A DNA stretch of 64,000 nt, from the NCBI RefSeq assembly GCF_026309355.1, contig NZ_JAPJZK010000001.1:3678501-3742500 (forward strand). Direction: 5' to 3'. The notes under the pieces were generated by a model. That model was not told where the DNA came from and searched no databases. It saw only the letters and a program-made list of their open reading frames with translations. Below are positions 1 to 64,000 of the stretch, one piece after another. Source of the stretch: Spartinivicinus marinus. Its GTDB lineage: Bacteria > Pseudomonadota > Gammaproteobacteria > Pseudomonadales > Zooshikellaceae. Both the position numbers and the translations under genes were made by a program. The number at the start of each line of letters is the position of its first letter. Position 1 is the stretch's first letter.

Positions 1-1
1 G

Positions 2-187
2 GTAGTAATTTTAAGCAATCGTGATGATGCGGAGCACTTTGTTAATGGTGATTACATCGGTAAGGGTAAGCGAGTATCAATAAAGGTTAGTGCTGGGCAG
101 AATGCGTTTTATTCGTTAGCAGAAAATAAAAAAGAGTCCGTGGTTGAAATGATCACTGATAATCAGCAGCTAACGTTCAACTTTTAG
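2..187 (+). CDS. C-terminal 61 residues of a gene cut by the window edge
   Basis: An open frame enters from the left edge and ends at a TAG. It reads VVILSNRDDAEHF near the start and QQLTFNF at the end. No start codon is inside the window, so only the C-terminal part is visible. I do not recognise the family. The mix of charged and hydrophobic residues and the absence of internal stops make it likely to be coding. Confidence 0.5.
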   Translation, partial: VVILSNRDDAEHFVNGDYIGKGKRVSIKVSAGQNAFYSLAENKKESVVEMITDNQQLTFNF

Positions 188-254
188 GCTTTATCTTTAA
201 GAGTCCTTCAGGCTTCTATCTGGCTGAAAAATAGTCTTGTTTAAACAAATACCT

Positions 255-758
255 TTATTCTAAATGCTTCAACATATTATCTATTGTAAGTACTTCTACG
301 TCATCTAGCGAAGAAAATTCATTCCATGTTGCCCTTAATGAGAAACAGTATTGAAAAGCAGGCTCATTATTTAAGTGATCAATGATATCTTGAGATAAAC
401 CTTCCGCATTAAACTTTGCTAATTCAATAGTCACTTGGCGTATTAGAATATTCTTTGGTTTGATTTTACTAATAGGAGCTTTTTTCTTTATTTCACTAAT
501 AAGCATGTTATTACAAATGTTATGTTTTTTTATGAAAATTTTAAAGTCATGAAGGTAGGCTGAGTATAAAGAAAGTACGGATGATAGAAGCTTCTTAAGG
601 TCTTCAGCCTTATTCTTTAATTGGTTGAATTTTACTCTAGCATGTAGAGAGGTAATATAGTGCTTTATTTTAAGTTGATTGTCATGGATAGCTTGTTTGC
701 TATTATGACTAAAATATATTGTTTCATGGCTATAGTTTAGTGAATGTAGAAGGTATAA
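255..758 (-). pseudogene. Hypothetical protein, probably 5'-truncated (no start for most of its length)
   Basis: The first ATG of this frame is at 506 and gives 83 residues (MLISEIKKK... to ...NMLKHLE). The same frame stays open for another 84 codons upstream, back to a TAA at 759-761. That upstream part reads like protein (for example HARVKFNQLKNKAEDLKKLL) but has no ATG, GTG or TTG start. The whole 167-codon frame looks like a gene that lost its 5' end where the lprI-like promoter region now begins. Alternatively translation starts at 506 and the upstream frame is chance. I do not recognise a domain. Confidence 0.4.
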
Positions 759-801
759 TTAAAGTATTATAATTCAAAACACTTTATTATAGGTATATAA
801 C

Positions 802-1179
802 ATGTTAAAGGTATTAAGACCTTGTTTTGTTCTCTTGTTTTTTAACTGTTCACAAGTCTATTCATTCAACTTTGACTACAAAAAAATTAATGACTTTAAA
901 GTGCTTAGTGAATTTAGCTCTGTTGATAAATTTGAAAGTGAAATAGCAAAGTATATTGATGACTACTTAGCCAATACTGGTGGTGGTACAGGAGGAGTGC
1001 CATGTTATATTGGAGTTGATTTGTGGGATAGGGAGCTTAATATTTACTATAAGAAGCTCAATACTAAGTTGAACAAGAAAGAAAAAAAGTTGCTTAAAAA
1101 GTCACAAAAAGAGTGGCTGAAAACCAGAGATGCTACGGTTGAATTTATGGCTGAATTTTTGGGCGATAAATATCCTTAA
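802..1179 (+). CDS. LprI-like (DUF1311) secreted protein
   Basis: 125 residues with an N-terminal hydrophobic segment (residues about 5-21), consistent with export. The C-terminal half carries the LprI/DUF1311 pattern: a Cys, then WDRELNIYYKKLNTKL, a Lys-rich helix, and the closing QKEWLKTRDA. Family members are periplasmic or lipoproteins; the founding member inhibits lysozyme in Mycobacterium. The role here is not shown by the sequence. It stands alone, with an AT-rich upstream region. Family assignment is by motif. Confidence 0.6.
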   Translation: MLKVLRPCFVLLFFNCSQVYSFNFDYKKINDFKVLSEFSSVDKFESEIAKYIDDYLANTGGGTGGVPCYIGVDLWDRELNIYYKKLNTKLNKKEKKLLKKSQKEWLKTRDATVEFMAEFLGDKYP

Positions 1180-1188
1180 CAAGGCACT

Positions 1189-1290
1189 ATGTATCGGTTG
1201 TTGAAAGCTGGTGATCTGGATGCTGTAATGACCCCATTTATTAAGCAGCGAGCCTTGTTTTTGAAAAGGTGGTTTGAGTTTGAACTATAG
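1189..1290 (+). pseudogene. Short ORF or gene remnant, 33 residues
   Basis: An ATG 9 bases after the LprI-like stop opens a 33-codon frame (MYRLLKAGDLDAVMTPFI... to ...WFEFEL) ending in TAG. It reads like part of a larger protein, but there is no good ribosome binding site and no recognisable family. It may be a remnant. The rest of the gap up to 1461 shows nothing else. Confidence 0.2.
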
Positions 1291-1461
1291 AGCAAGCCTT
1301 TAAAAGAGCTGTTCGTAACTAACAAGCATTACTGATGACTGCATAGCAGTGTAGGTATGAGCTATATGTGGGAAGGCGATGGCTACCAGTTTTGTTACTC
1401 CTTAGTGGTTTTGATGCAGAGGGTGTATACTGTTTGTATATCCTTATCAGTAAGAAAGACG

Positions 1462-1893
1462 ATGTCAGTAATGGACAAGCAAGGCCAAGCACTTATTGAT
1501 AGTTTTGTTGTTGAGCATAGAGCCATTCAGCGCTTATTGGACGAGGCGATGTATGAAGGGATTGGCTCTGCTCGCTGTAAAACAAAGTTATATAAGGCAA
1601 AGCAATTAATTTTATCTCACTTAAAAAAAGAGGATGAGCTATTATATCCTGTTTTAATGGAGCATCACTTTAGTGAGCTTGCGGAAGGCTATGCTCAAGA
1701 TATGCTAAGTATTTCTAAAGATGCATTAACTTTTTTTGATAAGTTTGAAAATGGTGAATATGATAATCAAATTATGGAGTTTGCCAAAGCCTTAGGTAAT
1801 ATTATTGGGGTTTTGGGGCACCGGATTCAAACAGAAGAAGTAATGCTTTATAAAAGATATATTGAATGTATTGAGAAAGCGTCACCGAATTAA
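1462..1893 (+). CDS. Hemerythrin HHE-domain protein
   Basis: The frame is open from 1357, but homology-like sequence begins at the ATG at 1462 (MSVMDKQGQALIDSF), giving 143 residues. His/Glu motifs of the HHE four-helix bundle are visible: EHRAIQRLL near residue 18, SHLKKEDELLYPVL in the middle, and GHRIQTEEVMLY near the end. These usually bind a di-iron centre and sense or buffer oxygen or nitric oxide. It could instead be related to the anti-sigma-70 protein Rsd, which has a similar fold, but the HxxxE pairs favour hemerythrin. Convergent with the downstream flavin reductase. Confidence 0.6.
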   Translation: MSVMDKQGQALIDSFVVEHRAIQRLLDEAMYEGIGSARCKTKLYKAKQLILSHLKKEDELLYPVLMEHHFSELAEGYAQDMLSISKDALTFFDKFENGEYDNQIMEFAKALGNIIGVLGHRIQTEEVMLYKRYIECIEKASPN

Positions 1894-1915
1894 CTAATAA
1901 ACATCAAATTAAAAG

Positions 1916-1953
1916 CGACAAACAAAGGAGGAGTAGGGGGCCTTCATTTGTCG
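1916..1953. terminator. Bidirectional terminator-like hairpin
   Basis: Outer arms CGACAAA / TTTGTCG (1916-1922 and 1947-1953) and inner arms AAGG / CCTT, separated by a symmetric two-base internal loop, with a 12-base loop. It lies between the convergent stops of the hemerythrin gene and the nemA-like gene. Short T-rich stretches follow on both strands. Function is inferred from shape and position. Confidence 0.5.
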
Positions 1954-1970
1954 TATTTATAACAGTACCC

Positions 1971-3083
1971 TTAAACTGGCTCTGCTTCATGCTCTAATAA
2001 CGGATAATCAGTATAACCTTTTTCATCACCTCCATAGAATGATTCTTGCTGAGGTAGATTAAGTTCGGCGTTATTCTGGAACCGCTCTACTAAATCAGCA
2101 TTAGCAATATAAGGCCGACCAAAAGCTACCAGGTCTGCATGCCCACTGTTAATGACTTGTTCGGCACTGGCCTGTGTATAAGCCCCGCAAACAATAATAG
2201 GCCCTTGAAATACTTGGCGTAATTGCTGGCGAAATTCAATTTCATATGGTTGGCCATTATCCCAAGTGGGCTCATTGATATGAATGTAGGCTATTTGCCG
2301 TTTATTGAATTGTTCAGCTAAATAAATTGCCATTGTCTCTGATTCAGTATCATCAATATCATTAAATGCCCCCTTGGGTGATAGCCGAACACCCACTTTA
2401 TTAGCGCCTATCGCATCGATTAAAGTATCAATAATTTCTAAAGTGAAGCGCGCTCGGTTGGTGATAGAGCTACCATATTGATCGGTCCGATGATTGCTGT
2501 TGGTAGACAAGAATTGGTCTGGTAAGTACCCGTTAGCTGCGTGGAGCTCAACCAAGTCAAATCCAGCTTCCATTGCGTTAAGGGCTGCTTGCCGATAGTC
2601 GGCGATAATTGCTTGAATTTCAGAAACTGTTAGGGCTTTAGGTGTATCAGTGCTAATACGGGTTAATTTGCCTTCTTGTAATTTATAACTTCTGGCCCCT
2701 TCAGCCTTGATTGCTGAAGGGGCCACGGGTGCTTCGTTGTTAGGTTGAAATAGTCGATTAGAGATACGCCCAACATGCCATAGCTGAATAGCCATGCGTC
2801 CACCTGCTTGATGAACAGCTTGAGTAATTTGCTGCCAACCAGCTATTTGAGACTGGCTATAAATACCTGGAGTACAGGCATAGCCCTGGCCCTGTGGAGA
2901 AATTTGGCTGGCCTCAGAGATGATTAATCCTGCTGAGGCTCGCTGGGTGTAGTATTGTGCCATTAGCTGGTTAGGTACATCTCCTGCACTTGCCCTGGAA
3001 CGAGTTAAAGGAGCCATGATGACTCGGTTTGGTAGTGCTAAATCACCCACCTGGAATGGAGACAATAGTTGATTGGATGGCAT
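1971..3083 (-). CDS. nemA: Old yellow enzyme family flavin reductase (N-ethylmaleimide reductase type)
   Basis: 370 residues, the usual size of the OYE family. It has the opening LLSPFQVGDLALPNRVIMAPLTR, the substrate-anchoring LHAANGYL (His and Asn) near residue 180, and the phosphate/FMN segment VAFGRPYIANADLV near the end. Such enzymes use FMN and NAD(P)H to reduce electrophilic alkenes, maleimides and nitro compounds in the cytosol. A palindrome identical in its arms to the one upstream of the adjacent TetR gene lies 14 bases before the start, so NemR-type control is likely. The nemA symbol rests on this pairing; other OYE paralogues cannot be excluded. Confidence 0.8.
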   Translation of the reverse strand: MPSNQLLSPFQVGDLALPNRVIMAPLTRSRASAGDVPNQLMAQYYTQRASAGLIISEASQISPQGQGYACTPGIYSQSQIAGWQQITQAVHQAGGRMAIQLWHVGRISNRLFQPNNEAPVAPSAIKAEGARSYKLQEGKLTRISTDTPKALTVSEIQAIIADYRQAALNAMEAGFDLVELHAANGYLPDQFLSTNSNHRTDQYGSSITNRARFTLEIIDTLIDAIGANKVGVRLSPKGAFNDIDDTESETMAIYLAEQFNKRQIAYIHINEPTWDNGQPYEIEFRQQLRQVFQGPIIVCGAYTQASAEQVINSGHADLVAFGRPYIANADLVERFQNNAELNLPQQESFYGGDEKGYTDYPLLEHEAEPV

Positions 3084-3096
3084 AATATTTCCTTAG

Positions 3097-3111
3097 TAGA
3101 CCAGTCGTCTA
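3097..3111. promoter_or_regulatory. Predicted NemR operator upstream of nemA
   Basis: TAGAC-CAGTC-GTCTA, a perfect 5-bp inverted repeat around a 5-bp centre, 14 bases upstream of the nemA start. The same arms recur at 3820-3834 before the TetR-family gene. Confidence 0.7.
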
Positions 3112-3207
3112 GTTGTTAGGTAGAAAAAAATGAGGCGGGACTGTATTTTTGCCAGGCCTCAGTACGGTATTTTGGGTTTGTTATTAATGCGTAATAAATA
3201 TCAAATT

Positions 3208-3804
3208 TTATTTGGTCAATATACACTCAGTTAAAGCCATAGCGTTGGTAATAGCTGACTTATCTCGTCGTACTTTTGTGATTAGGCTGGCTCCCATCCA
3301 CTGCTGATAAAGAGTAAATGCTGTATAGTGTGGATCTAAGTGTTCAGATAGTGAACCATCATTAACACCTCGTTCGATGCAGGCAGCTATTTTCTGAATG
3401 ACTGAATCAATGCCTGACTTTAATATTAAACGCATATCGTCGGATAAGTCAGATACTTCAGCAGAAAGCTTTACTGCCATACATTGTCTATCGCAACAAA
3501 TGGCTGCCTGATTTTCAAACCAACGCTGCCAATATTCCATTAATAGTTGCTTGCCTGTTTTTTCAGGCTGAGCAAATAGATCTTTCAACAGTTTGTTGTA
3601 ATCGTCAAAATAACGCTTGAGTAGTTCTACACCAAACTGCTCTTTAGAGCGAAAATAATGATAAAACGAGCCTTTGGGGACATTGGCTTGTGTTAGGATT
3701 TGTGCCAACCCTACTGCAGAAAAGCCTTTGCTGAGAATTAACTGCTCACCAGCATTCAGGATGGTTTCTCGGGTATCTTGATGTTCACTACGTGTCATGT
3801 TCAA
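3208..3804 (-). CDS. nemR: TetR-family repressor, NemR-like
   Basis: 198 residues. The N-terminal helix-turn-helix is typical of TetR: TRETILNAGEQLILSKGFSAVGL followed by PKGSFYHYFRSKEQF. In the sensor domain there are cysteines in AICCDRQCMAVKLSAEVSD; NemR of E. coli senses electrophiles and bleach through a cysteine in the matching region (established for the family). It reads in the same direction as nemA with 124 bases between. An operator lies 16 bases before its own start, which points to autoregulation. Confidence 0.8.
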   Translation of the reverse strand: MNMTRSEHQDTRETILNAGEQLILSKGFSAVGLAQILTQANVPKGSFYHYFRSKEQFGVELLKRYFDDYNKLLKDLFAQPEKTGKQLLMEYWQRWFENQAAICCDRQCMAVKLSAEVSDLSDDMRLILKSGIDSVIQKIAACIERGVNDGSLSEHLDPHYTAFTLYQQWMGASLITKVRRDKSAITNAMALTECILTK

Positions 3805-3819
3805 ATACTAGCACCTGAT

Positions 3820-3834
3820 TAGACCGGTCGTCTA
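3820..3834. promoter_or_regulatory. Predicted NemR operator upstream of nemR
   Basis: TAGAC-CGGTC-GTCTA, the same arms as 3097-3111 with one central base changed. It lies 16 bases upstream of the nemR start, where a bound repressor would block its own promoter. Confidence 0.7.
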
Positions 3835-3957
3835 TAAAACTTGTTAGATCAAATAATCATAGTCATTCCTAGGGTTTGGTTATATGGTGTTTTTTGAGGG
3901 ATGTCTATAATGGTTAGCAATCAATGACTAATAACCTTAGTGAAGAGCCGCTGTCTA

Positions 3958-4785
3958 TCAAAGCTTCCCTTCTTCCCTGGGGATAGAGCCAAACAATATT
4001 GAGCGAATGACATTTTGCTTTGACATGTCACCCCGTGTAAGTAAAGTACGTAGGCTGTCCTCATTGCCTAACAGTTGTTGGCTTATGGCTTTTATTGAGT
4101 AACCTTTTTGATGAAGATAGCGGGTTTGCCCTTCTAGCTCTATTAAGTAATTAAGTTTATTTTGTAGCGCTTGCTTGCCTTGTTCCATGACTGGGCGGTG
4201 AGCACAAAACAAATGCTCAAACTCTAAAGTCACCAATCTTTTCAGGCTTTCTACCGTTTTAGCGAAATCTTCGTCACCCCTAAAAAGTTTGATTTTATCT
4301 GCTAAAAATGCATCGCCAGAAAATAGCCAACCTTCATTAGCTTCAAAAAAAACAACTTGGTCATCACAGTGGCCAGGAGCAGGGATAACTTTAAATTGAT
4401 AATGATCAGTCTCAATAATGTCGTCTAAACAGTCAACTTGAACGGTGGGGGCTTTCCCCCATACCAGTTGGTGATAAAGTTTATATTTAAAGCCTCTGGC
4501 CATTTTAGTCGCGCTAGCTGGTGAAGCAAGTACGGTAAACCCTGCATCAACTAAAGCGCTGGCACTGCCAGTATGATCTTCGTGGTGATGGGTAATAATC
4601 GCTTTGCGAATCGATTGTTCATCAGCAAACTTGAGTACTCGGCGATGCTTGCTATAAATGCCTGTGTCTATCATGATTCCATCAACAGCATAACATCTGA
4701 CGGTCATTACTGGAGGCATAAATTTGAACATGGGTCTTCCCATGTGTAGAGCGGTAACTGGCCCAAATTGTTCAATGCAGTCCAT
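3958..4785 (-). CDS. Metallo-beta-lactamase-fold hydrolase
   Basis: About 275 residues. The zinc motif THHHEDHTG is present near residue 65, followed by APGHCDDQVVFF, the bridging Asp in FSGDAFLADK and a final FCAHRP His. The frame is open from a TTG at 4803, but the ATG at 4785 (MDCIEQFGP) seems the better start; neither has a clear ribosome site. The C-terminal 70 residues contain a helical extension (KGYSIKAISQQLLG). Substrate is unknown; the family includes glyoxalase II and lactonase-like enzymes. Confidence 0.7.
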   Translation of the reverse strand: MDCIEQFGPVTALHMGRPMFKFMPPVMTVRCYAVDGIMIDTGIYSKHRRVLKFADEQSIRKAIITHHHEDHTGSASALVDAGFTVLASPASATKMARGFKYKLYHQLVWGKAPTVQVDCLDDIIETDHYQFKVIPAPGHCDDQVVFFEANEGWLFSGDAFLADKIKLFRGDEDFAKTVESLKRLVTLEFEHLFCAHRPVMEQGKQALQNKLNYLIELEGQTRYLHQKGYSIKAISQQLLGNEDSLRTLLTRGDMSKQNVIRSILFGSIPREEGKL

Positions 4786-4896
4786 AGCGTAGGTTAATAC
4801 CAATAGTGATTGTATTTTTATATTATATACACGACATAATACAAGGAATATATATGTTTAGCGAATTTTAGATGTATGCTTATTGTTATAAAAGGT

Positions 4897-5658
4897 TTAA
4901 AATTCGACACTTACATTATATTTTTTTCTTAGTTTGTCTATCAATTGTGCTTCGACAGTTAAAAACTGATTAAATATTTTGATAGTTTTTGGGTGTTTAA
5001 CAGTAGAAAGATAATATGAGCTTTTTATATAAGGTAGTTTGTTATTAAACACTAATGCCTTAGGTGAGTGAATTGTATAATTTAAATGGTACCTTGCAAC
5101 TGCAATATTAACATAAGCCCCATCGATTTTACCAAACATTACTTGAGATAGTAATTCTATCATTGTTTCGCTTTCATGTAGTTGAATCTGTCCAGACTCA
5201 ATTAGTTCAGTATATCCCCATGGGGTAAAATTTTTTATAGTTCCCAGGTTTTTTAAAAAAGGTAGGCCTTTAGATTTTATTGCTGGCATAACTATAATAC
5301 CATCAATATATTGGCTGACCGATTGACTGTAATGTACCTTTATATTTTCTTTTCCTTTTGAATTCCACTGTGGGTTATCAGGGTATTTAAAGTCTATTGA
5401 TTGTGTTTGCAGTAGCTCTGTATAAAGTTCGCTCACAGCTAAAAGGCGATATTCAATAGTGTAATGATGGGTTTTGGCAAAAGCATCGAAAACCTCTCGT
5501 GTGTAGCCAACTAGTTTTCCATATTCATGGCTATAGTGAGGAAAGTAATTGAGCTTTTCTACACCAATGATTAAATGGTTAGGTTCCTTTGCATGGCTTA
5601 TTCCGATGAGTAACACCCAGCAACATACTTGATAAAAAAAACTGAAGTTACTAGCCAT
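4897..5658 (-). CDS. Periplasmic solute-binding-domain protein (SBP family 3-like)
   Basis: 253 residues with a signal peptide (residues 1-23, ending LLIGISHA). The mature part begins HLIIGVEKLNYFPHYS and contains VGYTREVFDAFAKTHHY, the usual opening of family 3 solute-binding proteins, followed by a lobe that ends with Lys-rich helices. No ABC permease or ATPase is adjacent, so it may be an orphan receptor-like protein, as is common in marine gammaproteobacteria. Ligand unknown. Confidence 0.6.
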   Translation of the reverse strand: MASNFSFFYQVCCWVLLIGISHAKEPNHLIIGVEKLNYFPHYSHEYGKLVGYTREVFDAFAKTHHYTIEYRLLAVSELYTELLQTQSIDFKYPDNPQWNSKGKENIKVHYSQSVSQYIDGIIVMPAIKSKGLPFLKNLGTIKNFTPWGYTELIESGQIQLHESETMIELLSQVMFGKIDGAYVNIAVARYHLNYTIHSPKALVFNNKLPYIKSSYYLSTVKHPKTIKIFNQFLTVEAQLIDKLRKKYNVSVEF

Positions 5659-5855
5659 TGTGTTCTACTGCCTGGAGCTTACGTTGCTTATAAGTGTAGG
5701 GTTGATGACTGGAATTTTCCTCCAGCTGAAACATTTGTTTGTTAAGCTGGGTCATATAAACATTGCTTTACTCTAATTGCTTCTATGTATAGGGTGAAGC
5801 AATTCTGGACTGAGAGCTTATGCAACGTTAGGTGGTTATAGTGGAGGTTTAGAGT

Positions 5856-6683
5856 ATGTTTACGCTATGGTGGCGATTGTGTATCACGACCATCCTTTCG
5901 TTTAGCTTATTAGTTGTATCGGGATATCAGTGGGTTCAATTAGTTCAGGCATCAGTGGATGTGAATGCTAATTCTTATTTTATAGGTGCTGAGCCGCAAA
6001 GGTTACACTATGTTAAAACTGGAAACTCGGATGCTGCTGTTAGGGTGATTTTTATCCATGGTACGCCTGGGCAGTGGCAAAACTATTCCTATTATTTAGC
6101 TGATGAGCAATTGATGACACAAGCAGAGCTAGTGGCTGTGGACCGTATTGGTTTTGGCCTGTCATCAGCTACAGTCAGCCCTTCATTGGCTACTCAGGCA
6201 AAACTGCTAAAACCTTTGTTAGAAACTGACAAACAAATCATTTTGGTGGGACACTCATTAGGAGGCTCCCTAGCAACCAAAATGGCTATCGATTATCCTG
6301 TCCAAGTAGCGAGTATTATGCTAGTGGCTGCTTCTCTAGATCCAAGTCTTGAATCTCCTCGCTGGTATAACCAAGTGATTGAGTGGCCTGTGATCCGCTG
6401 GTTTGTACCAGAAAAGCTATTAAAAGCTAACCAAGAAATATTTAGTTTGGCTAATGAGCTGGAAAAAATGGCGGATGACTGGTCAAAGCTTAAGGCTAAG
6501 GTTCATATTGTTCATGGTAAAGAGGATAAATTAGCCTATTTTGGTAATGCTGAGTACGCTGTACAACAGTTAATGGGCAAAGCAGTCAGCTTAAATGCTG
6601 TAGCTGGAGAAGGCCATTTTATCCTATGGGAAAACCAGAAGTTGATAAAGCAGGATTTGTTAAGTTTGATTCAGAGGTTATGA
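5856..6683 (+). CDS. Alpha/beta hydrolase, membrane-anchored or exported
   Basis: 275 residues. Residues about 8-28 form a hydrophobic helix, so the protein is anchored or secreted. Then come the oxyanion motif FIHGTPGQWQNY, the nucleophile elbow VGHSLGGSLA, the acid in VHGKEDKLAYF and the catalytic His in GEGHFILWEN. Substrate unknown. The gene downstream (DUF1244) follows after 29 bases and may share its transcript. Confidence 0.7.
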   Translation: MFTLWWRLCITTILSFSLLVVSGYQWVQLVQASVDVNANSYFIGAEPQRLHYVKTGNSDAAVRVIFIHGTPGQWQNYSYYLADEQLMTQAELVAVDRIGFGLSSATVSPSLATQAKLLKPLLETDKQIILVGHSLGGSLATKMAIDYPVQVASIMLVAASLDPSLESPRWYNQVIEWPVIRWFVPEKLLKANQEIFSLANELEKMADDWSKLKAKVHIVHGKEDKLAYFGNAEYAVQQLMGKAVSLNAVAGEGHFILWENQKLIKQDLLSLIQRL

Positions 6684-6712
6684 TAAGAGCTTAAATCTAA
6701 CTAAATTAGTGA

Positions 6713-7012
6713 ATGAGCATGGAACAAACAGATAAACAAACTGCGGTAGAAGCTGCTGTATTTAGACGACTGGTAGCGCATTTAGATAGCCGCAAAGATG
6801 TACAAAATATTGACCTGATGAACCTGGCTGGCTTTTGTCGTAACTGTCTGAGTAAGTGGTATGTACAAGCAGCAAAAGAGCAAGGTACTGAAATAGAGTA
6901 TGAGCAAGCCAGAGAAATGGTGTATGGTATGCCTTACCCAGAGTGGAAACAGAAGTATCAGAAAGAAGCGAGTGCAGAACAGTTAGCGGAATTTAATAAA
7001 ACAAAGAAGTGA
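6713..7012 (+). CDS. DUF1244 family protein
   Basis: 99 residues. It matches the DUF1244 pattern: EAAVFRRLVAHLDSR, then DLMNLAGFCRNCLSKWY with the two cysteines, and MVYGMPYPEWKQKYQ. This small cytoplasmic family is widespread in proteobacteria and has no established function. A second ATG two codons in could be the real start. It follows the hydrolase gene by 29 bases. Confidence 0.8.
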   Translation: MSMEQTDKQTAVEAAVFRRLVAHLDSRKDVQNIDLMNLAGFCRNCLSKWYVQAAKEQGTEIEYEQAREMVYGMPYPEWKQKYQKEASAEQLAEFNKTKK

Positions 7013-7062
7013 AGGTAAGCATTGGTTATCAATGTAGTTTGAAATATAGCTAAGTTGATAAA

Positions 7063-7085
7063 GTGCACGAATAATATTCGTGCAC
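7063..7085. repeat. Perfect 10-bp palindrome with 3-base centre
   Basis: Arms GTGCACGAAT and ATTCGTGCAC around AAT, 51 bases after the DUF1244 stop and 59 before the next start. There is no T-run after it, so it is as likely an operator as a terminator. Confidence 0.55.
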
Positions 7086-7143
7086 AGTGCGCCTGTTTAT
7101 ACATATGATGGATGACTTCTAAAAGCAACGGATTGTACTGATT

Positions 7144-8427
7144 ATGCTTGTGATAAAGCAAAAACAAAGGTATTTATTGTTATTTCTTTTAATTTCATTC
7201 ACTTGTGTTACAGCAGTAGCCTCTGAATATGGATTTCCAATTAAAAACCCTTTTTTTGCAACAATAGCCACTTCGCCACCAGAATACCGACCAAAGTTAT
7301 TGAATGACAGCGAAATTCAACAAAAGACTGTTATTGTTAGGGGTATTAGAGATAACTTACCAAATAACCTATGGGATGTGAAAGACTTTACTGTGCCTGT
7401 TGCTTATCAGTCAGAGGCTGCACCGTTAATTTTTGTTATAGCAGGTACTGGTGCCAGCTATAAAAGCCAGAAAATGCAATTTTTGAAAAAGATATTTTAT
7501 CAAGCAGGTTTTCATGTTGCTTTATTATCTTCTCCTACTAACTATGACTTTATTGCAGCGGCTGCCCCACAAGCGAGACCAGGTTTAAGTAAAACTGACG
7601 CAAGTGACTTATACCAAGTGATGCAAAAAACAGTGGCTCAACTTAACGTTAACCATAAAATAAAAATAACGGGCAATTTTTTAGTTGGCTATAGTCTAGG
7701 TGCTTTACAGGCTGCATTTGTTAGCTATTTAGATTCGACCATAAAAACCTTTAAATTTTCGAAAGTGGTTTTAATCAATCCACCTGTGGATCTGTATACA
7801 TCATTACAAGCACTTGATAAATTGGCTTTAGCAAAGGCTTATAATGTCAATAGTGCAGAAGGCTTTTTTAACTTAATGTTTACTAAGTTAGCCGCCTTTT
7901 TTGCCAGCCAAGGTTACATAGCAATTGAGCAAGGCCTATTTTTTGATATTCAAGGTTCTGGGCAAGCATTAACTAGAGAGGAAATGGCATTGCTGATTGC
8001 TGCCAGCTTTCGGTTTAGTGTGGCTGAGATGAGTTTTGTGGTGGATCAAATCAACAAACTTGGCGTTTATATTGATCCAAAAGCAGAACTGAATATTAGT
8101 GCATCTATGACTCACTTTTTTAAGCAAGCACTACTATGTAACTTTCACTGCTATTTAAATAAGTTTGTAGCACCTTATGTAGGGATGCCTTTGGGTGAAA
8201 TTATTAAGAAAAATAGTTTGAAAGCGTTGAAGCAATACTTGTCTCAGTCAAATAATATTTATGTTATTACTAATAAAGATGATTTTATTTTATCAAATCA
8301 AGATATACAGTTTTTAACTAAAACCTTTGGTGAAAGACTAACTTTATACCCTTATGGTGGCCATTGCGGAAACCTTAACTATCAACAGAACGTTGATGAT
8401 TTATTACAGTTGTTAAAATATAAGTAA
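7144..8427 (+). CDS. Exported alpha/beta-hydrolase-like protein
   Basis: 427 residues with a signal peptide (residues 1-27, LLLFLLISFTCVTAVAS). A nucleophile-elbow-like VGYSLGALQAAFVSY lies near residue 185, preceded by FVIAGTGASYKS, which resembles the oxyanion strand. A C-terminal YPYGGHCGNLNY supplies a candidate catalytic His. The MlaA homologue starts 24 bases downstream, so the two are probably co-transcribed and act in the periplasm or at the outer membrane. A lipid-related role is inference from that neighbour. Confidence 0.55.
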   Translation: MLVIKQKQRYLLLFLLISFTCVTAVASEYGFPIKNPFFATIATSPPEYRPKLLNDSEIQQKTVIVRGIRDNLPNNLWDVKDFTVPVAYQSEAAPLIFVIAGTGASYKSQKMQFLKKIFYQAGFHVALLSSPTNYDFIAAAAPQARPGLSKTDASDLYQVMQKTVAQLNVNHKIKITGNFLVGYSLGALQAAFVSYLDSTIKTFKFSKVVLINPPVDLYTSLQALDKLALAKAYNVNSAEGFFNLMFTKLAAFFASQGYIAIEQGLFFDIQGSGQALTREEMALLIAASFRFSVAEMSFVVDQINKLGVYIDPKAELNISASMTHFFKQALLCNFHCYLNKFVAPYVGMPLGEIIKKNSLKALKQYLSQSNNIYVITNKDDFILSNQDIQFLTKTFGERLTLYPYGGHCGNLNYQQNVDDLLQLLKYK

Positions 8428-8451
8428 CAGGTACAACTACCGATACTATAA

Positions 8452-9246
8452 ATGTATATAAAAATGCTTAAAATTAAAAAAAGAATCTTGATGGGTGTTT
8501 GGTTATTTGTAAGTATACACTGTTTAGCCGCTGAACGAGAAAATCCTATTGAAAGCCTTGATTTTTGGGGAAATGAAGCCAGAGAGGCTACAATAAAGGA
8601 TATCAATTTTATAGATGCATATGACCCATTAGAACCGGCTAATCGAATTTTATATAAGTTTAACAGGCAGTTTGATGAAAATGTGTATTTACCCGTTGTA
8701 TCTACTTATGAGTATTTAATTCCTGAGTTCATTCAAGATAGAGTGAGTAAAGTGCTTGATAATGTTTCTGAGGTGGCGAACATTGTCAATAATGGGTTGC
8801 AATTCAATTTGAAAGGGACTTTATACAGCTCTGGACGTTTATTGATAAATACTACCGCTGGTATATTGGGGGCATTTGATGTAGCCAGTTATATTGGAAT
8901 GCAGCGACACAATGCTGATTTTGGTCATACGCTAGCATTTTATGGAGTCAATGATGGCGCTTATATTGTATTACCCATATTAGGGCCAACCAATCTTAGG
9001 GATATGGCTGGGCTCATTGTGGATAGTTTTTTACTTAACCAGGTTAATTGGTTAACAATACCTCGTACTACTGTTAGCCATCCGGCTGTTTTCGCGTTAA
9101 ATGCTATTGATCGCCGTCATCAAATTCCATTTCGTTATGGTTCACTAGACTCACCTTTTGAGTATGATATGGTACGTTATCTATATAGACAGTCACGTAT
9201 GTTGAAACTAGAGGTTAATGCTCTAAGCGAACAACGTGAACATTAA
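8452..9246 (+). CDS. mlaA: MlaA/VacJ family outer-membrane lipid-asymmetry protein
   Basis: 264 residues. The family pattern is clear: AYDPLEPANRILYKFN, NIVNNGLQFNLKGTLYSSGR, NTTAGILGAFDVAS, FGHTLAFYGVNDGAYIVLPILGP and a long C-terminal domain. MlaA removes misplaced phospholipid from the outer leaflet of the outer membrane together with porins and MlaC (established). The signal sequence is odd: the only Cys near its end is in FVSIHCLAAE, with His at -1, which does not fit a lipobox. It may therefore be cleaved as an ordinary signal peptide. No mlaBCDEF genes are nearby. Confidence 0.8.
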   Translation: MYIKMLKIKKRILMGVWLFVSIHCLAAERENPIESLDFWGNEAREATIKDINFIDAYDPLEPANRILYKFNRQFDENVYLPVVSTYEYLIPEFIQDRVSKVLDNVSEVANIVNNGLQFNLKGTLYSSGRLLINTTAGILGAFDVASYIGMQRHNADFGHTLAFYGVNDGAYIVLPILGPTNLRDMAGLIVDSFLLNQVNWLTIPRTTVSHPAVFALNAIDRRHQIPFRYGSLDSPFEYDMVRYLYRQSRMLKLEVNALSEQREH

Positions 9247-9798
9247 AATGAGTTAAGCTTATATATCCTGTTTAGCTCAGCAGTAATAGTAGGTGAAGTA
9301 AAAGGAGTATTAACATTGCAAATATACGGTGATATGACTAATATGTCATATTAATTCACCCGTCTGAGAATTGTTACGCTTTTGTTATTAGTGATTTTAC
9401 GGTTTGGCTGCCAACGAAATTATAGAGATATTACATGGCATAACTCCCTATAAACCACTTGCATTGACTATATACCCATCATGAATGATTTTTAGGTGTA
9501 AAAATCATTCGCGAAGAGTATATAACCTTCGCTGAGAGTATTCTTGCTATTTTGTTAACATTTAATTATGGATTGTGGTTGGTTTGTATCCTTTATGAAT
9601 GGACTATAAGCATTATACTAAAAGTGTCTTTGAATTAAACAGTAATGGGACTTGGCTTCATAAAAATTGTATTCTACTCACCAAATAAGGGGTAGTTTAA
9701 AGCGCTTAAGTGGTTTGGCAAATTACTTGCTTTAGTTAGGGTGTATTTATTTTTATCTACCACTAATTTCAAGATCTTTTTGACTTGAGGTGTAAGAT
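9247..9798. other. Long intergenic region with one inverted-repeat element
   Basis: 550 bases without a supported gene. The only clear structure is the two-layer inverted repeat at 9469-9524. A purine-rich GAGGTG ribosome site for the next gene lies at about 9786-9791. I see no tRNA or transposon ends. Confidence 0.5.
9469..9524. repeat. Symmetric two-layer inverted repeat
   Basis: TATATAC, 7 bases, GAATGATTTTT, 6-base loop, AAAAATCATTC, 7 bases, GTATATA. The inner 11-bp stem is perfect, and the outer 7-bp arms are placed at exactly equal distances. It may be an operator, a REP/MITE-like element or a processed RNA hairpin. Confidence 0.6.
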
Positions 9799-10056
9799 AT
9801 GTACCTAACAAGAGATAATAAGCTAGCTAGTAAGTTCTCAGATAATCAAAGTTTGCCAGATCAGATTATTTTAATTAAAGAGCGATATTCCCAATTACTT
9901 AATGATAGTTTTGCTAAATTGCCGGAGAAAAAAATGGAGTATAGCTTATGGTCTTGGTTGATAGTATATGAAGCACTACAGCGAATTTTAGATTATAACT
10001 TGCCAGCGAATGACTTTGAGGGTGAGCTGAAAAATGTCATTGATATGCGATTGTAA
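9799..10056 (+). CDS. Hypothetical protein, 85 residues
   Basis: A GAGGTG ribosome site 8 bases upstream supports the ATG. The sequence is acidic and helical (LPDQIILIKERYSQLLNDSF, KMEYSLWSWLIVYEALQRI). No signal peptide or known domain is visible. It precedes a periplasmic solute-binding protein by 25 bases and may share its transcript. Confidence 0.5.
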   Translation: MYLTRDNKLASKFSDNQSLPDQIILIKERYSQLLNDSFAKLPEKKMEYSLWSWLIVYEALQRILDYNLPANDFEGELKNVIDMRL

Positions 10057-10081
10057 GTGAAGTTTATAGTTAAGAAAAATA

Positions 10082-10849
10082 ATGGTTAGGCTAATAGCTG
10101 TTACTATACTACTTATCAACTCGTGTTATGCTCAAACTGTCATATTGGCCTGTGGTGACTCTGCAAATCCTCCATTTATCATAGGGGGCGGAACAAAGTT
10201 GCTTGATGAAAGGCCTGGTGTTTCCATAGAGATGCTTAAGTTAGTAGAGGAGCAGCTAAATATTAAATTGACTTTGTTGCGTTTGCCTTGGCAGCGGGGA
10301 TTAAAAGCTATTGCTGCCAATAAGGTTGATGGTCTTTTTCATAGTAGTTTTAAACCAGAGCGTTTAGCAATAGGGGTTTATCCAATCCAAAATGGCAAAC
10401 CTGATATTGATAAAAGAATGTTGAATTGGTCATATGTCTTGTATAAGCTTAATAGTTCTCCTTTGAACTGGGATGGTAAACAGTTTACTGAGCTGAATGG
10501 TGCAATAGGTGCTACAAGAGGGTATGCAATAGTTGATCAACTAGTGAAACTGAGTGTAGATGTTGAGGAGGTCGAAAATACCCTACAAAATATGGAAAAA
10601 CTGGTAGCAGGCCGTATCGCTGGTATTGCAGATTTGGAAACCATGGGTGATTTTATTTTAAAGAAGTACCCTGAAAAATATAGTCAAGTGATTAAAATAA
10701 AAACACCTCTTAGAACCAAAGCATACTTTTTGATGTTGTCTCATCAATTTGTTCAAAAAAATCCAAAGCTAGCAGAAGATATTTGGTCTACCATCCAACT
10801 TATACGTGAATCAGATAAATATAATGATATTTTGAGAAAATATATGTAA
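10082..10849 (+). CDS. Periplasmic solute-binding-domain protein (SBP family 3-like)
   Basis: 255 residues with a signal peptide (residues 1-18, ending NSCYAQ). The mature protein starts ILACGDSANPPFI and contains GVSIEMLKLVEEQLNIKLTL and LPWQRGLKAIAANKVDGLFH, as in family 3 binding proteins of the HisJ/GlnH type. A short GATRGYAI hinge follows. There are no ABC transporter genes nearby. Ligand unknown. Confidence 0.65.
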   Translation: MVRLIAVTILLINSCYAQTVILACGDSANPPFIIGGGTKLLDERPGVSIEMLKLVEEQLNIKLTLLRLPWQRGLKAIAANKVDGLFHSSFKPERLAIGVYPIQNGKPDIDKRMLNWSYVLYKLNSSPLNWDGKQFTELNGAIGATRGYAIVDQLVKLSVDVEEVENTLQNMEKLVAGRIAGIADLETMGDFILKKYPEKYSQVIKIKTPLRTKAYFLMLSHQFVQKNPKLAEDIWSTIQLIRESDKYNDILRKYM

Positions 10850-10887
10850 CTGATTCACATATAAAATTATCTTATTAAAGGGTTCCC

Positions 10888-11655
10888 TTATTGCTTTCTG
10901 GTGAATACCCACTCCTTGGCAGATGACAAATCTGGTTGATATTGATACCCGGCAAGATCGAATTGCTTTAATTTTTCTGGGTTTTTGATTTTGTTTTTTA
11001 CTAGATAATTAACCATCATCCCTCGAGCTTTTTTAGCTAAGAAGCTAATCACTTTATATTGGCCATTTTTCCAGTCTTTAAAAACGGGTGTAATGATATC
11101 AGTGTCAAGTAGCTTGGGTTTGATGGATTTAAAGTATTCATTAGAGGCTAAGTTAATCAAAGGGCCTTTCACATCTGCTAGCTGTGAGCTTAATTGTTGG
11201 GTAATTTGCTCTCCCCAAAACTGGTATAAGTCTTTGCCATTAGTATTTTCTAACTTAGTTCCCATTTCTAGTCGGTATGGCTGGATAAGGTCTAATGGCT
11301 TTAATAAGCCGTAAAGGCCTGATAATATTCTTAAATGCTGCTGAGCAAACTCAAATTGTTTTTCTGTAAAGCTTTCTGCTTCTAGCCCAGTATATACATC
11401 ACCTTTAAAAGCTAATACTGCTTGTTTAGCATTATTTGGAGTAAATGGTAAATGCCAGTTATTAAAGCGGGCTGCATTTAAACCGGCAAGTTTATCGCTG
11501 AGCTTCATTAACTGGGCTAGCTGATCGGGACTATATTGGCGAAGTATTTTGATTAATACTTCAGAATGTTTTAATAGCTCAGGTTGAGTATATGTAGGGG
11601 TGGTAGGGGGTGTTTCAAAATCCAGTGTTTTGGCAGGGGAAATAACAGCTAACAT
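10888..11655 (-). CDS. yaaA: Peroxide stress protein YaaA (DUF328)
   Basis: 255 residues, matching the usual YaaA length. It begins [19 protein letters not shown] and contains [35 protein letters not shown] and the C-terminal [14 protein letters not shown]. YaaA limits free iron and DNA damage during peroxide stress in E. coli; the protein binds DNA. It is transcribed on its own, leftward. Confidence 0.9.
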
Positions 11656-11735
11656 AGTGGCTCTATCGTATTGTTCTAACAGTCAATCAAGTCTAACGAG
11701 CTCTTTGCTCTTGTACAAGAGGTGGCTATCTATAA

Positions 11736-11760
11736 AGGCGATAGGGGATGTATATCGCCT
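11736..11760 (-). terminator. Hairpin downstream of phoH
   Basis: Perfect 8-bp arms AGGCGATA / TATCGCCT with a 9-base loop, 67 bases beyond the phoH stop. On the minus strand it is followed only by TTTATAG, so it is a weak terminator candidate. Confidence 0.4.
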
Positions 11761-11826
11761 CTATGACCGTTTATATCTTTCGTTTTAGGTTTGATTGAGT
11801 GCTGTTATGCTCCACTAACAATGTTG

Positions 11827-13224
11827 TTATAGGTTTTGCTCAGCAAATTCAGCTAACAATGATCGTGGGACTCCTCTTAATTGAATATTTCCGCCATAAG
11901 CAAAGTTTTTAAAGCGCTCTGTTAGATAGGTGAGCCCTGAGCTGGTTGCGCTAAGGTAGGGGGTATCGATTTGGGCCAAATTACCCAGACAAATGACTTT
12001 GCTCCCACTGCCTGCTCGCGTAATGATTGTTTTCATCTGGTGAGGCGTTAGGTTTTGGCACTCATCAATAATAATTAAGCTATGTTGGAAACTTCTGCCT
12101 CGAATGTAGTTGAGTGATTTAAAGTGCAGTGGCACTTTTTTCAGAATGTAATCAATACTGCTATGTGTACACTCATCTTCACAATGAAGGGCTTCCAGGT
12201 TGTCGGTAATGGCGCCGAGCCAAGGCTCCATTTTTTCTTCTTCAGTGCCAGGTAAAAAGCCGATATCTTCATCCAACCCTTGTACACTACGAGTGGCAAT
12301 AATACGACGATACCGCTTGCTAGCAACAGTCATTTCTATGGCTGCTGCCAAAGCTAAAATTGTTTTACCTGAACCTGCTGCCCCCGTAAGGTTGACTAGA
12401 TGAATATCTGGGTCCAGCAGCAACTGAAGCGCCATTGCCTGGTATATATCCCTGGGTTGTAACCCCCAGGCTTCCTGCTGCATTAGGAAATCATGAGTAA
12501 GGTCGAGCATAGTTACTTCAGTATCGCTAATCGCTTTAATTTGCCCAATAAACCCTTGTTCATCCAAAATAAACTTATTGGGGTATACCTCAAAAGTTAA
12601 GTTGTCTTTGGGAATAATGTGTAATGTTTGTCCTTGCTCTTGTCGGGTAGACACATGATGTATTTGCTCCCAAAATGAACCAAAAATTTCCTGATAACCC
12701 TTACTGAGTAGCTCCACATCAGATACTAATTGGTCGTTGTGATAGTCCTGAGATTCTATACCACAACCCCTAGCTTTTAGACGCATATTGATGTCTTTAC
12801 TGACCAGGATGATTTTTTCATCTTGGCAAATGTGCTGTAGAGAACAAATGTGGTTAATAATGATGTTGTCATTTGCTGGCGAAAGAAAGGAGATTGCTGG
12901 ATCATTGAGAGGCATCATAATGGCCAGTGTGCCTAAGGGAGGAGATTCATCATAGCGTCGAATGGGCACGCCCTGCTCTACTTCTGCAGGAGGGGCTGAG
13001 CCAAGAATTTGATCAATGACGCGTATTGCCTGCCGACAGTCCGCAGCCATGGTGTGCTTTCCTGTTTTAAGTTTATCAAGCTCCTCTAATACTGTAATGG
13101 GAATAATAACTTTGTGCTCATCAAAATTCATTACGGCATTGGGGTCGTGGATGAGAACATTGGTATCTAGAACAAAAGTACGTTTCTGGCTCTTGATTAA
13201 TTCAAGCTGGATGGCATCTACCAT
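11827..13224 (-). CDS. phoH: PhoH family protein with PIN domain (PhoH2 type)
   Basis: About 465 residues. The N-terminal PIN domain has FVLDTNVLIHDPNAVMNF with the acidic site, VLEELDKLKTG and LVSKDINMRLKARG. The C-terminal ATPase has Walker A LTGAAGSGKTILALAAA and Walker B SLIIIDECQNLTPHQMK. PhoH2-type proteins unwind and cleave RNA using ATP (family knowledge). The frame is open from a GTG at 13254, but the ATG at 13224 (MVDAIQLELIKSQ) matches the family start better and has GAAAGG upstream. Confidence 0.85.
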   Translation of the reverse strand: MVDAIQLELIKSQKRTFVLDTNVLIHDPNAVMNFDEHKVIIPITVLEELDKLKTGKHTMAADCRQAIRVIDQILGSAPPAEVEQGVPIRRYDESPPLGTLAIMMPLNDPAISFLSPANDNIIINHICSLQHICQDEKIILVSKDINMRLKARGCGIESQDYHNDQLVSDVELLSKGYQEIFGSFWEQIHHVSTRQEQGQTLHIIPKDNLTFEVYPNKFILDEQGFIGQIKAISDTEVTMLDLTHDFLMQQEAWGLQPRDIYQAMALQLLLDPDIHLVNLTGAAGSGKTILALAAAIEMTVASKRYRRIIATRSVQGLDEDIGFLPGTEEEKMEPWLGAITDNLEALHCEDECTHSSIDYILKKVPLHFKSLNYIRGRSFQHSLIIIDECQNLTPHQMKTIITRAGSGSKVICLGNLAQIDTPYLSATSSGLTYLTERFKNFAYGGNIQLRGVPRSLLAEFAEQNL

Positions 13225-13254
13225 AGGTGGGTACCTTTCAGTGCAAAAGACCAC

Positions 13255-13954
13255 TATCTAAAGAACATGTATTCGAAAAGAAACTTGCTCCTGTTTCCTA
13301 TGTAACTACAACAAGATGGCAGTAGCGTGACTAAAATTAACCTCCTTGTTTTAGATATTAACCCAAATCAGCTAACCCTCAAGGCTTAATGTTGTTTGAA
13401 AAAACATCAAAAGATGTAGAAACATTTCTATTAAGCAGGTTTAGGCTGGACGTTAAATTTTTGTAACTGTTGGTAGCTAGGACATTCATACAAGTCATGA
13501 CGTCTTTTTAGGTTTAAAAAATAACCGAATGTTCATAGTGCAAGGTGTAGCAAATTAAAGAAATAACAAAAAAAGCCGGCATATAGCCGGCAACAGTAGT
13601 AAAGTTATTTAAGGCATCTGATAACAGTCTATCTGACAGCATACCCTTAAATAACTGATAGCGAGAGTAGATAGTCAATGCTTGAGTATATGTGTTAACT
13701 GGCTAGCTATCGCTCAATATATGCTGCTCTTCTGTTGCCAGAAGTACTATTGGGTTTGCATAAATTGAATGGAGCTGAACACCATCAAGCAAAACTAACT
13801 GTATAAATATACAGTATTTTGATGATATGTAAAAGTATTTCTTACTCTGTGTTGATTAGCCTTTTGTCTAATCATGAAGATGAACAATTAATCATAGTTT
13901 GCAAGCGATTACTTTAGGTAGTGCATGGTTGAAGAGAGTAAAAGGCAGCAGTTG
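13255..13954. other. Intergenic region with the rhlB terminator
   Basis: About 700 bases. The only clear feature is the minus-strand terminator at 13568-13591. The rest is AT-rich, with no open frame that I would support. Confidence 0.5.
13568..13591 (-). terminator. Rho-independent terminator downstream of rhlB
   Basis: On the minus strand: GCCGGC, 5-base loop, GCCGGC, then seven T. It lies about 360 bases beyond the helicase stop with no gene between, so the helicase mRNA would have a long 3' end. Confidence 0.7.
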
Positions 13955-15400
13955 CTACCTTCTTCTTTGAGGCTTTTTATGGTGGCCTGTTTTTTTATAT
14001 TGCTTGTGTGGCTTGTGGCGATGGCTTTTGGTAGGCGACGTTTTGCTTTTAACAGGTAAAGGCTTAGTTAAGTAGTTCTCGGGTGGTTGCTCAATCGTTA
14101 AAGACATGCCTAACAGTTGCTCTAGTTCTGGCAGTAAAAATGCGTCTGACTCACCTGTTAAGCTTATGGCTACGCCGGTTGCTCCAGCGCGCCCCGTTCG
14201 GCCAATGCGGTGCACATAGTCTTCAAGGTCATCGGGAAGGTTGTAGTTAATCACATGACTAATGCCATCAACGTGAATACCCCGCCCAGCCACATCAGTT
14301 GCAACTAGAACACGGATTCTACCTTCTCTAAAATCTTCTAAAGTACGGAGCCGCTTTTTTTGGGCTACTTCGCCAGATAATAAATCACAACTAATACCTA
14401 CCTGATAGAGTAGCTCTTGTAACTTGCGGGTTTGATCACGCCGATTTGCAAAGACAATAATACGGTGAAGATCTTCTTGTAAGATGAGATTGACCAACAG
14501 TTTTGCTTTGCTATTTTCTTCTACCATATAAAAATGCTGAACAACCGTATCGGTTGTTACTTGTTCAGGCTCAATTTCTACTTTAACTGGCTGGTAAGTC
14601 CACTGATCTATTAAACGAGTCACTTCATCATTAAATGTGGCACTAAATAACAGGGTTTGTCTGTCTCCTTGCTTAGGGGTGGCCCTGACAATTCGTCTAA
14701 CTTGAGGTATGAAGCCCATATCTAACATACGGTCTGCTTCATCTATAACCAACATCTCAAGTAGATCTAGGTGAATATCTTGCTTTTCATAGTAATCAAT
14801 TAAGCGGCCTGGTGTTGCAACGACAATATCTAAAAATTCATTGTGCAAGTGTCGGCGCTGCTTGTCGTATTCCATTCCACCCATAATAGTGGTGACATTA
14901 ATTGAGCTAAATTTACACAGCTCTTTGGCATCGTTAGCAATTTGCATTGCCAGCTCGCGAGTGGGCGCCAAAATTAGTGCTCTAGGCTCTCCGGCATAAC
15001 GAGGAGTGGGGCTGGGTGTCTCTAATAGTTGCTTTATAGTACTAACGAGAAAAGCGGCAGTTTTTCCTGTGCCAGTTTGAGCGCGTCCAATTGCATCGCG
15101 CCCAGCTAAAGTGGCCGTCAGCACTTCAGCTTGAATTGGTGTACAGTAGCTGAAGCCTAAGCTGTGTATTGCTTGCATGAGTTTGTCTGGCAGCTCAAAG
15201 TCATGAAAGCGAGTTTTCCCCTCAGCCTCAGGTACAGCGAATTGGCTGATCTCCCAGCTTGTGTTGTTGGGAGAAGAGGAGAGCTTTTGATTAACGGCTT
15301 TAGTGGGTTTATCAGAAAGCTCCTGACTTTCTGGTAAGGAGGGAGAGGCTGTTGTTGTGTGGTGTTTGGGTTTGAATATCTTATTGAATATCTTGATCAA
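13955..15400 (-). CDS. rhlB: DEAD-box RNA helicase, RhlB-like
   Basis: 481 residues. Motifs in order: Q motif region [19 protein letters not shown] with PIQAEVL, Walker [60 protein letters not shown] and [16 protein letters not shown] basic, Ser/Pro-rich C-terminal tail ([19 protein letters not shown]) would bind RNA. RhlB is part of RNA turnover with RNase E. RhlE is the main alternative, but the [15 protein letters not shown] context and the long N-terminal extension favour the pseudomonad RhlB type. Monocistronic. Confidence 0.8.
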
Positions 15401-15824
15401 AACTCACCTGCATGCTTAAGTCACTTATCTGATCCTATTTTGTTGAAAATAATACGTCTTTTATGAAAAATCGCCAACTTTTTAACAGCACTTGGCTTGT
15501 TAAATGAAGGTTAGCAGAAGCTCGAAATAATTGGCATTGAATGAGTACAAGTAGAGAGCAAGGATAATGAGGGTAAGGATTGAATTATGGCTAGAGATCT
15601 TTTGTGCTTTCAGTTGGCCAGTTGGAAGCAGTTGTTCGTTTGCTAGAGGTTAAGTAAGCAGGCTAGGGTATAAATCGTAATAAGTATGAAAATGCTGAAG
15701 CCTTTGAATTCACTGAGCCACCTTGAAGCGTCATGTGGCCTGGTGAGATATTGGGCAAGTAGTGTATAGCAAACAGCGTCCCTGCTGATATAGCTCTTGT
15801 TGGCAGAGTGCTAAGTGAGTGGAC
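15401..15824. other. Intergenic region, nothing recognised
   Basis: 424 bases upstream of the helicase gene. I see no supported ORF, RNA gene or repeat; the helicase promoter should lie near its right-hand part. Confidence 0.5.
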
Positions 15825-16271
15825 TTAAGCTAGGCACTGAAAGTGCGACTGAAACCCAGCTGCAGGGCTTAGTATTGCCTCTGTGGTTTCACCTATTCGA
15901 CAAAATAAAAAGGGTTGCTTGATGGTATCTTGCTGATACTCAGCAATGACCTCTATTTTGCCTACCAGTTCTCTGCTGAAATTAGCTTTTTCCTCAATAG
16001 GAATACGGTATTCAGTATGCTCTGGACCACCAATACGCTTTACTTCAAATTGCTCAAGGTAGCTACAGGCAATCTCAAGCCTAATAACATAGGCGTGGCC
16101 ATGCTTAGGCAAGTACCACTCTTTTGCTATTTGTTTTGCAAATGATTCATGTAATTGTGGGTAAAAAAACTTTTGGCCAAAGACATGAGATGGTATTTGA
16201 CTAAATTCAAGTTTTTTTAGTGCTTCAAATTGATCAGGCCCAATTGGCCGAAAAAGCGCTGTTGTTTTCAT
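15825..16271 (-). CDS. ADP-ribosylation/crystallin J1-annotated small protein
   Basis: 148 residues from the ATG at 16271 (MKTTALFRPIGPDQFEAL); the frame is open to an upstream ATG at 16304, but relatives I know begin at MKT. It shows the pattern TxLxRPxGPxE..LxxL near the start, PAxYVxRxEV-like HGHAYVIRLEIACSYLEQF and GGPEHTEYRIPIEEKANFSRELVGKIEVIAEY. Databases often label this family ADP-ribosylation/crystallin J1, but the function is unknown. It stands alone. Confidence 0.55.
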   Translation of the reverse strand: MKTTALFRPIGPDQFEALKKLEFSQIPSHVFGQKFFYPQLHESFAKQIAKEWYLPKHGHAYVIRLEIACSYLEQFEVKRIGGPEHTEYRIPIEEKANFSRELVGKIEVIAEYQQDTIKQPFLFCRIGETTEAILSPAAGFQSHFQCLA

Positions 16272-16304
16272 TGTGTGCCTGTCTGGAACAAGGTTCTCTT
16301 CCAT

Positions 16305-16609
16305 TAGCTTGTAGTAAGTAGTATAGGGAATACGTATTAAAGTGCTGTGCGGCTGTTAATATTTTTTTATTGCCAAAATGAAATTATGTTTAAACTTGTT
16401 GCTAATTCTCACACTCATTTTACTTGACTAAACACTTAAGTTGTCTGGACTATGTAGCTGTTAACTGTATTGGAATGTAGTGATGGTTATAAGTTTAGTG
16501 CTTTTTATTAACATATACCTCCTACATATAAGTTTTAGTGGCTAGCTTCACGGTAGTAAGTTGGTTTGTTTTGAGTTTGAGTAATAAATCACTATTTTTC
16601 GCCTGTAGC
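16305..16609. other. Intergenic region, nothing recognised
   Basis: 305 AT-rich bases between the two minus-strand genes. I see no ORF, hairpin or repeat that I would support. Confidence 0.4.
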
Positions 16610-17458
16610 TTATAGCGAGTGAGAAAGTAAGGAAGTAGTCGCTTTTGTGGCTTTGGTTAAACTGGTTGAAGTAATTGAGTGGTTTGGTACCAAAGGAAGT
16701 GCTAACAGCTGTAAAGATTTATGAGTATTTTCAGCTTCGTTTGAGCCTAGTGAAATAAGCTGCAGTGCTTGGTTTTTACCATGGGTTATATTCTTTAATA
16801 AGGAAAGACGAGCCTGACTATCAATTACGAATGAAAACAATTGTTTTTTGCCAATATGATTCTGAATAAACTCTAATAACTGCTGATAACCAAGCTGGCC
16901 ATTTGATAGTAAAATGATTTGGCTGTTACTTATATCTTTTGGGATTGGGGATGCAGCTGATATCTGAAGCGCAGGTAAAAGCTCGCCTTTGCCACTAATG
17001 GATAGTACGTCAACAAAAGCAATAGCATTGGCGACACTTAGTAAGTTCGCGCGCTGTGAGTTGGGAAATAGCTGTTGGAGCTTGTTGTTAACAGCAATAA
17101 TGTTAAAGCGATCGTTTGGTGTTAACTGTAGAAGGGCTTTAACTAGCAGCTTTTTCACTATGTTCAAGTGAAGCTTAGACATGAGTTGTGAGTTATCAAT
17201 GATAAAAAGCTGCTCTTTGGCGGTGAGGGGTAGTTTAGGCTGCTGATGAATCAACAAACTAGAATTGGTAATGGGCTTGCCTTCATTAGACTGTGCTAGG
17301 GATAATAGAGGATGGAGGTACGTTTGTTCTGCACCCGATTGAAGGCTGGCCAATAATGTCATTGTTATTGTAAACATAAGAAAGCTGTACACAACATAGC
17401 GAAGCCGATAGTTGATATAGACATTATTTTTACTTGGTTTCAGCTTACTAGTGGTCAT
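16610..17458 (-). CDS. VWA-like membrane-anchored protein with degenerate metal site
   Basis: 282 residues. One hydrophobic helix (residues about 22-42, YVVYSFLMFTITMTLLASL) anchors or exports it. The body resembles a von Willebrand A domain of the inter-alpha-trypsin/sortase-associated kind: LFIIDNSQLMSKLHLNIVKKLL, LTPNDRFNIIAVNN, GELLPALQ and IILLSNGQLG. The metal site DxSxS reads DNSQL, so the last Ser is missing and metal binding is doubtful. No partner (sortase or VIT protein) is adjacent. Confidence 0.5.
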   Translation of the reverse strand: MTTSKLKPSKNNVYINYRLRYVVYSFLMFTITMTLLASLQSGAEQTYLHPLLSLAQSNEGKPITNSSLLIHQQPKLPLTAKEQLFIIDNSQLMSKLHLNIVKKLLVKALLQLTPNDRFNIIAVNNKLQQLFPNSQRANLLSVANAIAFVDVLSISGKGELLPALQISAASPIPKDISNSQIILLSNGQLGYQQLLEFIQNHIGKKQLFSFVIDSQARLSLLKNITHGKNQALQLISLGSNEAENTHKSLQLLALPLVPNHSITSTSLTKATKATTSLLSHSL

Positions 17459-17813
17459 TTCTTGGTGTTCCTTATTATTTGTATATACTTATGTATCTTC
17501 TCTACAGTGATGTTTTGGGTTATCAGTTCCCAGAGCACATATACTTTGAATCACCTTATTAGGGATTAAACCAAGTAACTAGGCCAGTTAAGAGACTAAA
17601 ACAGGCAGTTTGATGATGAATTATGGCAAATTATGGCAGTACTCCAAAATATGGTTGATGGCATTAATTAGGAGAAGCATATTAATAGATGCTTATTATT
17701 TTTAGCTAAACTATAAACATATAGGAACATAGTAGAGTAAAGGATTATAATGAGATGTTTTCGTTAAAAAGGTTATAAAATACTGTTTATTTTTTAATAT
17801 AGTTTATTGCTTA
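17459..17813. other. AT-rich intergenic region
   Basis: 355 bases between divergent genes. A 10-bp unit AATTATGGCA is repeated twice in tandem at 17619-17638. A TATAAT-like box lies near 17747. Nothing else is clear. Confidence 0.4.
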
Positions 17814-18539
17814 ATGATAAAGTTTTTTAATTTCTTTTGCCTTATAAGTCTTGTTTGGACATCCTCATGTTTTTCTGCAAAAAAATGGGTGATATCCACA
17901 GGTGAAGGAGCAGATCTGCTTGTTCAACTGGTTATTATAGTGATGAAAGAAGCTTATCATAATATAGGTGGTGAGCTTGAAGTCAGATATTATCCTGGAT
18001 GGAAGAGAACTTTAATTGAAGCAAATAAAGGTAATACAGATGGAGAGTTATTTCGTATATATGGTACTAATAGAGACTATCCAAATTTGGTGATGGTACC
18101 AGTGCCAGTTGCTCATATAGAAGGAGTTGCTTTTACTGGGAAAGAGGAATTAAAAAGTTTTGTTATTTCTGGCTGGCACAGTATTCAATATAATACAATT
18201 GGTTATATTGGAGGTATTAGATTTATAGCGAATGGTACCAAAGGATTTTCTGGTATAGAAGTTCTCTCTAATATGGAGCAGTTGCTGCAAAGCGTTAATT
18301 CTCAGCATTTAGATCTTGGTATTAACGATAGGATAACTTTACTTCCTTTCTTGAAAGCAGATGAATATAGTAATATTAAAATTCTAGAGCCGCCTCTTCA
18401 AAAAATAAAACTTTATCATTATCTACATAAACGTAATTCTAAATTGATTCTGCAAATAACAAAAGCACTTAAAAAAATGGAGAATGAAAATAGAATTAAA
18501 GTTATTCGGGATGAATTCTTACATAAAATAGCTGAATAG
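17814..18539 (+). CDS. Periplasmic solute-binding-like protein
   Basis: 241 residues with a signal peptide (residues 1-22, ending SSCFSA). The mature part starts KKWVISTGEGADLL and includes VIMKEAYHNIGGELEVRYYPGWKRTLIEANKGNTDGE, a shape seen in the third orphan solute-binding family of this window. The C-terminus is Lys-rich. It is AT-rich and stands alone. Ligand unknown. Confidence 0.55.
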   Translation: MIKFFNFFCLISLVWTSSCFSAKKWVISTGEGADLLVQLVIIVMKEAYHNIGGELEVRYYPGWKRTLIEANKGNTDGELFRIYGTNRDYPNLVMVPVPVAHIEGVAFTGKEELKSFVISGWHSIQYNTIGYIGGIRFIANGTKGFSGIEVLSNMEQLLQSVNSQHLDLGINDRITLLPFLKADEYSNIKILEPPLQKIKLYHYLHKRNSKLILQITKALKKMENENRIKVIRDEFLHKIAE

Positions 18540-18667
18540 ATGTTTTTTGATTTGATTTAGAAAAAACTCCCATGTCAGAGTTGATATTGCAGATGAAAAT
18601 ACTGAGGTTGTTCTTTAATTGCCTAAAAAATATGGATATTGGTAGGCAAGTGAAAGAGGTCAAAGTG

Positions 18668-18982
18668 TTAGAACTTTGACATTTGGAATAAAAAATAGGC
18701 AAGCACTGCAATGCATAAAAAACAGCTAACTGCCACCAATTCGATTATAAATACAACTTTATACTGGCCAAGCTCAGGCCTACGTATAAGCTTTGAGATT
18801 AGGCTATACCAAGCGATTAATAATACCCCAAATACTACCAAAACACTTGTGTAAAGCATCGCCGGAAACAACAGTGCAGATAATATAAGTGGTAACCATA
18901 GAATCGCAATATACACGAGTTTTCGGTTTATGGGAGGAGGAAATTCCTCAAGCTTGTCGTTATCAACATCACTATCTGTCAT
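18668..18982 (-). CDS. Small membrane protein, 104 residues
   Basis: Three predicted transmembrane helices: residues about 23-41 (KLVYIAILWLPLILSALLF), 43-63 and 76-98 (VFIIELVAVSCFLCIAVLAYFLF). The N-terminus is acidic (MTDSDVDNDKLEEF). No family recognised. Confidence 0.5.
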   Translation of the reverse strand: MTDSDVDNDKLEEFPPPINRKLVYIAILWLPLILSALLFPAMLYTSVLVVFGVLLIAWYSLISKLIRRPELGQYKVVFIIELVAVSCFLCIAVLAYFLFQMSKF

Positions 18983-19284
18983 TGGTAGCTTTATAACCTG
19001 GTAAAAGCTCTAATTTTATATCTTAGTCAAATAGAAAAATATCGCCTAACTATTAACTGAATTCGTGTTGAAGACCCGCTAGAAGGCTTCGTGTTTGGTA
19101 CAACCTTTATTACTCTAGTGGTAGTAGAAGGGTCAAAGATAATTATTTTAGATCATAAGTTCTACTAATAGTGGGTGATTAATAGAAACTGCAGAGCAGT
19201 CCGATGAAATAGAAAACTATACTGAAACTAACGCTGAGTCGGATTTGCTTTAGTAAAGCTTTGAGTGTATCAGGCTGTACGTTG
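18983..19284. other. Intergenic region left of the insertion sequence
   Basis: About 300 bases up to the left end of the IS6-family element. It holds no coding frame that I can support. The truncated partner of the gene on the right of the element is not here. Confidence 0.4.
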
Positions 19285-20100
19285 GGCTCTGTCGCAAACT
19301 TTTACCCATCATGATAGCCTTTCCAGCTTCCTCTAAATTTCTGATTATTTTGTAGTCGATATGAGTTCTGATGAGCGCTTCAAAGGTTGTCATTTCCCTA
19401 AATGTGTCGTACTACAAGTTGTCTACTATTACCTTCGATTTGCCTTGAGCTACCGCGATATAGAAGAACTCATGCAAGATCGCAATGTGGATGTAGATCA
19501 TGCGACTATTCAGCGCTGGGTGACTAAATACGGGCCAAAATTAGAAAAGCAGTTTCGAAAAAAGAAGTCACCTGTTGGCAGCAGTTGGCGAATGGATGAG
19601 ACCTATATTAAGGTAAAAGGCAAGTGGTATTACCTTTACAGGGCCGTTGATAAAGACGGGCAGACCATTGACTTCTTATTTACCAAGCACCGGGACACTA
19701 AGGCTGCCAAGCGATTTTTCAAGAAAGCCATTCGCGCTAATGGCGTACCAGAAAAGATAACAATTGATGGCAGTGCAGCGAATAATGCGGCTATTGAGGA
19801 AATAAATAAAGAGATGGAGAAGCCAATTATTATAAGGCAAGTAAAGTACCTCAATAACATTATTGAGCAGGACCATCGATTTATAAAGCGGATTACCCGA
19901 CCAATGTTGGGCTTTAAATCATTTAATAGTGCTCGATCAACACTGGCTGGTATTGAGTTGGTGCATATGCTTAGGAAAGGTCAGTCTACTGACCCAGCCG
20001 CTCAACATAAGACAATGTTTGAACAATTCTGTGCATTAGCAGGATAAGTGCGCCCAAGGGAAAGTAGTTTTTGAATTAATGAAATTTTTGCGACAGAACC
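19285..20100 (+). mobile_element. IS6-family insertion sequence
   Basis: 816 bp, bounded by imperfect terminal inverted repeats: left GGCTCTGTCGCAAACTTTT, right (reverse complement) GGTTCTGTCGCAAAAATTT, 16 of 19 matching. These are typical IS6 ends. One transposase gene fills it. The flanking 8-mers are GTACGTTG (left) and TCAACAAA (right). They do not match, so the copy is not a simple insertion with an 8-bp target duplication; adjacent deletion or inversion is likely. Confidence 0.85.
19361..20047 (+). CDS. IS6-family DDE transposase
   Basis: 228 residues, full length for the family. HTH region ALSYRDIEELMQDRNVDVDHATIQRW; catalytic acids in WRMDETYIKVKGKWYYLYRAVD, ITIDGSAANNAA and NNIIEQDHRFIKRITRPMLGFK. 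The reading frame is intact, so it is potentially active. It moves by replicative transposition that forms cointegrates (family knowledge). Confidence 0.9.
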   Translation: MSSDERFKGCHFPKCVVLQVVYYYLRFALSYRDIEELMQDRNVDVDHATIQRWVTKYGPKLEKQFRKKKSPVGSSWRMDETYIKVKGKWYYLYRAVDKDGQTIDFLFTKHRDTKAAKRFFKKAIRANGVPEKITIDGSAANNAAIEEINKEMEKPIIIRQVKYLNNIIEQDHRFIKRITRPMLGFKSFNSARSTLAGIELVHMLRKGQSTDPAAQHKTMFEQFCALAG

Positions 20101-20781
20101 TCAACAAATAACTCTACAATCGACTCAGATAATGATGGTTTTACCAATGCTCAGGAATTAGTATTGGGGAGAAATCCAAATGAAAAAGAAGAAGCAACAA
20201 AGGTTTTATTGGCCAACTCTAAACAAGACTGGACTACAGAAGGAAAGCAAGGATATAAAAACTGGTATTATGGTTACTTCGACTATAAAAATGATGAAGA
20301 TAAGCATTATCAAACTGTAGAGTTTATTACACTTACCTCTAATTATTGGACTGGTACTAAGTGGGATTTAAATCAGAATGGTTCGCCGTTTTTAGAAGTT
20401 GGACAAGAACAGTTTATACCTAGTGGACCATATCCAGGCTTTAGAACTAATGAGCACTGGCCAATTAAGCGCTGGATTAGTCCTTATACTGGTACAGTAG
20501 AGATCAACTGGTTAGTTCATAAGGTAGTATCTAATAATGGTAATGGCTTTACTGGAAAATTATTTATTAACGGCAAACACTATGCTCAACAGCAGATCCA
20601 GGCAAATGATCATCAAGGCACAAATAAAACTCACCGAATTAATTTGAAAAAAGGTGATATTTTAGATTTTGCTATTAGCCCAGAAGGTAGTGATGGAAAG
20701 CGGAGTAATCATGGAGACTACGGCCATATTTATATTTCTATAGATGCATTGCCTTCAACAATGACAATTAATGATTCTTAA
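20101..20781 (+). pseudogene. 5'-truncated calcium-loop / beta-sandwich protein
   Basis: The frame is open without a start from the right edge of the insertion sequence. Its first residues are STNNSTIDSDNDGFTNAQEL, where DSDNDGFTNAQE is a TSP3/dockerin-like calcium loop. A TTG at 20164 gives a nominal 205-residue ORF, but the loop upstream shows that the real gene was longer and lost its 5' end. The rest looks like a beta-sandwich (WKRWISPYTG-type and GKLFINGKHYAQQQ segments, ending DYGHIYISIDALP). It lies just before the rhs gene. Confidence 0.65.
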
Positions 20782-20870
20782 GTAACTTTGCAACATATTT
20801 TCATATTTTTAGGCAGCTTTCGCTGCCTAATCACAGATTTTTTTGTTTAAATTTTTAGAGTAATTTTAAA

Positions 20871-23597
20871 ATGCAGTTTAAACAGACTTTATTAGCCGGG
20901 GCGTTATCGTTATTTATTTCCCCGTTAGCACTGTCAGGTGCAAGCAGTACCACCAGTTACCAATACGACGATCAAGGCAATGTTACGCAAATTGATGGCC
21001 CACGTACGGATGTTCAAGACATTACCCAATTTAGTTATAACGACAAAGGGCAGTTAACTGAAGTTGTTAATGCCCTGGGGCATTCCATTCAATTATCCAA
21101 TCACAATAGTTTTGGTAATCCTCAACAAATCACCAATGCTAATAGTACGGTGACTGAACTATCTTATGACGAAATAGGTAGGCTAATACAAGCTACCATT
21201 AAAAGCACAGTGGGTGATATCACCACTCGTTTGGAATACGATGCAGTTGGTCAAGTAACGGCGGTTTATTTACCCAATAGTAGCGAATTACATTATGAAT
21301 ATGATGGAGCAAAACGCTTAACGGCTATTCAAAATGGCTTAGGCGAACGCATCGAATATCAACACGATAATGCAGGGAATATTACCAAGCAGGTTGTTAA
21401 ATCTTCAACCGGTGCAGTAGTCAACCAATTTAGCCAGGCTTATGATGAAATGAGTCGGTTATTAAAAACCGTGGGCGCTAATGGTCAAACCAGCCACTTT
21501 GTATACGACAAAAACAGCAATACGACAGGTGCGACTAATCCCCGTAATTATAAAAGTGGCAATGCATATGATGCGTTAAATCGGTTGGTACAAAACACTG
21601 ATGCATTAAACCAAAGCACGCAATTTAAATACGATTCGCAAGATAACTTAACCCAAGTCACTGACCCGCGCGGTGTCACTACTACTTTTCAATATGATGG
21701 TTTAGGCCGTTTGGTCAAAGACATTAGCCCCAGCAGTGGTGAAACGGTTTATAGCCACGATGCCACCGGTAATGTGACTCAAAAAGTAGATGGCCGCGGT
21801 GTTGTGACCAAATACAGCTATGATGCTTTAAATCGTCAAACCAGCCGATCTTATCCTGCTAGCCCAGAGCTGAATGTTACTTACCTTTATGATGACACCA
21901 ACGATGGAAGTAAAGGCATTGGCCGCTTAACCGGTATTCAGGACCAGTCAGGCTTAATTGCTTACCAATATGATGACCGGGGTAATGCCACCAAAACCAT
22001 GCGCTCGGTTAGCCTGAATGGTAAGGATCAATTCTTTGGTGTGGCCTATGGCTACAACCTGGCTAACCAACTGACCCGTATTCAATACCCCTCTGGTTTA
22101 ACCATCAGCTACCAACGCAATGGTAACGGTCAGGTTAACCAAGTCACAGGTCAATTTAAAGGAAGTGATCAGGTCATTAATTTAGCCAACAATATTGGCT
22201 ATGTACCCTTTGGCCCTGTACAACAATTGACGTGGGGGAATGGTAAAACCTTAAACCGCCAATATGATCAGGATTTACAGTTAATTCAGCAAACCGTACA
22301 AGGGATTCAAGAGCTAAATTACCAGTATGATCCAAACGGAAACATTACCGGCATTGATAATTTACTGGCTGAGCAAAACAACAGCTCATATGGTTATGAT
22401 CCGTTAGACCGCTTAATCGAAGAGCAAGCCAACTACGGCCGTAAAACCTATGAATATGACCCGGTCGGTAACCGCACCAAGCGTACAACCGAAAAAGCCG
22501 GTAAAACTGAAACGCAAAAACTAACCTATGCCGAAAATAGCAACCGCTTAATTAAGCATGAAGAAAGCAATGTCAGTTATGACGGCATGGGTAATACCCA
22601 AAATAACGGTAATGGCTTACAGCTCCAATATAATGGCCAAGGGCGTTTAAAAGCCGTTGTTAAAGGTGGAGCTACCCAAGCGGAATACCGCTATAACGCT
22701 ATCGGTGAGCGAATCGTTAAAGAGCTTGGCAGCCAAACCGTTATTTACAGCTACGACCAAAATGGGCAGCTGCTAGAAGAAGCTTATTACAACGCTAGCA
22801 ACCAGCTGTTCTACACCCGTAACTATGCTTGGCTAGGTACTCAACCCATAGCCATGTTAGAGCAATGGCTAAACGACAAAGGCCAAAGCACTAAGCAGCA
22901 AGTTGCATATATCCACAGTGACCATCTCAACACTCCACGAGTGGCTACTAATGCAGCAGGCCAAGCCGTTTGGCAATGGCAGTCTGATGCCTTTGGGGTT
23001 GGCTTAGCTAATGAAGATGTGGATGGTGATGGCCAGAAGACAGTGGTTGCACTGCGTTTTCCTGGGCAGGTTTATGACCCAGAGTCAGGACTACACTACA
23101 ACTACTTTAGGGATTATGCCCCGAACTTAGGGCGCTATATTCAGAGTGATCCGATTGGGTTGGAAGGCGGGCTTAATACTTATGCGTATGTACTAGGAAA
23201 TCCTCTAAAGTTGATAGATCCAATGGGTTTATATAGCACAGTTCAAAAATGCACCTACCCTTATAACTGGGCTCACTGTAGCGCTGCTGGAGGAAATGAA
23301 GCAGCAACTGCTAATGCGGCAAGAGCTGCGGCAAGGGCTGCAGCCAAAGAAAAAGTATGTGAAGAAGATGAAGGTTGTCCTCCTTGTAATCCGCCTGCAG
23401 GAGAGCTGTATAACAAAGTAACACATTATAAATCGCACTCAAAGAGTGGAGATATAACCAAGGGCTCACATGGATGTGAAGAGCATACAGGAAGCCCAGT
23501 TCACTGGCATTATGATACGATGAGGCAAAATACAAAAACTTGTCAGTGTTTTGAAGCGAAGCATCAGTTTGGTGGTTGCGGTGTAGCTCCTCCATAG
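20871..23597 (+). CDS. RHS repeat protein with variable C-terminal tip
   Basis: 908 residues. A signal peptide (residues 1-23, LLAGALSLFISPLALSGA) is followed by more than 15 YD repeats (for example YQYDDQGNVTQIDGP, YEYDPVGNRTKR) and the conserved RHS core (YDPESGLHYNYFRDYAPNLG, then DPIGLEGGLNTYAYVLG and DPMGL ending at residue 787). After this border come 121 residues unlike the repeats: an Ala-rich helix, then nine cysteines in total and CPPCNPPAG, SPVHWHYD, CQCF and FGGCG motifs. In polymorphic toxins the part after the DPxGL border is the toxin. The tip's activity is unknown. The following small gene is the candidate immunity partner. Confidence 0.8.
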   Translation: MQFKQTLLAGALSLFISPLALSGASSTTSYQYDDQGNVTQIDGPRTDVQDITQFSYNDKGQLTEVVNALGHSIQLSNHNSFGNPQQITNANSTVTELSYDEIGRLIQATIKSTVGDITTRLEYDAVGQVTAVYLPNSSELHYEYDGAKRLTAIQNGLGERIEYQHDNAGNITKQVVKSSTGAVVNQFSQAYDEMSRLLKTVGANGQTSHFVYDKNSNTTGATNPRNYKSGNAYDALNRLVQNTDALNQSTQFKYDSQDNLTQVTDPRGVTTTFQYDGLGRLVKDISPSSGETVYSHDATGNVTQKVDGRGVVTKYSYDALNRQTSRSYPASPELNVTYLYDDTNDGSKGIGRLTGIQDQSGLIAYQYDDRGNATKTMRSVSLNGKDQFFGVAYGYNLANQLTRIQYPSGLTISYQRNGNGQVNQVTGQFKGSDQVINLANNIGYVPFGPVQQLTWGNGKTLNRQYDQDLQLIQQTVQGIQELNYQYDPNGNITGIDNLLAEQNNSSYGYDPLDRLIEEQANYGRKTYEYDPVGNRTKRTTEKAGKTETQKLTYAENSNRLIKHEESNVSYDGMGNTQNNGNGLQLQYNGQGRLKAVVKGGATQAEYRYNAIGERIVKELGSQTVIYSYDQNGQLLEEAYYNASNQLFYTRNYAWLGTQPIAMLEQWLNDKGQSTKQQVAYIHSDHLNTPRVATNAAGQAVWQWQSDAFGVGLANEDVDGDGQKTVVALRFPGQVYDPESGLHYNYFRDYAPNLGRYIQSDPIGLEGGLNTYAYVLGNPLKLIDPMGLYSTVQKCTYPYNWAHCSAAGGNEAATANAARAAARAAAKEKVCEEDEGCPPCNPPAGELYNKVTHYKSHSKSGDITKGSHGCEEHTGSPVHWHYDTMRQNTKTCQCFEAKHQFGGCGVAPP

Positions 23598-23620
23598 TCT
23601 TATATTTCTTATATTTCTTA

Positions 23621-23644
23621 TATTCTGCTTGAAAAAGCAGAGTA
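23621..23644 (+). other. Hairpin between rhs and the candidate immunity gene
   Basis: Arms TATTCTGCTT / AAGCAGAGTA (one G-U pair) with a GAAA loop. A six-T run follows after seven bases. It could partly terminate rhs transcription or stabilise the 3' end. Its position inside the nominal TTG-initiated ORF argues that the immunity gene starts further downstream. Confidence 0.45.
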
Positions 23645-23673
23645 TAAGCTATTTTTTAAGTAGTAATATTTGT

Positions 23674-24129
23674 ATGAAAAACTTAGATATAACCAATAAT
23701 GATTTTGAAAGAATATCCTGGCACGATAACATGATTCATGGCTTTTCATTTGATGTAAATGCTGAAGAGTTCCGTTCTGACTTAATTATTGATATTGATT
23801 ACATTGTAGAATGGTCATGTGATGATGAGTCAGAGTTTAAAATTTCTCCTTCTTTCCTTACTTTTCATGATATTACTGACTTATATATTAATATCGACTG
23901 GGGCGAAAGTGGTTTTATGAACGCGGCTTCAGGTATCTTTATTATAGACATTCAAAGAAAATCTGTAGAAACAAAATTACGAATGAAAAACTATTATAAA
24001 TGGACTATTATTCTAAATGATAAGAATCATAGTATATCTTTTGGTGCATCTGGATTTACGCAGAAAGCTTACATCGACCCAGTGTCTACTGATATACAAT
24101 ACCTTAAAAAAAATCAAAGAATAGTTTAG
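23674..24129 (+). CDS. Candidate immunity protein for the RHS tip
   Basis: 151 residues from the ATG at 23674 (MKNLDITNNDFERISWHDN). The frame is open from a TTG at 23629, but that start lies within a hairpin. The sequence is acidic, with beta-strand-like segments (IHGFSFDVNAEEF, DLYINIDWGESGF, GIFIIDIQRKS, ISFGASGFTQ). Size, acidity and place directly after an rhs tip are typical of an immunity gene. I do not recognise a named Imm family, so the function is inferred from context. Confidence 0.5.
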   Translation: MKNLDITNNDFERISWHDNMIHGFSFDVNAEEFRSDLIIDIDYIVEWSCDDESEFKISPSFLTFHDITDLYINIDWGESGFMNAASGIFIIDIQRKSVETKLRMKNYYKWTIILNDKNHSISFGASGFTQKAYIDPVSTDIQYLKKNQRIV

Positions 24130-24147
24130 TGTGTTCTTGTAGCGAAC

Positions 24148-24204
24148 CAAATTACCACCATACTTTTCACCAAATTATTGGTCATACTGTTTGTTGGTAA
24201 TTTG
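24148..24204. repeat. Inverted repeat between convergent genes
   Basis: Perfect 10-bp arms CAAATTACCA / TGGTAATTTG enclosing a second hairpin ACCAA-ATTA-TTGGT (24169-24182). It lies between the candidate immunity gene and the next minus-strand gene. It may be a terminator without a T-run, or a mobile repeat. Confidence 0.5.
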
Positions 24205-24292
24205 AACTCCTATTAATCAATAATATCAATAAGCGCCAGTTAGTTATAATAACTGTGATTTTTGCTCTCTTTTATGAGCAGTCATTAATAAG

Positions 24293-24616
24293 CTACTTTT
24301 TACGGGGAAGATCAAAAATATTATCTAGTTTTTTGCTACGTGACTTAACGTTTTTTATTTTGCTAAGTAATTGAGGTGATATATTCCACTTTTCACCAGA
24401 CTCAGCTAAAACAGTGATGGTTTTCTTATTGCATTTTACGACTATACCAACTTGCCGGCCACGGCCAGATGATTGAAAACTCACTTGATCACCAGTAAAA
24501 AACTGCATCATTTCCTTTTGAGTATGCACTGTATCTAAAAACTTAAGGCGTTCTACAATTTGTTGATTCAGTTTTATTAACTCTTCATAAGATAGAGAAT
24601 CAATATCAATACTCAT
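24293..24616 (-). CDS. Hypothetical small basic protein, 107 residues
   Basis: N-terminal helix IDIDSLSYEELIKLNQQIVERLKFL, then a small barrel-like part (FTGDQVSFQSSGRGRQVGIVVKCNKKTITVL) and a basic tail. The helix plus KOW/SH3-like barrel pattern suggests nucleic-acid binding, but no function is established. It lies just outside the last recognisable prophage gene and could belong to host or phage. Confidence 0.5.
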   Translation of the reverse strand: MSIDIDSLSYEELIKLNQQIVERLKFLDTVHTQKEMMQFFTGDQVSFQSSGRGRQVGIVVKCNKKTITVLAESGEKWNISPQLLSKIKNVKSRSKKLDNIFDLPRKK

Positions 24617-24750
24617 TTTGAGATTCCTTTTTTTCTAATACAGTGTGCCAGCTGTAATTAAGATATACAACACAGTAAAACATTCTACTCTGTTTGATTA
24701 GTTTGTTCCAGGTTTAAACCTCTGCCAAAAGCTAAACTATCGTAACAGCC

Positions 24751-25683
24751 TCATTTGATCAAACTAACACCCGTCGTATACCCCGAAGCACTTACCGAGT
24801 GCTTTGCCTGCTTCACCACCCACCGACCATCAACACCAGTCCTTACTCCTTGAATAATCACTGGCCGTTCAGCTATTAATTCAGGATTACCTACTACCGT
24901 TATGCTTAAACTGGCTTCTGTATCATTTAACCCACTTAATTTGGCTTTAGCGCTGGCTTGGGCTGCTTCCTTGGTTGGATATACCATTTTAGTAGTATAG
25001 ATCGGCTCGCCTTTACCCACCTTTATATGCTCTGTCTTACCACCTTCAGCACTGTGATATTTAGCCATCACACTTTTATAATATTGCCTGTCAGGGGCTT
25101 TTAAATTCCATTTATTAATTTTAGAAATTGTTATTGGTGACAATTGTTTACCAGTGGCTGTTTTAGTTTTTCCACGCTCTACAAACACTAAGTGCTCCAT
25201 CATTGGCTTAACAATCGCACCATGATCTAAAGCAATGCGACTTAAAAAATTAATATCGGATTCTTCTGTCTGGTCTATATGATCAATGACAATAGGCGTA
25301 AATACTTCTGCAATTTTAGGTTTCAAGCCATTGTCATTGGCCACTGTGGTGACAATATCCACCAGCTTTTTTTGATGCCATGAACGGGATTTAGGGCTAC
25401 GGAGCTGATCCCTTAAGTTAGCTCCTTTCGCCTGAATGGTCATCTGATTAGGAGGACCAGAGAGCGACACTTCATCAATAATAAAATCGCCCATATGTAT
25501 ATTCTGGATGGCCACCGATAGTTTGGTGCCTTTGGCGGGTATCGGTAAGTTACCTTCAGGGTCAGATAGTTTAAGGGTTACACTATCTGACTTGATCCCT
25601 GCTTCATCGGTGAGTTCGAGACTAATAAGGTGACGACTGAAGTCTATTAACTGAGAATTAATTTTAACTTGATAATTAATCAC
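24751..25683 (-). CDS. P2 D-like late control / baseplate hub protein
   Basis: 310 residues. It begins with INSQLIDFSRHLISLELTDEAG and has PKSRSWHQKKLVDIVTTVANDNG and the closing hub-like domain (RPVIIQGVRTGVDGRWVVKQAKHSV). It matches the phage late control D / gp27-like hub family, which sits under the spike at the tip of contractile tails. Last gene of the tail operon. It is separated from gene X by an initiator tRNA, whereas in related phages the two are normally adjacent. Confidence 0.8.
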   Translation of the reverse strand: MINYQVKINSQLIDFSRHLISLELTDEAGIKSDSVTLKLSDPEGNLPIPAKGTKLSVAIQNIHMGDFIIDEVSLSGPPNQMTIQAKGANLRDQLRSPKSRSWHQKKLVDIVTTVANDNGLKPKIAEVFTPIVIDHIDQTEESDINFLSRIALDHGAIVKPMMEHLVFVERGKTKTATGKQLSPITISKINKWNLKAPDRQYYKSVMAKYHSAEGGKTEHIKVGKGEPIYTTKMVYPTKEAAQASAKAKLSGLNDTEASLSITVVGNPELIAERPVIIQGVRTGVDGRWVVKQAKHSVSASGYTTGVSLIK

Positions 25684-25808
25684 TGTTGGTAGCAGTATTA
25701 TTTTATTGAGAAAAGAATGTTAGAAAAAATTAACAGGAATAAATGGTATAGATAATATTTAAAAAGGATTTTGCTTAGAAGGATAAAGTGAAGTGAGTTT
25801 TAACCGGT

Positions 25809-25885
<77 letters not shown>

Positions 25886-25932
25886 TCAACGTGGAGCGCA
25901 TACTATGAGTATTAACTGATTAAGTCAATGTA

Positions 25933-26136
25933 TTACTGGAATAATGCCTCATTTATCTTAGGTATTCTGCTAACTTCAGGTAAAAAGACCTCAATACCAG
26001 CTGTGAATACAGGCCCTTGCTCCACTAACCTCGGATTGGCATCTAACACCTGCAGCACAAAACTTTCTTCACCATAATACTGCTTACAAATCCAGTCCAG
26101 GGTATCACCGTCCTTTGTTCGGTATACTGTCGCCAT
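25933..26136 (-). CDS. P2 X-like tail protein (LysM)
   Basis: 67 residues, as in P2 gpX. A single LysM-like motif fills it: TKDGDTLDWICKQYYG, then VLDANPRLVEQGPVFTAGIEVFLPE. It overlaps the 3' end of the U-like gene by 32 bases, which suggests translational coupling. Family members stabilise the tail tube tip or baseplate. Confidence 0.85.
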   Translation of the reverse strand: MATVYRTKDGDTLDWICKQYYGEESFVLQVLDANPRLVEQGPVFTAGIEVFLPEVSRIPKINEALFQ

Positions 26137-26512
26137 AGTAGGTTATGCTCACGCTGAATTCAATCTTACGGCAAACGCCTTCCTTATCCGGGTAGGTGCC
26201 ACTTTCACTCACTTGGGTGATACACCAATAGCCGAGTATTTCGCCAGTACCCGCTACCAAAATGAAGGGTGCACCTGTACCGGCTAGCTCTACCATATGA
26301 AGCAGACTATCACGACTGCCATATTGGCCAGGGTACATGGTGCCACTTAAAGCCATCGTTCGAACGGTTTCCCCGGTATACTGCTGCTGAGGATAACCCC
26401 CTATAATAGGCTGGCTGGCCCATTTAAATTGCCATTGTTGACGAAGTTTTTGATAGCTGGCTGTCTTGATGGAAAATATAAAATCACCCAGCTTGAGTAG
26501 TGTATAACTCAT
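26105..26512 (-). CDS. P2 U-like tail protein
   Basis: 135 residues. Opening LLKLGDFIFSIKTASYQKLRQQWQFKW and the later GDSIPNKGR match phage tail protein U, a component of the baseplate. Its ATG overlaps the tape measure stop (ATGA-type). Confidence 0.8.
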   Translation of the reverse strand: MSYTLLKLGDFIFSIKTASYQKLRQQWQFKWASQPIIGGYPQQQYTGETVRTMALSGTMYPGQYGSRDSLLHMVELAGTGAPFILVAGTGEILGYWCITQVSESGTYPDKEGVCRKIEFSVSITYYGDSIPNKGR

Positions 26513-28644
26513 AGAGCAGCCGCCATATCCATATCATAAAGCGCGCCTCGCTGCCTGGCTTCGGCTTCCTGCTCACGTTCTTCTAAAGCATCCTTCACTT
26601 GCTGTGTAACTTCTTCTGCAGACATACCAGGGGCTGCATTGATGGTAATCGGTGCGTTTAGGTGGGTAGTGACATTCATATTCTTTTGCTGGTTGATTTG
26701 CTGTAGCCGCTTTTCTATTTGCTTAGCATTAACAGCTTGTGTCTCTTGTATCTGGGCTCTGCGTTGCTGCGTTCGCTGGTTAATTTTTCCGGCAACTGTT
26801 TTCTTTTCTTCCTCATCATCACCAGTAAACCAACGTTTAATACCTTTTAGCTTCTCAATGGCTTTATTAATCCACTGGAACTTGCTGCGAAGCCAATCAA
26901 TCGCTGGTTGCCAGACTTTCATGAATAGCTTTTTAGCTGAAAAACTAGAAAGCCTGTTTTTAATGTTATTTACCCCTGAGCTAAATGCATTAAGCACAGA
27001 ATCCCAGAGATTACTAAAATAGTCTTTGATCTGGTCCCAGTTAGCGATTAATAAACCTAGAGGTGTACTCGTAAAGAAGTAGTTTTTAATAGCCTCCCAG
27101 GCTACACCGAATATTGCTTTGACTCTCTCCCATAAGTTACCAAAGTAGTCTGTGATTGGTTCCCAATTAGATATCAGCAAGCCTAGCGGCGTAAAATTGA
27201 AAAAGTAGTGTTTAATGGTTTCAAATGCTGAACTACAAGCATTAGCAACAGTATCAAATGTATCACCTAAAAAGGTAGATACAGTACTCCAGTGGGTAAT
27301 AATTAATGTGGCACCAATCGCAATGGCTTTAATAATTAGGCCAACCGGATTGGCCATCATGGCTAAGCCCACCGCTTTAATTGCCGGAATTAATGCCACT
27401 ATTGCCGTGCCTGCGGCTAATACCGCCCCCACTAATTTCACTCCAACTAAAGCGGCTACAACAGCCACAATATTTTTCCAACCAATGGTTTCCTCAATAA
27501 AATGACTGACTTTACTAGCCACAGTAACGACGGTTTTGCCCAGGTTCCACATAAACCGACCCACACTCACTAATGAATCAGCTACCTGGATTAACACTTG
27601 ATTAAAGCGAGCGCCGTATTTTTCATGGAAAGTTTTAAACTTAATCATGAGCTTGGTCACCAAGGGCATAAACTTGGCACCCACTGATTTACTGACACTG
27701 CCAATGATTAGTTTAAAGTTTAAAAACGCGTCCTGGAAATCCTCGGCATTTTTGGCATCTTCTTTTGAGATAATATTGCCAGTGGCTCTGGCGTCTTTTC
27801 TTAGTGCATCGAGTCCTTTTTTCCCATCCTTCAGCATATTGACTAGCCCAACACCTTCGGTATCAAATAGCTTCATCGCCAACCGGACTCTATCTCCTTG
27901 TCGATCATCACCAATATGCTTAATTGCTTCCGAGATATGCTCAAACTGTTCTTCAGGTTTCAGCGAGTTTAACCACTTAGCGTCCAGCCCTAATTCTTTG
28001 AGCGCTTTACCGGTTTTACCAATGCCTGCGGCAGCTTCCGACACCCGTCGTACCATCCGTTGGGAGGCAGTATTAAATTGCGCGGTAGACACCCCAGAAC
28101 GCTCAGCCGCATATTGATATTCTTGGAGCCCTTCGACACTAAAGCCCAGTTTAGCCGCATGCTTGGCAATGGGGTCTCCTCGATCAGCCGTGGATTTCAC
28201 CATGGCCAATAAACCACCTGCAGCCCCCGCTAAGCCACCAGCGGCCCATTTACCGGCGGTTTTTAACTGGCCAAGCCGTTGCATCCCTGATTGCTGAAGT
28301 CCTTGGAAACGGGCGGTACGCTGCATCTGTCGTTGGGTACGTGCCAAGTTATTTAAATTGACTCCATAGCGTTGTGCAGAACGTGAAGCCCGCGACAAGG
28401 ATTGCTCAGTACGCCGAATCGCATTGGCTAACTGCTGATTACTACCACCCGCTTGTTGTTGCTGTTGGCGTAATCGAGCAAGACGCTGGCGATACTGATC
28501 CACCTGTCTTACAGCGGCTAGTTTTTTATTGGTTTCCCGGTAAGCTTTACCTAACCGACTGGCAGCAGATTCGGTTTTTTTAAATGACTTCGCCAGCGAC
28601 TTATCAATATAAGCGCCGATAGCGATATTGAGTCTATTAGCCAT
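26509..28644 (-). CDS. Tail tape measure protein
   Basis: 711 residues. Residues about 10-110 are Gln/Arg-rich coiled coil; a Gly/Ala-rich transmembrane-like region (AAGGLAGAAGGLLAMVKS) follows, then two hydrophobic stretches near residues 390-450. Residues about 470-560 contain a roughly 45-residue unit repeated twice (FTPLGLLISNWEPITDYF and STPLGLLIANWDQIKDYF). It sets tail length and is ejected into the host membrane. The E/E' frameshift pair directly upstream is the usual tape-measure chaperone. Confidence 0.85.
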   Translation of the reverse strand: MANRLNIAIGAYIDKSLAKSFKKTESAASRLGKAYRETNKKLAAVRQVDQYRQRLARLRQQQQQAGGSNQQLANAIRRTEQSLSRASRSAQRYGVNLNNLARTQRQMQRTARFQGLQQSGMQRLGQLKTAGKWAAGGLAGAAGGLLAMVKSTADRGDPIAKHAAKLGFSVEGLQEYQYAAERSGVSTAQFNTASQRMVRRVSEAAAGIGKTGKALKELGLDAKWLNSLKPEEQFEHISEAIKHIGDDRQGDRVRLAMKLFDTEGVGLVNMLKDGKKGLDALRKDARATGNIISKEDAKNAEDFQDAFLNFKLIIGSVSKSVGAKFMPLVTKLMIKFKTFHEKYGARFNQVLIQVADSLVSVGRFMWNLGKTVVTVASKVSHFIEETIGWKNIVAVVAALVGVKLVGAVLAAGTAIVALIPAIKAVGLAMMANPVGLIIKAIAIGATLIITHWSTVSTFLGDTFDTVANACSSAFETIKHYFFNFTPLGLLISNWEPITDYFGNLWERVKAIFGVAWEAIKNYFFTSTPLGLLIANWDQIKDYFSNLWDSVLNAFSSGVNNIKNRLSSFSAKKLFMKVWQPAIDWLRSKFQWINKAIEKLKGIKRWFTGDDEEEKKTVAGKINQRTQQRRAQIQETQAVNAKQIEKRLQQINQQKNMNVTTHLNAPITINAAPGMSAEEVTQQVKDALEEREQEAEARQRGALYDMDMAAAL

Positions 28645-28646
28645 GA

Positions 28647-29017
28647 TTATTGCTTAGGAAGGGATTTATGCCAATCAAGGAGGTCTTCAAGGTCCATGTC
28701 TAACAACTCTGACAATGGGGTGCCTCGCAGATAATAAGACAGGTTTAGGCAGATTTGCTGGACCGATCGCCAGTCGAGTCTAAAAAACCAGCCACCACAT
28801 CATTAAGGCGTTGAAAATCAGCGGCATCTAGCTCTTCTATCGTTTTAATATCCAAGCCCGATAAATCCGCAATCATATGGATACTTTGGCTAATTTCACC
28901 GCCACCGCGTTTTTCAATGTTTTTCATGTCTTTGGTTTTGGGGCGGCGTAAAGTGACTTCGTTAATCACTTCGCCATTGCGTTCGATAGGGTAATTTAAA
29001 GTAATTAATTCGCTCAT
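28647..29017 (-). CDS. E-E' fusion made by -1 frameshift (tape measure chaperone)
   Basis: A canonical slippery heptamer T-TTT-TTA lies in frame at 28781-28787 (codons for Phe78-Leu79 of E). A -1 slip adds 44 residues: RLDWRSVQQICLNLSYYLRG, TPLSELL and DMDLEDLLDWHKSLPKQ, with stop at 28647-28649. The extension matches the GpE family in composition (LSYYLRG, DLLDWH). The product would be 123 residues. In P2 the equivalent E-E' fusion is made by the same kind of slip and is needed for tail assembly. Slip efficiency is unknown. Confidence 0.85.
28745..29017 (-). CDS. P2 E-like tail assembly protein (unshifted)
   Basis: 90 residues: NYPIERNGEVINEVTLRRPKTKDM, EISQSIHMIADLSGLDIKTIEELDAADF and RLNDVVAGFLDS, the pattern of phage tail assembly protein E. 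It ends at TAA unless the ribosome slips at 28781-28787. It sits between tube and tape measure genes, as in P2. Confidence 0.85.
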   Translation of the reverse strand: MSELITLNYPIERNGEVINEVTLRRPKTKDMKNIEKRGGGEISQSIHMIADLSGLDIKTIEELDAADFQRLNDVVAGFLDSTGDRSSKSA

Positions 29018-29051
29018 GATGCACCTATTGTGTTGTATGTTGGTTTAGAGT

Positions 29052-29555
29052 TTATAAGCCTAAAAATTCACGGACGCTTTGCATGTGATCAGTGCCTTCT
29101 ATTTTGCGCACATGGTTAACCACATCGATCTCGTAAATGAGTTTGTTATTGATGGTGAGTTTGTAGTAATCCAGTTTGACCGTGGTCGTTAAGCTGGATA
29201 GCTCGGCTTGTTTCCATTCACCAAAATCTATTTCACTCACCAGGCCACGGCAAACCGCATCAATTCCTTGATCACCCTGACCAGGGTTGCGCAATACACC
29301 TTTGATATTGAACGGCACTTGCTTACCTTGCTGGAAACCAAACTCTTTCAGTACGTTGATATTACAGTCATCAATGGTAAAGCTCAGCTCCATGGCTTCC
29401 ATCCCCATATCCAGGTGGGTAACGCCATCCATGCCACCACCTCTAAACTCTTCGGTTTTAACTGTGAGCTTTGGGAGTGTAATAGACTGCACTCGTCCTG
29501 CCTGGCTTACCCCATCAATAAACAGGGTGGCATAAGTGACATTATTGGCGTGCAC
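29052..29555 (-). CDS. Major tail tube protein (P2 FII-like)
   Basis: 167 residues, close to P2 FII. VNNVTYATLFIDG-type opening, then VQSITLPKLTVKTEEFRGGGMDG, LSFTIDDCNINVLKEFG and DYYKLTINNKLIYEIDVVNHVRKI. Overlaps the sheath gene end by 14 bases. Forms the inner tube of a contractile tail. Confidence 0.9.
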   Translation of the reverse strand: MHANNVTYATLFIDGVSQAGRVQSITLPKLTVKTEEFRGGGMDGVTHLDMGMEAMELSFTIDDCNINVLKEFGFQQGKQVPFNIKGVLRNPGQGDQGIDAVCRGLVSEIDFGEWKQAELSSLTTTVKLDYYKLTINNKLIYEIDVVNHVRKIEGTDHMQSVREFLGL

Positions 29556-30741
29556 TGAGCACCTCCTTAAAATAATCGTCGGTTAACGTCGCATTAAAGG
29601 TGATATGTTCAGCTGGGGTGGGCGGGGTAAAATCAAAGTTAAAATACACCTTGCCATCCGCTAAGGCGTCTGGGGTATTTAAGTCTGGATCAGCCCAGCA
29701 AGTGCCGCCTAAAATAGCCCCGATATTTTTTAGCCGACGTAGATAATTGTTGACACCTTCCGTTACATCAGCCACATAGTTTTTGCTGATATTTCTATCA
29801 ACCGCCCACATATGCGCCCGCTGCAGTGAGTCATAAATAATTTCGGCTGTGCGCACTACATTAATAAAGGCCCATTTAGGATCACCACTACAGGTACGGT
29901 TACCCCACAGGCGGTAGCCATCTTCCTGAATAATGGTGGTGACATCATGGCTATTTAAGTAATTGGCTCGGCAGTTTTTATCACCCAGTTTAAAATCAAT
30001 CGGTCTTGCGGTACCTAGCACGCCGTTCATTAATTTATTCGAGGGTGAATGCCAAAACCCGTTGTCGTTATCAATTTTAGCCATGAGTCCCGCGACTCGG
30101 GCTGAGGGTGGTTCAATGACAATGCCGCCTTTACCTTCATTTGCATCGCTATTCCAGACTTTAACCCAAGGATCGACTAGGTAGGCATAACGTTTACCAA
30201 ATGCTTTACGGTAGTTAACGGCCTCTTCACCTGTCGTATTAGGGCCATCAATGATTGCCACTCCACCTAATCGTTCAGCGGCTATGATCAAGGTATCAGC
30301 AGCGGCTTTGATATGTGAAAATTCTGGTGCAATTAAAATACGTGGCTCGACATGTACGGTACTTTTAGCATCAAGCAGTGCATAAATACCGGTATTAGGT
30401 TCGCCTGCCTTACCAATAATGGCACTCAGTGCCGTATTTTCATTATCCGTCGTTTCTGGGGCTACTGGTGGTTTATCGTTTACCCGAATAACGACAACCA
30501 TCGCCCCAATCTGGTCAAAGATACCTTGTAAGGCGGCAGGCAAAGTACCTGTTTCACCTAATTCTTTAGCTTTTTTTAAACTACCGGCTAATAACACTGG
30601 GGTGTCATAGGGGAAAACGTCGTCTTTAGCCTCGGGCGCTGTACCCACTAAACCAATCACACTGCTTTTGACGGTACGTATTGGGCGTGGACCGCTGTCG
30701 ATTTCAACGACCTCGACGCCATGGAGAAATTCTTCAGGCAT
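29542..30741 (-). CDS. Contractile tail sheath protein (P2 FI-like)
   Basis: 399 residues, almost the P2 FI length. It has FLHGVEVVEIDSGPRPIRTVKSSVIGLVGTA, VEPRILIAPEF, a mid-domain with YLVDPWVKVWN and SARVAGLMAKIDND, and a C-terminal NFDFTPPTPAEHITF followed by ARQ. This is the strongest evidence that the phage is a myovirus. A 44-base gap separates it from the fibre-like gene upstream. Confidence 0.92.
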   Translation of the reverse strand: MPEEFLHGVEVVEIDSGPRPIRTVKSSVIGLVGTAPEAKDDVFPYDTPVLLAGSLKKAKELGETGTLPAALQGIFDQIGAMVVVIRVNDKPPVAPETTDNENTALSAIIGKAGEPNTGIYALLDAKSTVHVEPRILIAPEFSHIKAAADTLIIAAERLGGVAIIDGPNTTGEEAVNYRKAFGKRYAYLVDPWVKVWNSDANEGKGGIVIEPPSARVAGLMAKIDNDNGFWHSPSNKLMNGVLGTARPIDFKLGDKNCRANYLNSHDVTTIIQEDGYRLWGNRTCSGDPKWAFINVVRTAEIIYDSLQRAHMWAVDRNISKNYVADVTEGVNNYLRRLKNIGAILGGTCWADPDLNTPDALADGKVYFNFDFTPPTPAEHITFNATLTDDYFKEVLSARQ

Positions 30742-30785
30742 AAGGGTTCCTTTTTGAATTAATTTATAGGGGAGTATAGTGCTAA

Positions 30786-31559
30786 CTATGATCGTTCGAT
30801 TGAGCGCCGGCTCTCACGATCAAGGTCAGGCAAAGGGTCTGTATCAAAAGGATTTTCGCCGTGCATTGAAGGATAATAGCCCCATAGCGGCTTATCCCTA
30901 TCAATGGGCACATAACCCGTCACAATCGCAGGCCAGAAAAATAACACTTCACCTGCCGGAGAATACACATAAGGGTGAGCATGAAAATATGAGCCAGGCT
31001 GGCTTTCATAGTTTGCACCGCATACCCCCCATTCATGATTAACACCGTTAAGCCAGGTATAACGAATATCACCAGAGATTAATTTTGCATAGCAGCCTAC
31101 AGTGAGTGGTACTGAACGGTTGGCAGGAACTGTGGGGTAAATAGAGTAGGCATTATGTGTATCTCGATCATAACCGCTCCACTTCAGTCTCAGTACACGA
31201 ATGGTCGGCTGTAAATACTTATGCCCTTTAAGCCCCATACACGTCAGAATTTCTTTTTCTTCGCTATCTCGCTGCTCCCAATCTATACCAGTTTTAATTT
31301 CTCGATATAATGAGACTTCAATAGAAAATGCTTCGCTTTTATCAAATCCATCTAACATCTTATCCACTAAATTTCCAAACTGATTTTTGGATTGTCGGTA
31401 AAAGGGGCTTTCCTTATGGGCCTCTAACATAAAAGCATTAAAACGATCTTCAGCGGCTTTCAGTTGCTGATTAATATCATTGATTTTATTTTGTACTACT
31501 TCTGTTAATTGATTACTGGCCTGTACCGCATCTGCTAACCGTTGTTCGATAGTCATCAT
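30786..31559 (-). CDS. Putative tail fibre protein
   Basis: 257 residues. The N-terminal 60 residues are coiled coil (RLADAVQASNQLTEVVQNKINDINQQL), followed by a globular, Trp/Tyr-rich part (RVLRLKWSGYDRDTHNAY, SYFHAHPYVYSPAGEVLFFW). Position after the H-like gene fits a fibre tip or fibre assembly protein. I do not recognise a named family; host-binding proteins vary fast. It overlaps the upstream gene by 4 bases. Confidence 0.6.
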   Translation of the reverse strand: MMTIEQRLADAVQASNQLTEVVQNKINDINQQLKAAEDRFNAFMLEAHKESPFYRQSKNQFGNLVDKMLDGFDKSEAFSIEVSLYREIKTGIDWEQRDSEEKEILTCMGLKGHKYLQPTIRVLRLKWSGYDRDTHNAYSIYPTVPANRSVPLTVGCYAKLISGDIRYTWLNGVNHEWGVCGANYESQPGSYFHAHPYVYSPAGEVLFFWPAIVTGYVPIDRDKPLWGYYPSMHGENPFDTDPLPDLDRESRRSIERS

Positions 31560-32086
31560 TTCCTCGCTGTTTTTTCGTATTGATTAAATGAAAATAACAA
31601 TTCCAGGTGGCGACGCATTTGGTCAATTTGCGCCTGACTTAACATAGCGAACTGCTCTAAAAATAAGGCAATGGCAATATCCGCCCCTTGGTCATTGACG
31701 GTAATGGCGTCGGCAGGCATGCCACTGAGTATGAAGTCAGTCGAGAAAAAACAAGGCGCGCTTGCAGCCTTATACTGCAAGGCTTTCTCTAATGATGACC
31801 AAACCGCTAATAAAGTGCCATCCTCTAAAAATATGCCAAACTCTCTAATCCAAAACTCTGACTCACCATCGGCTATGGCGCTTAAAATGATATGTGTTTT
31901 ACCGGCACGTTCACTTTTTGAAATAGGCAACCTGAGTTGCTCACTTTTTAATTGAGTCTGTTTCGCGTTAGGCAGGTAACGACCATCACCCAGCGCAATT
32001 TCAGCAATGGTGGCTTGTAAACCATCATTACTGGCATTAAATACCGCCTGCAATCCTGCATCGGTAATAATAGGATTAATTTGCAT
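31556..32086 (-). CDS. Tail fibre/collar protein, P2 H-like N-terminal part
   Basis: 176 residues from the ATG at 32086 (MQINPIITDAGLQAVFNA), chosen because AGGAAT lies just before it; the frame is open to 32140. It shows the DUF3751-type attachment domain: AEIALGDGRYLPNAKQTQL, FWIREFGIFLEDGTLLAVWS and FFSTDFILSGMPADAITV. P2 H is far longer, so here the attachment domain and the distal fibre are separate genes. Confidence 0.75.
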   Translation of the reverse strand: MQINPIITDAGLQAVFNASNDGLQATIAEIALGDGRYLPNAKQTQLKSEQLRLPISKSERAGKTHIILSAIADGESEFWIREFGIFLEDGTLLAVWSSLEKALQYKAASAPCFFSTDFILSGMPADAITVNDQGADIAIALFLEQFAMLSQAQIDQMRRHLELLFSFNQYEKTARK

Positions 32087-32094
32087 GGTTATTC

Positions 32095-32706
32095 CTATAC
32101 ACGAATAATTGTCAGTGGACGGACTACAGCCGTCGCACAAATACCCAGCGTGTTTTGCTGCTCAATGCGACCAACACTGGTGACTCTGATGCTATTGATA
32201 TTTCGAGTAACACAACTTGCTGTAATGCCTGTATTAAATTTGGCACCCAGCTGAAAACTAAAATGGCTGCGTACATTTTTAGTACGTTGAATAGTTTCTT
32301 GGATTTGCTCAATTAATTCTTTATTTAAAATATCACCTGATGTATTTAAATTATCATTGGCATAGGCAGTAACCTGAAAAGTAAAGGGCTTGCCATTGTA
32401 TTCAAACCACTCTTTAATTTCGGTTTGCACATGTAATGCGTCTAGTGCTTTTTTAAGCGCACCTCTTGTGCCTTTAATCCGATGCACCGCCACACTATTC
32501 GCAATGGTTTGTCGTTTAACATACTCAGGCCAATCTGGATTCCATACATCCACCGATAAGGCCCAAGCCAACCAGGGCAAACAATTCGCTGGGCAAGTAT
32601 CAGGATTCCAGACGTGATTAGGATAAGCGGGTATGTCACTCATACGACCAGTGCTATCAGCCAATCCTTCCTCTAAAGGGCTTGCATTGTTGGGTAATAA
32701 ACTCAT
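32095..32706 (-). CDS. Baseplate protein I (P2 I-like)
   Basis: 203 residues. LPNNASPLEEGLADSTGRMSDIPAY, VWNPDTCPANCLPWLAWALSVDVW and VHRIKGTRGALKKALDAL are the family signatures. Follows gene J by 17 bases. Part of the wedge of a contractile baseplate. Confidence 0.85.
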   Translation of the reverse strand: MSLLPNNASPLEEGLADSTGRMSDIPAYPNHVWNPDTCPANCLPWLAWALSVDVWNPDWPEYVKRQTIANSVAVHRIKGTRGALKKALDALHVQTEIKEWFEYNGKPFTFQVTAYANDNLNTSGDILNKELIEQIQETIQRTKNVRSHFSFQLGAKFNTGITASCVTRNINSIRVTSVGRIEQQNTLGICATAVVRPLTIIRV

Positions 32707-32723
32707 GAGAAAAAATGGATTAT

Positions 32724-33620
32724 TTAAGCGAGGTTTATAGCAATTGATTTGGCTTTAGGTGCTTGAAAGACTTTGGCTTGAATATCTGCTGTCGGTGACA
32801 GCAATTCCACACGGGTAACGCCCCCCATATGGAGCGCATCATAAATACCCGAAAGCGCCACAGTTTTACCCAGTTTATAACACTGCTCGACATACTCATT
32901 CAGTGCTGTTGTAGCTGTATCGATAATGGCTTTAGAAGACGGCCCTTGTTGTACATGCAGTTTGGCATCAATGGAATAGTCGATAATTGCAGCGGCTTGC
33001 ACGGTAATATGATCGGTTAACGGCCTGACATCTTCATCATTTAACGCGGTTAACAACGCCTGTTTTATTTCATCATCCGGTGCCATATCGGCTTCATTAG
33101 CTAAAGGTCGCCGCAAAAAAGTAATCATCACCTCGCCAGGCTCATCAGAATACACAGAGACATCCGCAATTTGATCATGGGCATTATGCGCATGAGCTAA
33201 ATAGGCACCCACTGGGCCAGCGGTTGAATAACCTTCAGGCCCTAATTGAATACGACGCCTAAAGTCTTCGTCAGTCTCCATAATCGGTGGTTCTGGTGGT
33301 ATTTGGCTATCATCACCTGAATCAATCACTTTACGCTTAACGCCGTAATTAGCGCCTAAATGATCTAAATCATTACCCACTGCATATGCCAGCATGACGG
33401 CTTTAGCCCGTTCATTAAACTGCTGTCGAATCAGCATTTCACGATAAGCACAGACCTCTAAAATCTTCATCGCAGGATCAGATTCGACCAGTGCCGTAAA
33501 ACTGCTATCGCGCTTTTGTAAATCGGCCAGCATGGCAGCAAGAATCGCCTCGTAATCGATAGGCTCGATTACATCAGGTGCAGGTAACTGTGATAAATCA
33601 ATAGCGGTAAATTCGCTCAT
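32724..33620 (-). CDS. Baseplate wedge protein J (P2 J-like)
   Basis: 298 residues, the P2 J size. Includes FTAIDLSQLPAPDVIEP, MKILEVCAYREMLIRQQFNERAKAVMLAYAVG, NDLDHLGANYGVKR and GPVGAYLAHAHNAHDQIADVSV. Overlaps the W-like gene by 4 bases. Homologous to gp6-type wedge proteins of contractile systems. Confidence 0.9.
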   Translation of the reverse strand: MSEFTAIDLSQLPAPDVIEPIDYEAILAAMLADLQKRDSSFTALVESDPAMKILEVCAYREMLIRQQFNERAKAVMLAYAVGNDLDHLGANYGVKRKVIDSGDDSQIPPEPPIMETDEDFRRRIQLGPEGYSTAGPVGAYLAHAHNAHDQIADVSVYSDEPGEVMITFLRRPLANEADMAPDDEIKQALLTALNDEDVRPLTDHITVQAAAIIDYSIDAKLHVQQGPSSKAIIDTATTALNEYVEQCYKLGKTVALSGIYDALHMGGVTRVELLSPTADIQAKVFQAPKAKSIAINLA

Positions 33621-33952
33621 ACAATGATGCCATCCAATGTAATGGGTTTGCCTTCCAGTAAATAAATCCCTTCTAACGCAATCAATAACTCGCCTGGCTC
33701 GCCGCGATAAGCCTTAACCTTGTTGACTTTTATGCGTGGTTCCCAACGGATTAAGGCTTCTGCGGTTGCCGCGTAGATTTCCACTAACCACTGACCATTC
33801 ATAGGGCGGTCCACTAACTCAGGCAAACGGCTACCATAATCACGCCGCATCAGTCGGGTACCGATGCGGGTGGTTAATATATCAGTGATGGATTGGCGGA
33901 GGTGATCGAGGTTAGAAAGGGGTTTACCGGTTTTTCTGTTGGTTCCTTGCAT
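33617..33952 (-). CDS. Baseplate protein W (P2 W / T4 gp25-like)
   Basis: 111 residues. The gp25 fold shows LDHLRQSITDILTTRIGTRLMRRDYGSRLPELVD and AEALIRWEPRIKVNKVKAY. Initiates sheath assembly on the baseplate in related systems. Separated from V by about 0.9 kb that holds a plus-strand cargo gene. Confidence 0.88.
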   Translation of the reverse strand: MQGTNRKTGKPLSNLDHLRQSITDILTTRIGTRLMRRDYGSRLPELVDRPMNGQWLVEIYAATAEALIRWEPRIKVNKVKAYRGEPGELLIALEGIYLLEGKPITLDGIIV

Positions 33953-34251
33953 AAAAATACTGATATGAGAATTCCCATAACGGTTAATTAATTAGGTACT
34001 ATCAAGTTGGTTATTGCTTACTTAAAAACACTAATAAGCAAGCACATGTTTAATGCTTATTGCTTTGCATCAAATATACGACATTTGATTTCAATAATTT
34101 GAAATATCAGAAAACTAAAGTTGTAAACTAATTCAAGATACATTATAAATGTGTTGCGACAAATATCTAACTAATTAGACTTAAATTTGTTGGTATATAT
34201 TTAAACAACACTAAAGTACCCAGTAATAAAATGAATATAGGATGTTCAATT

Positions 34252-34722
34252 ATGATCTTAAAAAAAATTCTTCCTATCGCTTTGGTAACAACATTATCTA
34301 CAGCTGTCTCAGCTGACTCTTGGAGTGAAGATTTTACTAAAGACTTTAAGCCTGAAGTTGCTACATATCTAGCTAAATGGTATGAAGATAATTACAGCAA
34401 TTATTCTTATATTTATAGAAAATTCTGTTTTTGTCCTGAATCAGGAAAATCATTTACGGTTGACGTAAGGGATAACGAAGTCAAAAAAGTTACCTACACT
34501 GATACTAATGAAAAAGTACCAGAATCCTATATGAACACATTTGATACCATTGATGGACTTTTTGCTGATTTAATTAAAGCTAATAAAAGTGCTCACAAAA
34601 TAAATGTTCAATTTAATGAACGCTTTGGTAACCCAAGTAGTGTTTACATTGACCATGATCCTCGGATTGCAGATGAAGAAACTGCCTATTCTATAGATCA
34701 AATTTATGTAATGTTGCCCTAA
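34252..34722 (+). CDS. Exported DUF6174-like cargo protein
   Basis: 156 residues from the ATG at 34252 (MILKKILPIALVTTLSTAVSA signal peptide); AGGA lies upstream, and an ATG at 34231 is an alternative. Mature features: YSYIYRKFCFCPESGKSF, VRDNEVKKVTYTD, TIDGLFADLIKANK and a final NPSSVYIDHDPRIADEETAY, which match DUF6174. It reads against the tail operon between genes W and V, with its own AT-rich promoter region. It is probably a moron expressed in the lysogen. Function unknown. Confidence 0.65.
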   Translation: MILKKILPIALVTTLSTAVSADSWSEDFTKDFKPEVATYLAKWYEDNYSNYSYIYRKFCFCPESGKSFTVDVRDNEVKKVTYTDTNEKVPESYMNTFDTIDGLFADLIKANKSAHKINVQFNERFGNPSSVYIDHDPRIADEETAYSIDQIYVMLP

Positions 34723-34744
34723 ACAGCTTTTATATCTTTTGGTA

Positions 34745-34847
34745 TAGTGCCTCACTAATGTGTTTACCTTAATTAACTGTACTTATTGCTGAAAACAATA
34801 AGTGCTCGGTAGATCGGTTTACGATCAAACACACTTTCGAGGCACTA
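34745..34847. repeat. Branched inverted-repeat element between convergent genes
   Basis: Outer arms TAGTGCCTC / GAGGCACTA, a symmetric 5+5 internal loop, arms TGTGTTT / AAACACA, then two hairpins inside: ACTTATTG / CAATAAGT (34781-34803) and GATCG / CGATC (34812-34826). All stems are perfect. The fold is a cloverleaf-like 103 nt with no T-run. It lies between the DUF6174 gene and gene V. Confidence 0.65.
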
Positions 34848-34851
34848 CCAG

Positions 34852-35424
34852 TTATTGTTTATTCCCCGTGGGCACTGCTGTACCATGCCCTGGCACATCA
34901 TGGCCATGACCGTTATAAATATCCCGATCGTCTTGCATACTTCGCGTGTGGTCGGTTATATCGCCAGTGGCTTCAATATTTCCATCCACAAACACATCAC
35001 CCACAATATGCACACCTTGAGGGCTCACTAGTTTGGTATTACCCTCGCCGGTTAGCTCAATAATTAATTCATCATTGCCCCGGTGATAACTAAACCGCGC
35101 ATGATTTTTAAATAGCCATACCGACTCGTCAGGATCATAGCTAGGGGTTGGGTGTTTGTTTTGATAGACAGCAGGTAACACAAAGCCATTGGCTAGCTCA
35201 CCACTGGGTGATAACACAATCACTTGTTCACCCACTTCAGGAGCCCACCAACTTTGGTCATTGCCTGCTCTTGTCGTTAACCAAGGTAACCAGCCAGAGG
35301 TTAATTGATCGATTTGCACTCTAACACGTGTGCGTTGGTGATCGACTTGATGGATAGTACCTGGCCGAATTAAATTAACTAAAAGCCGGTAAAGCTCATT
35401 AACGCGAAACAACTCGGTAGTCAT
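34852..35424 (-). CDS. Baseplate spike protein V (P2 V-like)
   Basis: 190 residues. OB-fold opening VNLIRPGTIHQVDHQRTRVRVQIDQL, then WWAPEVGEQVIVLSPSGELANGFVLPAVY, and a C-terminal spike with GVHIVGDVFVDGNIEATGDI and a His-containing NGHGHDVPGHG tip that may hold iron. Overlaps the gene upstream by 26 bases. It pierces the outer membrane during infection. Confidence 0.9.
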   Translation of the reverse strand: MTTELFRVNELYRLLVNLIRPGTIHQVDHQRTRVRVQIDQLTSGWLPWLTTRAGNDQSWWAPEVGEQVIVLSPSGELANGFVLPAVYQNKHPTPSYDPDESVWLFKNHARFSYHRGNDELIIELTGEGNTKLVSPQGVHIVGDVFVDGNIEATGDITDHTRSMQDDRDIYNGHGHDVPGHGTAVPTGNKQ

Positions 35425-35926
35425 CTTTATGCGGTATTCCTATCTCTGGGGCATCACTGCATAACACCGTTGTTGGTGGGGTACCTTCATCTAGCCAAAT
35501 AGAATCACCAATATACAAACTCTGCTGCCATGACACTTCCCAAGCTTCATAACCATCGGCATCGGGATTAAATATCGCAGGCCGGCTTTGAATCGTTTTC
35601 GGCTCAGATACCTGGCCGGCTAGGCTCCATCTATTTTTATCGTGGTTATTTAAAACCAACATAATTTCTGTAGCAAATTGCCGTATTTCAATATCCACGT
35701 TAGGAGTTTGAATGGAGAGCACACACAAGGCAAACCACTCACTATGCAATAAATGGCGACCATCCCATTGCTGTTTTTCAATGGTTAGTTCATGGCTACC
35801 TAAATAAATAGCCGGACTTTCTATGCTTTGGCTGGGTGAATAGACTTGGATACGATCAATTTTTTTATCAAAGTGCTGGCCTAAAGTAGCCAGCATTTGA
35901 GAATGAAGTATACTTAAATTATTCAT
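35399..35926 (-). CDS. Putative tail terminator/completion protein
   Basis: 175 residues with LHSQMLATLGQHFDKKIDRIQVYSPSQ and WEVSWQQSLYIGDSIWLDEG. The latter resembles Gp37/tail-terminator-like proteins that end with a description of the tail joint. It occupies the head-tail junction between lambda-type and P2-type modules, where lambda U or P2 R/S would be expected. Assignment is mainly by position. Confidence 0.5.
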   Translation of the reverse strand: MNNLSILHSQMLATLGQHFDKKIDRIQVYSPSQSIESPAIYLGSHELTIEKQQWDGRHLLHSEWFALCVLSIQTPNVDIEIRQFATEIMLVLNNHDKNRWSLAGQVSEPKTIQSRPAIFNPDADGYEAWEVSWQQSLYIGDSIWLDEGTPPTTVLCSDAPEIGIPHKDDYRVVSR

Positions 35927-35933
35927 TTTTCAG

Positions 35934-36548
35934 TTAATTTACAACAATATAGTCGTCTATCCCTATTTCATAGCTTATAAAAAATGGAGTATCTGTTTTT
36001 TTCTTATGTTCAGTAATTTCTGGACTCGCCTGCTTCGCGGAGAAGGTAACAAAGTAAATTCCTGGCTCCTCTATTTTAACAATAAATGGCATGTTAATAG
36101 ATGTTGTACCATCAATATCATAATAAGGAATAACGGTTTTTGTAAGTTTAAGGTTTGTTGCTAATCTTGTATACCCAATTCTTTTTATTTTATTAAGTTC
36201 TAATTTTTCATTATTATAATCAACTTTTGCTACACCTAAAACACTATCTCCTAAAAATATTCTCACACCATCGTGTTCTGTATTTTTGATAGTAACGACT
36301 GCTTTTAAATATTTTTGATCTTGGAGTTCAATTACATCTAAAGACATTGATGAAGAAAGGGCAGCATTGTGACTATTTCCTTTTTTAAGTTTAGTTAATT
36401 CATGACTGGTTTTTTCATCATAACGCATTATACCAAGATTAAAAATTAAAGCCCAAATACCTGCTGCTATTATAGAAACAATAATCAGGATGTTTTGGAC
36501 TATGGAAGAAATAGTTTGTACTTTTTCCAAATTCTGATTTGAAGGCAA
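35934..36548 (-). CDS. Membrane-anchored hypothetical protein (cargo)
   Basis: 204 residues. One transmembrane helix at residues about 15-38 (IVQNILIIVSIIAAGIWALIFNLG), then a mostly beta domain (LEVIEL-like repeats, GVRIFLGDSVLGVAKVD, PGIYFVTFSAKQASPE). It has no structural-phage look, is AT-rich compared with its neighbours, and lies between the Z-like and the tail terminator-like genes. Probably a moron in the late operon. Family not recognised. Confidence 0.5.
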   Translation of the reverse strand: MPSNQNLEKVQTISSIVQNILIIVSIIAAGIWALIFNLGIMRYDEKTSHELTKLKKGNSHNAALSSSMSLDVIELQDQKYLKAVVTIKNTEHDGVRIFLGDSVLGVAKVDYNNEKLELNKIKRIGYTRLATNLKLTKTVIPYYDIDGTTSINMPFIVKIEEPGIYFVTFSAKQASPEITEHKKKTDTPFFISYEIGIDDYIVVN

Positions 36549-36612
36549 AGTTAACTCCTAATAAATAGTTTAAATTTCAAGAGTAACACTATTTCATATA
36601 TCACTCATTCTT

Positions 36613-37140
36613 TTATTCGTGATGCAAAACATAGTTCAGCTCTTGTTCTAGTAAGGTAAAAAACCGCTCTTCTGCTTGTTTAATAATTCGTTCAACGACA
36701 GGTGTGGCTAGTTGGTCAATCTCCTCGGTTTGATATTCAATAGGGAATCGAGCTTTACCTTTACGTTTAAATACAACCGTATTGCCGTGACTACTTTGGA
36801 TAGTAAAAGCCCCTTGGCGTAGCGGTTTCCCTCTGACCTTAACTCCAGTGGTGACTTGCTTAGGTTTACCAAAATGGTGTAATCCAATGGGATTCAGGCC
36901 TAACCACACCCGTCCTGATTTGCCATCCTTCGCTACCTCGATAAATAACCGCTGATTATTTTTAAAAGCTTTCTGCTTTAATCCCGTGGCTTGACTGAGG
37001 GCTTGTAGCAACTGTCGTCTCAGAAACTGAGTGAGTTTACGCACTGCACGACGAATCGCTTTTTGCACGGCTTTACTGTTTTCATCCAAGCCTGCTAGCA
37101 ATTCATCCAATGGCTCATCCACCTCTAAATACACATTCAT
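36613..37140 (-). CDS. Lambda Z-like minor tail / head-tail joining protein
   Basis: 175 residues, close to lambda Z. Basic, with IRRAVRKLTQFLRRQLLQALSQATGLKQKAF, VWLGLNPIGLHHFGKPKQ and PVVERIIKQAEERFFTLLEQEL. Overlaps the FII-like gene by 4 bases. The last lambda-type gene before the P2-type tail block. Confidence 0.75.
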   Translation of the reverse strand: MNVYLEVDEPLDELLAGLDENSKAVQKAIRRAVRKLTQFLRRQLLQALSQATGLKQKAFKNNQRLFIEVAKDGKSGRVWLGLNPIGLHHFGKPKQVTTGVKVRGKPLRQGAFTIQSSHGNTVVFKRKGKARFPIEYQTEEIDQLATPVVERIIKQAEERFFTLLEQELNYVLHHE

Positions 37141-37463
37141 TGCCAGACTCGATTGGGTTGGGTATCAGGAGTTTCTGTTAGCACGCATAATGTCATGCCA
37201 TTATTTTTAGGTAGGCACTTCACCAAGGTATACGGCTGGTTACGGATAAGTAGGATGAGTTGATCAGGCCAACTTTGAGTGACTGTTGTGAATACTTCCA
37301 AGGTGGGCTGTTTCTGGTCAGAATCAATATGACCGACTTCTGTATTCGCCACTTGCCAGCGAAAAATACCAGTGACAGTATTTCCATCTGGCAAGGTCAC
37401 TGGCTCACCCCATAATGCTAATTTCTCCTGGTTTAATGCCTGTTGATATTCACTAAAGCTCAT
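37137..37463 (-). CDS. Lambda FII-like head-tail connector
   Basis: 108 residues, the size of lambda FII. Segments GEPVTLPDGNTVTGIFRWQ and WPDQLILLIRNQPYTLVKCL fit the head-tail joining family. Overlaps the capsid gene by 4 bases. Lambda FI has no counterpart between it and the capsid gene. Confidence 0.65.
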   Translation of the reverse strand: MSFSEYQQALNQEKLALWGEPVTLPDGNTVTGIFRWQVANTEVGHIDSDQKQPTLEVFTTVTQSWPDQLILLIRNQPYTLVKCLPKNNGMTLCVLTETPDTQPNRVWQ

Positions 37464-38482
37464 AACACAGTTAACAGTGCAGTGGCATTGGGTCTGACTG
37501 GCACAATTAATGGCGCTGATTGCGTCATCACCATTTCTACACTCGGGTCATCCTGCTTCCAGATTTTGGGAAATAACTTCATAGCAATCAAGGCATCTAA
37601 ATCCATAATCGCCCCAAAGCATTGGGTACCTTGCACTGAACGACTCATTAAATTAACCCCACTTTCTGGAATAAAGGGTTTGCTAATGCCTTTTTCCATG
37701 TATTGACGGCTATCGACGTATAAAATAAATCGACCACCACCTAAACTACCGACCTTAATCACTTCATCACTGTTATTTAGTGGTCCACGATCGATAGTGG
37801 CATTAGTGCCAGCTACTTGCGTATCTAATTGCTCCAATAATTGTTTATTTTTCCGGAGTGCTTTCCAGACGGATGGACTCATCACCACACCTTCAGCCGG
37901 TGCACCACCTTTAGTCATCGACATGGCAACGCTCATGTCTTCTAGGTCATCGATCGGCGTGGCTTTGGGGTCATTCCATTTAACAGAGACGGTTTTAGTT
38001 AAACTAGGATCGCGCTGATAATCCACGACGCGTTTAGGGTATTTCTCCCCTTCGACAATCACCCGGCCATGTAAACTCGCTTCTACCGCCATCCACTCTA
38101 GCCGGTTGTCGATAGACTCGGCATGCTCCAGCAAGATTTCCATTTTACGGAGGTTACGTCGTTGCTGTGGTGATAATTGGCCATGGTAAGGCTCACCAGG
38201 CCGACGCTTTAACATGGCTTGGGGAATAATCGGTTGCTTGGGTTTAATATAAGCCGGTTTAAACGACTTCATTTCGCTGCCTTGTTCTTCCATGACTTGG
38301 CCTTCCACCATGGGTGAAACAAAGGGGGCTAAATGACGATCACGAAATAATAGCTCAAACTCAATAGTTTCAGTTTCAAACTCATGAGTAGTGGAATAAT
38401 AACGGCTTAAATAAAAAGGTAATGGCTTTTTCTTGGTCTCAATGGTTTGGACCAATTGCATCGTATCGGTATAACGTTCCAT
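37460..38482 (-). CDS. Major capsid protein (lambda E-like)
   Basis: 340 residues, one short of lambda E. Features: MQLVQTIETKKKPLPFYLSRYY, TIEFELLFRDRHLAPFVSPMVEG, VDYQRDPSLTKTVS, and C-terminal KWRQDDP-like KIWKQDDPSVEMVMTQSAPLIVP. Forms the HK97-fold shell. Confidence 0.92.
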   Translation of the reverse strand: MERYTDTMQLVQTIETKKKPLPFYLSRYYSTTHEFETETIEFELLFRDRHLAPFVSPMVEGQVMEEQGSEMKSFKPAYIKPKQPIIPQAMLKRRPGEPYHGQLSPQQRRNLRKMEILLEHAESIDNRLEWMAVEASLHGRVIVEGEKYPKRVVDYQRDPSLTKTVSVKWNDPKATPIDDLEDMSVAMSMTKGGAPAEGVVMSPSVWKALRKNKQLLEQLDTQVAGTNATIDRGPLNNSDEVIKVGSLGGGRFILYVDSRQYMEKGISKPFIPESGVNLMSRSVQGTQCFGAIMDLDALIAMKLFPKIWKQDDPSVEMVMTQSAPLIVPVRPNATALLTVL

Positions 38483-38570
38483 GGGGTACCTGTTATGTAA
38501 AAAGACTAATTAAAAGAATGAATAAGATAAAAAGCAGAAGTGTTGTAAGCAGGCTAAGTAAAACTATCAT

Positions 38571-38939
38571 TTAAAAAATACTAGGAGCTTGTAATAAAAT
38601 GCCACGCTCTCTTAAGGGCTGAAAAACGGTGTCTGTTGTATGGCCAGGCCCTAATTGTAAAATCGCTGGATTTAAACAAATCGAGGTATACACACCAGCA
38701 GTGGTTTCTTTGCTGGTGGTATCCATCGCATAAGGCAATACACAGTCGGGCACTTCACTACCATCGTTAGCATTTTTATCCGATAAACGATATTGGCCTT
38801 TATTATCACGCCCTAATACCGAATAGGGTTTTAACTTTTGACCTTTAGCAATGGTCACCGTAACCGTAGTAATCGGCTGATTGCCCGTAATAATAATTGG
38901 TTGGGCGGCAATCGAATGATGTTGGCTATCCGCAATCAT
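38571..38939 (-). CDS. Head decoration protein (lambda D-like)
   Basis: 122 residues. VTVTIAKGQKLKPYSVLGRDNKGQYRLSD, then PDCVLPYAMDTTSKETTAGVYTS, typical of the gpD trimer that caps lambda capsids. It follows the protease/scaffold gene directly. Confidence 0.88.
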   Translation of the reverse strand: MIADSQHHSIAAQPIIITGNQPITTVTVTIAKGQKLKPYSVLGRDNKGQYRLSDKNANDGSEVPDCVLPYAMDTTSKETTAGVYTSICLNPAILQLGPGHTTDTVFQPLRERGILLQAPSIF

Positions 38940-39307
38940 TAGGCTTTGTCTCCATACACATGATTAAAATCCGCGAGCATTTGGCCAATGGCTGTTTTAG
39001 GCGCTTCGGCTTCAGGGGCCGGTTCGCTATCGATATTGGGGTGTGTATCGCTATTCATTACTTGGGTAAAATCAGTTTTAGCTTCGGTAGCCTGTGGAAT
39101 CGTTTTTAATAATGTAATGGCTTCATCCGCTGACATCACTGTGTTTAACGCCAGTTGTTGTGCTGTCGCTTCGCGGCCTTTAGCTTCATCGCAGTCTAAA
39201 ATGGTTTGAATTCGCTGGCGTTCTTCAGCTACAGCGGCTTGTTTTTCTGCGTCTAAATTAATGGGGTTTTGCTCCGCTTTAGGGGCGGATTCATGGGTTG
39301 CTGTCAT
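38939..39307 (-). CDS. Nested scaffold protein (lambda Nu3-like) from an internal start
   Basis: An in-frame ATG at 39305-39307 is preceded by AAGGA with a 5-base spacer, a strong ribosome site inside the protease gene. It gives 122 residues: MTATHESAPKAEQNP, coiled coil AVAEERQRIQTIL, acidic linker, and a basic-aromatic end IGQMLADFNHVYGDKA. In lambda, Nu3 is made in the same way and scaffolds the procapsid. Confidence 0.75.
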   Translation of the reverse strand: MTATHESAPKAEQNPINLDAEKQAAVAEERQRIQTILDCDEAKGREATAQQLALNTVMSADEAITLLKTIPQATEAKTDFTQVMNSDTHPNIDSEPAPEAEAPKTAIGQMLADFNHVYGDKA

Positions 39308-40201
39308 AACAGTCCTTAGGGTGGTGGATGAATTAAGGGTTTGAATAAAAGTGGGTAATACTTGATGGGCGGGTAAAACCCGATCAGCTAAGCCAACATC
39401 GATAGCCGCTTGACCGGTAAATACTTTGGCTTCAGTATTTTTAATGGTTTCTGTATTTAATTGACGATGACGAGAAACCGTTTCGATAAATAAACCATAA
39501 ATGTCGTTTATTTCAGATTGCAAGTCGGCTTTGACATTATTAGGTAACGGCTCAAACGGATTACCATCGGCTTTATGGGCACCGGCATGAATTAAGGTGA
39601 CATTAATTCCCTCTTTAGCCAGCAGTTCACTTTGATCGGTATGGGCGAGTAATACCCCAATACTGCCAACCATCCCGGTACGGGGCAGAATAATTTCATT
39701 AGCCGCGGAGGCTAAGGCATACGCCGCACTACAGGCTTGTTCATCCACTAATGCCCAAATCGGTTTATGCTGTCTCGCTTGATAAATCAAATCGGCTAAA
39801 TCAAAGCAGCCCGAAACACTGCCGCCGGGGCTATTAATATCCAATAAAATACCTTGAATATCCGAGTCATTAATGGCTTCTGCTAATTTTCTCTGAATTC
39901 CATCATAGCCTGTCATCCCGCTGTAAGGGTCCAGGTGGCCGTACTTGTGAGTTAAGGTACCGACTACCGGAATAATGGCTATCCCTTGATTGACTTGATA
40001 AAGCTTGTGTTCCCGAGGCTCAAATTCAGTGGCAGCTTGCTTTAATTCAATGGCTGATAGCTGATTTTCACCACTAACCAATGACTCAATCACTAAGCGG
40101 TCAGATAGAGCGCCGAGCATGACTTGGGCGTAGTTGGGTTCAATCAATAGGGGTTGATTCACGACCATAGAAAGCAGTCGTGGGAATTGCTTGCTCATCA
40201 T
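38939..40201 (-). CDS. Capsid protease, S49 family (lambda C-like), with scaffold domain
   Basis: 420 residues (lambda C about 439). Signature IAIIPVVGTLTHKYG, NSPGGSVSGCFDLADLIYQ, catalytic Ser in QACSAAYALASAANEI and Lys in HAGAHKADGNPF. The C-terminal 122 residues form the lambda Nu3-like scaffold, also made alone from an internal start (see nested entry). Confidence 0.9.
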   Translation of the reverse strand: MMSKQFPRLLSMVVNQPLLIEPNYAQVMLGALSDRLVIESLVSGENQLSAIELKQAATEFEPREHKLYQVNQGIAIIPVVGTLTHKYGHLDPYSGMTGYDGIQRKLAEAINDSDIQGILLDINSPGGSVSGCFDLADLIYQARQHKPIWALVDEQACSAAYALASAANEIILPRTGMVGSIGVLLAHTDQSELLAKEGINVTLIHAGAHKADGNPFEPLPNNVKADLQSEINDIYGLFIETVSRHRQLNTETIKNTEAKVFTGQAAIDVGLADRVLPAHQVLPTFIQTLNSSTTLRTVMTATHESAPKAEQNPINLDAEKQAAVAEERQRIQTILDCDEAKGREATAQQLALNTVMSADEAITLLKTIPQATEAKTDFTQVMNSDTHPNIDSEPAPEAEAPKTAIGQMLADFNHVYGDKA

Positions 40202-40274
40202 AACGTGGCCAAAAGTATTGATTTAGAGAGGTTTAATGTGCCTGACTCGATAACTGACTTATCCCACCTACTCA

Positions 40275-40320
40275 TTACATGTAACACAATCTTGACATAA
40301 AATGACATTACATGTAACAT
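40275..40320 (+). promoter_or_regulatory. Promoter with two identical palindromic operators
   Basis: Perfect -35 TTGACA at 40292-40297, 17-bp spacer, -10 TAACAT at 40315-40320. Identical palindromes TTACATGTAA lie at 40275-40284 (just upstream of -35) and 40308-40317 (overlapping -10), 33 bp apart centre to centre, or about three helix turns. This is a textbook repression layout. It drives the small zinc-ribbon cassette. Confidence 0.75.
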
Positions 40321-40394
40321 TACCTATAACACGAGACAACAATATGTCTCACCACTTCAACGGACTGAAGCGAATAAATAGAGAGGTAAGTTGT

Positions 40395-40499
40395 ATGTTC
40401 CAATTTCTTGATAATGGTTATGTGAAAGTAGGTTTGTTTTGTTTAGCGGTTTTTGTCGCAGTTAAATTTATTTCAAACGCCAGCCTCTTGGGACTGTAA
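40395..40499 (+). CDS. Small single-pass membrane peptide
   Basis: 34 residues, MFQFLDNGYVKVGLFCLAVFVAVKF then ISNASLLGL. The GAGAGG ribosome site 8 bases before the ATG at 40395 decides the start; the frame runs back to 40302, but that part lies in the promoter. Residues about 11-28 form one transmembrane helix. First gene of the plus-strand cassette. Function unknown. Confidence 0.5.
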   Translation: MFQFLDNGYVKVGLFCLAVFVAVKFISNASLLGL

Positions 40500-40541
40500 A
40501 TACAACAGTAAATTAGTTAATGGATTTTAGAGGTATTACAT

Positions 40542-40709
40542 ATGACTCATAATAAACTATCAAAAGAGTTTGAGCCTGAAGTAATTTGTCCGCAATGTTC
40601 GACTCGTGTACTTAAAATTGATTTTGATATTATTGGTTGTCCTTTATGTAAAAACAAAAGTGAATTTAACAAAGAGGTACCTAATTGGGAACTTGAACCT
40701 ATGGAGTAA
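40542..40709 (+). CDS. Zinc-ribbon miniprotein A
   Basis: 55 residues: VICPQCSTRVLKIDFDIIGCPLC gives two CxxC knuckles 14 residues apart, with an acidic tail. AGAGGT precedes the ATG by 7 bases. It resembles the next gene in spacing and in the FDxxGCxxC segment, so the two are likely paralogues. Zinc binding is predicted from the cysteines; the target is unknown. Confidence 0.6.
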   Translation: MTHNKLSKEFEPEVICPQCSTRVLKIDFDIIGCPLCKNKSEFNKEVPNWELEPME

Positions 40710-40747
40710 AATAATACAATTCAACTTTAATATAGTGTAGTAGCCGT

Positions 40748-40918
40748 ATGAGTACAGAGAATATGAAGCACCAATATGACATCATTGCCGCCACTTGTTC
40801 AGAATGCCAGAGTATTATTAATCGTCATTACTTTGATTTTTTCGGCTGCCATGTATGTGAAGAATTTGAAACAACCAACAAAGAAATTGCTAACAAAAGT
40901 GATGTTGTAGACAATTAA
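40748..40918 (+). CDS. Zinc-ribbon miniprotein B
   Basis: 56 residues: ATCSECQSIINRHYFDFFGC then HVCEEF, two CxxC knuckles at the same spacing as the preceding gene. The FDFFGCHVC block aligns with FDIIGCPLC of protein A. The ribosome site is weak. A terminator follows directly. Confidence 0.55.
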   Translation: MSTENMKHQYDIIAATCSECQSIINRHYFDFFGCHVCEEFETTNKEIANKSDVVDN

Positions 40919-40920
40919 TG

Positions 40921-40946
40921 AGCCCATTTTTCTATTGGGCTTTTTT
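40921..40946 (+). terminator. Rho-independent terminator of the zinc-ribbon cassette
   Basis: Arms AGCCCA / TGGGCT with a 9-base loop and six T. It starts 2 bases after the last cassette gene and overlaps the 3' end of the convergent portal gene (stop near 40932). Confidence 0.75.
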
Positions 40947-42449
40947 GTTACGATTATTTTGGAAACTTCCCATTTCTTGTTTTTCCCGCAACCGCTGCTC
41001 AAACAACTCCTGATAATCCTCGCCCAACATCATCGCCGCTTTTTCATAGGTTAGTAAGCCTAGATTCATCAGTAACTCTATCCGCTTTACTTCTTTTAAG
41101 CCATCAATATGGGTTTGGCCTTGCGCGATCCACAGGCAACGACACCAAGCGGATTTGGCTTGATAAAAATTGGGGGAGCCATTCGGTAATTGAATGATGC
41201 CTTTATTGACCATTTCTTCTAGCCAAAGCGCATAGAGTTGACTGCAAAACCGGGCGGGAATAATCTCTCTTATCCCTAAAAAGTATTTCCAACTCTCCAA
41301 CATACTGGCTCGGGCACTGGAATAATTGGTTTTACTGTAATCTTTACTTAACTGCTCAAAGCTTAAGTTCATGCTGGCCGCTAAATGCCGTAGCAAGGTA
41401 TCCTCAAACTGACTAAAGGCGGCATTAGTGCTAGCCGTTTTCAGCTCTAATTTTTCATTGGGTAATAAATGAGGGATTTTCACCCCATTAAATCGAATAT
41501 TTTTAGCCTTTTGATGATAACCGGCGACTTGAGCTAAGTAATTGGTAAAGGCATTATTGTGGCCATCATCTACACCACCCAGTGCGGCTAACACCGTCTG
41601 ACTATCCATTTCGGATTCAATAACAGCCGCATACATGGCATTAACAATGGCATTTTGTAAGGTGGCATCCTGAAATTGTTCCAGCATTTTTAAGCTTTTT
41701 AAACTGGACACAAACACATTCACCCCACGGGTTTGGTCGGCTTGTTCTGGCTCAAAAATATGTAGAATTTGCAATCGGCCCCAGCGCTTACGCTTAGCGA
41801 TTTTTTTCCACTGGTAAGCGTGATGGGTCAAACCGGCTTCTGATTGATGGGCAGAACGAATATGGTAAGCCAAGGCTTGGCCCCGTGGGCCTAATTCCAC
41901 CCCAGCCCGAAGCCGGTAACTGTCGGGTAATTCATAGGGATTACACAGCCGTTCACTATCAATAAGTTTAATTGCGGTTTGGGCGTTATTTCTGGCCAAT
42001 TTCCGCCATTCCACACTGGCCAATACTTCGCCTTGATGAGCATGGTGACGAACGCTTTCTCTGGCGAGCATGGTTAAGGTGCGCTTTTCTTCCGCATCAA
42101 TCCAAGCGTCAGGGTCTTCCGCCCAATCGGTAAAGCGCGCCTCTACGTCTTTAGCCCATTCGTTAGCCACCTTATGATCAATGCCCAACACTTTATAGTT
42201 AGGCTTAGCCGATAACCGAAACTGGTGACCAACGATATTATCCACATAGGTTTGTTCAGCTCCGGCGGCATAACCATGGCTGCGCTTAATATCCCGAGCA
42301 CGGCTGTTACGCAGCTGCCGTTCGGGCAAGTGCTCCATGTCCACTGACAAGGTAGGCGGCTGCCAGTCTTGCAACGTTTCCTGCAACTGTCGACTATAGG
42401 TGTGCGCTTGAATGGGGTTTCCCCATTGATCAATGAGTTTTGGCATCAA
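40932..42449 (-). CDS. Portal protein (lambda B-like)
   Basis: 505 residues (lambda B 533). Signatures: RHLVRNNPYA-like NSRARDIKRSHGYAAGAEQTYVDNIVG, HLFEPEQADQTRG-type ILHIFEPEQADQTRGVN, FASLKSL-like SSLKSLKMLEQFQDATLQNAIVNAMYAAVIES, and ARASMLESWKYFLGIRE. Forms the dodecameric DNA channel. The small W gene overlaps its start by 4 bases. Confidence 0.9.
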   Translation of the reverse strand: MMPKLIDQWGNPIQAHTYSRQLQETLQDWQPPTLSVDMEHLPERQLRNSRARDIKRSHGYAAGAEQTYVDNIVGHQFRLSAKPNYKVLGIDHKVANEWAKDVEARFTDWAEDPDAWIDAEEKRTLTMLARESVRHHAHQGEVLASVEWRKLARNNAQTAIKLIDSERLCNPYELPDSYRLRAGVELGPRGQALAYHIRSAHQSEAGLTHHAYQWKKIAKRKRWGRLQILHIFEPEQADQTRGVNVFVSSLKSLKMLEQFQDATLQNAIVNAMYAAVIESEMDSQTVLAALGGVDDGHNNAFTNYLAQVAGYHQKAKNIRFNGVKIPHLLPNEKLELKTASTNAAFSQFEDTLLRHLAASMNLSFEQLSKDYSKTNYSSARASMLESWKYFLGIREIIPARFCSQLYALWLEEMVNKGIIQLPNGSPNFYQAKSAWCRCLWIAQGQTHIDGLKEVKRIELLMNLGLLTYEKAAMMLGEDYQELFEQRLREKQEMGSFQNNRNKKAQ

Positions 42450-42646
42450 AAGGTGACCCGAAAAGCGTGGCGGGGTGAGCAGCCATTTAATTCCGCTTCC
42501 AAGGATTTAATATAATGCTCCAACTGTTGAGGGGCATGAAAGGTAACGCTATTGCCTTCGCTGTCGCGGACAGTGGCTCGGAGTGAACCCGTTTGTAGCT
42601 TATGTAAAGCGGCTTTGGCTTCTTCTAAACGTTGCTGGTGGTTCAT
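42446..42646 (-). CDS. Head-tail joining protein W (lambda W-like)
   Basis: 66 residues, near lambda W (68). RLEEAKAALHKLQTGSLRATVRDSEG and IKSLEAELNG match the gpW fold. Overlaps both neighbours by 4 bases, as in lambda. Confidence 0.9.
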   Translation of the reverse strand: MNHQQRLEEAKAALHKLQTGSLRATVRDSEGNSVTFHAPQQLEHYIKSLEAELNGCSPRHAFRVTF

Positions 42647-44733
42647 CCTAATAAATCCGCTAAGTCTGATAGTTGTAAGGCAGGTGTCGTTGATTGGTTG
42701 GGTTGGTTTGAGTGGGTGACTAAACTATTATCATCCCAGTGAGCAGCCCAACCCGGTGGCTGTTGCCAATTAAGCTTGTGGGCATTGAGTTTTAATAAAC
42801 AGCCCATGTTGTACACCAATAAATCCCAGGCTTCATTGGGTGCCTTATCCACCACCTTACACCAACGGCCTTTAGCATCGCGGGCTTCATTGGTGAGCTC
42901 TTCAAAAAAATCTTTCGTGAGCCAGTCGGGGAAGTGAATATAATCCGCGCCGGGTTCATCCCGTTCTAATGCATTACTCACCGTATCTTTAATTAAATTG
43001 GTATTGAGTAAATAGAGTGGGATATCCCCTTGAATAAAGGCTTTACGTTGTTGCCGGTTGCGATTATCAGGAAAGGTTTCTTGAATGCGTGGTGCCCCTT
43101 CACGGCCGGTGCCTTTAATTAAAATCAAGCGATGGGTTAATTGCTGGCTTTTTAAATACCGATAAAATTCATAGGCCTTATCGGTCACCCCATCTTCACC
43201 ACCACTGTCACAGGCGACTAATTTAATTTGCATTAAACGACCTGAGTTGTCCGCTAAGGGATAGGTTTTATGGATGACCTGATCAACCAGGCAATGCCAG
43301 TCTTCTTTAAAAGCGGCGGGATTTAATGGGTAGGGTTTACCTTTATGGTCTAGCCGCTGGGATTTATCTATCGTGAATCGATCAATGACCCAACCTTCAA
43401 ATTCTTTTCCCCAGCCAATAACCTGCACAACAAAACGCTTTTGTTTACCACCCTGCACATCAATCGCAGCGGTTAAAAAGCGGACGCCTTCAGGAACGAC
43501 TTGCTCACCTAAGTTTTCCTGGCGATCCATCAAGGCTTCAGCCGTTCGAAATTCGGTATTGTGTCGATAACGATAGGGTTTACCTAAATCTAGATTGGTC
43601 CAGCTTTTTAATTTTTCTTGGCTGCCGGTATGCTCATAATCCTGTTCAGCTAACAGCCCTTGATACACCAGTTGTTGCCAGGTCTGAAAGCCTGCTGCCG
43701 GACCTTCTAACCAAAAGGTGGCCATTTTAGAAGAACGGCTTTCACCGTGTTTATGGCCTTTTTTATCCAGCCATTCCCCTTCTTTCAGCCAACGCCCGGT
43801 TTGGTTCAGTTTGAATTTTTGCTCAGGGAGGATCACCCCTTGGCAGTGGGGACAACGCATGACTACGGATTCTGAGGCTTTGACTAAGTCTGCTTGTTCC
43901 ACCCAATGCAGGTGATCAAAAATCGGTTGAAACCATTCTAAGCAAACCGAGTTTGGGCATTGCCAATAATAACGACGCCGGTCGCCCATGTTATACAGGC
44001 TTAAAATACCTTGGGTCGGTGGGGATTCATGGGTCGTTGTTGGCTGCCATTTAGGGTCAAGCACTTCCCAGCCGGGCGAGGATTCCACCAGGGTTTTACC
44101 CGCACTCATAAAGGTTTGGGTCCGTTTTTTCGCTAGGGTATAAGGATCACCTTCTTCATCCACATTCGCGGGCAAGCGATCATAATCCGTTAAGGCCACA
44201 TAACGGTAATCCGAGCTGGATAATACATTAATGGTGGGCCAACCAATTTTTAAATAATTTCCCGGTTTAAAAATAATATCGTGGACATTATTGTCATGTC
44301 GCCGGCTTGAGCATTGATCACGTAAATTCGGGCTCGCATAAATAGTCCGGCGTATCCTTTTTTTCGAATACTCTTGCGCTTTTTCTTTGGAAAGCTGCAC
44401 AATCAACATGTCAGCTGGCTCAATCGTAATGACATAGGCCATCCAACCCTCAATCAGGGCATTGGTTTTACCACAACGTGCAGGCCCAACAAATACCACC
44501 GATTCATAATCCCGTTGATTGAGGCAATTTAATACCTCCACTAAATAGGGAATAGCATCGGTTGTCCATGGCTGACTGCTACCGGCGGCCCCCGGTATCC
44601 ATAAGCTTTCTTCAATGGCTTGAGTCACCGTTAATCGTCGTGGTGGTTTAAATAAACACGCCACTTCTTTGCGAATTTGTTCGGCAGAAGCAAAGTTATT
44701 TGATTCGGTCGTACAGGGATTGTCGTATACCAT
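42643..44733 (-). CDS. Terminase large subunit (lambda A-like)
   Basis: 696 residues. ATPase part: VVFVGPARCGKTNALIEGW (Walker A) and LIVQLSKEKAQEYSKKR; nuclease part: TAAIDVQGGKQKRFVVQVIGWG with the acidic residue, VACDSGGEDGVTDKAYEF and a zinc-ribbon-like VMRCPHCQGVI. Lambda A-type enzymes cut cos sites, so the packaged genome should have cohesive ends. Confidence 0.92.
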   Translation of the reverse strand: MVYDNPCTTESNNFASAEQIRKEVACLFKPPRRLTVTQAIEESLWIPGAAGSSQPWTTDAIPYLVEVLNCLNQRDYESVVFVGPARCGKTNALIEGWMAYVITIEPADMLIVQLSKEKAQEYSKKRIRRTIYASPNLRDQCSSRRHDNNVHDIIFKPGNYLKIGWPTINVLSSSDYRYVALTDYDRLPANVDEEGDPYTLAKKRTQTFMSAGKTLVESSPGWEVLDPKWQPTTTHESPPTQGILSLYNMGDRRRYYWQCPNSVCLEWFQPIFDHLHWVEQADLVKASESVVMRCPHCQGVILPEQKFKLNQTGRWLKEGEWLDKKGHKHGESRSSKMATFWLEGPAAGFQTWQQLVYQGLLAEQDYEHTGSQEKLKSWTNLDLGKPYRYRHNTEFRTAEALMDRQENLGEQVVPEGVRFLTAAIDVQGGKQKRFVVQVIGWGKEFEGWVIDRFTIDKSQRLDHKGKPYPLNPAAFKEDWHCLVDQVIHKTYPLADNSGRLMQIKLVACDSGGEDGVTDKAYEFYRYLKSQQLTHRLILIKGTGREGAPRIQETFPDNRNRQQRKAFIQGDIPLYLLNTNLIKDTVSNALERDEPGADYIHFPDWLTKDFFEELTNEARDAKGRWCKVVDKAPNEAWDLLVYNMGCLLKLNAHKLNWQQPPGWAAHWDDNSLVTHSNQPNQSTTPALQLSDLADLLG

Positions 44734-45151
44734 CAGTTACCACCTGTACCTGACTCAATGCCTCAGAAGATAATTGGCAATTACGTTCTAGTTGATCCGG
44801 TAAGGTTTCAAGTTGTTGATTAACGGTAGACACCACTTGATGTAATTCGCGGCGGACATCTTCCACAGGTACTAGCTTTTTTTCACGTTCAAGTAAGGTC
44901 AGTTTTTCATTTTCGGAGCGATACCATTCGTTGCGCTCTCGGGGTGTCATCTGTTCAATGGGCTTTAGGCTATTACTATTGCTGGCTGCATTGAATAACA
45001 CAGGACCCACGACATCAGAGGCATACACATCATAGCCGCGACGTTTACCCACGGGTTGCACGTTGGCCATTTCCAAACGTTTTGATACCGTTTTACGGCA
45101 CATACCAAAATACGCGGCCATTTCGCTGATTGACCAGTTCTGAGGTCCCAC
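44696..45151 (-). CDS. Terminase small subunit (Nu1-like, DUF1441)
   Basis: 151 residues from a GTG start. An N-terminal winged helix of the Nu1 type, QNWSISEMAAYFGMCRKTVSKRL, is followed by NVQPVGKRRGYDVYASDV and an alpha-helical oligomerisation part. Overlaps the large-subunit start by 38 bases. Binds near cos to direct the large subunit. Confidence 0.85.
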   Translation of the reverse strand: MGPQNWSISEMAAYFGMCRKTVSKRLEMANVQPVGKRRGYDVYASDVVGPVLFNAASNSNSLKPIEQMTPRERNEWYRSENEKLTLLEREKKLVPVEDVRRELHQVVSTVNQQLETLPDQLERNCQLSSEALSQVQVVTDGIRQSLYDRIK

Positions 45152-45253
45152 ACTGAGATTGATTCCTAGATAAGAAGGCTTGAAAGGCCTGATTTAGAGG
45201 GCCTGAATAATAGCTGATGCTGCGGCGTAGAGAGCCCGATTTTTACGCAAGAA

Positions 45254-45272
45254 CCGCGCTGTAGCGGCGCGG
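45254..45272. other. Candidate cos region
   Basis: A G+C-rich island in AT-rich DNA, about 100 bases upstream of the small terminase gene: CCGCGC / GCGCGG arms, 7-base loop, with an inner CGCT-GT-AGCG. Lambda cos lies in the same place relative to nu1. Only position, base composition and dyad support it; the nicking site cannot be named. The rest of the 45152-45480 gap holds only the terminator at 45442. Confidence 0.35.
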
Positions 45273-45441
45273 CCCGAATTTAAAGGGCTACAGAAGGACC
45301 CATCACTAACATTACAACAACTGTTGTGTAATATTAAATTAATGTTGATGTTCATTTGAGTCATTAAGACCAGTCGCTGAATAATTAAATAAGGAATAAA
45401 TAAACACAGCCAATAACACGCATTGCATATTAAAACCCTTT

Positions 45442-45464
45442 AAAAAAAGCCCACCGAAGTGGGC
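45442..45464 (-). terminator. Rho-independent terminator after the antirepressor gene
   Basis: Minus strand: GCCCAC, TTCG tetraloop, GTGGGC, then seven T. It lies 17 bases past the stop at 45481 and isolates the antirepressor from the packaging operon. Confidence 0.9.
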
Positions 45465-45480
45465 AACATTCCATTCAAAT

Positions 45481-46197
45481 TTAGGCTACTAACCGCTGAC
45501 TCCATAACTCGTTTAATTCCCTAAGCCCTTTACCCGTAATTAATGCAGTGACCGATTGTTTTAGCCCTTGGCTAGGATGATCAAACTCACTTAATTTAAC
45601 GTCAAGATAGCCCTTTTCAATCAATCGTTGATAAGGCTCATTAAAATAGGTTACCCATTTAATATCACGTAAGAACTTAAATAGCCGATTACGCCCAGTG
45701 CCCATAATCTTAGCAGCTTCTGCTACAGTAATGGCATCATCCGATTGAATGACTTGATCATGAAACTCAGCTTTAGGGGTTAGCACTTCAATTTGTTTAG
45801 TTTGCTCTTGCACCTTTTCAAGTGACTGAACTAATAAACCTGCTATTTGCCCAGTATTAGACCAATCAATTTTAGCGACACCATAACTGCCTGTTTTACG
45901 GATACTGGGCAGTACTTCATTTGTTACCCATTTCTTGAAAACTTTTGCTTCTGGGCGACGGCTTTTTAGAATGGCTGAGTAGAGTCCTGACTCGTTAATA
46001 ACCTGTAACTCCTGGTCTCCACCAAGGGTCTGCACAATTGACAGACCCTTTTCATCATCATCTAAATGACGAGTCATTGCACTGGCTTCTGAAAACTTCA
46101 AAGCATCAGCAATATCTTTAGCTACAAACCACGGCTCGCCGTCTTTATCGATAACACGAACTGAGGCACCACTAAATTCAAAAGGGATAATATCCAT
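45481..46197 (-). CDS. Phage antirepressor (BRO-N plus KilAC domain)
   Basis: 238 residues. BRO-N: IPFEFSGASVRVIDKDGEPWFVAKDIADAL, VINESGLYSAILKSRRPEAKVFKKWVTNEVLPSIRKTGSY. C-terminal KilAC: ITVAEAAKIMGTGRNRLFKFLRDIKW and LSEFDHPSQGLKQSVTALITGKGLREL. Such proteins bind the phage repressor and promote induction. It has its own terminator downstream. Confidence 0.85.
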   Translation of the reverse strand: MDIIPFEFSGASVRVIDKDGEPWFVAKDIADALKFSEASAMTRHLDDDEKGLSIVQTLGGDQELQVINESGLYSAILKSRRPEAKVFKKWVTNEVLPSIRKTGSYGVAKIDWSNTGQIAGLLVQSLEKVQEQTKQIEVLTPKAEFHDQVIQSDDAITVAEAAKIMGTGRNRLFKFLRDIKWVTYFNEPYQRLIEKGYLDVKLSEFDHPSQGLKQSVTALITGKGLRELNELWSQRLVA

Positions 46198-46260
46198 AGC
46201 TTACCTATCTTCTTTTTTTATTTATTACAAGACAACAAACAAATATTTTAAAATAAACGA

Positions 46261-46680
46261 TCAAGACCGAAGAGTTACATTAAAATATTCGGCAACTAAA
46301 TTTGAACATGTAAGAGTAAATATCAATCCTGAAGTTAATGAAAGATAAAAGCAGTCTCGAATAAAGCACAACCAAAGATTTGGTTTTAACCAGGATAGAA
46401 GGTGAAAAACAAGTGCAGGCACTATTAATTGTAAGTCTTTTAATATTATAGATACAAACAAAAAAGAAAGCCCATAAACTTGTTTGTTTTCATATCTTGA
46501 GATTGAATAAATCCCTGAAGAAAAGCCCAATATAAGAGCCACGACTACTGCAAACACTACATACTTCACAAGATCAGTTCTAATGATTTTTTTTGCTGTC
46601 GTTCCAAAAAACAGTTTCTTAAAAAACCATACCCCGTAGGCTTCGAATATGAATATTATAATTACTAATATGCCTGCCAC
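46261..46680 (-). CDS. Membrane protein with about four helices
   Basis: 139 residues. Hydrophobic segments at residues about 3-22, 42-62 (YVVFAVVVALILGFSSGIY), 72-90 and 112-130. AT-rich. It lies between the antirepressor and the holin genes. Possibly a lysis accessory or superinfection-exclusion protein; no family recognised. Confidence 0.45.
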   Translation of the reverse strand: MAGILVIIIFIFEAYGVWFFKKLFFGTTAKKIIRTDLVKYVVFAVVVALILGFSSGIYSISRYENKQVYGLSFLFVSIILKDLQLIVPALVFHLLSWLKPNLWLCFIRDCFYLSLTSGLIFTLTCSNLVAEYFNVTLRS

Positions 46681-46819
46681 TTAGTTACCTTATAGAGTTT
46701 ATTGATTTCGAGACACAACATTAGATTACTTCATATGTATTAAAATACTATTCACAACATCATTGTAGATTACAATAAGTATATAAACCAAACTTAAAAG
46801 GCTGGATAGAATTAGTAGC

Positions 46820-47056
46820 TTACTGTTCTTTATCTACAGAAGGCGTGCCACCGTACATTTCACGATAAAATAATTCAGTCTCCCGCTTATCCCGCCGATG
46901 CTTGTACACCCAATTAACAACAACGGTAATCGTGGTCAAAATAATACCGATAATCACACCCCAGTCTTTAAGTGTTAGACCTGCAATAACAGTCCCTGCA
47001 CTGGCGACATATGGGGCGTTTGATATGATTTTTTCAGTTACCATCGGGCTAACCAT
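46820..47056 (-). CDS. Holin-like small membrane protein
   Basis: 78 residues with two hydrophobic helices (residues about 14-28 and 32-50, DWGVIIGIILTTITVVVNWVY), followed by the basic KHRRDKRETELFYREM tail. This is the HP1/phage-21-type holin pattern. Its ATG overlaps the stop of the preceding 3TM gene (TAATG). It would open the inner membrane to the amidase. Confidence 0.7.
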   Translation of the reverse strand: MVSPMVTEKIISNAPYVASAGTVIAGLTLKDWGVIIGIILTTITVVVNWVYKHRRDKRETELFYREMYGGTPSVDKEQ

Positions 47057-47463
47057 TATCGTTGTCGAGCAACACCTTTTAATTTTTCGGCAGTTCGTTG
47101 AGCACCAAGACCCAAGAGGGTAAAGACAAGTGTCATTAATTCACTGGTTTCAATTGTTGGTAGCATGGCTACCACATCAGGGCGATTGGCTAGGGATAAA
47201 CCAATCACGATAAAATCACGCAGTATCCAAGCATAAGCCAACAACCCAACACATAACCAACCCAATCCAGGCCGCCAACCTGAAACCCATAATGATGGAT
47301 GCTTAGCTTCTTCTAAATTGGTAAATGCTTGAAGTAAATGCGGTTGGTTGAGTGTTTCTTGAAGCTTTTGCTTAGCAGCTAAGCGTTCTTCGTCTGAAGT
47401 GAATAAGCTATCCAAGCCAGACACAATAGTGTTAGCTATATTATCAATTGAGATCAATTTCAT
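47056..47463 (-). CDS. 3TM-type holin
   Basis: 135 residues. After a helical N-terminus (SDEERLAAKQKLQETLNQ) come LWVSGWRPGLGWLCVGLLAYAWILRDFIVIGLSL and MTLVFTLLGLGAQRTAEKL, the 3TM holin signature. Pairs with the small holin-like gene downstream. Confidence 0.7.
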   Translation of the reverse strand: MKLISIDNIANTIVSGLDSLFTSDEERLAAKQKLQETLNQPHLLQAFTNLEEAKHPSLWVSGWRPGLGWLCVGLLAYAWILRDFIVIGLSLANRPDVVAMLPTIETSELMTLVFTLLGLGAQRTAEKLKGVARQR

Positions 47464-47530
47464 GGGAATAAAAAAACCAAGACTGGTTAGCCTTGGCTTA
47501 ATTTGGAGTGGAATCAGATTGTAATCAGTT

Positions 47531-47926
47531 TTAAAGGCCTAGCTGCTCGCGTAGTTCTTTATTCTCTTGTTTCAACTCTTTCACTGCTTCGATTAAAACG
47601 CCAACAAGTCCAGCATAGTTAACCTGTTTAAGTGTTACTTCAGTACCATTCTTATCTGTGACTTTGGTATCATGAACCAGCTCAGGAAATACTTTTTCTA
47701 CATCTTGGGCAATCACGCCTATGTCTTTTTTATTATCTTTCTTCCACACAAAAGATACACCTTTTAATTTGGATACCTTTTCTAAAGAGTTATCTATTCG
47801 TACAGGATTTTCCTTTAGTCTTATATCGCTAAATCGTACGACACAGTTTTTGGTATTACAAGTTGCATAAGCATTTGAAATAGATGCAACTGAAACTAAA
47901 AAAGCTAATGCAATTAGTTTTTTCAT
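47531..47926 (-). CDS. Exported stand-alone S74 chaperone-like protein
   Basis: 131 residues: signal peptide (residues 1-20, ISNAYA), then an S74 intramolecular-chaperone domain: SDIRLKENPVRIDNSLEKVSKL, IGVIAQDVEKVFPELV, QVNYAGLVGVLIEAVKELKQEN. The Ser and Lys of SDxRLK, the self-cleaving dyad, are both present. The domain is normally the C-terminal end of a tail fibre; here it is alone and secreted. Confidence 0.6.
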   Translation of the reverse strand: MKKLIALAFLVSVASISNAYATCNTKNCVVRFSDIRLKENPVRIDNSLEKVSKLKGVSFVWKKDNKKDIGVIAQDVEKVFPELVHDTKVTDKNGTEVTLKQVNYAGLVGVLIEAVKELKQENKELREQLGL

Positions 47927-47985
47927 TTTAGTTCGTCCATACTGCGTTGAATCGTATTACTGTTAAAACAAGTAATGTAGAAGTA

Positions 47986-48225
47986 TTATAACCAATGAAG
48001 GTTAATTAATATAAACTTTCTTAGCGCTTCTCTTTGTTCTTCTGTTAACACTGCATAGTTGATTTGTATTGGCTCATTATTTTCACTACCACTGCTTTCC
48101 AAGGTGCTTTCATTTTTATAGTCTACCTTGCTTATTGTTGTTTTAATACTTGATGTACTGTGGTTATATGCATGAGAAACAGCTGAAATTGAATACAATA
48201 TTACAATGATACATATTTTTTTCAT
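47986..48225 (-). CDS. Small exported protein, 79 residues
   Basis: Signal peptide MKKICIIVILYSISAVSHA, then a Ser/Asn-rich linker and IQINYAVLTEEQREALRKFI. The beginning and the VNYA-like motif resemble the S74 gene downstream, so it may be a shrunken copy of it. Function unknown. Confidence 0.35.
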   Translation of the reverse strand: MKKICIIVILYSISAVSHAYNHSTSSIKTTISKVDYKNESTLESSGSENNEPIQINYAVLTEEQREALRKFILINLHWL

Positions 48226-48425
48226 ATTGGTTCACCCGTACTTTATTTACACCTTATGTTACAATTAAGTATCACTTTAAAGAGAAATCAAAGTATAGTG
48301 AATTTTTGTAACAAACTGTATCTAAAAGCTGTTTATCAACACCTATGAAAAACCATTTTTTGTGGTAATTTTTTGGTGCTATATCCAAAACTAGATCAGT
48401 ATAAGCAATTAGTTGTTAGCACACT

Positions 48426-48812
48426 TTACTGAATTATCCTCATCCACCTTTTAATATTGAAATTAGGACAGTTCTTACCCGAATCTAAATCACAATGCCC
48501 AACCACTTCAGCATCAGGGTATTTAATGTGCCAGTCGATAATCACTTTATCTAAACTATCAAGCTGAGCATCAGTAAACTGATCTCTACCTACCAAACAA
48601 ACACCCAAGCTATGACTATTGTGACCTTTAACATGCGCCCCGACCCAATATTCAGGCCGACCATTTTCGATAGTACCATCTCGTTTAATTACTTTATGAT
48701 ACCCAATACCTGACCAGCCTCTTTCAAGGTGCCATAGGTGAATATCTTTGGCGGAGATATCTAGGTTGTTAGGAGAGTCTGAGCAGTGGACGACGAGTTT
48801 GGTGATGTTCAT
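48426..48812 (-). CDS. N-acetylmuramoyl-L-alanine amidase endolysin
   Basis: 128 residues of the Amidase_2 / T7 lysozyme fold. Zinc ligands are visible: His in KLVVHCSDSPNN, His in VVGHCDLDSGKNCPNF and its Cys. A typical DIHLWHLERGWSGIGYHKVI follows the first. No signal peptide, so a holin is needed for export. It cleaves the peptide from the glycan. Confidence 0.9.
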   Translation of the reverse strand: MNITKLVVHCSDSPNNLDISAKDIHLWHLERGWSGIGYHKVIKRDGTIENGRPEYWVGAHVKGHNSHSLGVCLVGRDQFTDAQLDSLDKVIIDWHIKYPDAEVVGHCDLDSGKNCPNFNIKRWMRIIQ

Positions 48813-48904
48813 TGTTCGGAAAATACTTAATGGTTAATGGCTATGTTTTACAAAGAGGTAATCGTGTAGCCTGTTATAACATTTTGACTGGAATAAGGTT
48901 TATT

Positions 48905-49405
48905 ATGAAGAAACAGGCAATATCAATAGCTTTGATGACTCTGTTGTTCGGTTGTACTGCTTCTGCGCCAAGCTTAAATGCATTTATCAATGACTTTTAT
49001 GATTCAAACTTGGTTACTACGTTTGGAATCCTTGAAGATGACGCCGTCAAAGCTTATGTGAGTGATGATCTAAGGGTACTATTTTCAAAGGCTAGAGAAG
49101 TACAAGATACTTTTGCTACAAAACATCCAGATTTAAAACCAAGACTGGTTGATACGCTGCTTTTTACAAGTGTACCGCATGATCAACCTACAAAACGCAC
49201 TATTCAAGATATTAAGGAAGTAAATGGCATCTATAAAGTAACTGTTAGTTTTGATGCAATAGAAGGCAATGATAGGTGTGCTGATAAACTTTTTATAAGT
49301 AGCAATGATGACTTATTTGAAATTGCAGACATTGAACTTGGTTGCTATGAATCTAAGAAATTATCAACACTACTTTCTGAGTCTATTAAGGATCACCAGA
49401 AGTAA
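48905..49405 (+). CDS. Predicted lipoprotein (cargo)
   Basis: 166 residues from the ATG at 48905, chosen because AAGG precedes it by 6 bases and a lipobox follows (IALMTLLFGC). Mature part starts TASAPSLNAFINDFYD and contains YVSDDLRVLFSKAREVQD. Transcribed against the lysis operon, so it can be expressed in the lysogen; probably a moron. It resembles DUF3828-type proteins only loosely. Confidence 0.5.
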   Translation: MKKQAISIALMTLLFGCTASAPSLNAFINDFYDSNLVTTFGILEDDAVKAYVSDDLRVLFSKAREVQDTFATKHPDLKPRLVDTLLFTSVPHDQPTKRTIQDIKEVNGIYKVTVSFDAIEGNDRCADKLFISSNDDLFEIADIELGCYESKKLSTLLSESIKDHQK

Positions 49406-49414
49406 AGTCATAAA

Positions 49415-49445
49415 CGAAAAAAGCCCCGTCATCTGACAGGGCTTC
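49415..49445. terminator. Bidirectional terminator
   Basis: Arms AAGCCC-GTCA / TGAC-GGGCTT with one C/A mismatch and a two-base loop. A six-A run on the left gives a strong T-tail on the minus strand. It serves the convergent lipoprotein gene (+) and the 49547 gene (-). Confidence 0.8.
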
Positions 49446-49546
49446 TTGAATTGAGTGCTGTTGACATAAAAATAACAGCTTACCTAAAGGGTACTTTCTG
49501 GGTAATCAATTGTCAACACCTAAATTTAAAAAAATTCAAAAAAAGT

Positions 49547-50095
49547 TTATGCCGCTTCTTGCTCAAGTGCATGACGTTCTTTTTCGCACAAGACGGACAC
49601 CGGACTTAATGCTTTACCACAGTAATCATCTAAAAAACTTTGCATTGTGGAATAAACGTCACCCCAGTCACGCGTAAAGTTTTGCTTTTTCACATCAAGC
49701 AACTCAGCCTTTTTAGCCGCAGGTATAAACTCACCTTTCCATTGCTGTTCTTTTCGATCTTCAATCGCCACATTACATAAAGAGATTAACCGAGCACACT
49801 TTATACGACTGTTAATGATCTTATCGCCATGCTTTTGTATAACCACTTTATAAAGCCGGTCAGCGATCCTTGATTTTAATTTTTCAGTTCGTAAGTGATC
49901 AGGGGCATAACAAAACATTCCCCATTCTTTTATTGGCTGAGGTAGCTTTGCCACGATATCTTGTACCTTACCTGCTTCCACATTCTTTGCGATACGACCT
50001 AAGTTCGTTCTAAAACCAGAGGGCGTTTTACCTACTCGACTTTCGATATCAAGAAAAGCATCATGCCAGGCGACTTTTGCACTATACCATTTCAT
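49547..50095 (-). CDS. Phage protein of unknown function, 182 residues
   Basis: Charged and helical: WYSAKVAWHDAFLDIESRVG, QPIKEWGMFCYAPDHLRTEKLKSRIADRLYKVV, CARLISLCNVAIEDRKEQQWKGEF. It lies downstream of the replication genes and upstream of lysis, the usual place of an antiterminator or late regulator. I do not recognise a family, so this is position-based inference. Confidence 0.5.
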   Translation of the reverse strand: MKWYSAKVAWHDAFLDIESRVGKTPSGFRTNLGRIAKNVEAGKVQDIVAKLPQPIKEWGMFCYAPDHLRTEKLKSRIADRLYKVVIQKHGDKIINSRIKCARLISLCNVAIEDRKEQQWKGEFIPAAKKAELLDVKKQNFTRDWGDVYSTMQSFLDDYCGKALSPVSVLCEKERHALEQEAA

Positions 50096-50142
50096 TGATG
50101 GTTACCTCTTTTCTCTTTTTGTTGCTTCGGGTCATTAAACAC

Positions 50143-50523
50143 TTATGCTATTTTTTTATTTTCAGTTAGCATTAAGTAATCTTGAATCTGTTGCTTAGCG
50201 GCTTCTATTCCACGACACAAGACGGCTAGGTAACCTTGATCAGCTAATCGGTTTAACCATTCTTTTTGATTGGCTGACACTTGTGTCTTAGCGGGTGGAC
50301 TGGCTTTAAACTCAATGACCAAACCATGGTAACCACCACGGGGCATCATGATAAAAATATCAGGTACCCCAGCCTTAACCCCTTGCTGTTTTAATTTGTT
50401 TGCCACTGCCACATGTCGATGGCCACCATTAGGCACATGAAAGGCATGACGATAAACATCAGGGTAGTTGCCATGTAACCAACGAAATAAATCGGCTTGT
50501 TCTTTTCCTTCGATATCACGCAT
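50143..50523 (-). CDS. VRR-NUC nuclease
   Basis: 126 residues from the ATG at 50523, decided by GGAGG 7 bases upstream; the frame extends to 50637, overlapping the previous gene. Core: HVPNGGHRHVAVANKLKQQGVKAGVPDIFIMMPRGGYHGLVIEFKA, with the catalytic PD...ExK and GG. VRR-NUC nucleases often act on branched or flap DNA in phage replication modules. Confidence 0.85.
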   Translation of the reverse strand: MRDIEGKEQADLFRWLHGNYPDVYRHAFHVPNGGHRHVAVANKLKQQGVKAGVPDIFIMMPRGGYHGLVIEFKASPPAKTQVSANQKEWLNRLADQGYLAVLCRGIEAAKQQIQDYLMLTENKKIA

Positions 50524-50815
50524 CACCAAGCCTCCATTTACTTGCATCAAAAATGTAAACAGCTGGCTTTGCGCGAGGGGCGTGATCAAGGTATTTTTTA
50601 TAAGCATCCAAAGCCTGCATACCAAAATCACAATCACAGCCTTTTGCTAGTTGTTCTCGATATTCATTTATATCAAGGGCTCGCTCAGTTGCATCGCAAT
50701 CAAGCAGACTATATAAGGCATCGGCCAGGTATCCTGCTACATGGTTAGCTGCATCAAGTTGAACTATTAACTTTGCTATAGCCTTTTCTAATGCTTCTGT
50801 GTTATTTGTTTCCAT
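50516..50815 (-). CDS. Small phage protein, helical
   Basis: 99 residues from the ATG at 50815, set by GGAGAG; an upstream GTG at 50839 is an alternative. N-terminal helix ALEKAIAKLIVQLDAANHVAGYLADALYSLL, then a Cys pair (GCDCDFGMQALDAYKKYL). Its stop overlaps the nuclease start (ATGCGTGA). Unknown function. Confidence 0.55.
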   Translation of the reverse strand: METNNTEALEKAIAKLIVQLDAANHVAGYLADALYSLLDCDATERALDINEYREQLAKGCDCDFGMQALDAYKKYLDHAPRAKPAVYIFDASKWRLGDA

Positions 50816-50817
50816 TC

Positions 50818-50988
50818 TCACTCTCCACACATACCACACTTGCCTCTCTTCAGCCCCTCAGCCGTTTTTCTCACTGCCAGGGCTATTTCTCTACTGCCAT
50901 GTTCTAAACTGTCTTCTAGCTGCTCTGCGAGCCTCTCAAAGCGTTTTGCCATGGCAATCAAGTTGGTCGTTCGTTTTTTGCTTTTCAT
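50818..50988 (-). CDS. Small basic phage protein with C-terminal Cys pair
   Basis: 56 residues from the ATG at 50988 (GGAG upstream); the frame is open to a TTG at 51036. MKSKKRTTNLIAMAKRFERLAEQLED then KRGKCGMCGE. Its stop is 2 bases from the next start. Unknown function; regulatory peptide or DNA-binding is possible. Confidence 0.5.
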   Translation of the reverse strand: MKSKKRTTNLIAMAKRFERLAEQLEDSLEHGSREIALAVRKTAEGLKRGKCGMCGE

Positions 50989-51123
50989 TGTTGTTATTCT
51001 CCATTCGTTATTTCGGGTTTTACGTACTTTTGACAACCTTGTCTTTAATCTGCTTTTACTTTGTCAAAACTAAGAATCTATAAACTATTGATATATAATA
51101 TAAAAAATAATAATAAATATAAT

Positions 51124-51150
51124 AATGACAATAATGACAATAATGACAAG
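51124..51150 (-). repeat. 9-bp iteron array 1 (three units, reverse)
   Basis: Three adjacent 9-mers on the plus strand: AATGACAAT, AATGACAAT, AATGACAAG, i.e. ATTGTCATT on the minus strand. In inverse orientation to the arrays at 51201 and 51264. Confidence 0.7.
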
Positions 51151-51200
51151 GGGGTACTTAAACCCTATTTATTAGATTGTTTTTAAGGCCCTGCTGCGTA

Positions 51201-51218
51201 ATTGTCATAATTGTCATA
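51201..51218 (+). repeat. 9-bp iteron array 2 (two units)
   Basis: ATTGTCATA repeated twice without a gap. Same core ATTGTCAT as array 1, opposite strand. Confidence 0.7.
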
Positions 51219-51263
51219 ACTCCATTTTCCCTTTATTTTTCAGCCACTTGTTTTGACACGTTA

Positions 51264-51290
51264 ATTGGCATAATTGTCTTTATTGTTATT
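51264..51290 (+). repeat. 9-bp iteron array 3 (three diverged units)
   Basis: ATTGGCATA, ATTGTCTTT, ATTGTTATT, head to tail. Overlaps the last codon of the primase gene. With arrays 1 and 2 it forms a roughly 170-bp block with units facing each other, as in replication origins or partition/operator sites. Confidence 0.6.
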
Positions 51291-53550
51291 ATTCAGCTTG
51301 CATGGCAACAAATGCATGACGAGGGCGACCAGCAATACCTTCTACACGGCCATACTTAATTAACTCAGCCGCAATGAGTGTATCCCTGATTTCCATCCTG
51401 ACTTTTTTAGACCACTTAGAGAAGACACCGCGATTAAATTCGCGTTCAGTAATGCCTTTATTACCTGCGCATCGAAAAGCTTCTAATATTTCGTTGTAGT
51501 TCTTTTGATATTCACTATCCGCCATTCGGTTTTGGGCAGCAAATCGAGTAACATTAATACTATACGACACAAAGTCCATTGCCCACTTTACATCATCTAA
51601 TTGGATATATCTAGATTTAGGGTTATTACTGAGCGCTCTGATGGAAGCTAGTTTACTCACATGTTCAAAAGCACGCGAAAAAAGTGCACGGTCAACTTCA
51701 TTGCCTTGTTTTAATGCTGAGTGAATGATATCACGGTTATAGTGGTCCACTAATTCTTTCGCGGGCTTATCAAATAACAAGCGAATCGGTTTGTCTGGTG
51801 ACAGTCCCACTAAATTACCATCGTCACCAGATAAGTTACTGACCTCTTTCCACCATTCTTTTAATTCTTCTGGTGCTTTAATGTCGATTTGTTGGAATTC
51901 ATTATCGGCTGGATATTCATCGCTGGTTTGGGTGATTAACATCCGACTCACAAATCCAGACAACACATTTTTGGATTCTAAGGCTCGCCAGAATTCTTCA
52001 GTGGCGGAAGAACCATATAAAAACACATGGGGATACTCAATATCCTGGCGTGGCTTATTTTTTTGATCCGCGTATTCTGTACCTATAAAGATAGAAGCTG
52101 CACTGGTATACAACTGCATTAAGTTGGTAATGATCTGTGCTTCATGGTTGGAAGCATTCGTATGCATGACCGACTGAAGGAGCAGCCCCATTTCATCAAT
52201 AGGAAATAATACGTTCGGATTGTTTTTAACGCGCGATAATAAGCCTTGACCACTCGCCACCCGTTCACCACCTAAGTAATCGGTTAGCTGTAAATCATGC
52301 AGAATTTTTTTAAGGGCTTTACGGGGATGATCTTTACCTGAACCCGTTGGCCCCAGACACACAATATACTCATTCAGTCGTAAGCCTGTGGGTGTGCAAA
52401 ACTTTCGATTAGTCAGTAAACCCACCAACATAATGGCTGCACATAACGAAAAGACCGGTTGTACTTTGGTAGCCGTGCGATTGATTAAATCGGATACCAA
52501 GCCCAACATTCCCCCCACAGTTAATAAATGACTAGGAAATTGGGGCTGATGGTGTTCTTGCTTAAAAATCTTCTCATCAGGAATGGTTAATTGCTCCTGT
52601 TGCTTTTTAAGTAAGTTATCCACCAAGTTACTTTTGACCGGTTGTTGATTACCAGGCCAGCCACTTTCTTTGGCTCTATAAAAAAGTGTTTCTAACTGAA
52701 TTTCATTGGGTCGGTTGCCAAAGCTTTTCCATTTAGCCGGCATCTCCTTTATAGCCTTAGCGTCATAATTACTGGCTTGACTAGACCACTGCTGCCATAG
52801 ACTGAAACCGGTTTCATCATTATTTAAGTTATAAAGTGCCATGCCCACTTTGACCCAATCTTCATAAGGGGTGGGGTCAATGTATTGCAAGGCATCGCAC
52901 ACATCCCGAAGCGTTGCCAGTGGTAAAGTCGATGCTCTATTTTTAGGAATGGTTGGCGCTTCTGGCTCGGGTGCTTTAGGAATAAGACCAGAGGCTTCTA
53001 TTAGTTTTTCAACACTAATAAAAGTCCCCTCATAAAATTCGGTGAAGACTTGGTCTTTACGTTCAGGATGGCAAGCCGGTAACCAAAACGCACGGCTCAT
53101 GTCTTTACAGCTGGTATCGATATTATTTGAATCACCACCTAATGTGTAAAAAGCACCAGTCCAAACGGCTTCCCATTCAAAAGGCTTAATCGGGCGGTCT
53201 AATGGAATCACTAAACGCCACTTCGGCCAGTCGTCTTGATGACTATAAGTGGAATAACACGCCCAGGCATAACCCTCTAATTCAAAAGCGACATCATCAG
53301 GTAATGCTGGTGAATTAGACCTTTCTTTACCTATTTTATTGTCGTAGTCAAAAACAATAAACTGCGCGCTAATGGCATTCGCCAAACAACGGTGATTGTC
53401 TTTAAAAATAGTCGGACAAAATAACGGACCTTCTTTTAACGGTCTGACTTGGTGATTCGATAAATAGTGCTTATAAAAGTCTGGCCAGGAGTTTTCCGAG
53501 CACAGGCAGCCCTTAGCCTCATGTGAGGCGGGCAATAAGGTAAATTGCAT
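51289..53550 (-). CDS. Phage primase/helicase with PriCT-2 and DUF3987-type ATPase
   Basis: 753 residues from the ATG at 53550, decided by AGGAGG 7 bases upstream. N-terminal archaeo-eukaryotic-like primase part (FIVFDYDNKIGK, DDWPKWRLVIPLDRPIKP), then PriCT-2 (DPTPYEDWVKVGMALYNLNND, FGNRPNEIQLETLFYRAKESGW), then an ATPase with Walker A CLGPTGSGKDHPRKALKKIL and Walker B-like VLFPIDEMGLLL. It primes and unwinds the phage origin. The iteron arrays touch its 3' end. Confidence 0.75.
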   Translation of the reverse strand: MQFTLLPASHEAKGCLCSENSWPDFYKHYLSNHQVRPLKEGPLFCPTIFKDNHRCLANAISAQFIVFDYDNKIGKERSNSPALPDDVAFELEGYAWACYSTYSHQDDWPKWRLVIPLDRPIKPFEWEAVWTGAFYTLGGDSNNIDTSCKDMSRAFWLPACHPERKDQVFTEFYEGTFISVEKLIEASGLIPKAPEPEAPTIPKNRASTLPLATLRDVCDALQYIDPTPYEDWVKVGMALYNLNNDETGFSLWQQWSSQASNYDAKAIKEMPAKWKSFGNRPNEIQLETLFYRAKESGWPGNQQPVKSNLVDNLLKKQQEQLTIPDEKIFKQEHHQPQFPSHLLTVGGMLGLVSDLINRTATKVQPVFSLCAAIMLVGLLTNRKFCTPTGLRLNEYIVCLGPTGSGKDHPRKALKKILHDLQLTDYLGGERVASGQGLLSRVKNNPNVLFPIDEMGLLLQSVMHTNASNHEAQIITNLMQLYTSAASIFIGTEYADQKNKPRQDIEYPHVFLYGSSATEEFWRALESKNVLSGFVSRMLITQTSDEYPADNEFQQIDIKAPEELKEWWKEVSNLSGDDGNLVGLSPDKPIRLLFDKPAKELVDHYNRDIIHSALKQGNEVDRALFSRAFEHVSKLASIRALSNNPKSRYIQLDDVKWAMDFVSYSINVTRFAAQNRMADSEYQKNYNEILEAFRCAGNKGITEREFNRGVFSKWSKKVRMEIRDTLIAAELIKYGRVEGIAGRPRHAFVAMQAE

Positions 53551-53655
53551 TACCCTACCTCCTAATATCATCATTTACTTATTACTTCGATGTAAAAAAG
53601 AATTTAGAAATTAATCAAGACTTAGTGATAAAGCATCTATCTCTTAACGGGGTTA

Positions 53656-53997
53656 TCAACTGTTTGGCTGATTAGCCGTTCTTTTTTTGCATTCTAGATA
53701 TATATCCATATGCTCACTATTATCCATTTCAGCCATTCTTACTCTCGATAGTTTATCCATGGACTTCATGTACTTAAATTGCTCGATTTTAGATTGATAC
53801 CACTCTTTACGTTCTTTAGGCGAAAATTCATCTAATTTATACCCCGTATCTGGGTGAAAGTAAGGGCCTTTATATTCTTTAATTTCTTGTAAAACTTTAC
53901 TTTTTTGCCTGATATATTTTAACCGCCAGATTTCAGCACTCAATTCAGCATCCAATTCTTTTGGAGTCATGCCACTAAAATTTTTTTCTGGTACCAT
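53656..53997 (-). CDS. Hypothetical phage protein, 113 residues
   Basis: MVPEKNFSGMTPKELDAELSAE, Lys/Glu-rich helices and DEFSPKERKEWYQSKIEQFKY. First gene of the leftward replication operon, right after the regulatory region. No family recognised; early regulatory or replication accessory role is inference. Confidence 0.45.
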   Translation of the reverse strand: MVPEKNFSGMTPKELDAELSAEIWRLKYIRQKSKVLQEIKEYKGPYFHPDTGYKLDEFSPKERKEWYQSKIEQFKYMKSMDKLSRVRMAEMDNSEHMDIYLECKKRTANQPNS

Positions 53998-54084
53998 CAG
54001 TCAGTTTCCTTTTAAGTTTAGGTATCTAAATAAGTACAATTCCTGTCCTACAACACTCCAATTCGGTACTACTGACTCCGTATC

Positions 54085-54246
54085 TCTGACTGGGGAGTAG
54101 TGACATCCCAACCCCACTCAGATATAGTTATTGCTCAACCAAGGGATGTGATGAGCTAAATAGCCGAGCTAGCTTGATAGCTCTCCCCATCTCCTTTGTT
54201 GTTTCGGGTTTAGCCGGGCTTCTCTTGGGAGGTTCCGGCTTTTTAT
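54085..54246 (+). ncRNA. Candidate structured RNA in the immunity region
   Basis: A stem TCTGACTGGGG / CCCCACTCAGA (one mismatch, 54085-54095 with 54112-54122) is followed at 54212-54240 by AGCCGG / CCGGCT with an inner CTC / GAG and then TTTT, which looks like a rightward terminator. No ORF lies between. It may be a small RNA or a leader upstream of the repressor. Part of a 357-base gap (53998-54355) with no other gene. Confidence 0.3.
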
Positions 54247-54271
54247 TACTATGAGTTACAAGATACACAAA

Positions 54272-54320
54272 GATTACTAAGTAAGTCAATAGTTACGATA
54301 AAGTTTTCTTTTGATTACTT
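54272..54320. promoter_or_regulatory. Repressor half-sites upstream of the repressor gene
   Basis: GATTACTA at 54272-54279 (inside the short dyad TTACT-A-AGTAA) and GATTACTT at 54313-54320. The second equals the half-site of the full operator at 54878-54896. Likely control sites for the repressor and for the leftward operon. Confidence 0.4.
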
Positions 54321-54355
54321 TCTACTTCTTTTGAAAGAGATGGTACGCTTACTAT

Positions 54356-54793
54356 ATGAGCGAGAAAAAAAGCGAGCTGAAAGATAGAATTAAATCGGTT
54401 AGAAAGTTCCGGCTTTTCACACAAGAAGAGTTAGGGCAGAAGCTTGGTGTTACAAAGTCAGCTGTTGCCGCATGGGAAACTGGTAGAAACTCTCCAGCTC
54501 CATTAATGCTAAAAGAGCTTAGTAAGCTCCTAAATTGCTCTTTAGAATGGCTATCATCAGATGAAAGTGAAATTACTGGTCAATGGGCTGAACGAATAAA
54601 AGTAGAGCACCCAGACAAAGTAGATAATGAGAACTATGACCGTAATAGAATCATGGAAGATGTAAGTTATGTTGCAACTAATATTACTCGGCTTGGACTT
54701 GAGGATAAGCTCACTCAGTCCGATATGAAACTGCTCAAATCAATTATTGATATTATTGAAGAGCGTGAAGAAATTAATAATACATCCAAGTAA
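54356..54793 (+). CDS. Phage repressor, XRE-type HTH (CI-like)
   Basis: 145 residues. HTH: LKDRIKSVRKFRLFTQEELGQKLGVTKSAVAAWETGRNSPAPLML, then KLLNCSLEWLSSDE. The C-terminal half is short and has no Ser-Lys self-cleavage domain, so RecA-type self-cleavage is unlikely; the antirepressor at 45481 may be the switch. Candidate operators flank it. It reads in the same direction as the early operon. Confidence 0.8.
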   Translation: MSEKKSELKDRIKSVRKFRLFTQEELGQKLGVTKSAVAAWETGRNSPAPLMLKELSKLLNCSLEWLSSDESEITGQWAERIKVEHPDKVDNENYDRNRIMEDVSYVATNITRLGLEDKLTQSDMKLLKSIIDIIEEREEINNTSK

Positions 54794-54877
54794 GTAACCC
54801 TCCTTAACTCATTCCCCTCCTATCCTTATAGATATTTTTAATCAGCTCTCCCTTGATGGTAAATTTTTTATACTTGA

Positions 54878-54896
54878 AAGTAATCAATGATTACTT
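54878..54896. promoter_or_regulatory. Phage operator before the early operon
   Basis: AAGTAATC-AAT-GATTACTT, perfect 8-bp arms with 3-bp centre. It lies 39 bases upstream of the 54935 gene and overlaps a TTGAAA -35-like box at 54874-54879. Repression of the rightward early operon is the likely role. Confidence 0.65.
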
Positions 54897-54934
54897 AAGA
54901 ATACTAAGTACACAGCATTAGCGAGAGTTACAAA

Positions 54935-55321
54935 ATGGACGGTAACGTAATCTCAGAAGGACACTGGCAAGCGAACCTGAACAATCCGCATCTTGCCCCA
55001 CGGGAAACGTTGTACTGCTTCGGTCTCCTAGCGGGTAAGTCTGACAAGCAGATCGCCCGCGATTGTGAAGTCTCACCGGGCACAGTGACGCAACGAATAA
55101 AAACTGTACATTACAAGCTACAGACCCACAACCGGGCACATTTAGTAGCTGAGTTAATTAGGCTAAAAGTGGTTACCCCACTAATGATGGTATTAGCTGC
55201 GATTACTCTACCGGAAGTACCACTCCTGGCCCAAGACGACGACCCGAATCAACCGCGCCAGGTACGCATTACTCAACGACCTGTTCGACGGAATGATGAC
55301 TTAACAACATTATATGTATAA
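54935..55321 (+). CDS. LuxR-type HTH protein with C-terminal membrane helix
   Basis: 128 residues. GerE-type HTH at residues about 20-75 (LAPRETLYCFGLLAGKSDKQIAR, then SPGTVTQRIKTVHYKLQTHNRAHLV). A hydrophobic segment follows (residues about 79-96, VVTPLMMVLAAITLPEVPLLA), then an acidic, Arg-rich tail. First gene of the early operon. The coding sequence is visibly richer in G and C than its neighbours, which suggests recent transfer. An HTH tied to a membrane segment is unusual; target unknown. Confidence 0.65.
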   Translation: MDGNVISEGHWQANLNNPHLAPRETLYCFGLLAGKSDKQIARDCEVSPGTVTQRIKTVHYKLQTHNRAHLVAELIRLKVVTPLMMVLAAITLPEVPLLAQDDDPNQPRQVRITQRPVRRNDDLTTLYV

Positions 55322-55332
55322 GGAGCCACACA

Positions 55333-56253
55333 ATGGCATCAATAAAGGAAGCAACAATTTATAGACTTAAAGTCCACTCAGATATGGTAGTGGAAAAAAT
55401 AATGGGTGGGTTACAACAATATGCGTTTCAGCCTTGTGGTAAAACTCAGGAATTAAGCCATGGCTTTACGCCAGTTGCTGACAATGACTTTGTTTTAATG
55501 GGTGATCACTTGGTTTTATTCCGTTACAAAATCGAAGAAAAAATATTGCCTAAAACCGTGATTGAACATCATGCCCAAAAACGTATTGTAGAAGCCGAAG
55601 AAAAAAACGGTAAGCCCTTATCTAAGCAAGAAAAAGATCAAATAAAAGAGGCTGTCCGTATTGAATTACTCCCGCGTGCTTTTAGCCTTTATAAAACCAT
55701 TGATGCTTATATTGATACACAAAACGGTTGGTTAGTGGTGGGTAGCTGTAATAATACAGTGCTTGATTATGTGTTGAGCGCTATTAGGCAAGTAGTGAGT
55801 GGTTTTTCTAGTGAGCTAATGGTGACAAGAGATGAACCTAGCGCCAAGATGACGGCTTGGATATTTCAAGAGGCTTTAGATTTTTCTGCATTTTGGTTAG
55901 GTGACAGTGCCAAAATAACCAACCATGATGGTGGTGCTATTAACTGTCGTAAAGAAGACTTACAAAACGAAGAAATAATCGAGCTTTGTCAATCACGTCA
56001 AGTCAAGCAATTAACGCTTGAAAGCATGCATTACACTTTTGATATCACTGAACACATGCAAATTAAACGACTCAAAATTGATGATGCTTACACCGAATCT
56101 CATATAAATTCAGACGAGGAAGAAGACAAACTTCATTACCTCCGGGTTAATGCTTTTGTCACTCAACAAACCATCAGTGAAATTATTAACACCTTAATTA
56201 AGGCGTTTGGTGGATTGGTTGAGGAAAAAGCACCTGAAGAGAAAGCGGCATGA
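55333..56253 (+). CDS. rdgC: RdgC-like recombination-associated protein
   Basis: 306 residues. GFTPVADNDFVLMGDHLVLFRYKIEEKILPKTVIEHHAQKR, then PLSKQEKDQIKEAVRIELLPRAF and FGGLVEE at the end match RdgC. RdgC forms a DNA-encircling ring and inhibits RecA (established). Phage copies often sit in recombination modules, as here. Overlaps the next gene by 4 bases. Confidence 0.9.
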   Translation: MASIKEATIYRLKVHSDMVVEKIMGGLQQYAFQPCGKTQELSHGFTPVADNDFVLMGDHLVLFRYKIEEKILPKTVIEHHAQKRIVEAEEKNGKPLSKQEKDQIKEAVRIELLPRAFSLYKTIDAYIDTQNGWLVVGSCNNTVLDYVLSAIRQVVSGFSSELMVTRDEPSAKMTAWIFQEALDFSAFWLGDSAKITNHDGGAINCRKEDLQNEEIIELCQSRQVKQLTLESMHYTFDITEHMQIKRLKIDDAYTESHINSDEEEDKLHYLRVNAFVTQQTISEIINTLIKAFGGLVEEKAPEEKAA

Positions 56254-56459
56254 AACCCATGGCTACCCGATTACCCGAACGAGAGCTAAAAGCAAACCAA
56301 GCATTAAGAAGGAAAAAAACTGAAGCCGAAATTATGTGGGAGAAAATCTCCAGGGAGTACCACGAATTATTAAAGATTAACAACAGCCTAAGAATACGAT
56401 TACGTTATCAACTCGATAAAACGAAACATAGATTACTAAGAGAACCTGCCGGGTTCTAA
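56250..56459 (+). CDS. Small basic phage protein, 69 residues
   Basis: MKPMATRLPERELKANQALRR, KKTEAEIMWEKISREYHELL and an Arg/Lys-rich end. Its ATG overlaps the RdgC stop (ATGA), so it is translationally coupled. A long amphipathic helix is likely. Function unknown. Confidence 0.55.
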   Translation: MKPMATRLPERELKANQALRRKKTEAEIMWEKISREYHELLKINNSLRIRLRYQLDKTKHRLLREPAGF

Positions 56460-56536
56460 ACCGAATAAATAGCTGAATTTAAAAACGCTCAATTGTAGAG
56501 CCACGGCACCTTATTGCCTGAAAAAAGGAGAAGGAC

Positions 56537-56659
56537 ATGACATTAATGCATCAACTGATCACTAATAATATTCAACGCTATTGTGCATGCGGTGAGGAAA
56601 TTAAAACCAAAAAGTCTACTCACTGTGTGAAATGCTTGAAAAAGCAAAACGAAAAATAG
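56537..56659 (+). CDS. Zinc-ribbon protein, 40 residues up to an amber stop
   Basis: MTLMHQLITNNIQRYCACGEE then KTKKSTHCVKCLKKQNEK, a CxC...CxxC zinc knuckle. AGGAG precedes the ATG strongly. It ends with TAG at 56657-56659; the same frame then continues without a stop through the next ORF (LKERLKKLEQVKAEDCLTKLF...). It may therefore be the N-terminal part of a 174-residue protein that carries an amber codon at position 41. Confidence 0.5.
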   Translation: MTLMHQLITNNIQRYCACGEEIKTKKSTHCVKCLKKQNEK

Positions 56660-56722
56660 CTTAAAGAGAGGTTAAAAAAGCTAGAACAAGTAAAAGCTGA
56701 GGATTGCCTGACTAAGTTATTT

Positions 56723-57061
56723 GTGCCAGTGCTAGCAAGATTCAGCATGTTAGCCAAGTTCTTTGATGGTAATGCAAAACAGCTAATCGAAAAATATAAG
56801 TCAGAAGGTAAGGAACCACCGTGGTATGCCTATCCCGCACTTGAAAAACGATGGGAAGGCTTGCCCATAGCGGAAATACTTGACTGTGAAATTGATTTTA
56901 TACGACTCAAACCGGGTTCCAAGGTTATTGGTCGAGAAGAACTCATCAAGTTCGTGACTGAGTGGAACCAACAGCAAAAGATAATTTATTACGCAAAAGA
57001 TAGAACGAAAATCGTCATTATCGATCAGGCCCGCTTTGATCAATGGATAGCAGAAGAATAA
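56723..57061 (+). CDS. Hypothetical protein in frame with the preceding zinc ribbon
   Basis: 112 residues from a GTG at 56723; the next ATG is 56747. Neither has a ribosome site. Coding-like sequence runs back in the same frame to the TAG of the zinc-ribbon ORF. Features: LARFSMLAKFFDGNAKQLIEKYKSEGKEPPWY and VIGREELIKFVTEW. It may be expressed only by amber readthrough or may be a pseudogene remnant. No family recognised. Confidence 0.5.
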   Translation: MPVLARFSMLAKFFDGNAKQLIEKYKSEGKEPPWYAYPALEKRWEGLPIAEILDCEIDFIRLKPGSKVIGREELIKFVTEWNQQQKIIYYAKDRTKIVIIDQARFDQWIAEE

Positions 57062-57097
57062 ATCATTAATTACCCGAGCAACCCAAGGAGTTAAACC

Positions 57098-57514
57098 ATG
57101 CATGCAATCCAACAACCACAACCCGTTAATATGATCGATGAATTAGCTAATCAATGGGAGTTTGCTAAACAACAAGAAACAGAAGCGATAAAAAGTCGTC
57201 GTGCTATTGAAGATAAACTGATTGAATTAGTTGGCCGTAAACCTGAAGGTACTTGCAGTAAATCCACTCATTACTTCAAGCTAAAAACTAACGCTAAAGT
57301 TAATCGCAAAGTGGATGTCAATAAATTAGCTGATGTCGCGCAATCCATAAACCCCACCTTATTTAATAACCTGTTTCGGGTGAAATATGAGGTGAATACT
57401 ACCGCTTTCAAGGAGTTAATGAAAACCGATAGTAAAACCTACAATGTAGCGGCTCATGCAGTGATTTCCACCCCTGCCAGAACCAGCGTCAGCGTCGAAC
57501 GCGTGGAGCAATAA
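57098..57514 (+). CDS. Phage early protein (DUF7173-like)
   Basis: 138 residues: NMIDELANQWEFAKQQETEAIKSRRAIEDKLIELVG, then VNRKVDVNKLADVAQSINPTLFNNLFRVKYEVN. Helical first half. It lies 3 bases before the Sak4-like ATPase, as in many recombination cassettes. Function not established. Confidence 0.6.
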   Translation: MHAIQQPQPVNMIDELANQWEFAKQQETEAIKSRRAIEDKLIELVGRKPEGTCSKSTHYFKLKTNAKVNRKVDVNKLADVAQSINPTLFNNLFRVKYEVNTTAFKELMKTDSKTYNVAAHAVISTPARTSVSVERVEQ

Positions 57515-57516
57515 CC

Positions 57517-58269
57517 ATGGCCATTTCATTAGCCAGCATATCAAAAACCAACGGGATTAAGGCCCCACGGATATTGATTTATGGGACTCATGGTATTGGT
57601 AAAACTACCTTTGCTGCTGGTGCGCCTAATCCTATCTTTTTATTTACCGAAGATGGAGCCGGTCAATTAGAGCTAAATTCCTTTCCATTGCTCACAAGCT
57701 ATTTTGATGTAATACAGGCGTTAGCAGCTTTATACAATGAGGAACATAATTTTCAGACCGTGGTGCTTGATTCACTGGATCATTTAGAACCCTTAATTTG
57801 GTCGCATACGGCTCAGCAATGTAATAAAGACAGTATCGAAGACTTTGGCTATGGAAAAGGCTATATGGAAGCCTTACGTTATTGGCGTGAAATATTAGGT
57901 TGGCTGGATGCCTTACGTAATCAAAAAGGCATGATTTATATTTTAACCGCTCATACCCATATTAAACGCTTTGATAGCCCTGAAACTGATTCCTATGACC
58001 GCTACCAAATTAAGTTAAATGACAAGGCCAGTGGCTTGGTTCAAGAATCGGTGGACTGTGTCTTGTTCTGTAATTACCAAGTCAACATTAATAAAGCGGA
58101 TGTCGGCTTTGGTAAAGAAAAAGCCCGAGGCATTTCTACTGGGCAACGGCTGATTCATACCGTCGAAAAACCCGCTTATATCGCTAAAAACCGTTTTAAT
58201 TTACCCGAAAAAATGCCCCTTTCATGGGAGGCATTTACCAATGCACTTAACCCACAACCCTCTGTATAA
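57517..58269 (+). CDS. Sak4-like RecA-fold ATPase
   Basis: 250 residues. P-loop in ILIYGTHGIGKTTFAAGAPNPIF, Walker B-like TVVLDSLDHLEPLIW, AAA_24/Sak4 family. Sak4 proteins are single-strand annealing recombinases that work with an SSB (family knowledge). Followed by DUF669 after 11 bases. Confidence 0.8.
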   Translation: MAISLASISKTNGIKAPRILIYGTHGIGKTTFAAGAPNPIFLFTEDGAGQLELNSFPLLTSYFDVIQALAALYNEEHNFQTVVLDSLDHLEPLIWSHTAQQCNKDSIEDFGYGKGYMEALRYWREILGWLDALRNQKGMIYILTAHTHIKRFDSPETDSYDRYQIKLNDKASGLVQESVDCVLFCNYQVNINKADVGFGKEKARGISTGQRLIHTVEKPAYIAKNRFNLPEKMPLSWEAFTNALNPQPSV

Positions 58270-58280
58270 GGAGAGTAACC

Positions 58281-58901
58281 ATGGCAAGTTTTGGATTTAA
58301 CACAGGTGAATACGATCCTAATGCCGGATTTGAGGTATTACCTGCAGGTGATTATATCGCAATGCTGGTAGAAGCTGATATTAAAACCAACTCCAAAAAT
58401 ACAGGCCAATTTATTAACTGTAAATGGCTGATTACTGAAGGCGAGTTTGCTAATCGTAATATTTTTGATGCAGTGAATATTACCCATCAAAATACCATGG
58501 CAGAAAAGCTAGGCCGTCAACGACTGTCGGCTATTGCCCATGCGATTGGTATTCCTGACGCGCAGGATACAGATCAGTTATTGCAGAAACCCTGTGTGTT
58601 AACTTTAGGGATAAAAAAAGATAAGGAGTATGGCGATAAAAATATTATTAAGCATTTTGCCGCTTATCAGTTTGGTATGCAACAACCGGCATCACCGGGC
58701 AGTTACCAACAAACGGCTGTGCCTACTATGCCGCCACAAGGGATGCAACAGCAGCCACCTGCACAACCACAAATAAACCAAGCGCCAATACAACAACCAG
58801 CGGCTCAGCCTCAACAACAACCCATGAATATTGGTGGTCCAAATGGTCAGCCGGTATTTAATACGCCATCGTCTGAGCAAGCAGCAAAAATAGCCGTTTA
58901 A
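58281..58901 (+). CDS. DUF669 single-strand-binding-like protein
   Basis: 206 residues. The OB-like part, FEVLPAGDYIAMLVEADIKTNSKNTGQFINCKWLITEGEF, matches DUF669. The C-terminal 70 residues are Gln/Pro-rich and disordered (QQPPAQPQINQAPIQQPAAQ). Acts with the preceding Sak4-like ATPase. GGAG ribosome site upstream. Confidence 0.8.
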   Translation: MASFGFNTGEYDPNAGFEVLPAGDYIAMLVEADIKTNSKNTGQFINCKWLITEGEFANRNIFDAVNITHQNTMAEKLGRQRLSAIAHAIGIPDAQDTDQLLQKPCVLTLGIKKDKEYGDKNIIKHFAAYQFGMQQPASPGSYQQTAVPTMPPQGMQQQPPAQPQINQAPIQQPAAQPQQQPMNIGGPNGQPVFNTPSSEQAAKIAV

Positions 58902-58954
58902 TTAAGTTCCACCTGCGGGTGGGAAATTACTTAATCAATAATAAGGAAGCAAAA

Positions 58955-59176
58955 ATGGAATCATTATTAACAGCAAATATTGATACTTATATGGAGACCC
59001 AACTACAAGACATTTTGCAACATATGATGACTCAAAAAACAAGAAAAATAGAATTGAAGTTAATGGATGGTGATGGAAACCCTGAGATAGCTGTTGTTCT
59101 TATCACAGAAGACATTCAAACCTATCTAGATGCCATTGATAAAACAGAGAAAGAAATTAAACAAGCAGAACAATAG
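58955..59176 (+). CDS. Small phage protein, 73 residues
   Basis: ATG at 58955 chosen for AAGGAAG before it; the frame is open to 58919. MESLLTANIDTYMETQLQDIL, then KIELKLMDGDGNPEIAVV. Acidic, helix-strand-helix. No family recognised. Confidence 0.5.
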   Translation: MESLLTANIDTYMETQLQDILQHMMTQKTRKIELKLMDGDGNPEIAVVLITEDIQTYLDAIDKTEKEIKQAEQ

Positions 59177-59181
59177 GCACT

Positions 59182-59241
59182 AAAAAAGCATTGCTTCGTA
59201 AACGCGGGCTTGGGTCATAAAGTACAACAACGAAGCAATGC
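59182..59241 (-). terminator. Minus-strand terminator inside the rightward early operon
   Basis: Perfect 12-bp arms GCATTGCTTCGT (59188-59199) / ACGAAGCAATGC (59230-59241) with a 30-base loop. Six A at 59182-59187 give TTTTTT on the minus strand. It faces against every gene around it. Confidence 0.6.
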
Positions 59242-59370
59242 CAAGGTACGCAGGGGTAACTATACACCCATTTACTAAGACTGCTATGGACGAAAAAAGT
59301 TTACTGCAACTGCCATAACTAATTTTATTAAAAACGACACTTTCAACACTCGGTTACCGGGAGTGAATAC

Positions 59371-60411
59371 ATGCATATTCCTGACGCCAGCAATACAACA
59401 GTTAATGCCATTTACAAACATTATGAACAAAATGCCGATAGTGGTTTTCGGGCGCACTTAGGCGCTTCCATCATTGGTAAAGAATGCCAACGGGCGCTGT
59501 GGTATGACTTCCATTGGTGTACCCCTAGTAATCATTCAGGCCAAGTACTCCGGTTATTTGAAACTGGTCAATTAGCCGAAGCACGCTTTGCTGAAAATCT
59601 TAGAGCTATTGGCGTACAAATTCATACCGTCGACCCAAAGACCGGCCACCAATTTAGAGTGGTTGCTTGCGATGGCCACTTTGGTGGCAGTATGGATGGG
59701 ATTGGTCAAGGTTTTCCAGAAGCACCAAAGACACCGCATGTCGTAGAGATGAAAACCCATAGCGAGAAGTCTTTTAAGGAGTTAGAAAAGAAAAAAGTAA
59801 AAGAATCCAAACCCCAGCATTACACCCAAATGCAAGTGTATATGCATCTTGGCGGGTTTGAGCGAGCCTTTTATATTGCCGTCAATAAAAACACTGACGA
59901 GCTTTATGGTGAACGGGTTGAGTATGATAAACCCCATGCCAGAGAAGCTATTGATAAAGCCTGTCATGTAATTTTTTCAACGGCACCACCAAACAAGCTT
60001 ACCGAAGACCCAAGCTTTTTTAAGTGCAAGTTTTGTGATCACCAAGCCGTTTGCCATCAAGGGAAATTACCGCCTGTTAACTGCCGTACCTGTATGCATT
60101 CTACCCCAGTGGAAAATGGTCAATGGCTATGTGAACGTTACCAACTTAACCCCACTGATGACCAACAACGCTGGGGCTGCCAGAGTCATATGTTTAACCC
60201 TCACCTGTTGTATCCCTGGGCAGAGGTGTTGGACAGTGGCGATTACTGGTATCAGTTTGTCATCAAAGCCACTGGCGAAATTATTACCACGGGTGAAGCA
60301 CCTCAACACTACAAGAGTAGTGAATTAAGAGCCGTTTCTGACTTATCACTATTAAAAGATAAAAACGTTGAGGCTATTCGAGAATACTTTGATGCCAAGG
60401 TGGTGGCATGA
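59371..60411 (+). CDS. Cas4/RecB-like PD-(D/E)XK exonuclease
   Basis: 346 residues. SIIGKECQRALWYDFHW, catalytic GSMDGIGQGF and VVEMKTHSEKSFKEL (D, ExK). Cysteines CKFCDHQAVC together with the first CQRAL Cys could hold a 4Fe-4S cluster; a second set CRTCMHSTP... follows. It would resect ends for the Sak4/DUF669 pair. Overlaps the helicase by 4 bases. Confidence 0.75.
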   Translation: MHIPDASNTTVNAIYKHYEQNADSGFRAHLGASIIGKECQRALWYDFHWCTPSNHSGQVLRLFETGQLAEARFAENLRAIGVQIHTVDPKTGHQFRVVACDGHFGGSMDGIGQGFPEAPKTPHVVEMKTHSEKSFKELEKKKVKESKPQHYTQMQVYMHLGGFERAFYIAVNKNTDELYGERVEYDKPHAREAIDKACHVIFSTAPPNKLTEDPSFFKCKFCDHQAVCHQGKLPPVNCRTCMHSTPVENGQWLCERYQLNPTDDQQRWGCQSHMFNPHLLYPWAEVLDSGDYWYQFVIKATGEIITTGEAPQHYKSSELRAVSDLSLLKDKNVEAIREYFDAKVVA

Positions 60412-62033
60412 AACTTCGACCTTATCAGCAGGAAGCGATTCAGGCATTAATTGAATACTTTCATCGTGCCACTGGGAACCCATTAATTTGTATCTCCACT
60501 GGTGGTGGTAAGTCGGTGGTGATAGCGGCTTGGTGTCAGTTGGTGTTAAACCAATTTCCTAACCAGCGAATTTTAATTCTTAGTCATGTAAAAGAAATCC
60601 TGGAGCAGAATTACAGCAAACTAAAAACCCTGGCCCCTGAAGTTGATATGGGAGTCTACTCAGCCAGTTTAAAACGTAAAGATACTGATACCAGTGTGTT
60701 ATTTGCTGGTATTCAATCGGTGTATTCCAAAGCATTTGATTTAGGACCATTCAATTTAATTATTGTCGATGAATGCCACTTAATTAATGCCGCCAAAGAC
60801 ACCACCATGTACAGCCAGTTTTTTGCCGATGCAACAAAGATGAATCCCAATATTAAAGTCATTGGGTTCTCAGCGACACCGTATCGAATGAAATCTGGCT
60901 TGCTGACTCAAGGTGACAATGCCTTATTCGATGAGATTGTCTATGAAACTGATATTCAGCAATTAATTGATGATGGCTATTTATCTCCCTTGGTTACCAA
61001 AGGCGGACGACAGAAGATAGACCTTACAGGCGTACGGACCCAGAATGGCGACTATGCCACTAAGGATATGGAAAAGGCGGTTAATAAAGATGACTTAACT
61101 GATAAAGCCTTGGCTGAAATTATTGAGTTAGGCGCAGACCGAAAAAGCTGGTTGATCTTTGGGGTATCGGTTAATCACTGCTTGGAAATAGAAGACAAGT
61201 TAAAAAAACGAGGAATTACCGTGGGTCTAGTACACGGTAAAACCCCGATTAAGCATCGTTCTAGTTTGATCAGGTGTTTTCAAGAAGGCAGTATACGCTG
61301 CTTAATTAGTCAGGGTGTGCTTACCACCGGCTTTGATGCACCCAGAACCGACCTAATTGCGTTATTGCGCTCCACTAAGTCCGCTGGGCTTTATGTCCAG
61401 GTACTGGGTCGAGGTCTGAGAATATCCCCCGAAACCGGCAAGGCTAACTGCCTGGTATTGGATTATGGTGGCAATGTTGAACGCCATGGGCCAATTGATC
61501 AAATCAAAGTTAGGAATGCAGGCAAGAAAAAAGAGCCGGGCGAAATGCCTGTTAAGGAATGCCCTAAATGTCAGTTATTTATTCCATGTTTTGCATCAGA
61601 GTGCCCTGATTGTGGGTATATTTTTCCACCTCAAGCCCCTCACAAAGCGACAGCCAGCAATAAAGCCGTCTTATCTGCCATGCAGCAGGCCGAATGGTAT
61701 CCAGTGGAAGCCGTGTTTTATCAACTGCATAGCAAGGCGTTTTCAAATAATTCGGTCAAAGTCACTTATCAATGTGGTACAGAGTTTTTTGATGAATGGG
61801 TTTGCTTTGAGCATACCGGTTTTCCGAAACATCGGGCATTAACCTGGTGGGTACAACGGGTCGGGTATCAACCACCCTGCCCGAATAATTGTGATAGTGC
61901 CTTAGAGTATTTAAATAATAATAAAGTCAAAACCCCTTCGGCTATTCAGGTTAAACCGGAAGGCAAATATAAAAAAATAATTAATTATGAGTTTCTACCC
62001 GAGACAATAAAGGAGATGGCTTATGGAAATTAA
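60408..62033 (+). CDS. DEAD/DEAH-type helicase with zinc knuckle
   Basis: 541 residues. LRPYQQEAIQALIEYF, Walker A STGGGKSVVIAAW, DECH box LIIVDECHLINAA, FSATPYRMKS, and QVLGRGLRISPETGK. C-terminal CPKCQLF...CPDCGYIF knuckle. Superfamily 2, RecG/RadD-like. Completes the phage recombination set. Confidence 0.85.
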   Translation: MKLRPYQQEAIQALIEYFHRATGNPLICISTGGGKSVVIAAWCQLVLNQFPNQRILILSHVKEILEQNYSKLKTLAPEVDMGVYSASLKRKDTDTSVLFAGIQSVYSKAFDLGPFNLIIVDECHLINAAKDTTMYSQFFADATKMNPNIKVIGFSATPYRMKSGLLTQGDNALFDEIVYETDIQQLIDDGYLSPLVTKGGRQKIDLTGVRTQNGDYATKDMEKAVNKDDLTDKALAEIIELGADRKSWLIFGVSVNHCLEIEDKLKKRGITVGLVHGKTPIKHRSSLIRCFQEGSIRCLISQGVLTTGFDAPRTDLIALLRSTKSAGLYVQVLGRGLRISPETGKANCLVLDYGGNVERHGPIDQIKVRNAGKKKEPGEMPVKECPKCQLFIPCFASECPDCGYIFPPQAPHKATASNKAVLSAMQQAEWYPVEAVFYQLHSKAFSNNSVKVTYQCGTEFFDEWVCFEHTGFPKHRALTWWVQRVGYQPPCPNNCDSALEYLNNNKVKTPSAIQVKPEGKYKKIINYEFLPETIKEMAYGN

Positions 62034-62256
62034 CCAGATGCATTTATCCAGAGAAAATAGAAAGGTTGTTGAGAGAATGAGGAAGTATATTAACTATTAC
62101 AAGCTAGCCAAGGCAGATGGACGAAAGCCTGAGAGAATACAATTAGACGTTAAACAATATGAAAAGCTGAGGAAAAATTTACTAACCAAGACTAACGGCA
62201 AATGTAAACCACCCTACACCCTCAACAATATACCTGTTGTACCGGTTAACCATTAA
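62023..62256 (+). CDS. Small basic phage protein, 77 residues
   Basis: MHLSRENRKVVERMRKYINYY, then KPERIQLDVKQYEKLRKNLL. Overlaps the helicase end by 11 bases. Positively charged. Similar to short phage proteins of unknown role. Confidence 0.5.
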   Translation: MEINQMHLSRENRKVVERMRKYINYYKLAKADGRKPERIQLDVKQYEKLRKNLLTKTNGKCKPPYTLNNIPVVPVNH

Positions 62257-62265
62257 GGAATCACT

Positions 62266-62571
62266 ATGCTAGCACTCACGCGAAAATACGGACAATCCAT
62301 AAATATTGGTAACGATATCAGAATTTCACTGGGTGGGTTTAATCGAAAATCGGCTCGGATCGGTGTCGTAATGTATAAACAATTAGCTATCAAAGAGGTA
62401 CCTTACGAGCTTTATCAAAAATTAGATGATGACATTACGTTTTTTATTCGTCTTATTGGTGGTCAGGTGCGTTTCTATTTTGATGCACCGAGAGAGATTA
62501 AAATATTACGAAGTGAGCTGGAAGCAAGGAAGAAAAAAGTTAAGCCTAAAAATTCATTAAATGTTGCTTAA
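62266..62571 (+). CDS. Tandem CsrA-like RNA-binding protein
   Basis: 101 residues against about 60 for CsrA. First copy, residues 1-53: MLALTRKYGQSINIGNDIRI, SARIGVVMYKQLAIKEVPYE, with the CsrA MLxLTRxxGxxxxIGxDI start. Second, partial copy, residues 54-90: DDDITFFIRLIGGQVRFYFD then APREIKILRSELEARKKK, which matches CsrA from strand 2 on. Copy 1 keeps Leu4/Arg6; copy 2 keeps Arg82 (CsrA Arg44). Likely a single-chain dimer that binds RNA at one composite site (inference). Confidence 0.7.
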   Translation: MLALTRKYGQSINIGNDIRISLGGFNRKSARIGVVMYKQLAIKEVPYELYQKLDDDITFFIRLIGGQVRFYFDAPREIKILRSELEARKKKVKPKNSLNVA

Positions 62572-62581
62572 GGAGAATGAA

Positions 62582-62776
62582 ATGCAACTTAAGTGGGTTA
62601 AGCTAAATAGATATTTAGAATTATCTGGTGATACACGGGATGCATTCGCCAATAAACAAAAGAAAGGTGTTTTTTTACGTGATCGTGAGTATCGAACCTG
62701 TAGTGATGGGCGAGTTTGGGTAAACCTTGAGGCAGTAGAAAAGTGGGCTCAAAAAAGTGAACCTAGGAGGCACTAG
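62582..62776 (+). CDS. Excisionase-like protein
   Basis: 64 residues from the ATG at 62582, set by AAGGAG 6 bases before; the frame is open to 62561. MQLKWVKLNRYLELSGDTRDAF, then KGVFLRDREYRTCSDGRVWVNL and KWAQKS: the winged-helix Xis pattern. Its stop overlaps the integrase GTG. Directs excision. Confidence 0.7.
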   Translation: MQLKWVKLNRYLELSGDTRDAFANKQKKGVFLRDREYRTCSDGRVWVNLEAVEKWAQKSEPRRH

Positions 62777-63942
62777 TGAGTAGTAAATTGCCTGTGGGTA
62801 TCAGTATTCGGCAAAATAACCGAACAGAGTCTATTCAAGTTGCCTTTTCTTATCGTGGTGTTCAGTGTCGTGAGACGCTTAGGCTTAAGCCAAATAAGGC
62901 CAATATTAAGTATGCTGAATCGCTGAGGTCAGAAATCGTTAGCAAAATAAATAGAGGTTTATTTAAGTACAGTGAATATTTTCCAGAGTCACCTAAATGT
63001 AAATTATTTGGTGAACACACTCGTGAAAATATCACTGTAGCTGAATTGCTTAATGAGTATACGGCTGATTTATCCCGTACAGTTGAACCCTCAACTGAGC
63101 TTCGTTACCGTCGCTCGATAGAAGGGCAACTACTGCCGGAGTTTGGTGATATATTAGCTACTGAGCTAACGCCTAAGCGTATTCGTCAGTGGATTAAGTC
63201 AAAGGACTGTAAACGCAAGACAATTGCTAACCATCTTATTCCTTTGGTTAAAGTGCTTCGGCTGGCTGTTGTAGATGGGATTATCGCTAAGTCACCTATG
63301 GATTCTATCTCGCTTGATGATGTGGTTCATAAAGAGGCTAGGAGAAGTGACTATAAAATTGATCCATTTACACCGACTGAAATTGAAATACTGTTAAAGG
63401 CCATGGAAGGGCAGGTACACAATGCATATAAATTTGCCTTTTTTACAGGTGTTCGTACTAGCGAGCTAATTGGTTTAACTTGGAATAAGGTGGATTTGCC
63501 TAGAGGAAAAGTGCTGATTGATCAAGCTAAAGTAGAAAGGCAGATGAAGGGCACCAAAACAGGTGAAAAAGGGGAGAGGGAGATAGTTTTATTTCCTCCA
63601 GCATTGCAAGCTCTTACAGATCAACTGACGTATACAGGGGAGGGTGAATACGTTTTCCATAACCCAAGGACTAATCAATCATGGGATGATGATCAGCAAA
63701 TAAGAAAGCGGGCGTGGATGCCTGCAATTAAAAGTACAAGGCTACGGTATCGCAATCCCTATCAGACTAGACACACCTTTGCTTGCTTGATGATTGCCAG
63801 GAATGAAAATCTATTCTGGATTGCTAGCCAAATGGGGCATCAGGGTATTGAGATGATCAATAGACATTATGGCAAGTTTATTGAGGAAGCTGGAGCGCAA
63901 AGTTCTTATGAGCCTAATCATGATTGGAGAGAGTTTTGCTAA
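62776..63942 (+). CDS. int: Tyrosine-family phage integrase
   Basis: 388 residues from a GTG with AGGAGG upstream. N-terminal arm-binding part (ISIRQNNRTESIQVAFSYRG). Catalytic Arg in FFTGVRTSELIGLTW, YQTRHTFACLMIARN (His and Arg), GHQGIEMINRHYGKF (final Tyr). Integrates and excises the prophage at the right end. The 58 bases after it (63943-64000) should begin the attR side; no duplicate was identified. Confidence 0.9.
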   Translation: MSSKLPVGISIRQNNRTESIQVAFSYRGVQCRETLRLKPNKANIKYAESLRSEIVSKINRGLFKYSEYFPESPKCKLFGEHTRENITVAELLNEYTADLSRTVEPSTELRYRRSIEGQLLPEFGDILATELTPKRIRQWIKSKDCKRKTIANHLIPLVKVLRLAVVDGIIAKSPMDSISLDDVVHKEARRSDYKIDPFTPTEIEILLKAMEGQVHNAYKFAFFTGVRTSELIGLTWNKVDLPRGKVLIDQAKVERQMKGTKTGEKGEREIVLFPPALQALTDQLTYTGEGEYVFHNPRTNQSWDDDQQIRKRAWMPAIKSTRLRYRNPYQTRHTFACLMIARNENLFWIASQMGHQGIEMINRHYGKFIEEAGAQSSYEPNHDWREFC

Positions 63943-64000
63943 TTTTTGATTTTAGGCTTTATATTGTGTACGTCTTCCAGGTGTTTCAAAACTTTATTCT

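What the first reader, a model, noticed from the sequence alone, without database searches (positions are those of the whole stretch)
40275..40946. Operator-bracketed zinc-ribbon cassette reading against the capsid operon
Between protease and portal genes there is a complete plus-strand unit: TTGACA/TAACAT promoter, two identical TTACATGTAA palindromes 33 bp apart, a 34-residue membrane peptide, two paralogous miniproteins with CxxC-x14-CxxC knuckles, and a terminator. Lambda has nothing there. The tight operator layout suggests a repressed or lysogen-specific cargo, perhaps exclusion or anti-defence. It is the best candidate in this window for a previously undescribed small system.
Basis: partly seen in the sequence, partly recalled or inferred. 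Interest (0 to 1): 0.75.

Follow-up and report, generated by a model that had tools for sequence, protein, structure and literature searches.

The report
Prophage cassette wired to host stress
A prophage in a bacterium carries a small self-contained gene cassette (one tiny membrane peptide and two tiny probable zinc-binding proteins) whose control region carries the same DNA signal as the host's own membrane-stress genes, and a sister prophage carries an antiviral toxin system in the same slot, so the cassette is probably stress-triggered cargo that protects the cell or excludes other phages.

Summary
The unit is real: a promoter, two exact TTACATGTAA palindromes, a 34-aa membrane peptide (M), two related CxxC-x13-CxxC miniproteins (ZnA, ZnB) and a terminator, reading against the capsid operon between the S49 protease and portal genes. 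It is moron-like: two prophage loci of a congeneric genome carry it in the same order and place (one a decayed remnant), ZnA is under strong purifying selection (dN/dS 0.03-0.08), a sister-genus phage has an empty junction, and a near-identical prophage of the same genome holds DarTG there.

M plus a zinc-knuckle gene is also a chromosomal unit in the three genus genomes held; no convincing relative was found elsewhere. And the palindrome is not lysogeny-specific: it is conserved upstream of fxsA, a DUF2170-pspA operon, a second pspA and a ceramidase-like gene, and the phage shares 29 identical promoter bases with the chromosomal M-Zn unit.

Best reading: cargo wired into a host membrane-stress regulon, probably released from repression by stress. 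The regulator and the proteins' function (membrane protection, phage exclusion or other) are inferred, not shown. New variant of a known kind, encoding a new genus-restricted microprotein family.

The parts
40275..40284 (.). Upstream operator TTACATGTAA, 5' of the -35
   Evidence: exact in the two G002 phage cassettes
40292..40297 (+). -35 element TTGACA
   Evidence: present in the 3 phage and 3 chromosomal promoters compared
40292..40320 (+). 29-base promoter core identical to the promoter of the chromosomal M-zinc-knuckle unit of the same genome
40308..40317 (.). Downstream operator TTACATGTAA overlapping the -10
   Evidence: TTACAGGTAA in the two G002 phage copies
40315..40320 (+). -10 element TAACAT
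40333..40350 (+). Inverted repeat GAGACA-N6-TGTCTC in the leader (GAGACATAAAATGTCTC in the G002 copies; GACAT-N3-ATGTC downstream of the chromosomal promoters): hairpin or second operator
40395..40499 (+). M, 34-aa probable single-pass membrane peptide (residues 12-26, mean Kyte-Doolittle 2.6)
40542..40709 (+). ZnA, 55-aa probable zinc-knuckle miniprotein (CPQC-x13-CPLC)
40748..40918 (+). ZnB, probable zinc-knuckle miniprotein (CSEC-x13-CHVC); start perhaps 40763 (51 aa)
40920..40947 (+). Rho-independent terminator-like hairpin (GAGCCCA-N9-TGGGCTT, T run)
   Evidence: a counterpart in both G002 copies
38939..40201 (-). Flanking capsid gene: S49 peptidase
40932..42449 (-). Flanking capsid gene: portal (named by eye and by position after the gpA-type terminase)

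Best explanation
The unit is a moron: cargo inserted at the portal-protease junction of the prophage, with its own promoter and terminator, reading against the late operon. It is related to, and shares its promoter core with, a chromosomal two-gene unit of the host genus (membrane peptide M plus a CxxC-x13-CxxC miniprotein), with a second, ZnA-type gene added. Its operators are those found at a set of host membrane-stress genes (two pspA genes, DUF2170, fxsA, a ceramidase-like gene). Shown by sequence: anatomy, conservation, insertion at a variable slot, shared operator and shared 29-base promoter. Inferred: a host repressor covers the -10 and holds the genes down until the envelope is disturbed, for example by phage entry or depolarisation; M then sits in the inner membrane, and ZnA/ZnB act with it to stabilise the membrane or to block or abort infection by another phage. 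The regulator and the biochemical activity are unidentified.
For: Same order (operator, TTGACA, operator on the -10, M, ZnA, ZnB, terminator) in two further prophage loci of G002, one of which keeps only about 49 protease and 29 portal residues by match but has the whole cassette. ZnA dN/dS 0.03-0.08 with dS 0.88-1.21 (Fisher p 4e-12 and 1e-8 for the two comparisons with the window). Junction states: cassette; DarTG in the 99%-portal prophage of the same genome; 4-bp gene overlap in sister-genus G004; 26-201 bp from portal stop to first matched protease base in 6 of 6 relatives that hold both genes, against a 730-bp gap here. M-Zn unit beside the ceramidase-like gene in 3 of 3 genus genomes. 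Exact TTACATGTAA upstream of fxsA, pspA1, pspA2 and the ceramidase-like gene in 3 of 3 genomes and of M-Zn in 2 of 3, the third with TCACATGTAA; Pfam names for the G000 proteins. Genome counts 14, 12, 10 against reversed-pattern controls 5, 6, 3. With a matrix built from host sites alone the two cassette sites rank first and second in the window (17.55; next 10.78), though those host sites were gathered with a pattern taken from the cassette palindrome.
Against: No transcript, binding or phenotype data. Of the exact palindromes, 5 of 14 (G000), 6 of 12 (G001) and 4 of 10 (G002) lie outside these loci, several inside genes. One ends about 20 bp before the repressor gene of a different prophage in G002, so a phage regulator might also read it. 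The 8 chromosomal c-, d- and e-type paralogues checked have no such box within 400 bp upstream, so the family as a whole is not tied to the regulon. The cassette was found in 2 of 3 genus genomes, not in G001. ZnB evolves fast (dN 0.31-0.57), with saturated dS in 2 of 3 comparisons. The ZnA model is of moderate confidence (pLDDT 72, pTM 0.43) and no PDB match reaches E 0.001; zinc binding is inferred from the cysteines. The M gene of the chromosomal unit in G002 is frameshifted.
Confidence: 0.6

Rival explanations
1. Membrane-homeostasis cargo: the cassette backs up the host response to envelope damage, with no specific effect on phages.
For: Regulon partners are PspA x2, FxsA and membrane or lipid proteins; chromosomal M-Zn unit at one place in 3 of 3 genus genomes; the cassette is kept in a decayed prophage.
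Against: Does not explain why it occupies a slot that elsewhere holds a defence system, nor the added ZnA gene.
Confidence: 0.4
2. Phage-exclusion or abortive-infection module: M is a membrane effector, ZnA/ZnB are sensors or partners, and the stress operators make it infection-inducible.
For: The same junction holds DarTG in a sister prophage; opposite-strand moron next to a portal gene, like the P2 portal-side hotspot described in PMC9519451 (passages); membrane peptide; ZnB diverges fast. Phage infection can raise host membrane-damage responses, as the title of PMC8125068 states for phiX174 (listing only).
Against: No PADLOC match for M or ZnB and only weak ones for ZnA (best E 0.0048). A chromosomal M-Zn copy sits at one place in 3 of 3 genus genomes, which fits housekeeping better than defence. 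The defence slot rests on one DarTG case.
Confidence: 0.3
3. ZnA and ZnB are small nucleic-acid-binding regulators in the manner of phage Com or Ogr (recalled) that act on phage or host transcripts.
For: Small proteins with paired CxxC knuckles; weak similarity of some family members to generic zinc-ribbon models (Zn_ribbon_8, best E 1.4e-5).
Against: No Com or Ogr model is listed for ZnA or ZnB, nor among the 25 of 86 Pfam families shown for the 14 members; M has no place in this scheme.
Confidence: 0.15
4. The palindromes are operators of the phage's own repressor and the unit is an ordinary lysogeny-expressed gene set.
For: TTACATGTAA lies about 20 bp before the repressor gene of another prophage in G002.
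Against: None in this phage's immunity region, where GTAATC-N3-GATTAC is the likelier operator (by eye); conserved at 4 host loci in 3 of 3 genomes and at a fifth in 2 of 3.
Confidence: 0.08
5. Anti-restriction cargo: ZnA works like the small Lar-type restriction-alleviation proteins.
For: Weak PHROGs match of ZnA to a Lar-like restriction alleviation family (E 0.016, residues 14-45).
Against: Not significant, one of 13 weak PHROGs matches for ZnA; none for ZnB; does not explain M or the stress operators.
Confidence: 0.07

Closest known systems
Morons / prophage accessory loci (PMC7067206, passages seen)
   Same: Extra genes among structural genes, antisense to the late genes, with their own promoter and terminator, absent from relatives
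   Different: Operators shared with host membrane-stress genes; product family without significant match in the libraries searched
P2-like prophage defence hotspots beside the portal gene (PMC9519451, passages seen)
   Same: Variable cargo next to a portal gene, here DarTG in one prophage and this cassette in others
   Different: Slot lies between portal and S49 protease; no defence function shown for this cassette
Psp and Bac PspA-type envelope-stress operons (PMC10948618, passages seen; that BacA is the DUF2170 protein is recalled)
   Same: Shares the operator sequence with host pspA/DUF2170 promoters; encodes a small membrane peptide
   Different: The cassette has no PspA-like gene; P. aeruginosa bac is proposed to be sigma-54 dependent, whereas these promoters look sigma-70-like
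Mu Com / P2 Ogr-type small phage zinc proteins (recalled)
   Same: Small proteins with paired cysteine knuckles
   Different: No family match; spacing x13; linked to a membrane peptide

Membership tests
Moron | Inserted between genes that abut in relatives | tested here: met
   730-bp gap here; portal and protease overlap by 4 bp in L144; 26-201 bp from portal stop to first protease match in 6 of 6 relatives with both genes
Moron | Own promoter and terminator | tested here: met
   By sequence only
Moron | Expressed from the prophage while late genes are silent | not testable with these tools
   No RNA data
Host TTACATGTAA membrane-stress regulon | Operator conserved upstream of orthologous host membrane-stress genes | tested here: met
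   fxsA, pspA1, pspA2 and ceramidase-like gene in 3 of 3 genomes; M-Zn exact in 2 of 3
Host TTACATGTAA membrane-stress regulon | A regulator binds the site and responds to stress | not testable with these tools
   Regulator not identified
Known anti-phage defence systems (PADLOC) | Profile match | tested here: not met
   none for M or ZnB; weak only for ZnA (best E 0.0048)
Mu Com zinc-ribbon family | Family profile match | tested here: not met
   No Com model listed for ZnA or ZnB in Pfam, PHROGs or NCBIfam
Lar-like restriction alleviation proteins | Family profile match | tested here: inconclusive
   phrog_6422, E 0.016 for ZnA; no such match for ZnB
Zinc-ribbon fold | Two CxxC knuckles and a confident fold match | tested here: inconclusive
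   Four cysteines invariant in 14 of 14 aligned; model pLDDT 72; best PDB match E 1.0, a RanBP-type zinc finger

The most novel reading that the evidence does not exclude
A previously undescribed infection-inducible exclusion module: a prophage has captured a host membrane-peptide and zinc-knuckle stress unit with its promoter, so that the membrane disturbance caused by an incoming phage relieves the host repressor and fires a membrane-acting microprotein trio; the portal-protease junction is a defence slot in which it alternates with DarTG.
Probability: 0.25. Interest if true: 0.82.

Novelty: new variant of a known kind. Interest (0 to 1): 0.62.

Why it matters
Prophage accessory genes are often simply expressed during lysogeny. 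One that carries the operators and 29 identical promoter bases of a host PspA/FxsA-type membrane-stress set would let a prophage sense envelope attack through its host. How many other morons use host stress operators was not surveyed (one listing). The case gives a directly testable set (three microproteins, two operators, a shared promoter), a genus-restricted microprotein family, the outline of a membrane-stress regulon whose regulator is unknown, and a candidate phage-defence slot between portal and protease.

Tried and rejected
Phage-repressor operator: put last among the regulatory readings, because the palindrome is absent from this phage's immunity region and conserved at host genes. 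Com/Ogr membership: no model listed. The G075 hit (E 1.7e-4) lies antisense across the end of one plus-strand ORF and the start of the next and was rejected as a likely chance frame. Weak hits (E 0.018-0.09) in 5 order-level genomes in each were not followed. Phage records: two matches at E 4 and 8 for ZnA, none for ZnB. IMG/VR scans with the single proteins: 11 and 9 pattern matches, none confirmed. Plasmids: none for ZnA (ZnB and M not tried). Genome contigs with A2: 77 pattern matches, none confirmed. In one search at most 17 candidates per genome were scored. PDB by profile: best E 0.0037, a cytochrome, judged chance. Fold search: nothing at E<=0.001. Literature: the letters TTACATGTAA gave 18 papers, judged by title and abstract start only, none on a bacterial regulator of this kind; fxsA/pspA/yjfJ/regulon gave 5 papers, none on such a regulon by title and abstract start; PA3731 with PA4387 gave none. 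Searches were read as listings. Passages only were read of PMC10948618, PMC9519451 and PMC7067206; no whole paper was read. No tool names the organism; the sister genus is probably Zooshikella, since a Z. ganghwensis contig and G004 both give a 68-69% portal segment; Spartinivicinus for the window's own genus is a guess.

Full report
Observation. Between the S49 protease gene (38939-40201, minus) and the portal gene (40932-42449, minus) of a prophage lies a plus-strand unit. A sigma-70-like promoter, TTGACA-17-TAACAT, lies at 40292-40320 (6 such sites found in the 1.4 kb scanned, 4.1 expected, so by itself it proves little). TTACATGTAA occurs at 40275 and 40308 and nowhere else in the window (expected 0.15); the second copy overlaps the -10. 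Three genes follow: M (34 aa, hydrophobic stretch at residues 12-26), ZnA (55 aa) and ZnB (56 aa, or 51 aa from 40763, which comparison with the G002 copies favours). A hairpin with a T run closes the unit. ZnA and ZnB resemble each other. The cysteine spacing is CxxC-x13-CxxC, not x14.

Is it a real gene set? ZnA has relatives at 91% and 87% identity at two loci of a congeneric genome (G002), each followed by a ZnB relative and preceded by M and the same promoter layout. Between the three ZnA copies there are 18, 16 and 16 synonymous against 5, 8 and 10 non-synonymous changes in 55 codons (dN/dS 0.03-0.08; Fisher p 4e-12 and 1e-8 for the two comparisons with the window). The locus at G002:1228k is a prophage remnant: about 49 residues of protease and 29 of portal remain by match, but the cassette is complete. 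ZnB is much more divergent (dN 0.31-0.57). G001, the third genus genome, has no cassette in the searches.

Where does it sit? In G002:1296k the flanking portal is 98% identical and the cassette is in the same place. In the window's own genome a second prophage (C1:619041, portal 99%) has no M, ZnA or ZnB but a different insert of about 1.8 kb at this junction, on the minus strand; its two genes match DarG (E 1.8e-131) and DarT (E 1.8e-61) in PADLOC. In the sister-genus genome G004 portal and protease overlap by four bases. Of eight portal relatives from IMG/VR and GTDB contigs, six hold both genes; in all six the distance from the portal stop to the first matched protease base is 26-201 bp (two junctions also read directly). 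The other two are one truncated Zooshikella contig seen in both collections. The slot thus looks empty by ancestry and has received at least two kinds of cargo.

Where does it come from? M and a zinc-knuckle gene also form a chromosomal two-gene unit beside a ceramidase-like gene in all three genus genomes held; in G002 its M gene is frameshifted. The chromosomes also hold single relatives: a 65-69% relative of ZnA (next to a gene that looks by eye like an SNF2-type helicase in G000) and two more types. By pairwise score ZnB is nearest to the M-linked chromosomal type and ZnA to the 69% type. The cassette thus looks like the M-linked unit with a ZnA-type gene added; the direction of transfer is inferred and no tree was built. 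Outside the genus nothing convincing was found: 95 relatives (3 genus genomes with strong hits; 5 others with E above 0.01 in each), 369 genomes of the class with a profile (own genome plus one hit judged spurious), GTDB contigs, IMG/VR, phages, plasmids for ZnA.

What controls it? TTACATGTAA occurs 14, 12 and 10 times in G000, G001 and G002 against 5, 6 and 3 for the reversed pattern, but 3 and 6 against 10 and 9 in the two sister-genus genomes. In all three genus genomes an exact copy lies upstream of fxsA (next to a groES-like gene, by eye), of a DUF2170-pspA operon (four boxes counting near-matches), of a second pspA (two boxes, one of them TTACAGGTAA in G002) and of the ceramidase-like gene; the chromosomal M-Zn promoter has it in two genomes and TCACATGTAA in the third. 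Pfam names were obtained for the G000 proteins; the orthologues were matched by eye. In G000 a further site lies before a PEMT/ICMT-type membrane methyltransferase gene, with no exact counterpart among the listed sites of the other two. Counting these, 9 of 14, 6 of 12 and 6 of 10 exact sites are at such loci or at phage cassettes; the rest are inside genes or at unrelated places, among them a phage remnant and a site ending about 20 bp before another prophage's repressor gene in G002. The phage promoter and the chromosomal M-Zn promoter of the same genome share 29 identical bases, 40292-40320. With a matrix built from 27 host sites the two cassette operators rank first and second in the window (17.55; next 10.78); the host sites had been gathered with a pattern taken from the cassette, so this is consistency, not independent proof. 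The window's immunity region holds no copy. The 8 chromosomal paralogues of the other types checked have no box within 400 bp.

Mechanism. A site overlapping the -10 in the six M-type promoters compared, with a second upstream of the -35 in the three phage copies (starts 31-33 bp apart, about three turns), suggests repression with cooperative binding, relieved by envelope stress. This is inference from position; the regulator is unknown. PspA and FxsA partners and a membrane peptide point to membrane function. The DarTG alternative in the same slot, and the published portal-side hotspot of P2-like prophages (PMC9519451, passages), make a role in phage exclusion plausible. Homeostasis is rated slightly above exclusion because an M-Zn unit sits at one chromosomal place in all three genus genomes. 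A weak match of ZnA to Lar-like restriction alleviation proteins (E 0.016) leaves anti-restriction open.

Novelty. The architecture is that of a moron: an opposite-strand accessory locus with its own promoter, of the kind PMC7067206 describes (passages). ZnA, ZnB and M have no match above the curated cut-offs of Pfam or NCBIfam, and only weak ones in PHROGs (best E 0.001) and PADLOC (best E 0.0048); some chromosomal family members match generic zinc-ribbon models weakly (best E 1.4e-5). The AlphaFold2 model of ZnA is of moderate confidence and matches nothing significantly. New, as far as searched, are the family, the host-stress wiring of the cassette, and the slot.

Noticed in passing
L143 5217-7023 (G000:C1:617216-619022): Second prophage of the same genome carries a DarTG system at the portal-protease junction
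   Followed up: partly
G000/G001/G002 upstream of fxsA, DUF2170-pspA, pspA2, ceramidase-like gene (L094, L113, L110, L120 and orthologues): Genus-level set of membrane-stress genes with the operator TTACATGTAA, up to four boxes per promoter; regulator unknown
   Followed up: partly
34231-34722 +: DUF6174 gene with a signal-peptide-like start by eye, read against the tail operon; a similar ORF lies in a G002 prophage remnant (L118): another moron candidate
   Followed up: no
48812-49405 +: Lipoprotein-like ORF (by eye) read against the late operon; no Pfam match; possible further moron
   Followed up: no
25809-25885 -: tRNA-Met (CAT) gene inside the tail region of the prophage
   Followed up: no
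54870-54900 and 54270-54345: GTAATC-N3-GATTAC palindrome and GATTACT-like repeats around the repressor gene: likely the phage's own operators, different from TTACATGTAA (by eye)
   Followed up: no
40333-40350: Leader inverted repeat GAGACA/TGTCTC, similar to GACAT-N3-ATGTC near the chromosomal M-Zn promoters; hairpin or second operator
   Followed up: partly
L067 (G002:C1:2913098-2913048): Chromosomal M gene frameshifted in G002, the genome with two phage-borne cassette copies
   Followed up: partly
L108 2001-2032 (G002:C1:4496209): TTACATGTAA about 20 bp upstream of a repressor gene of a different prophage
   Followed up: partly
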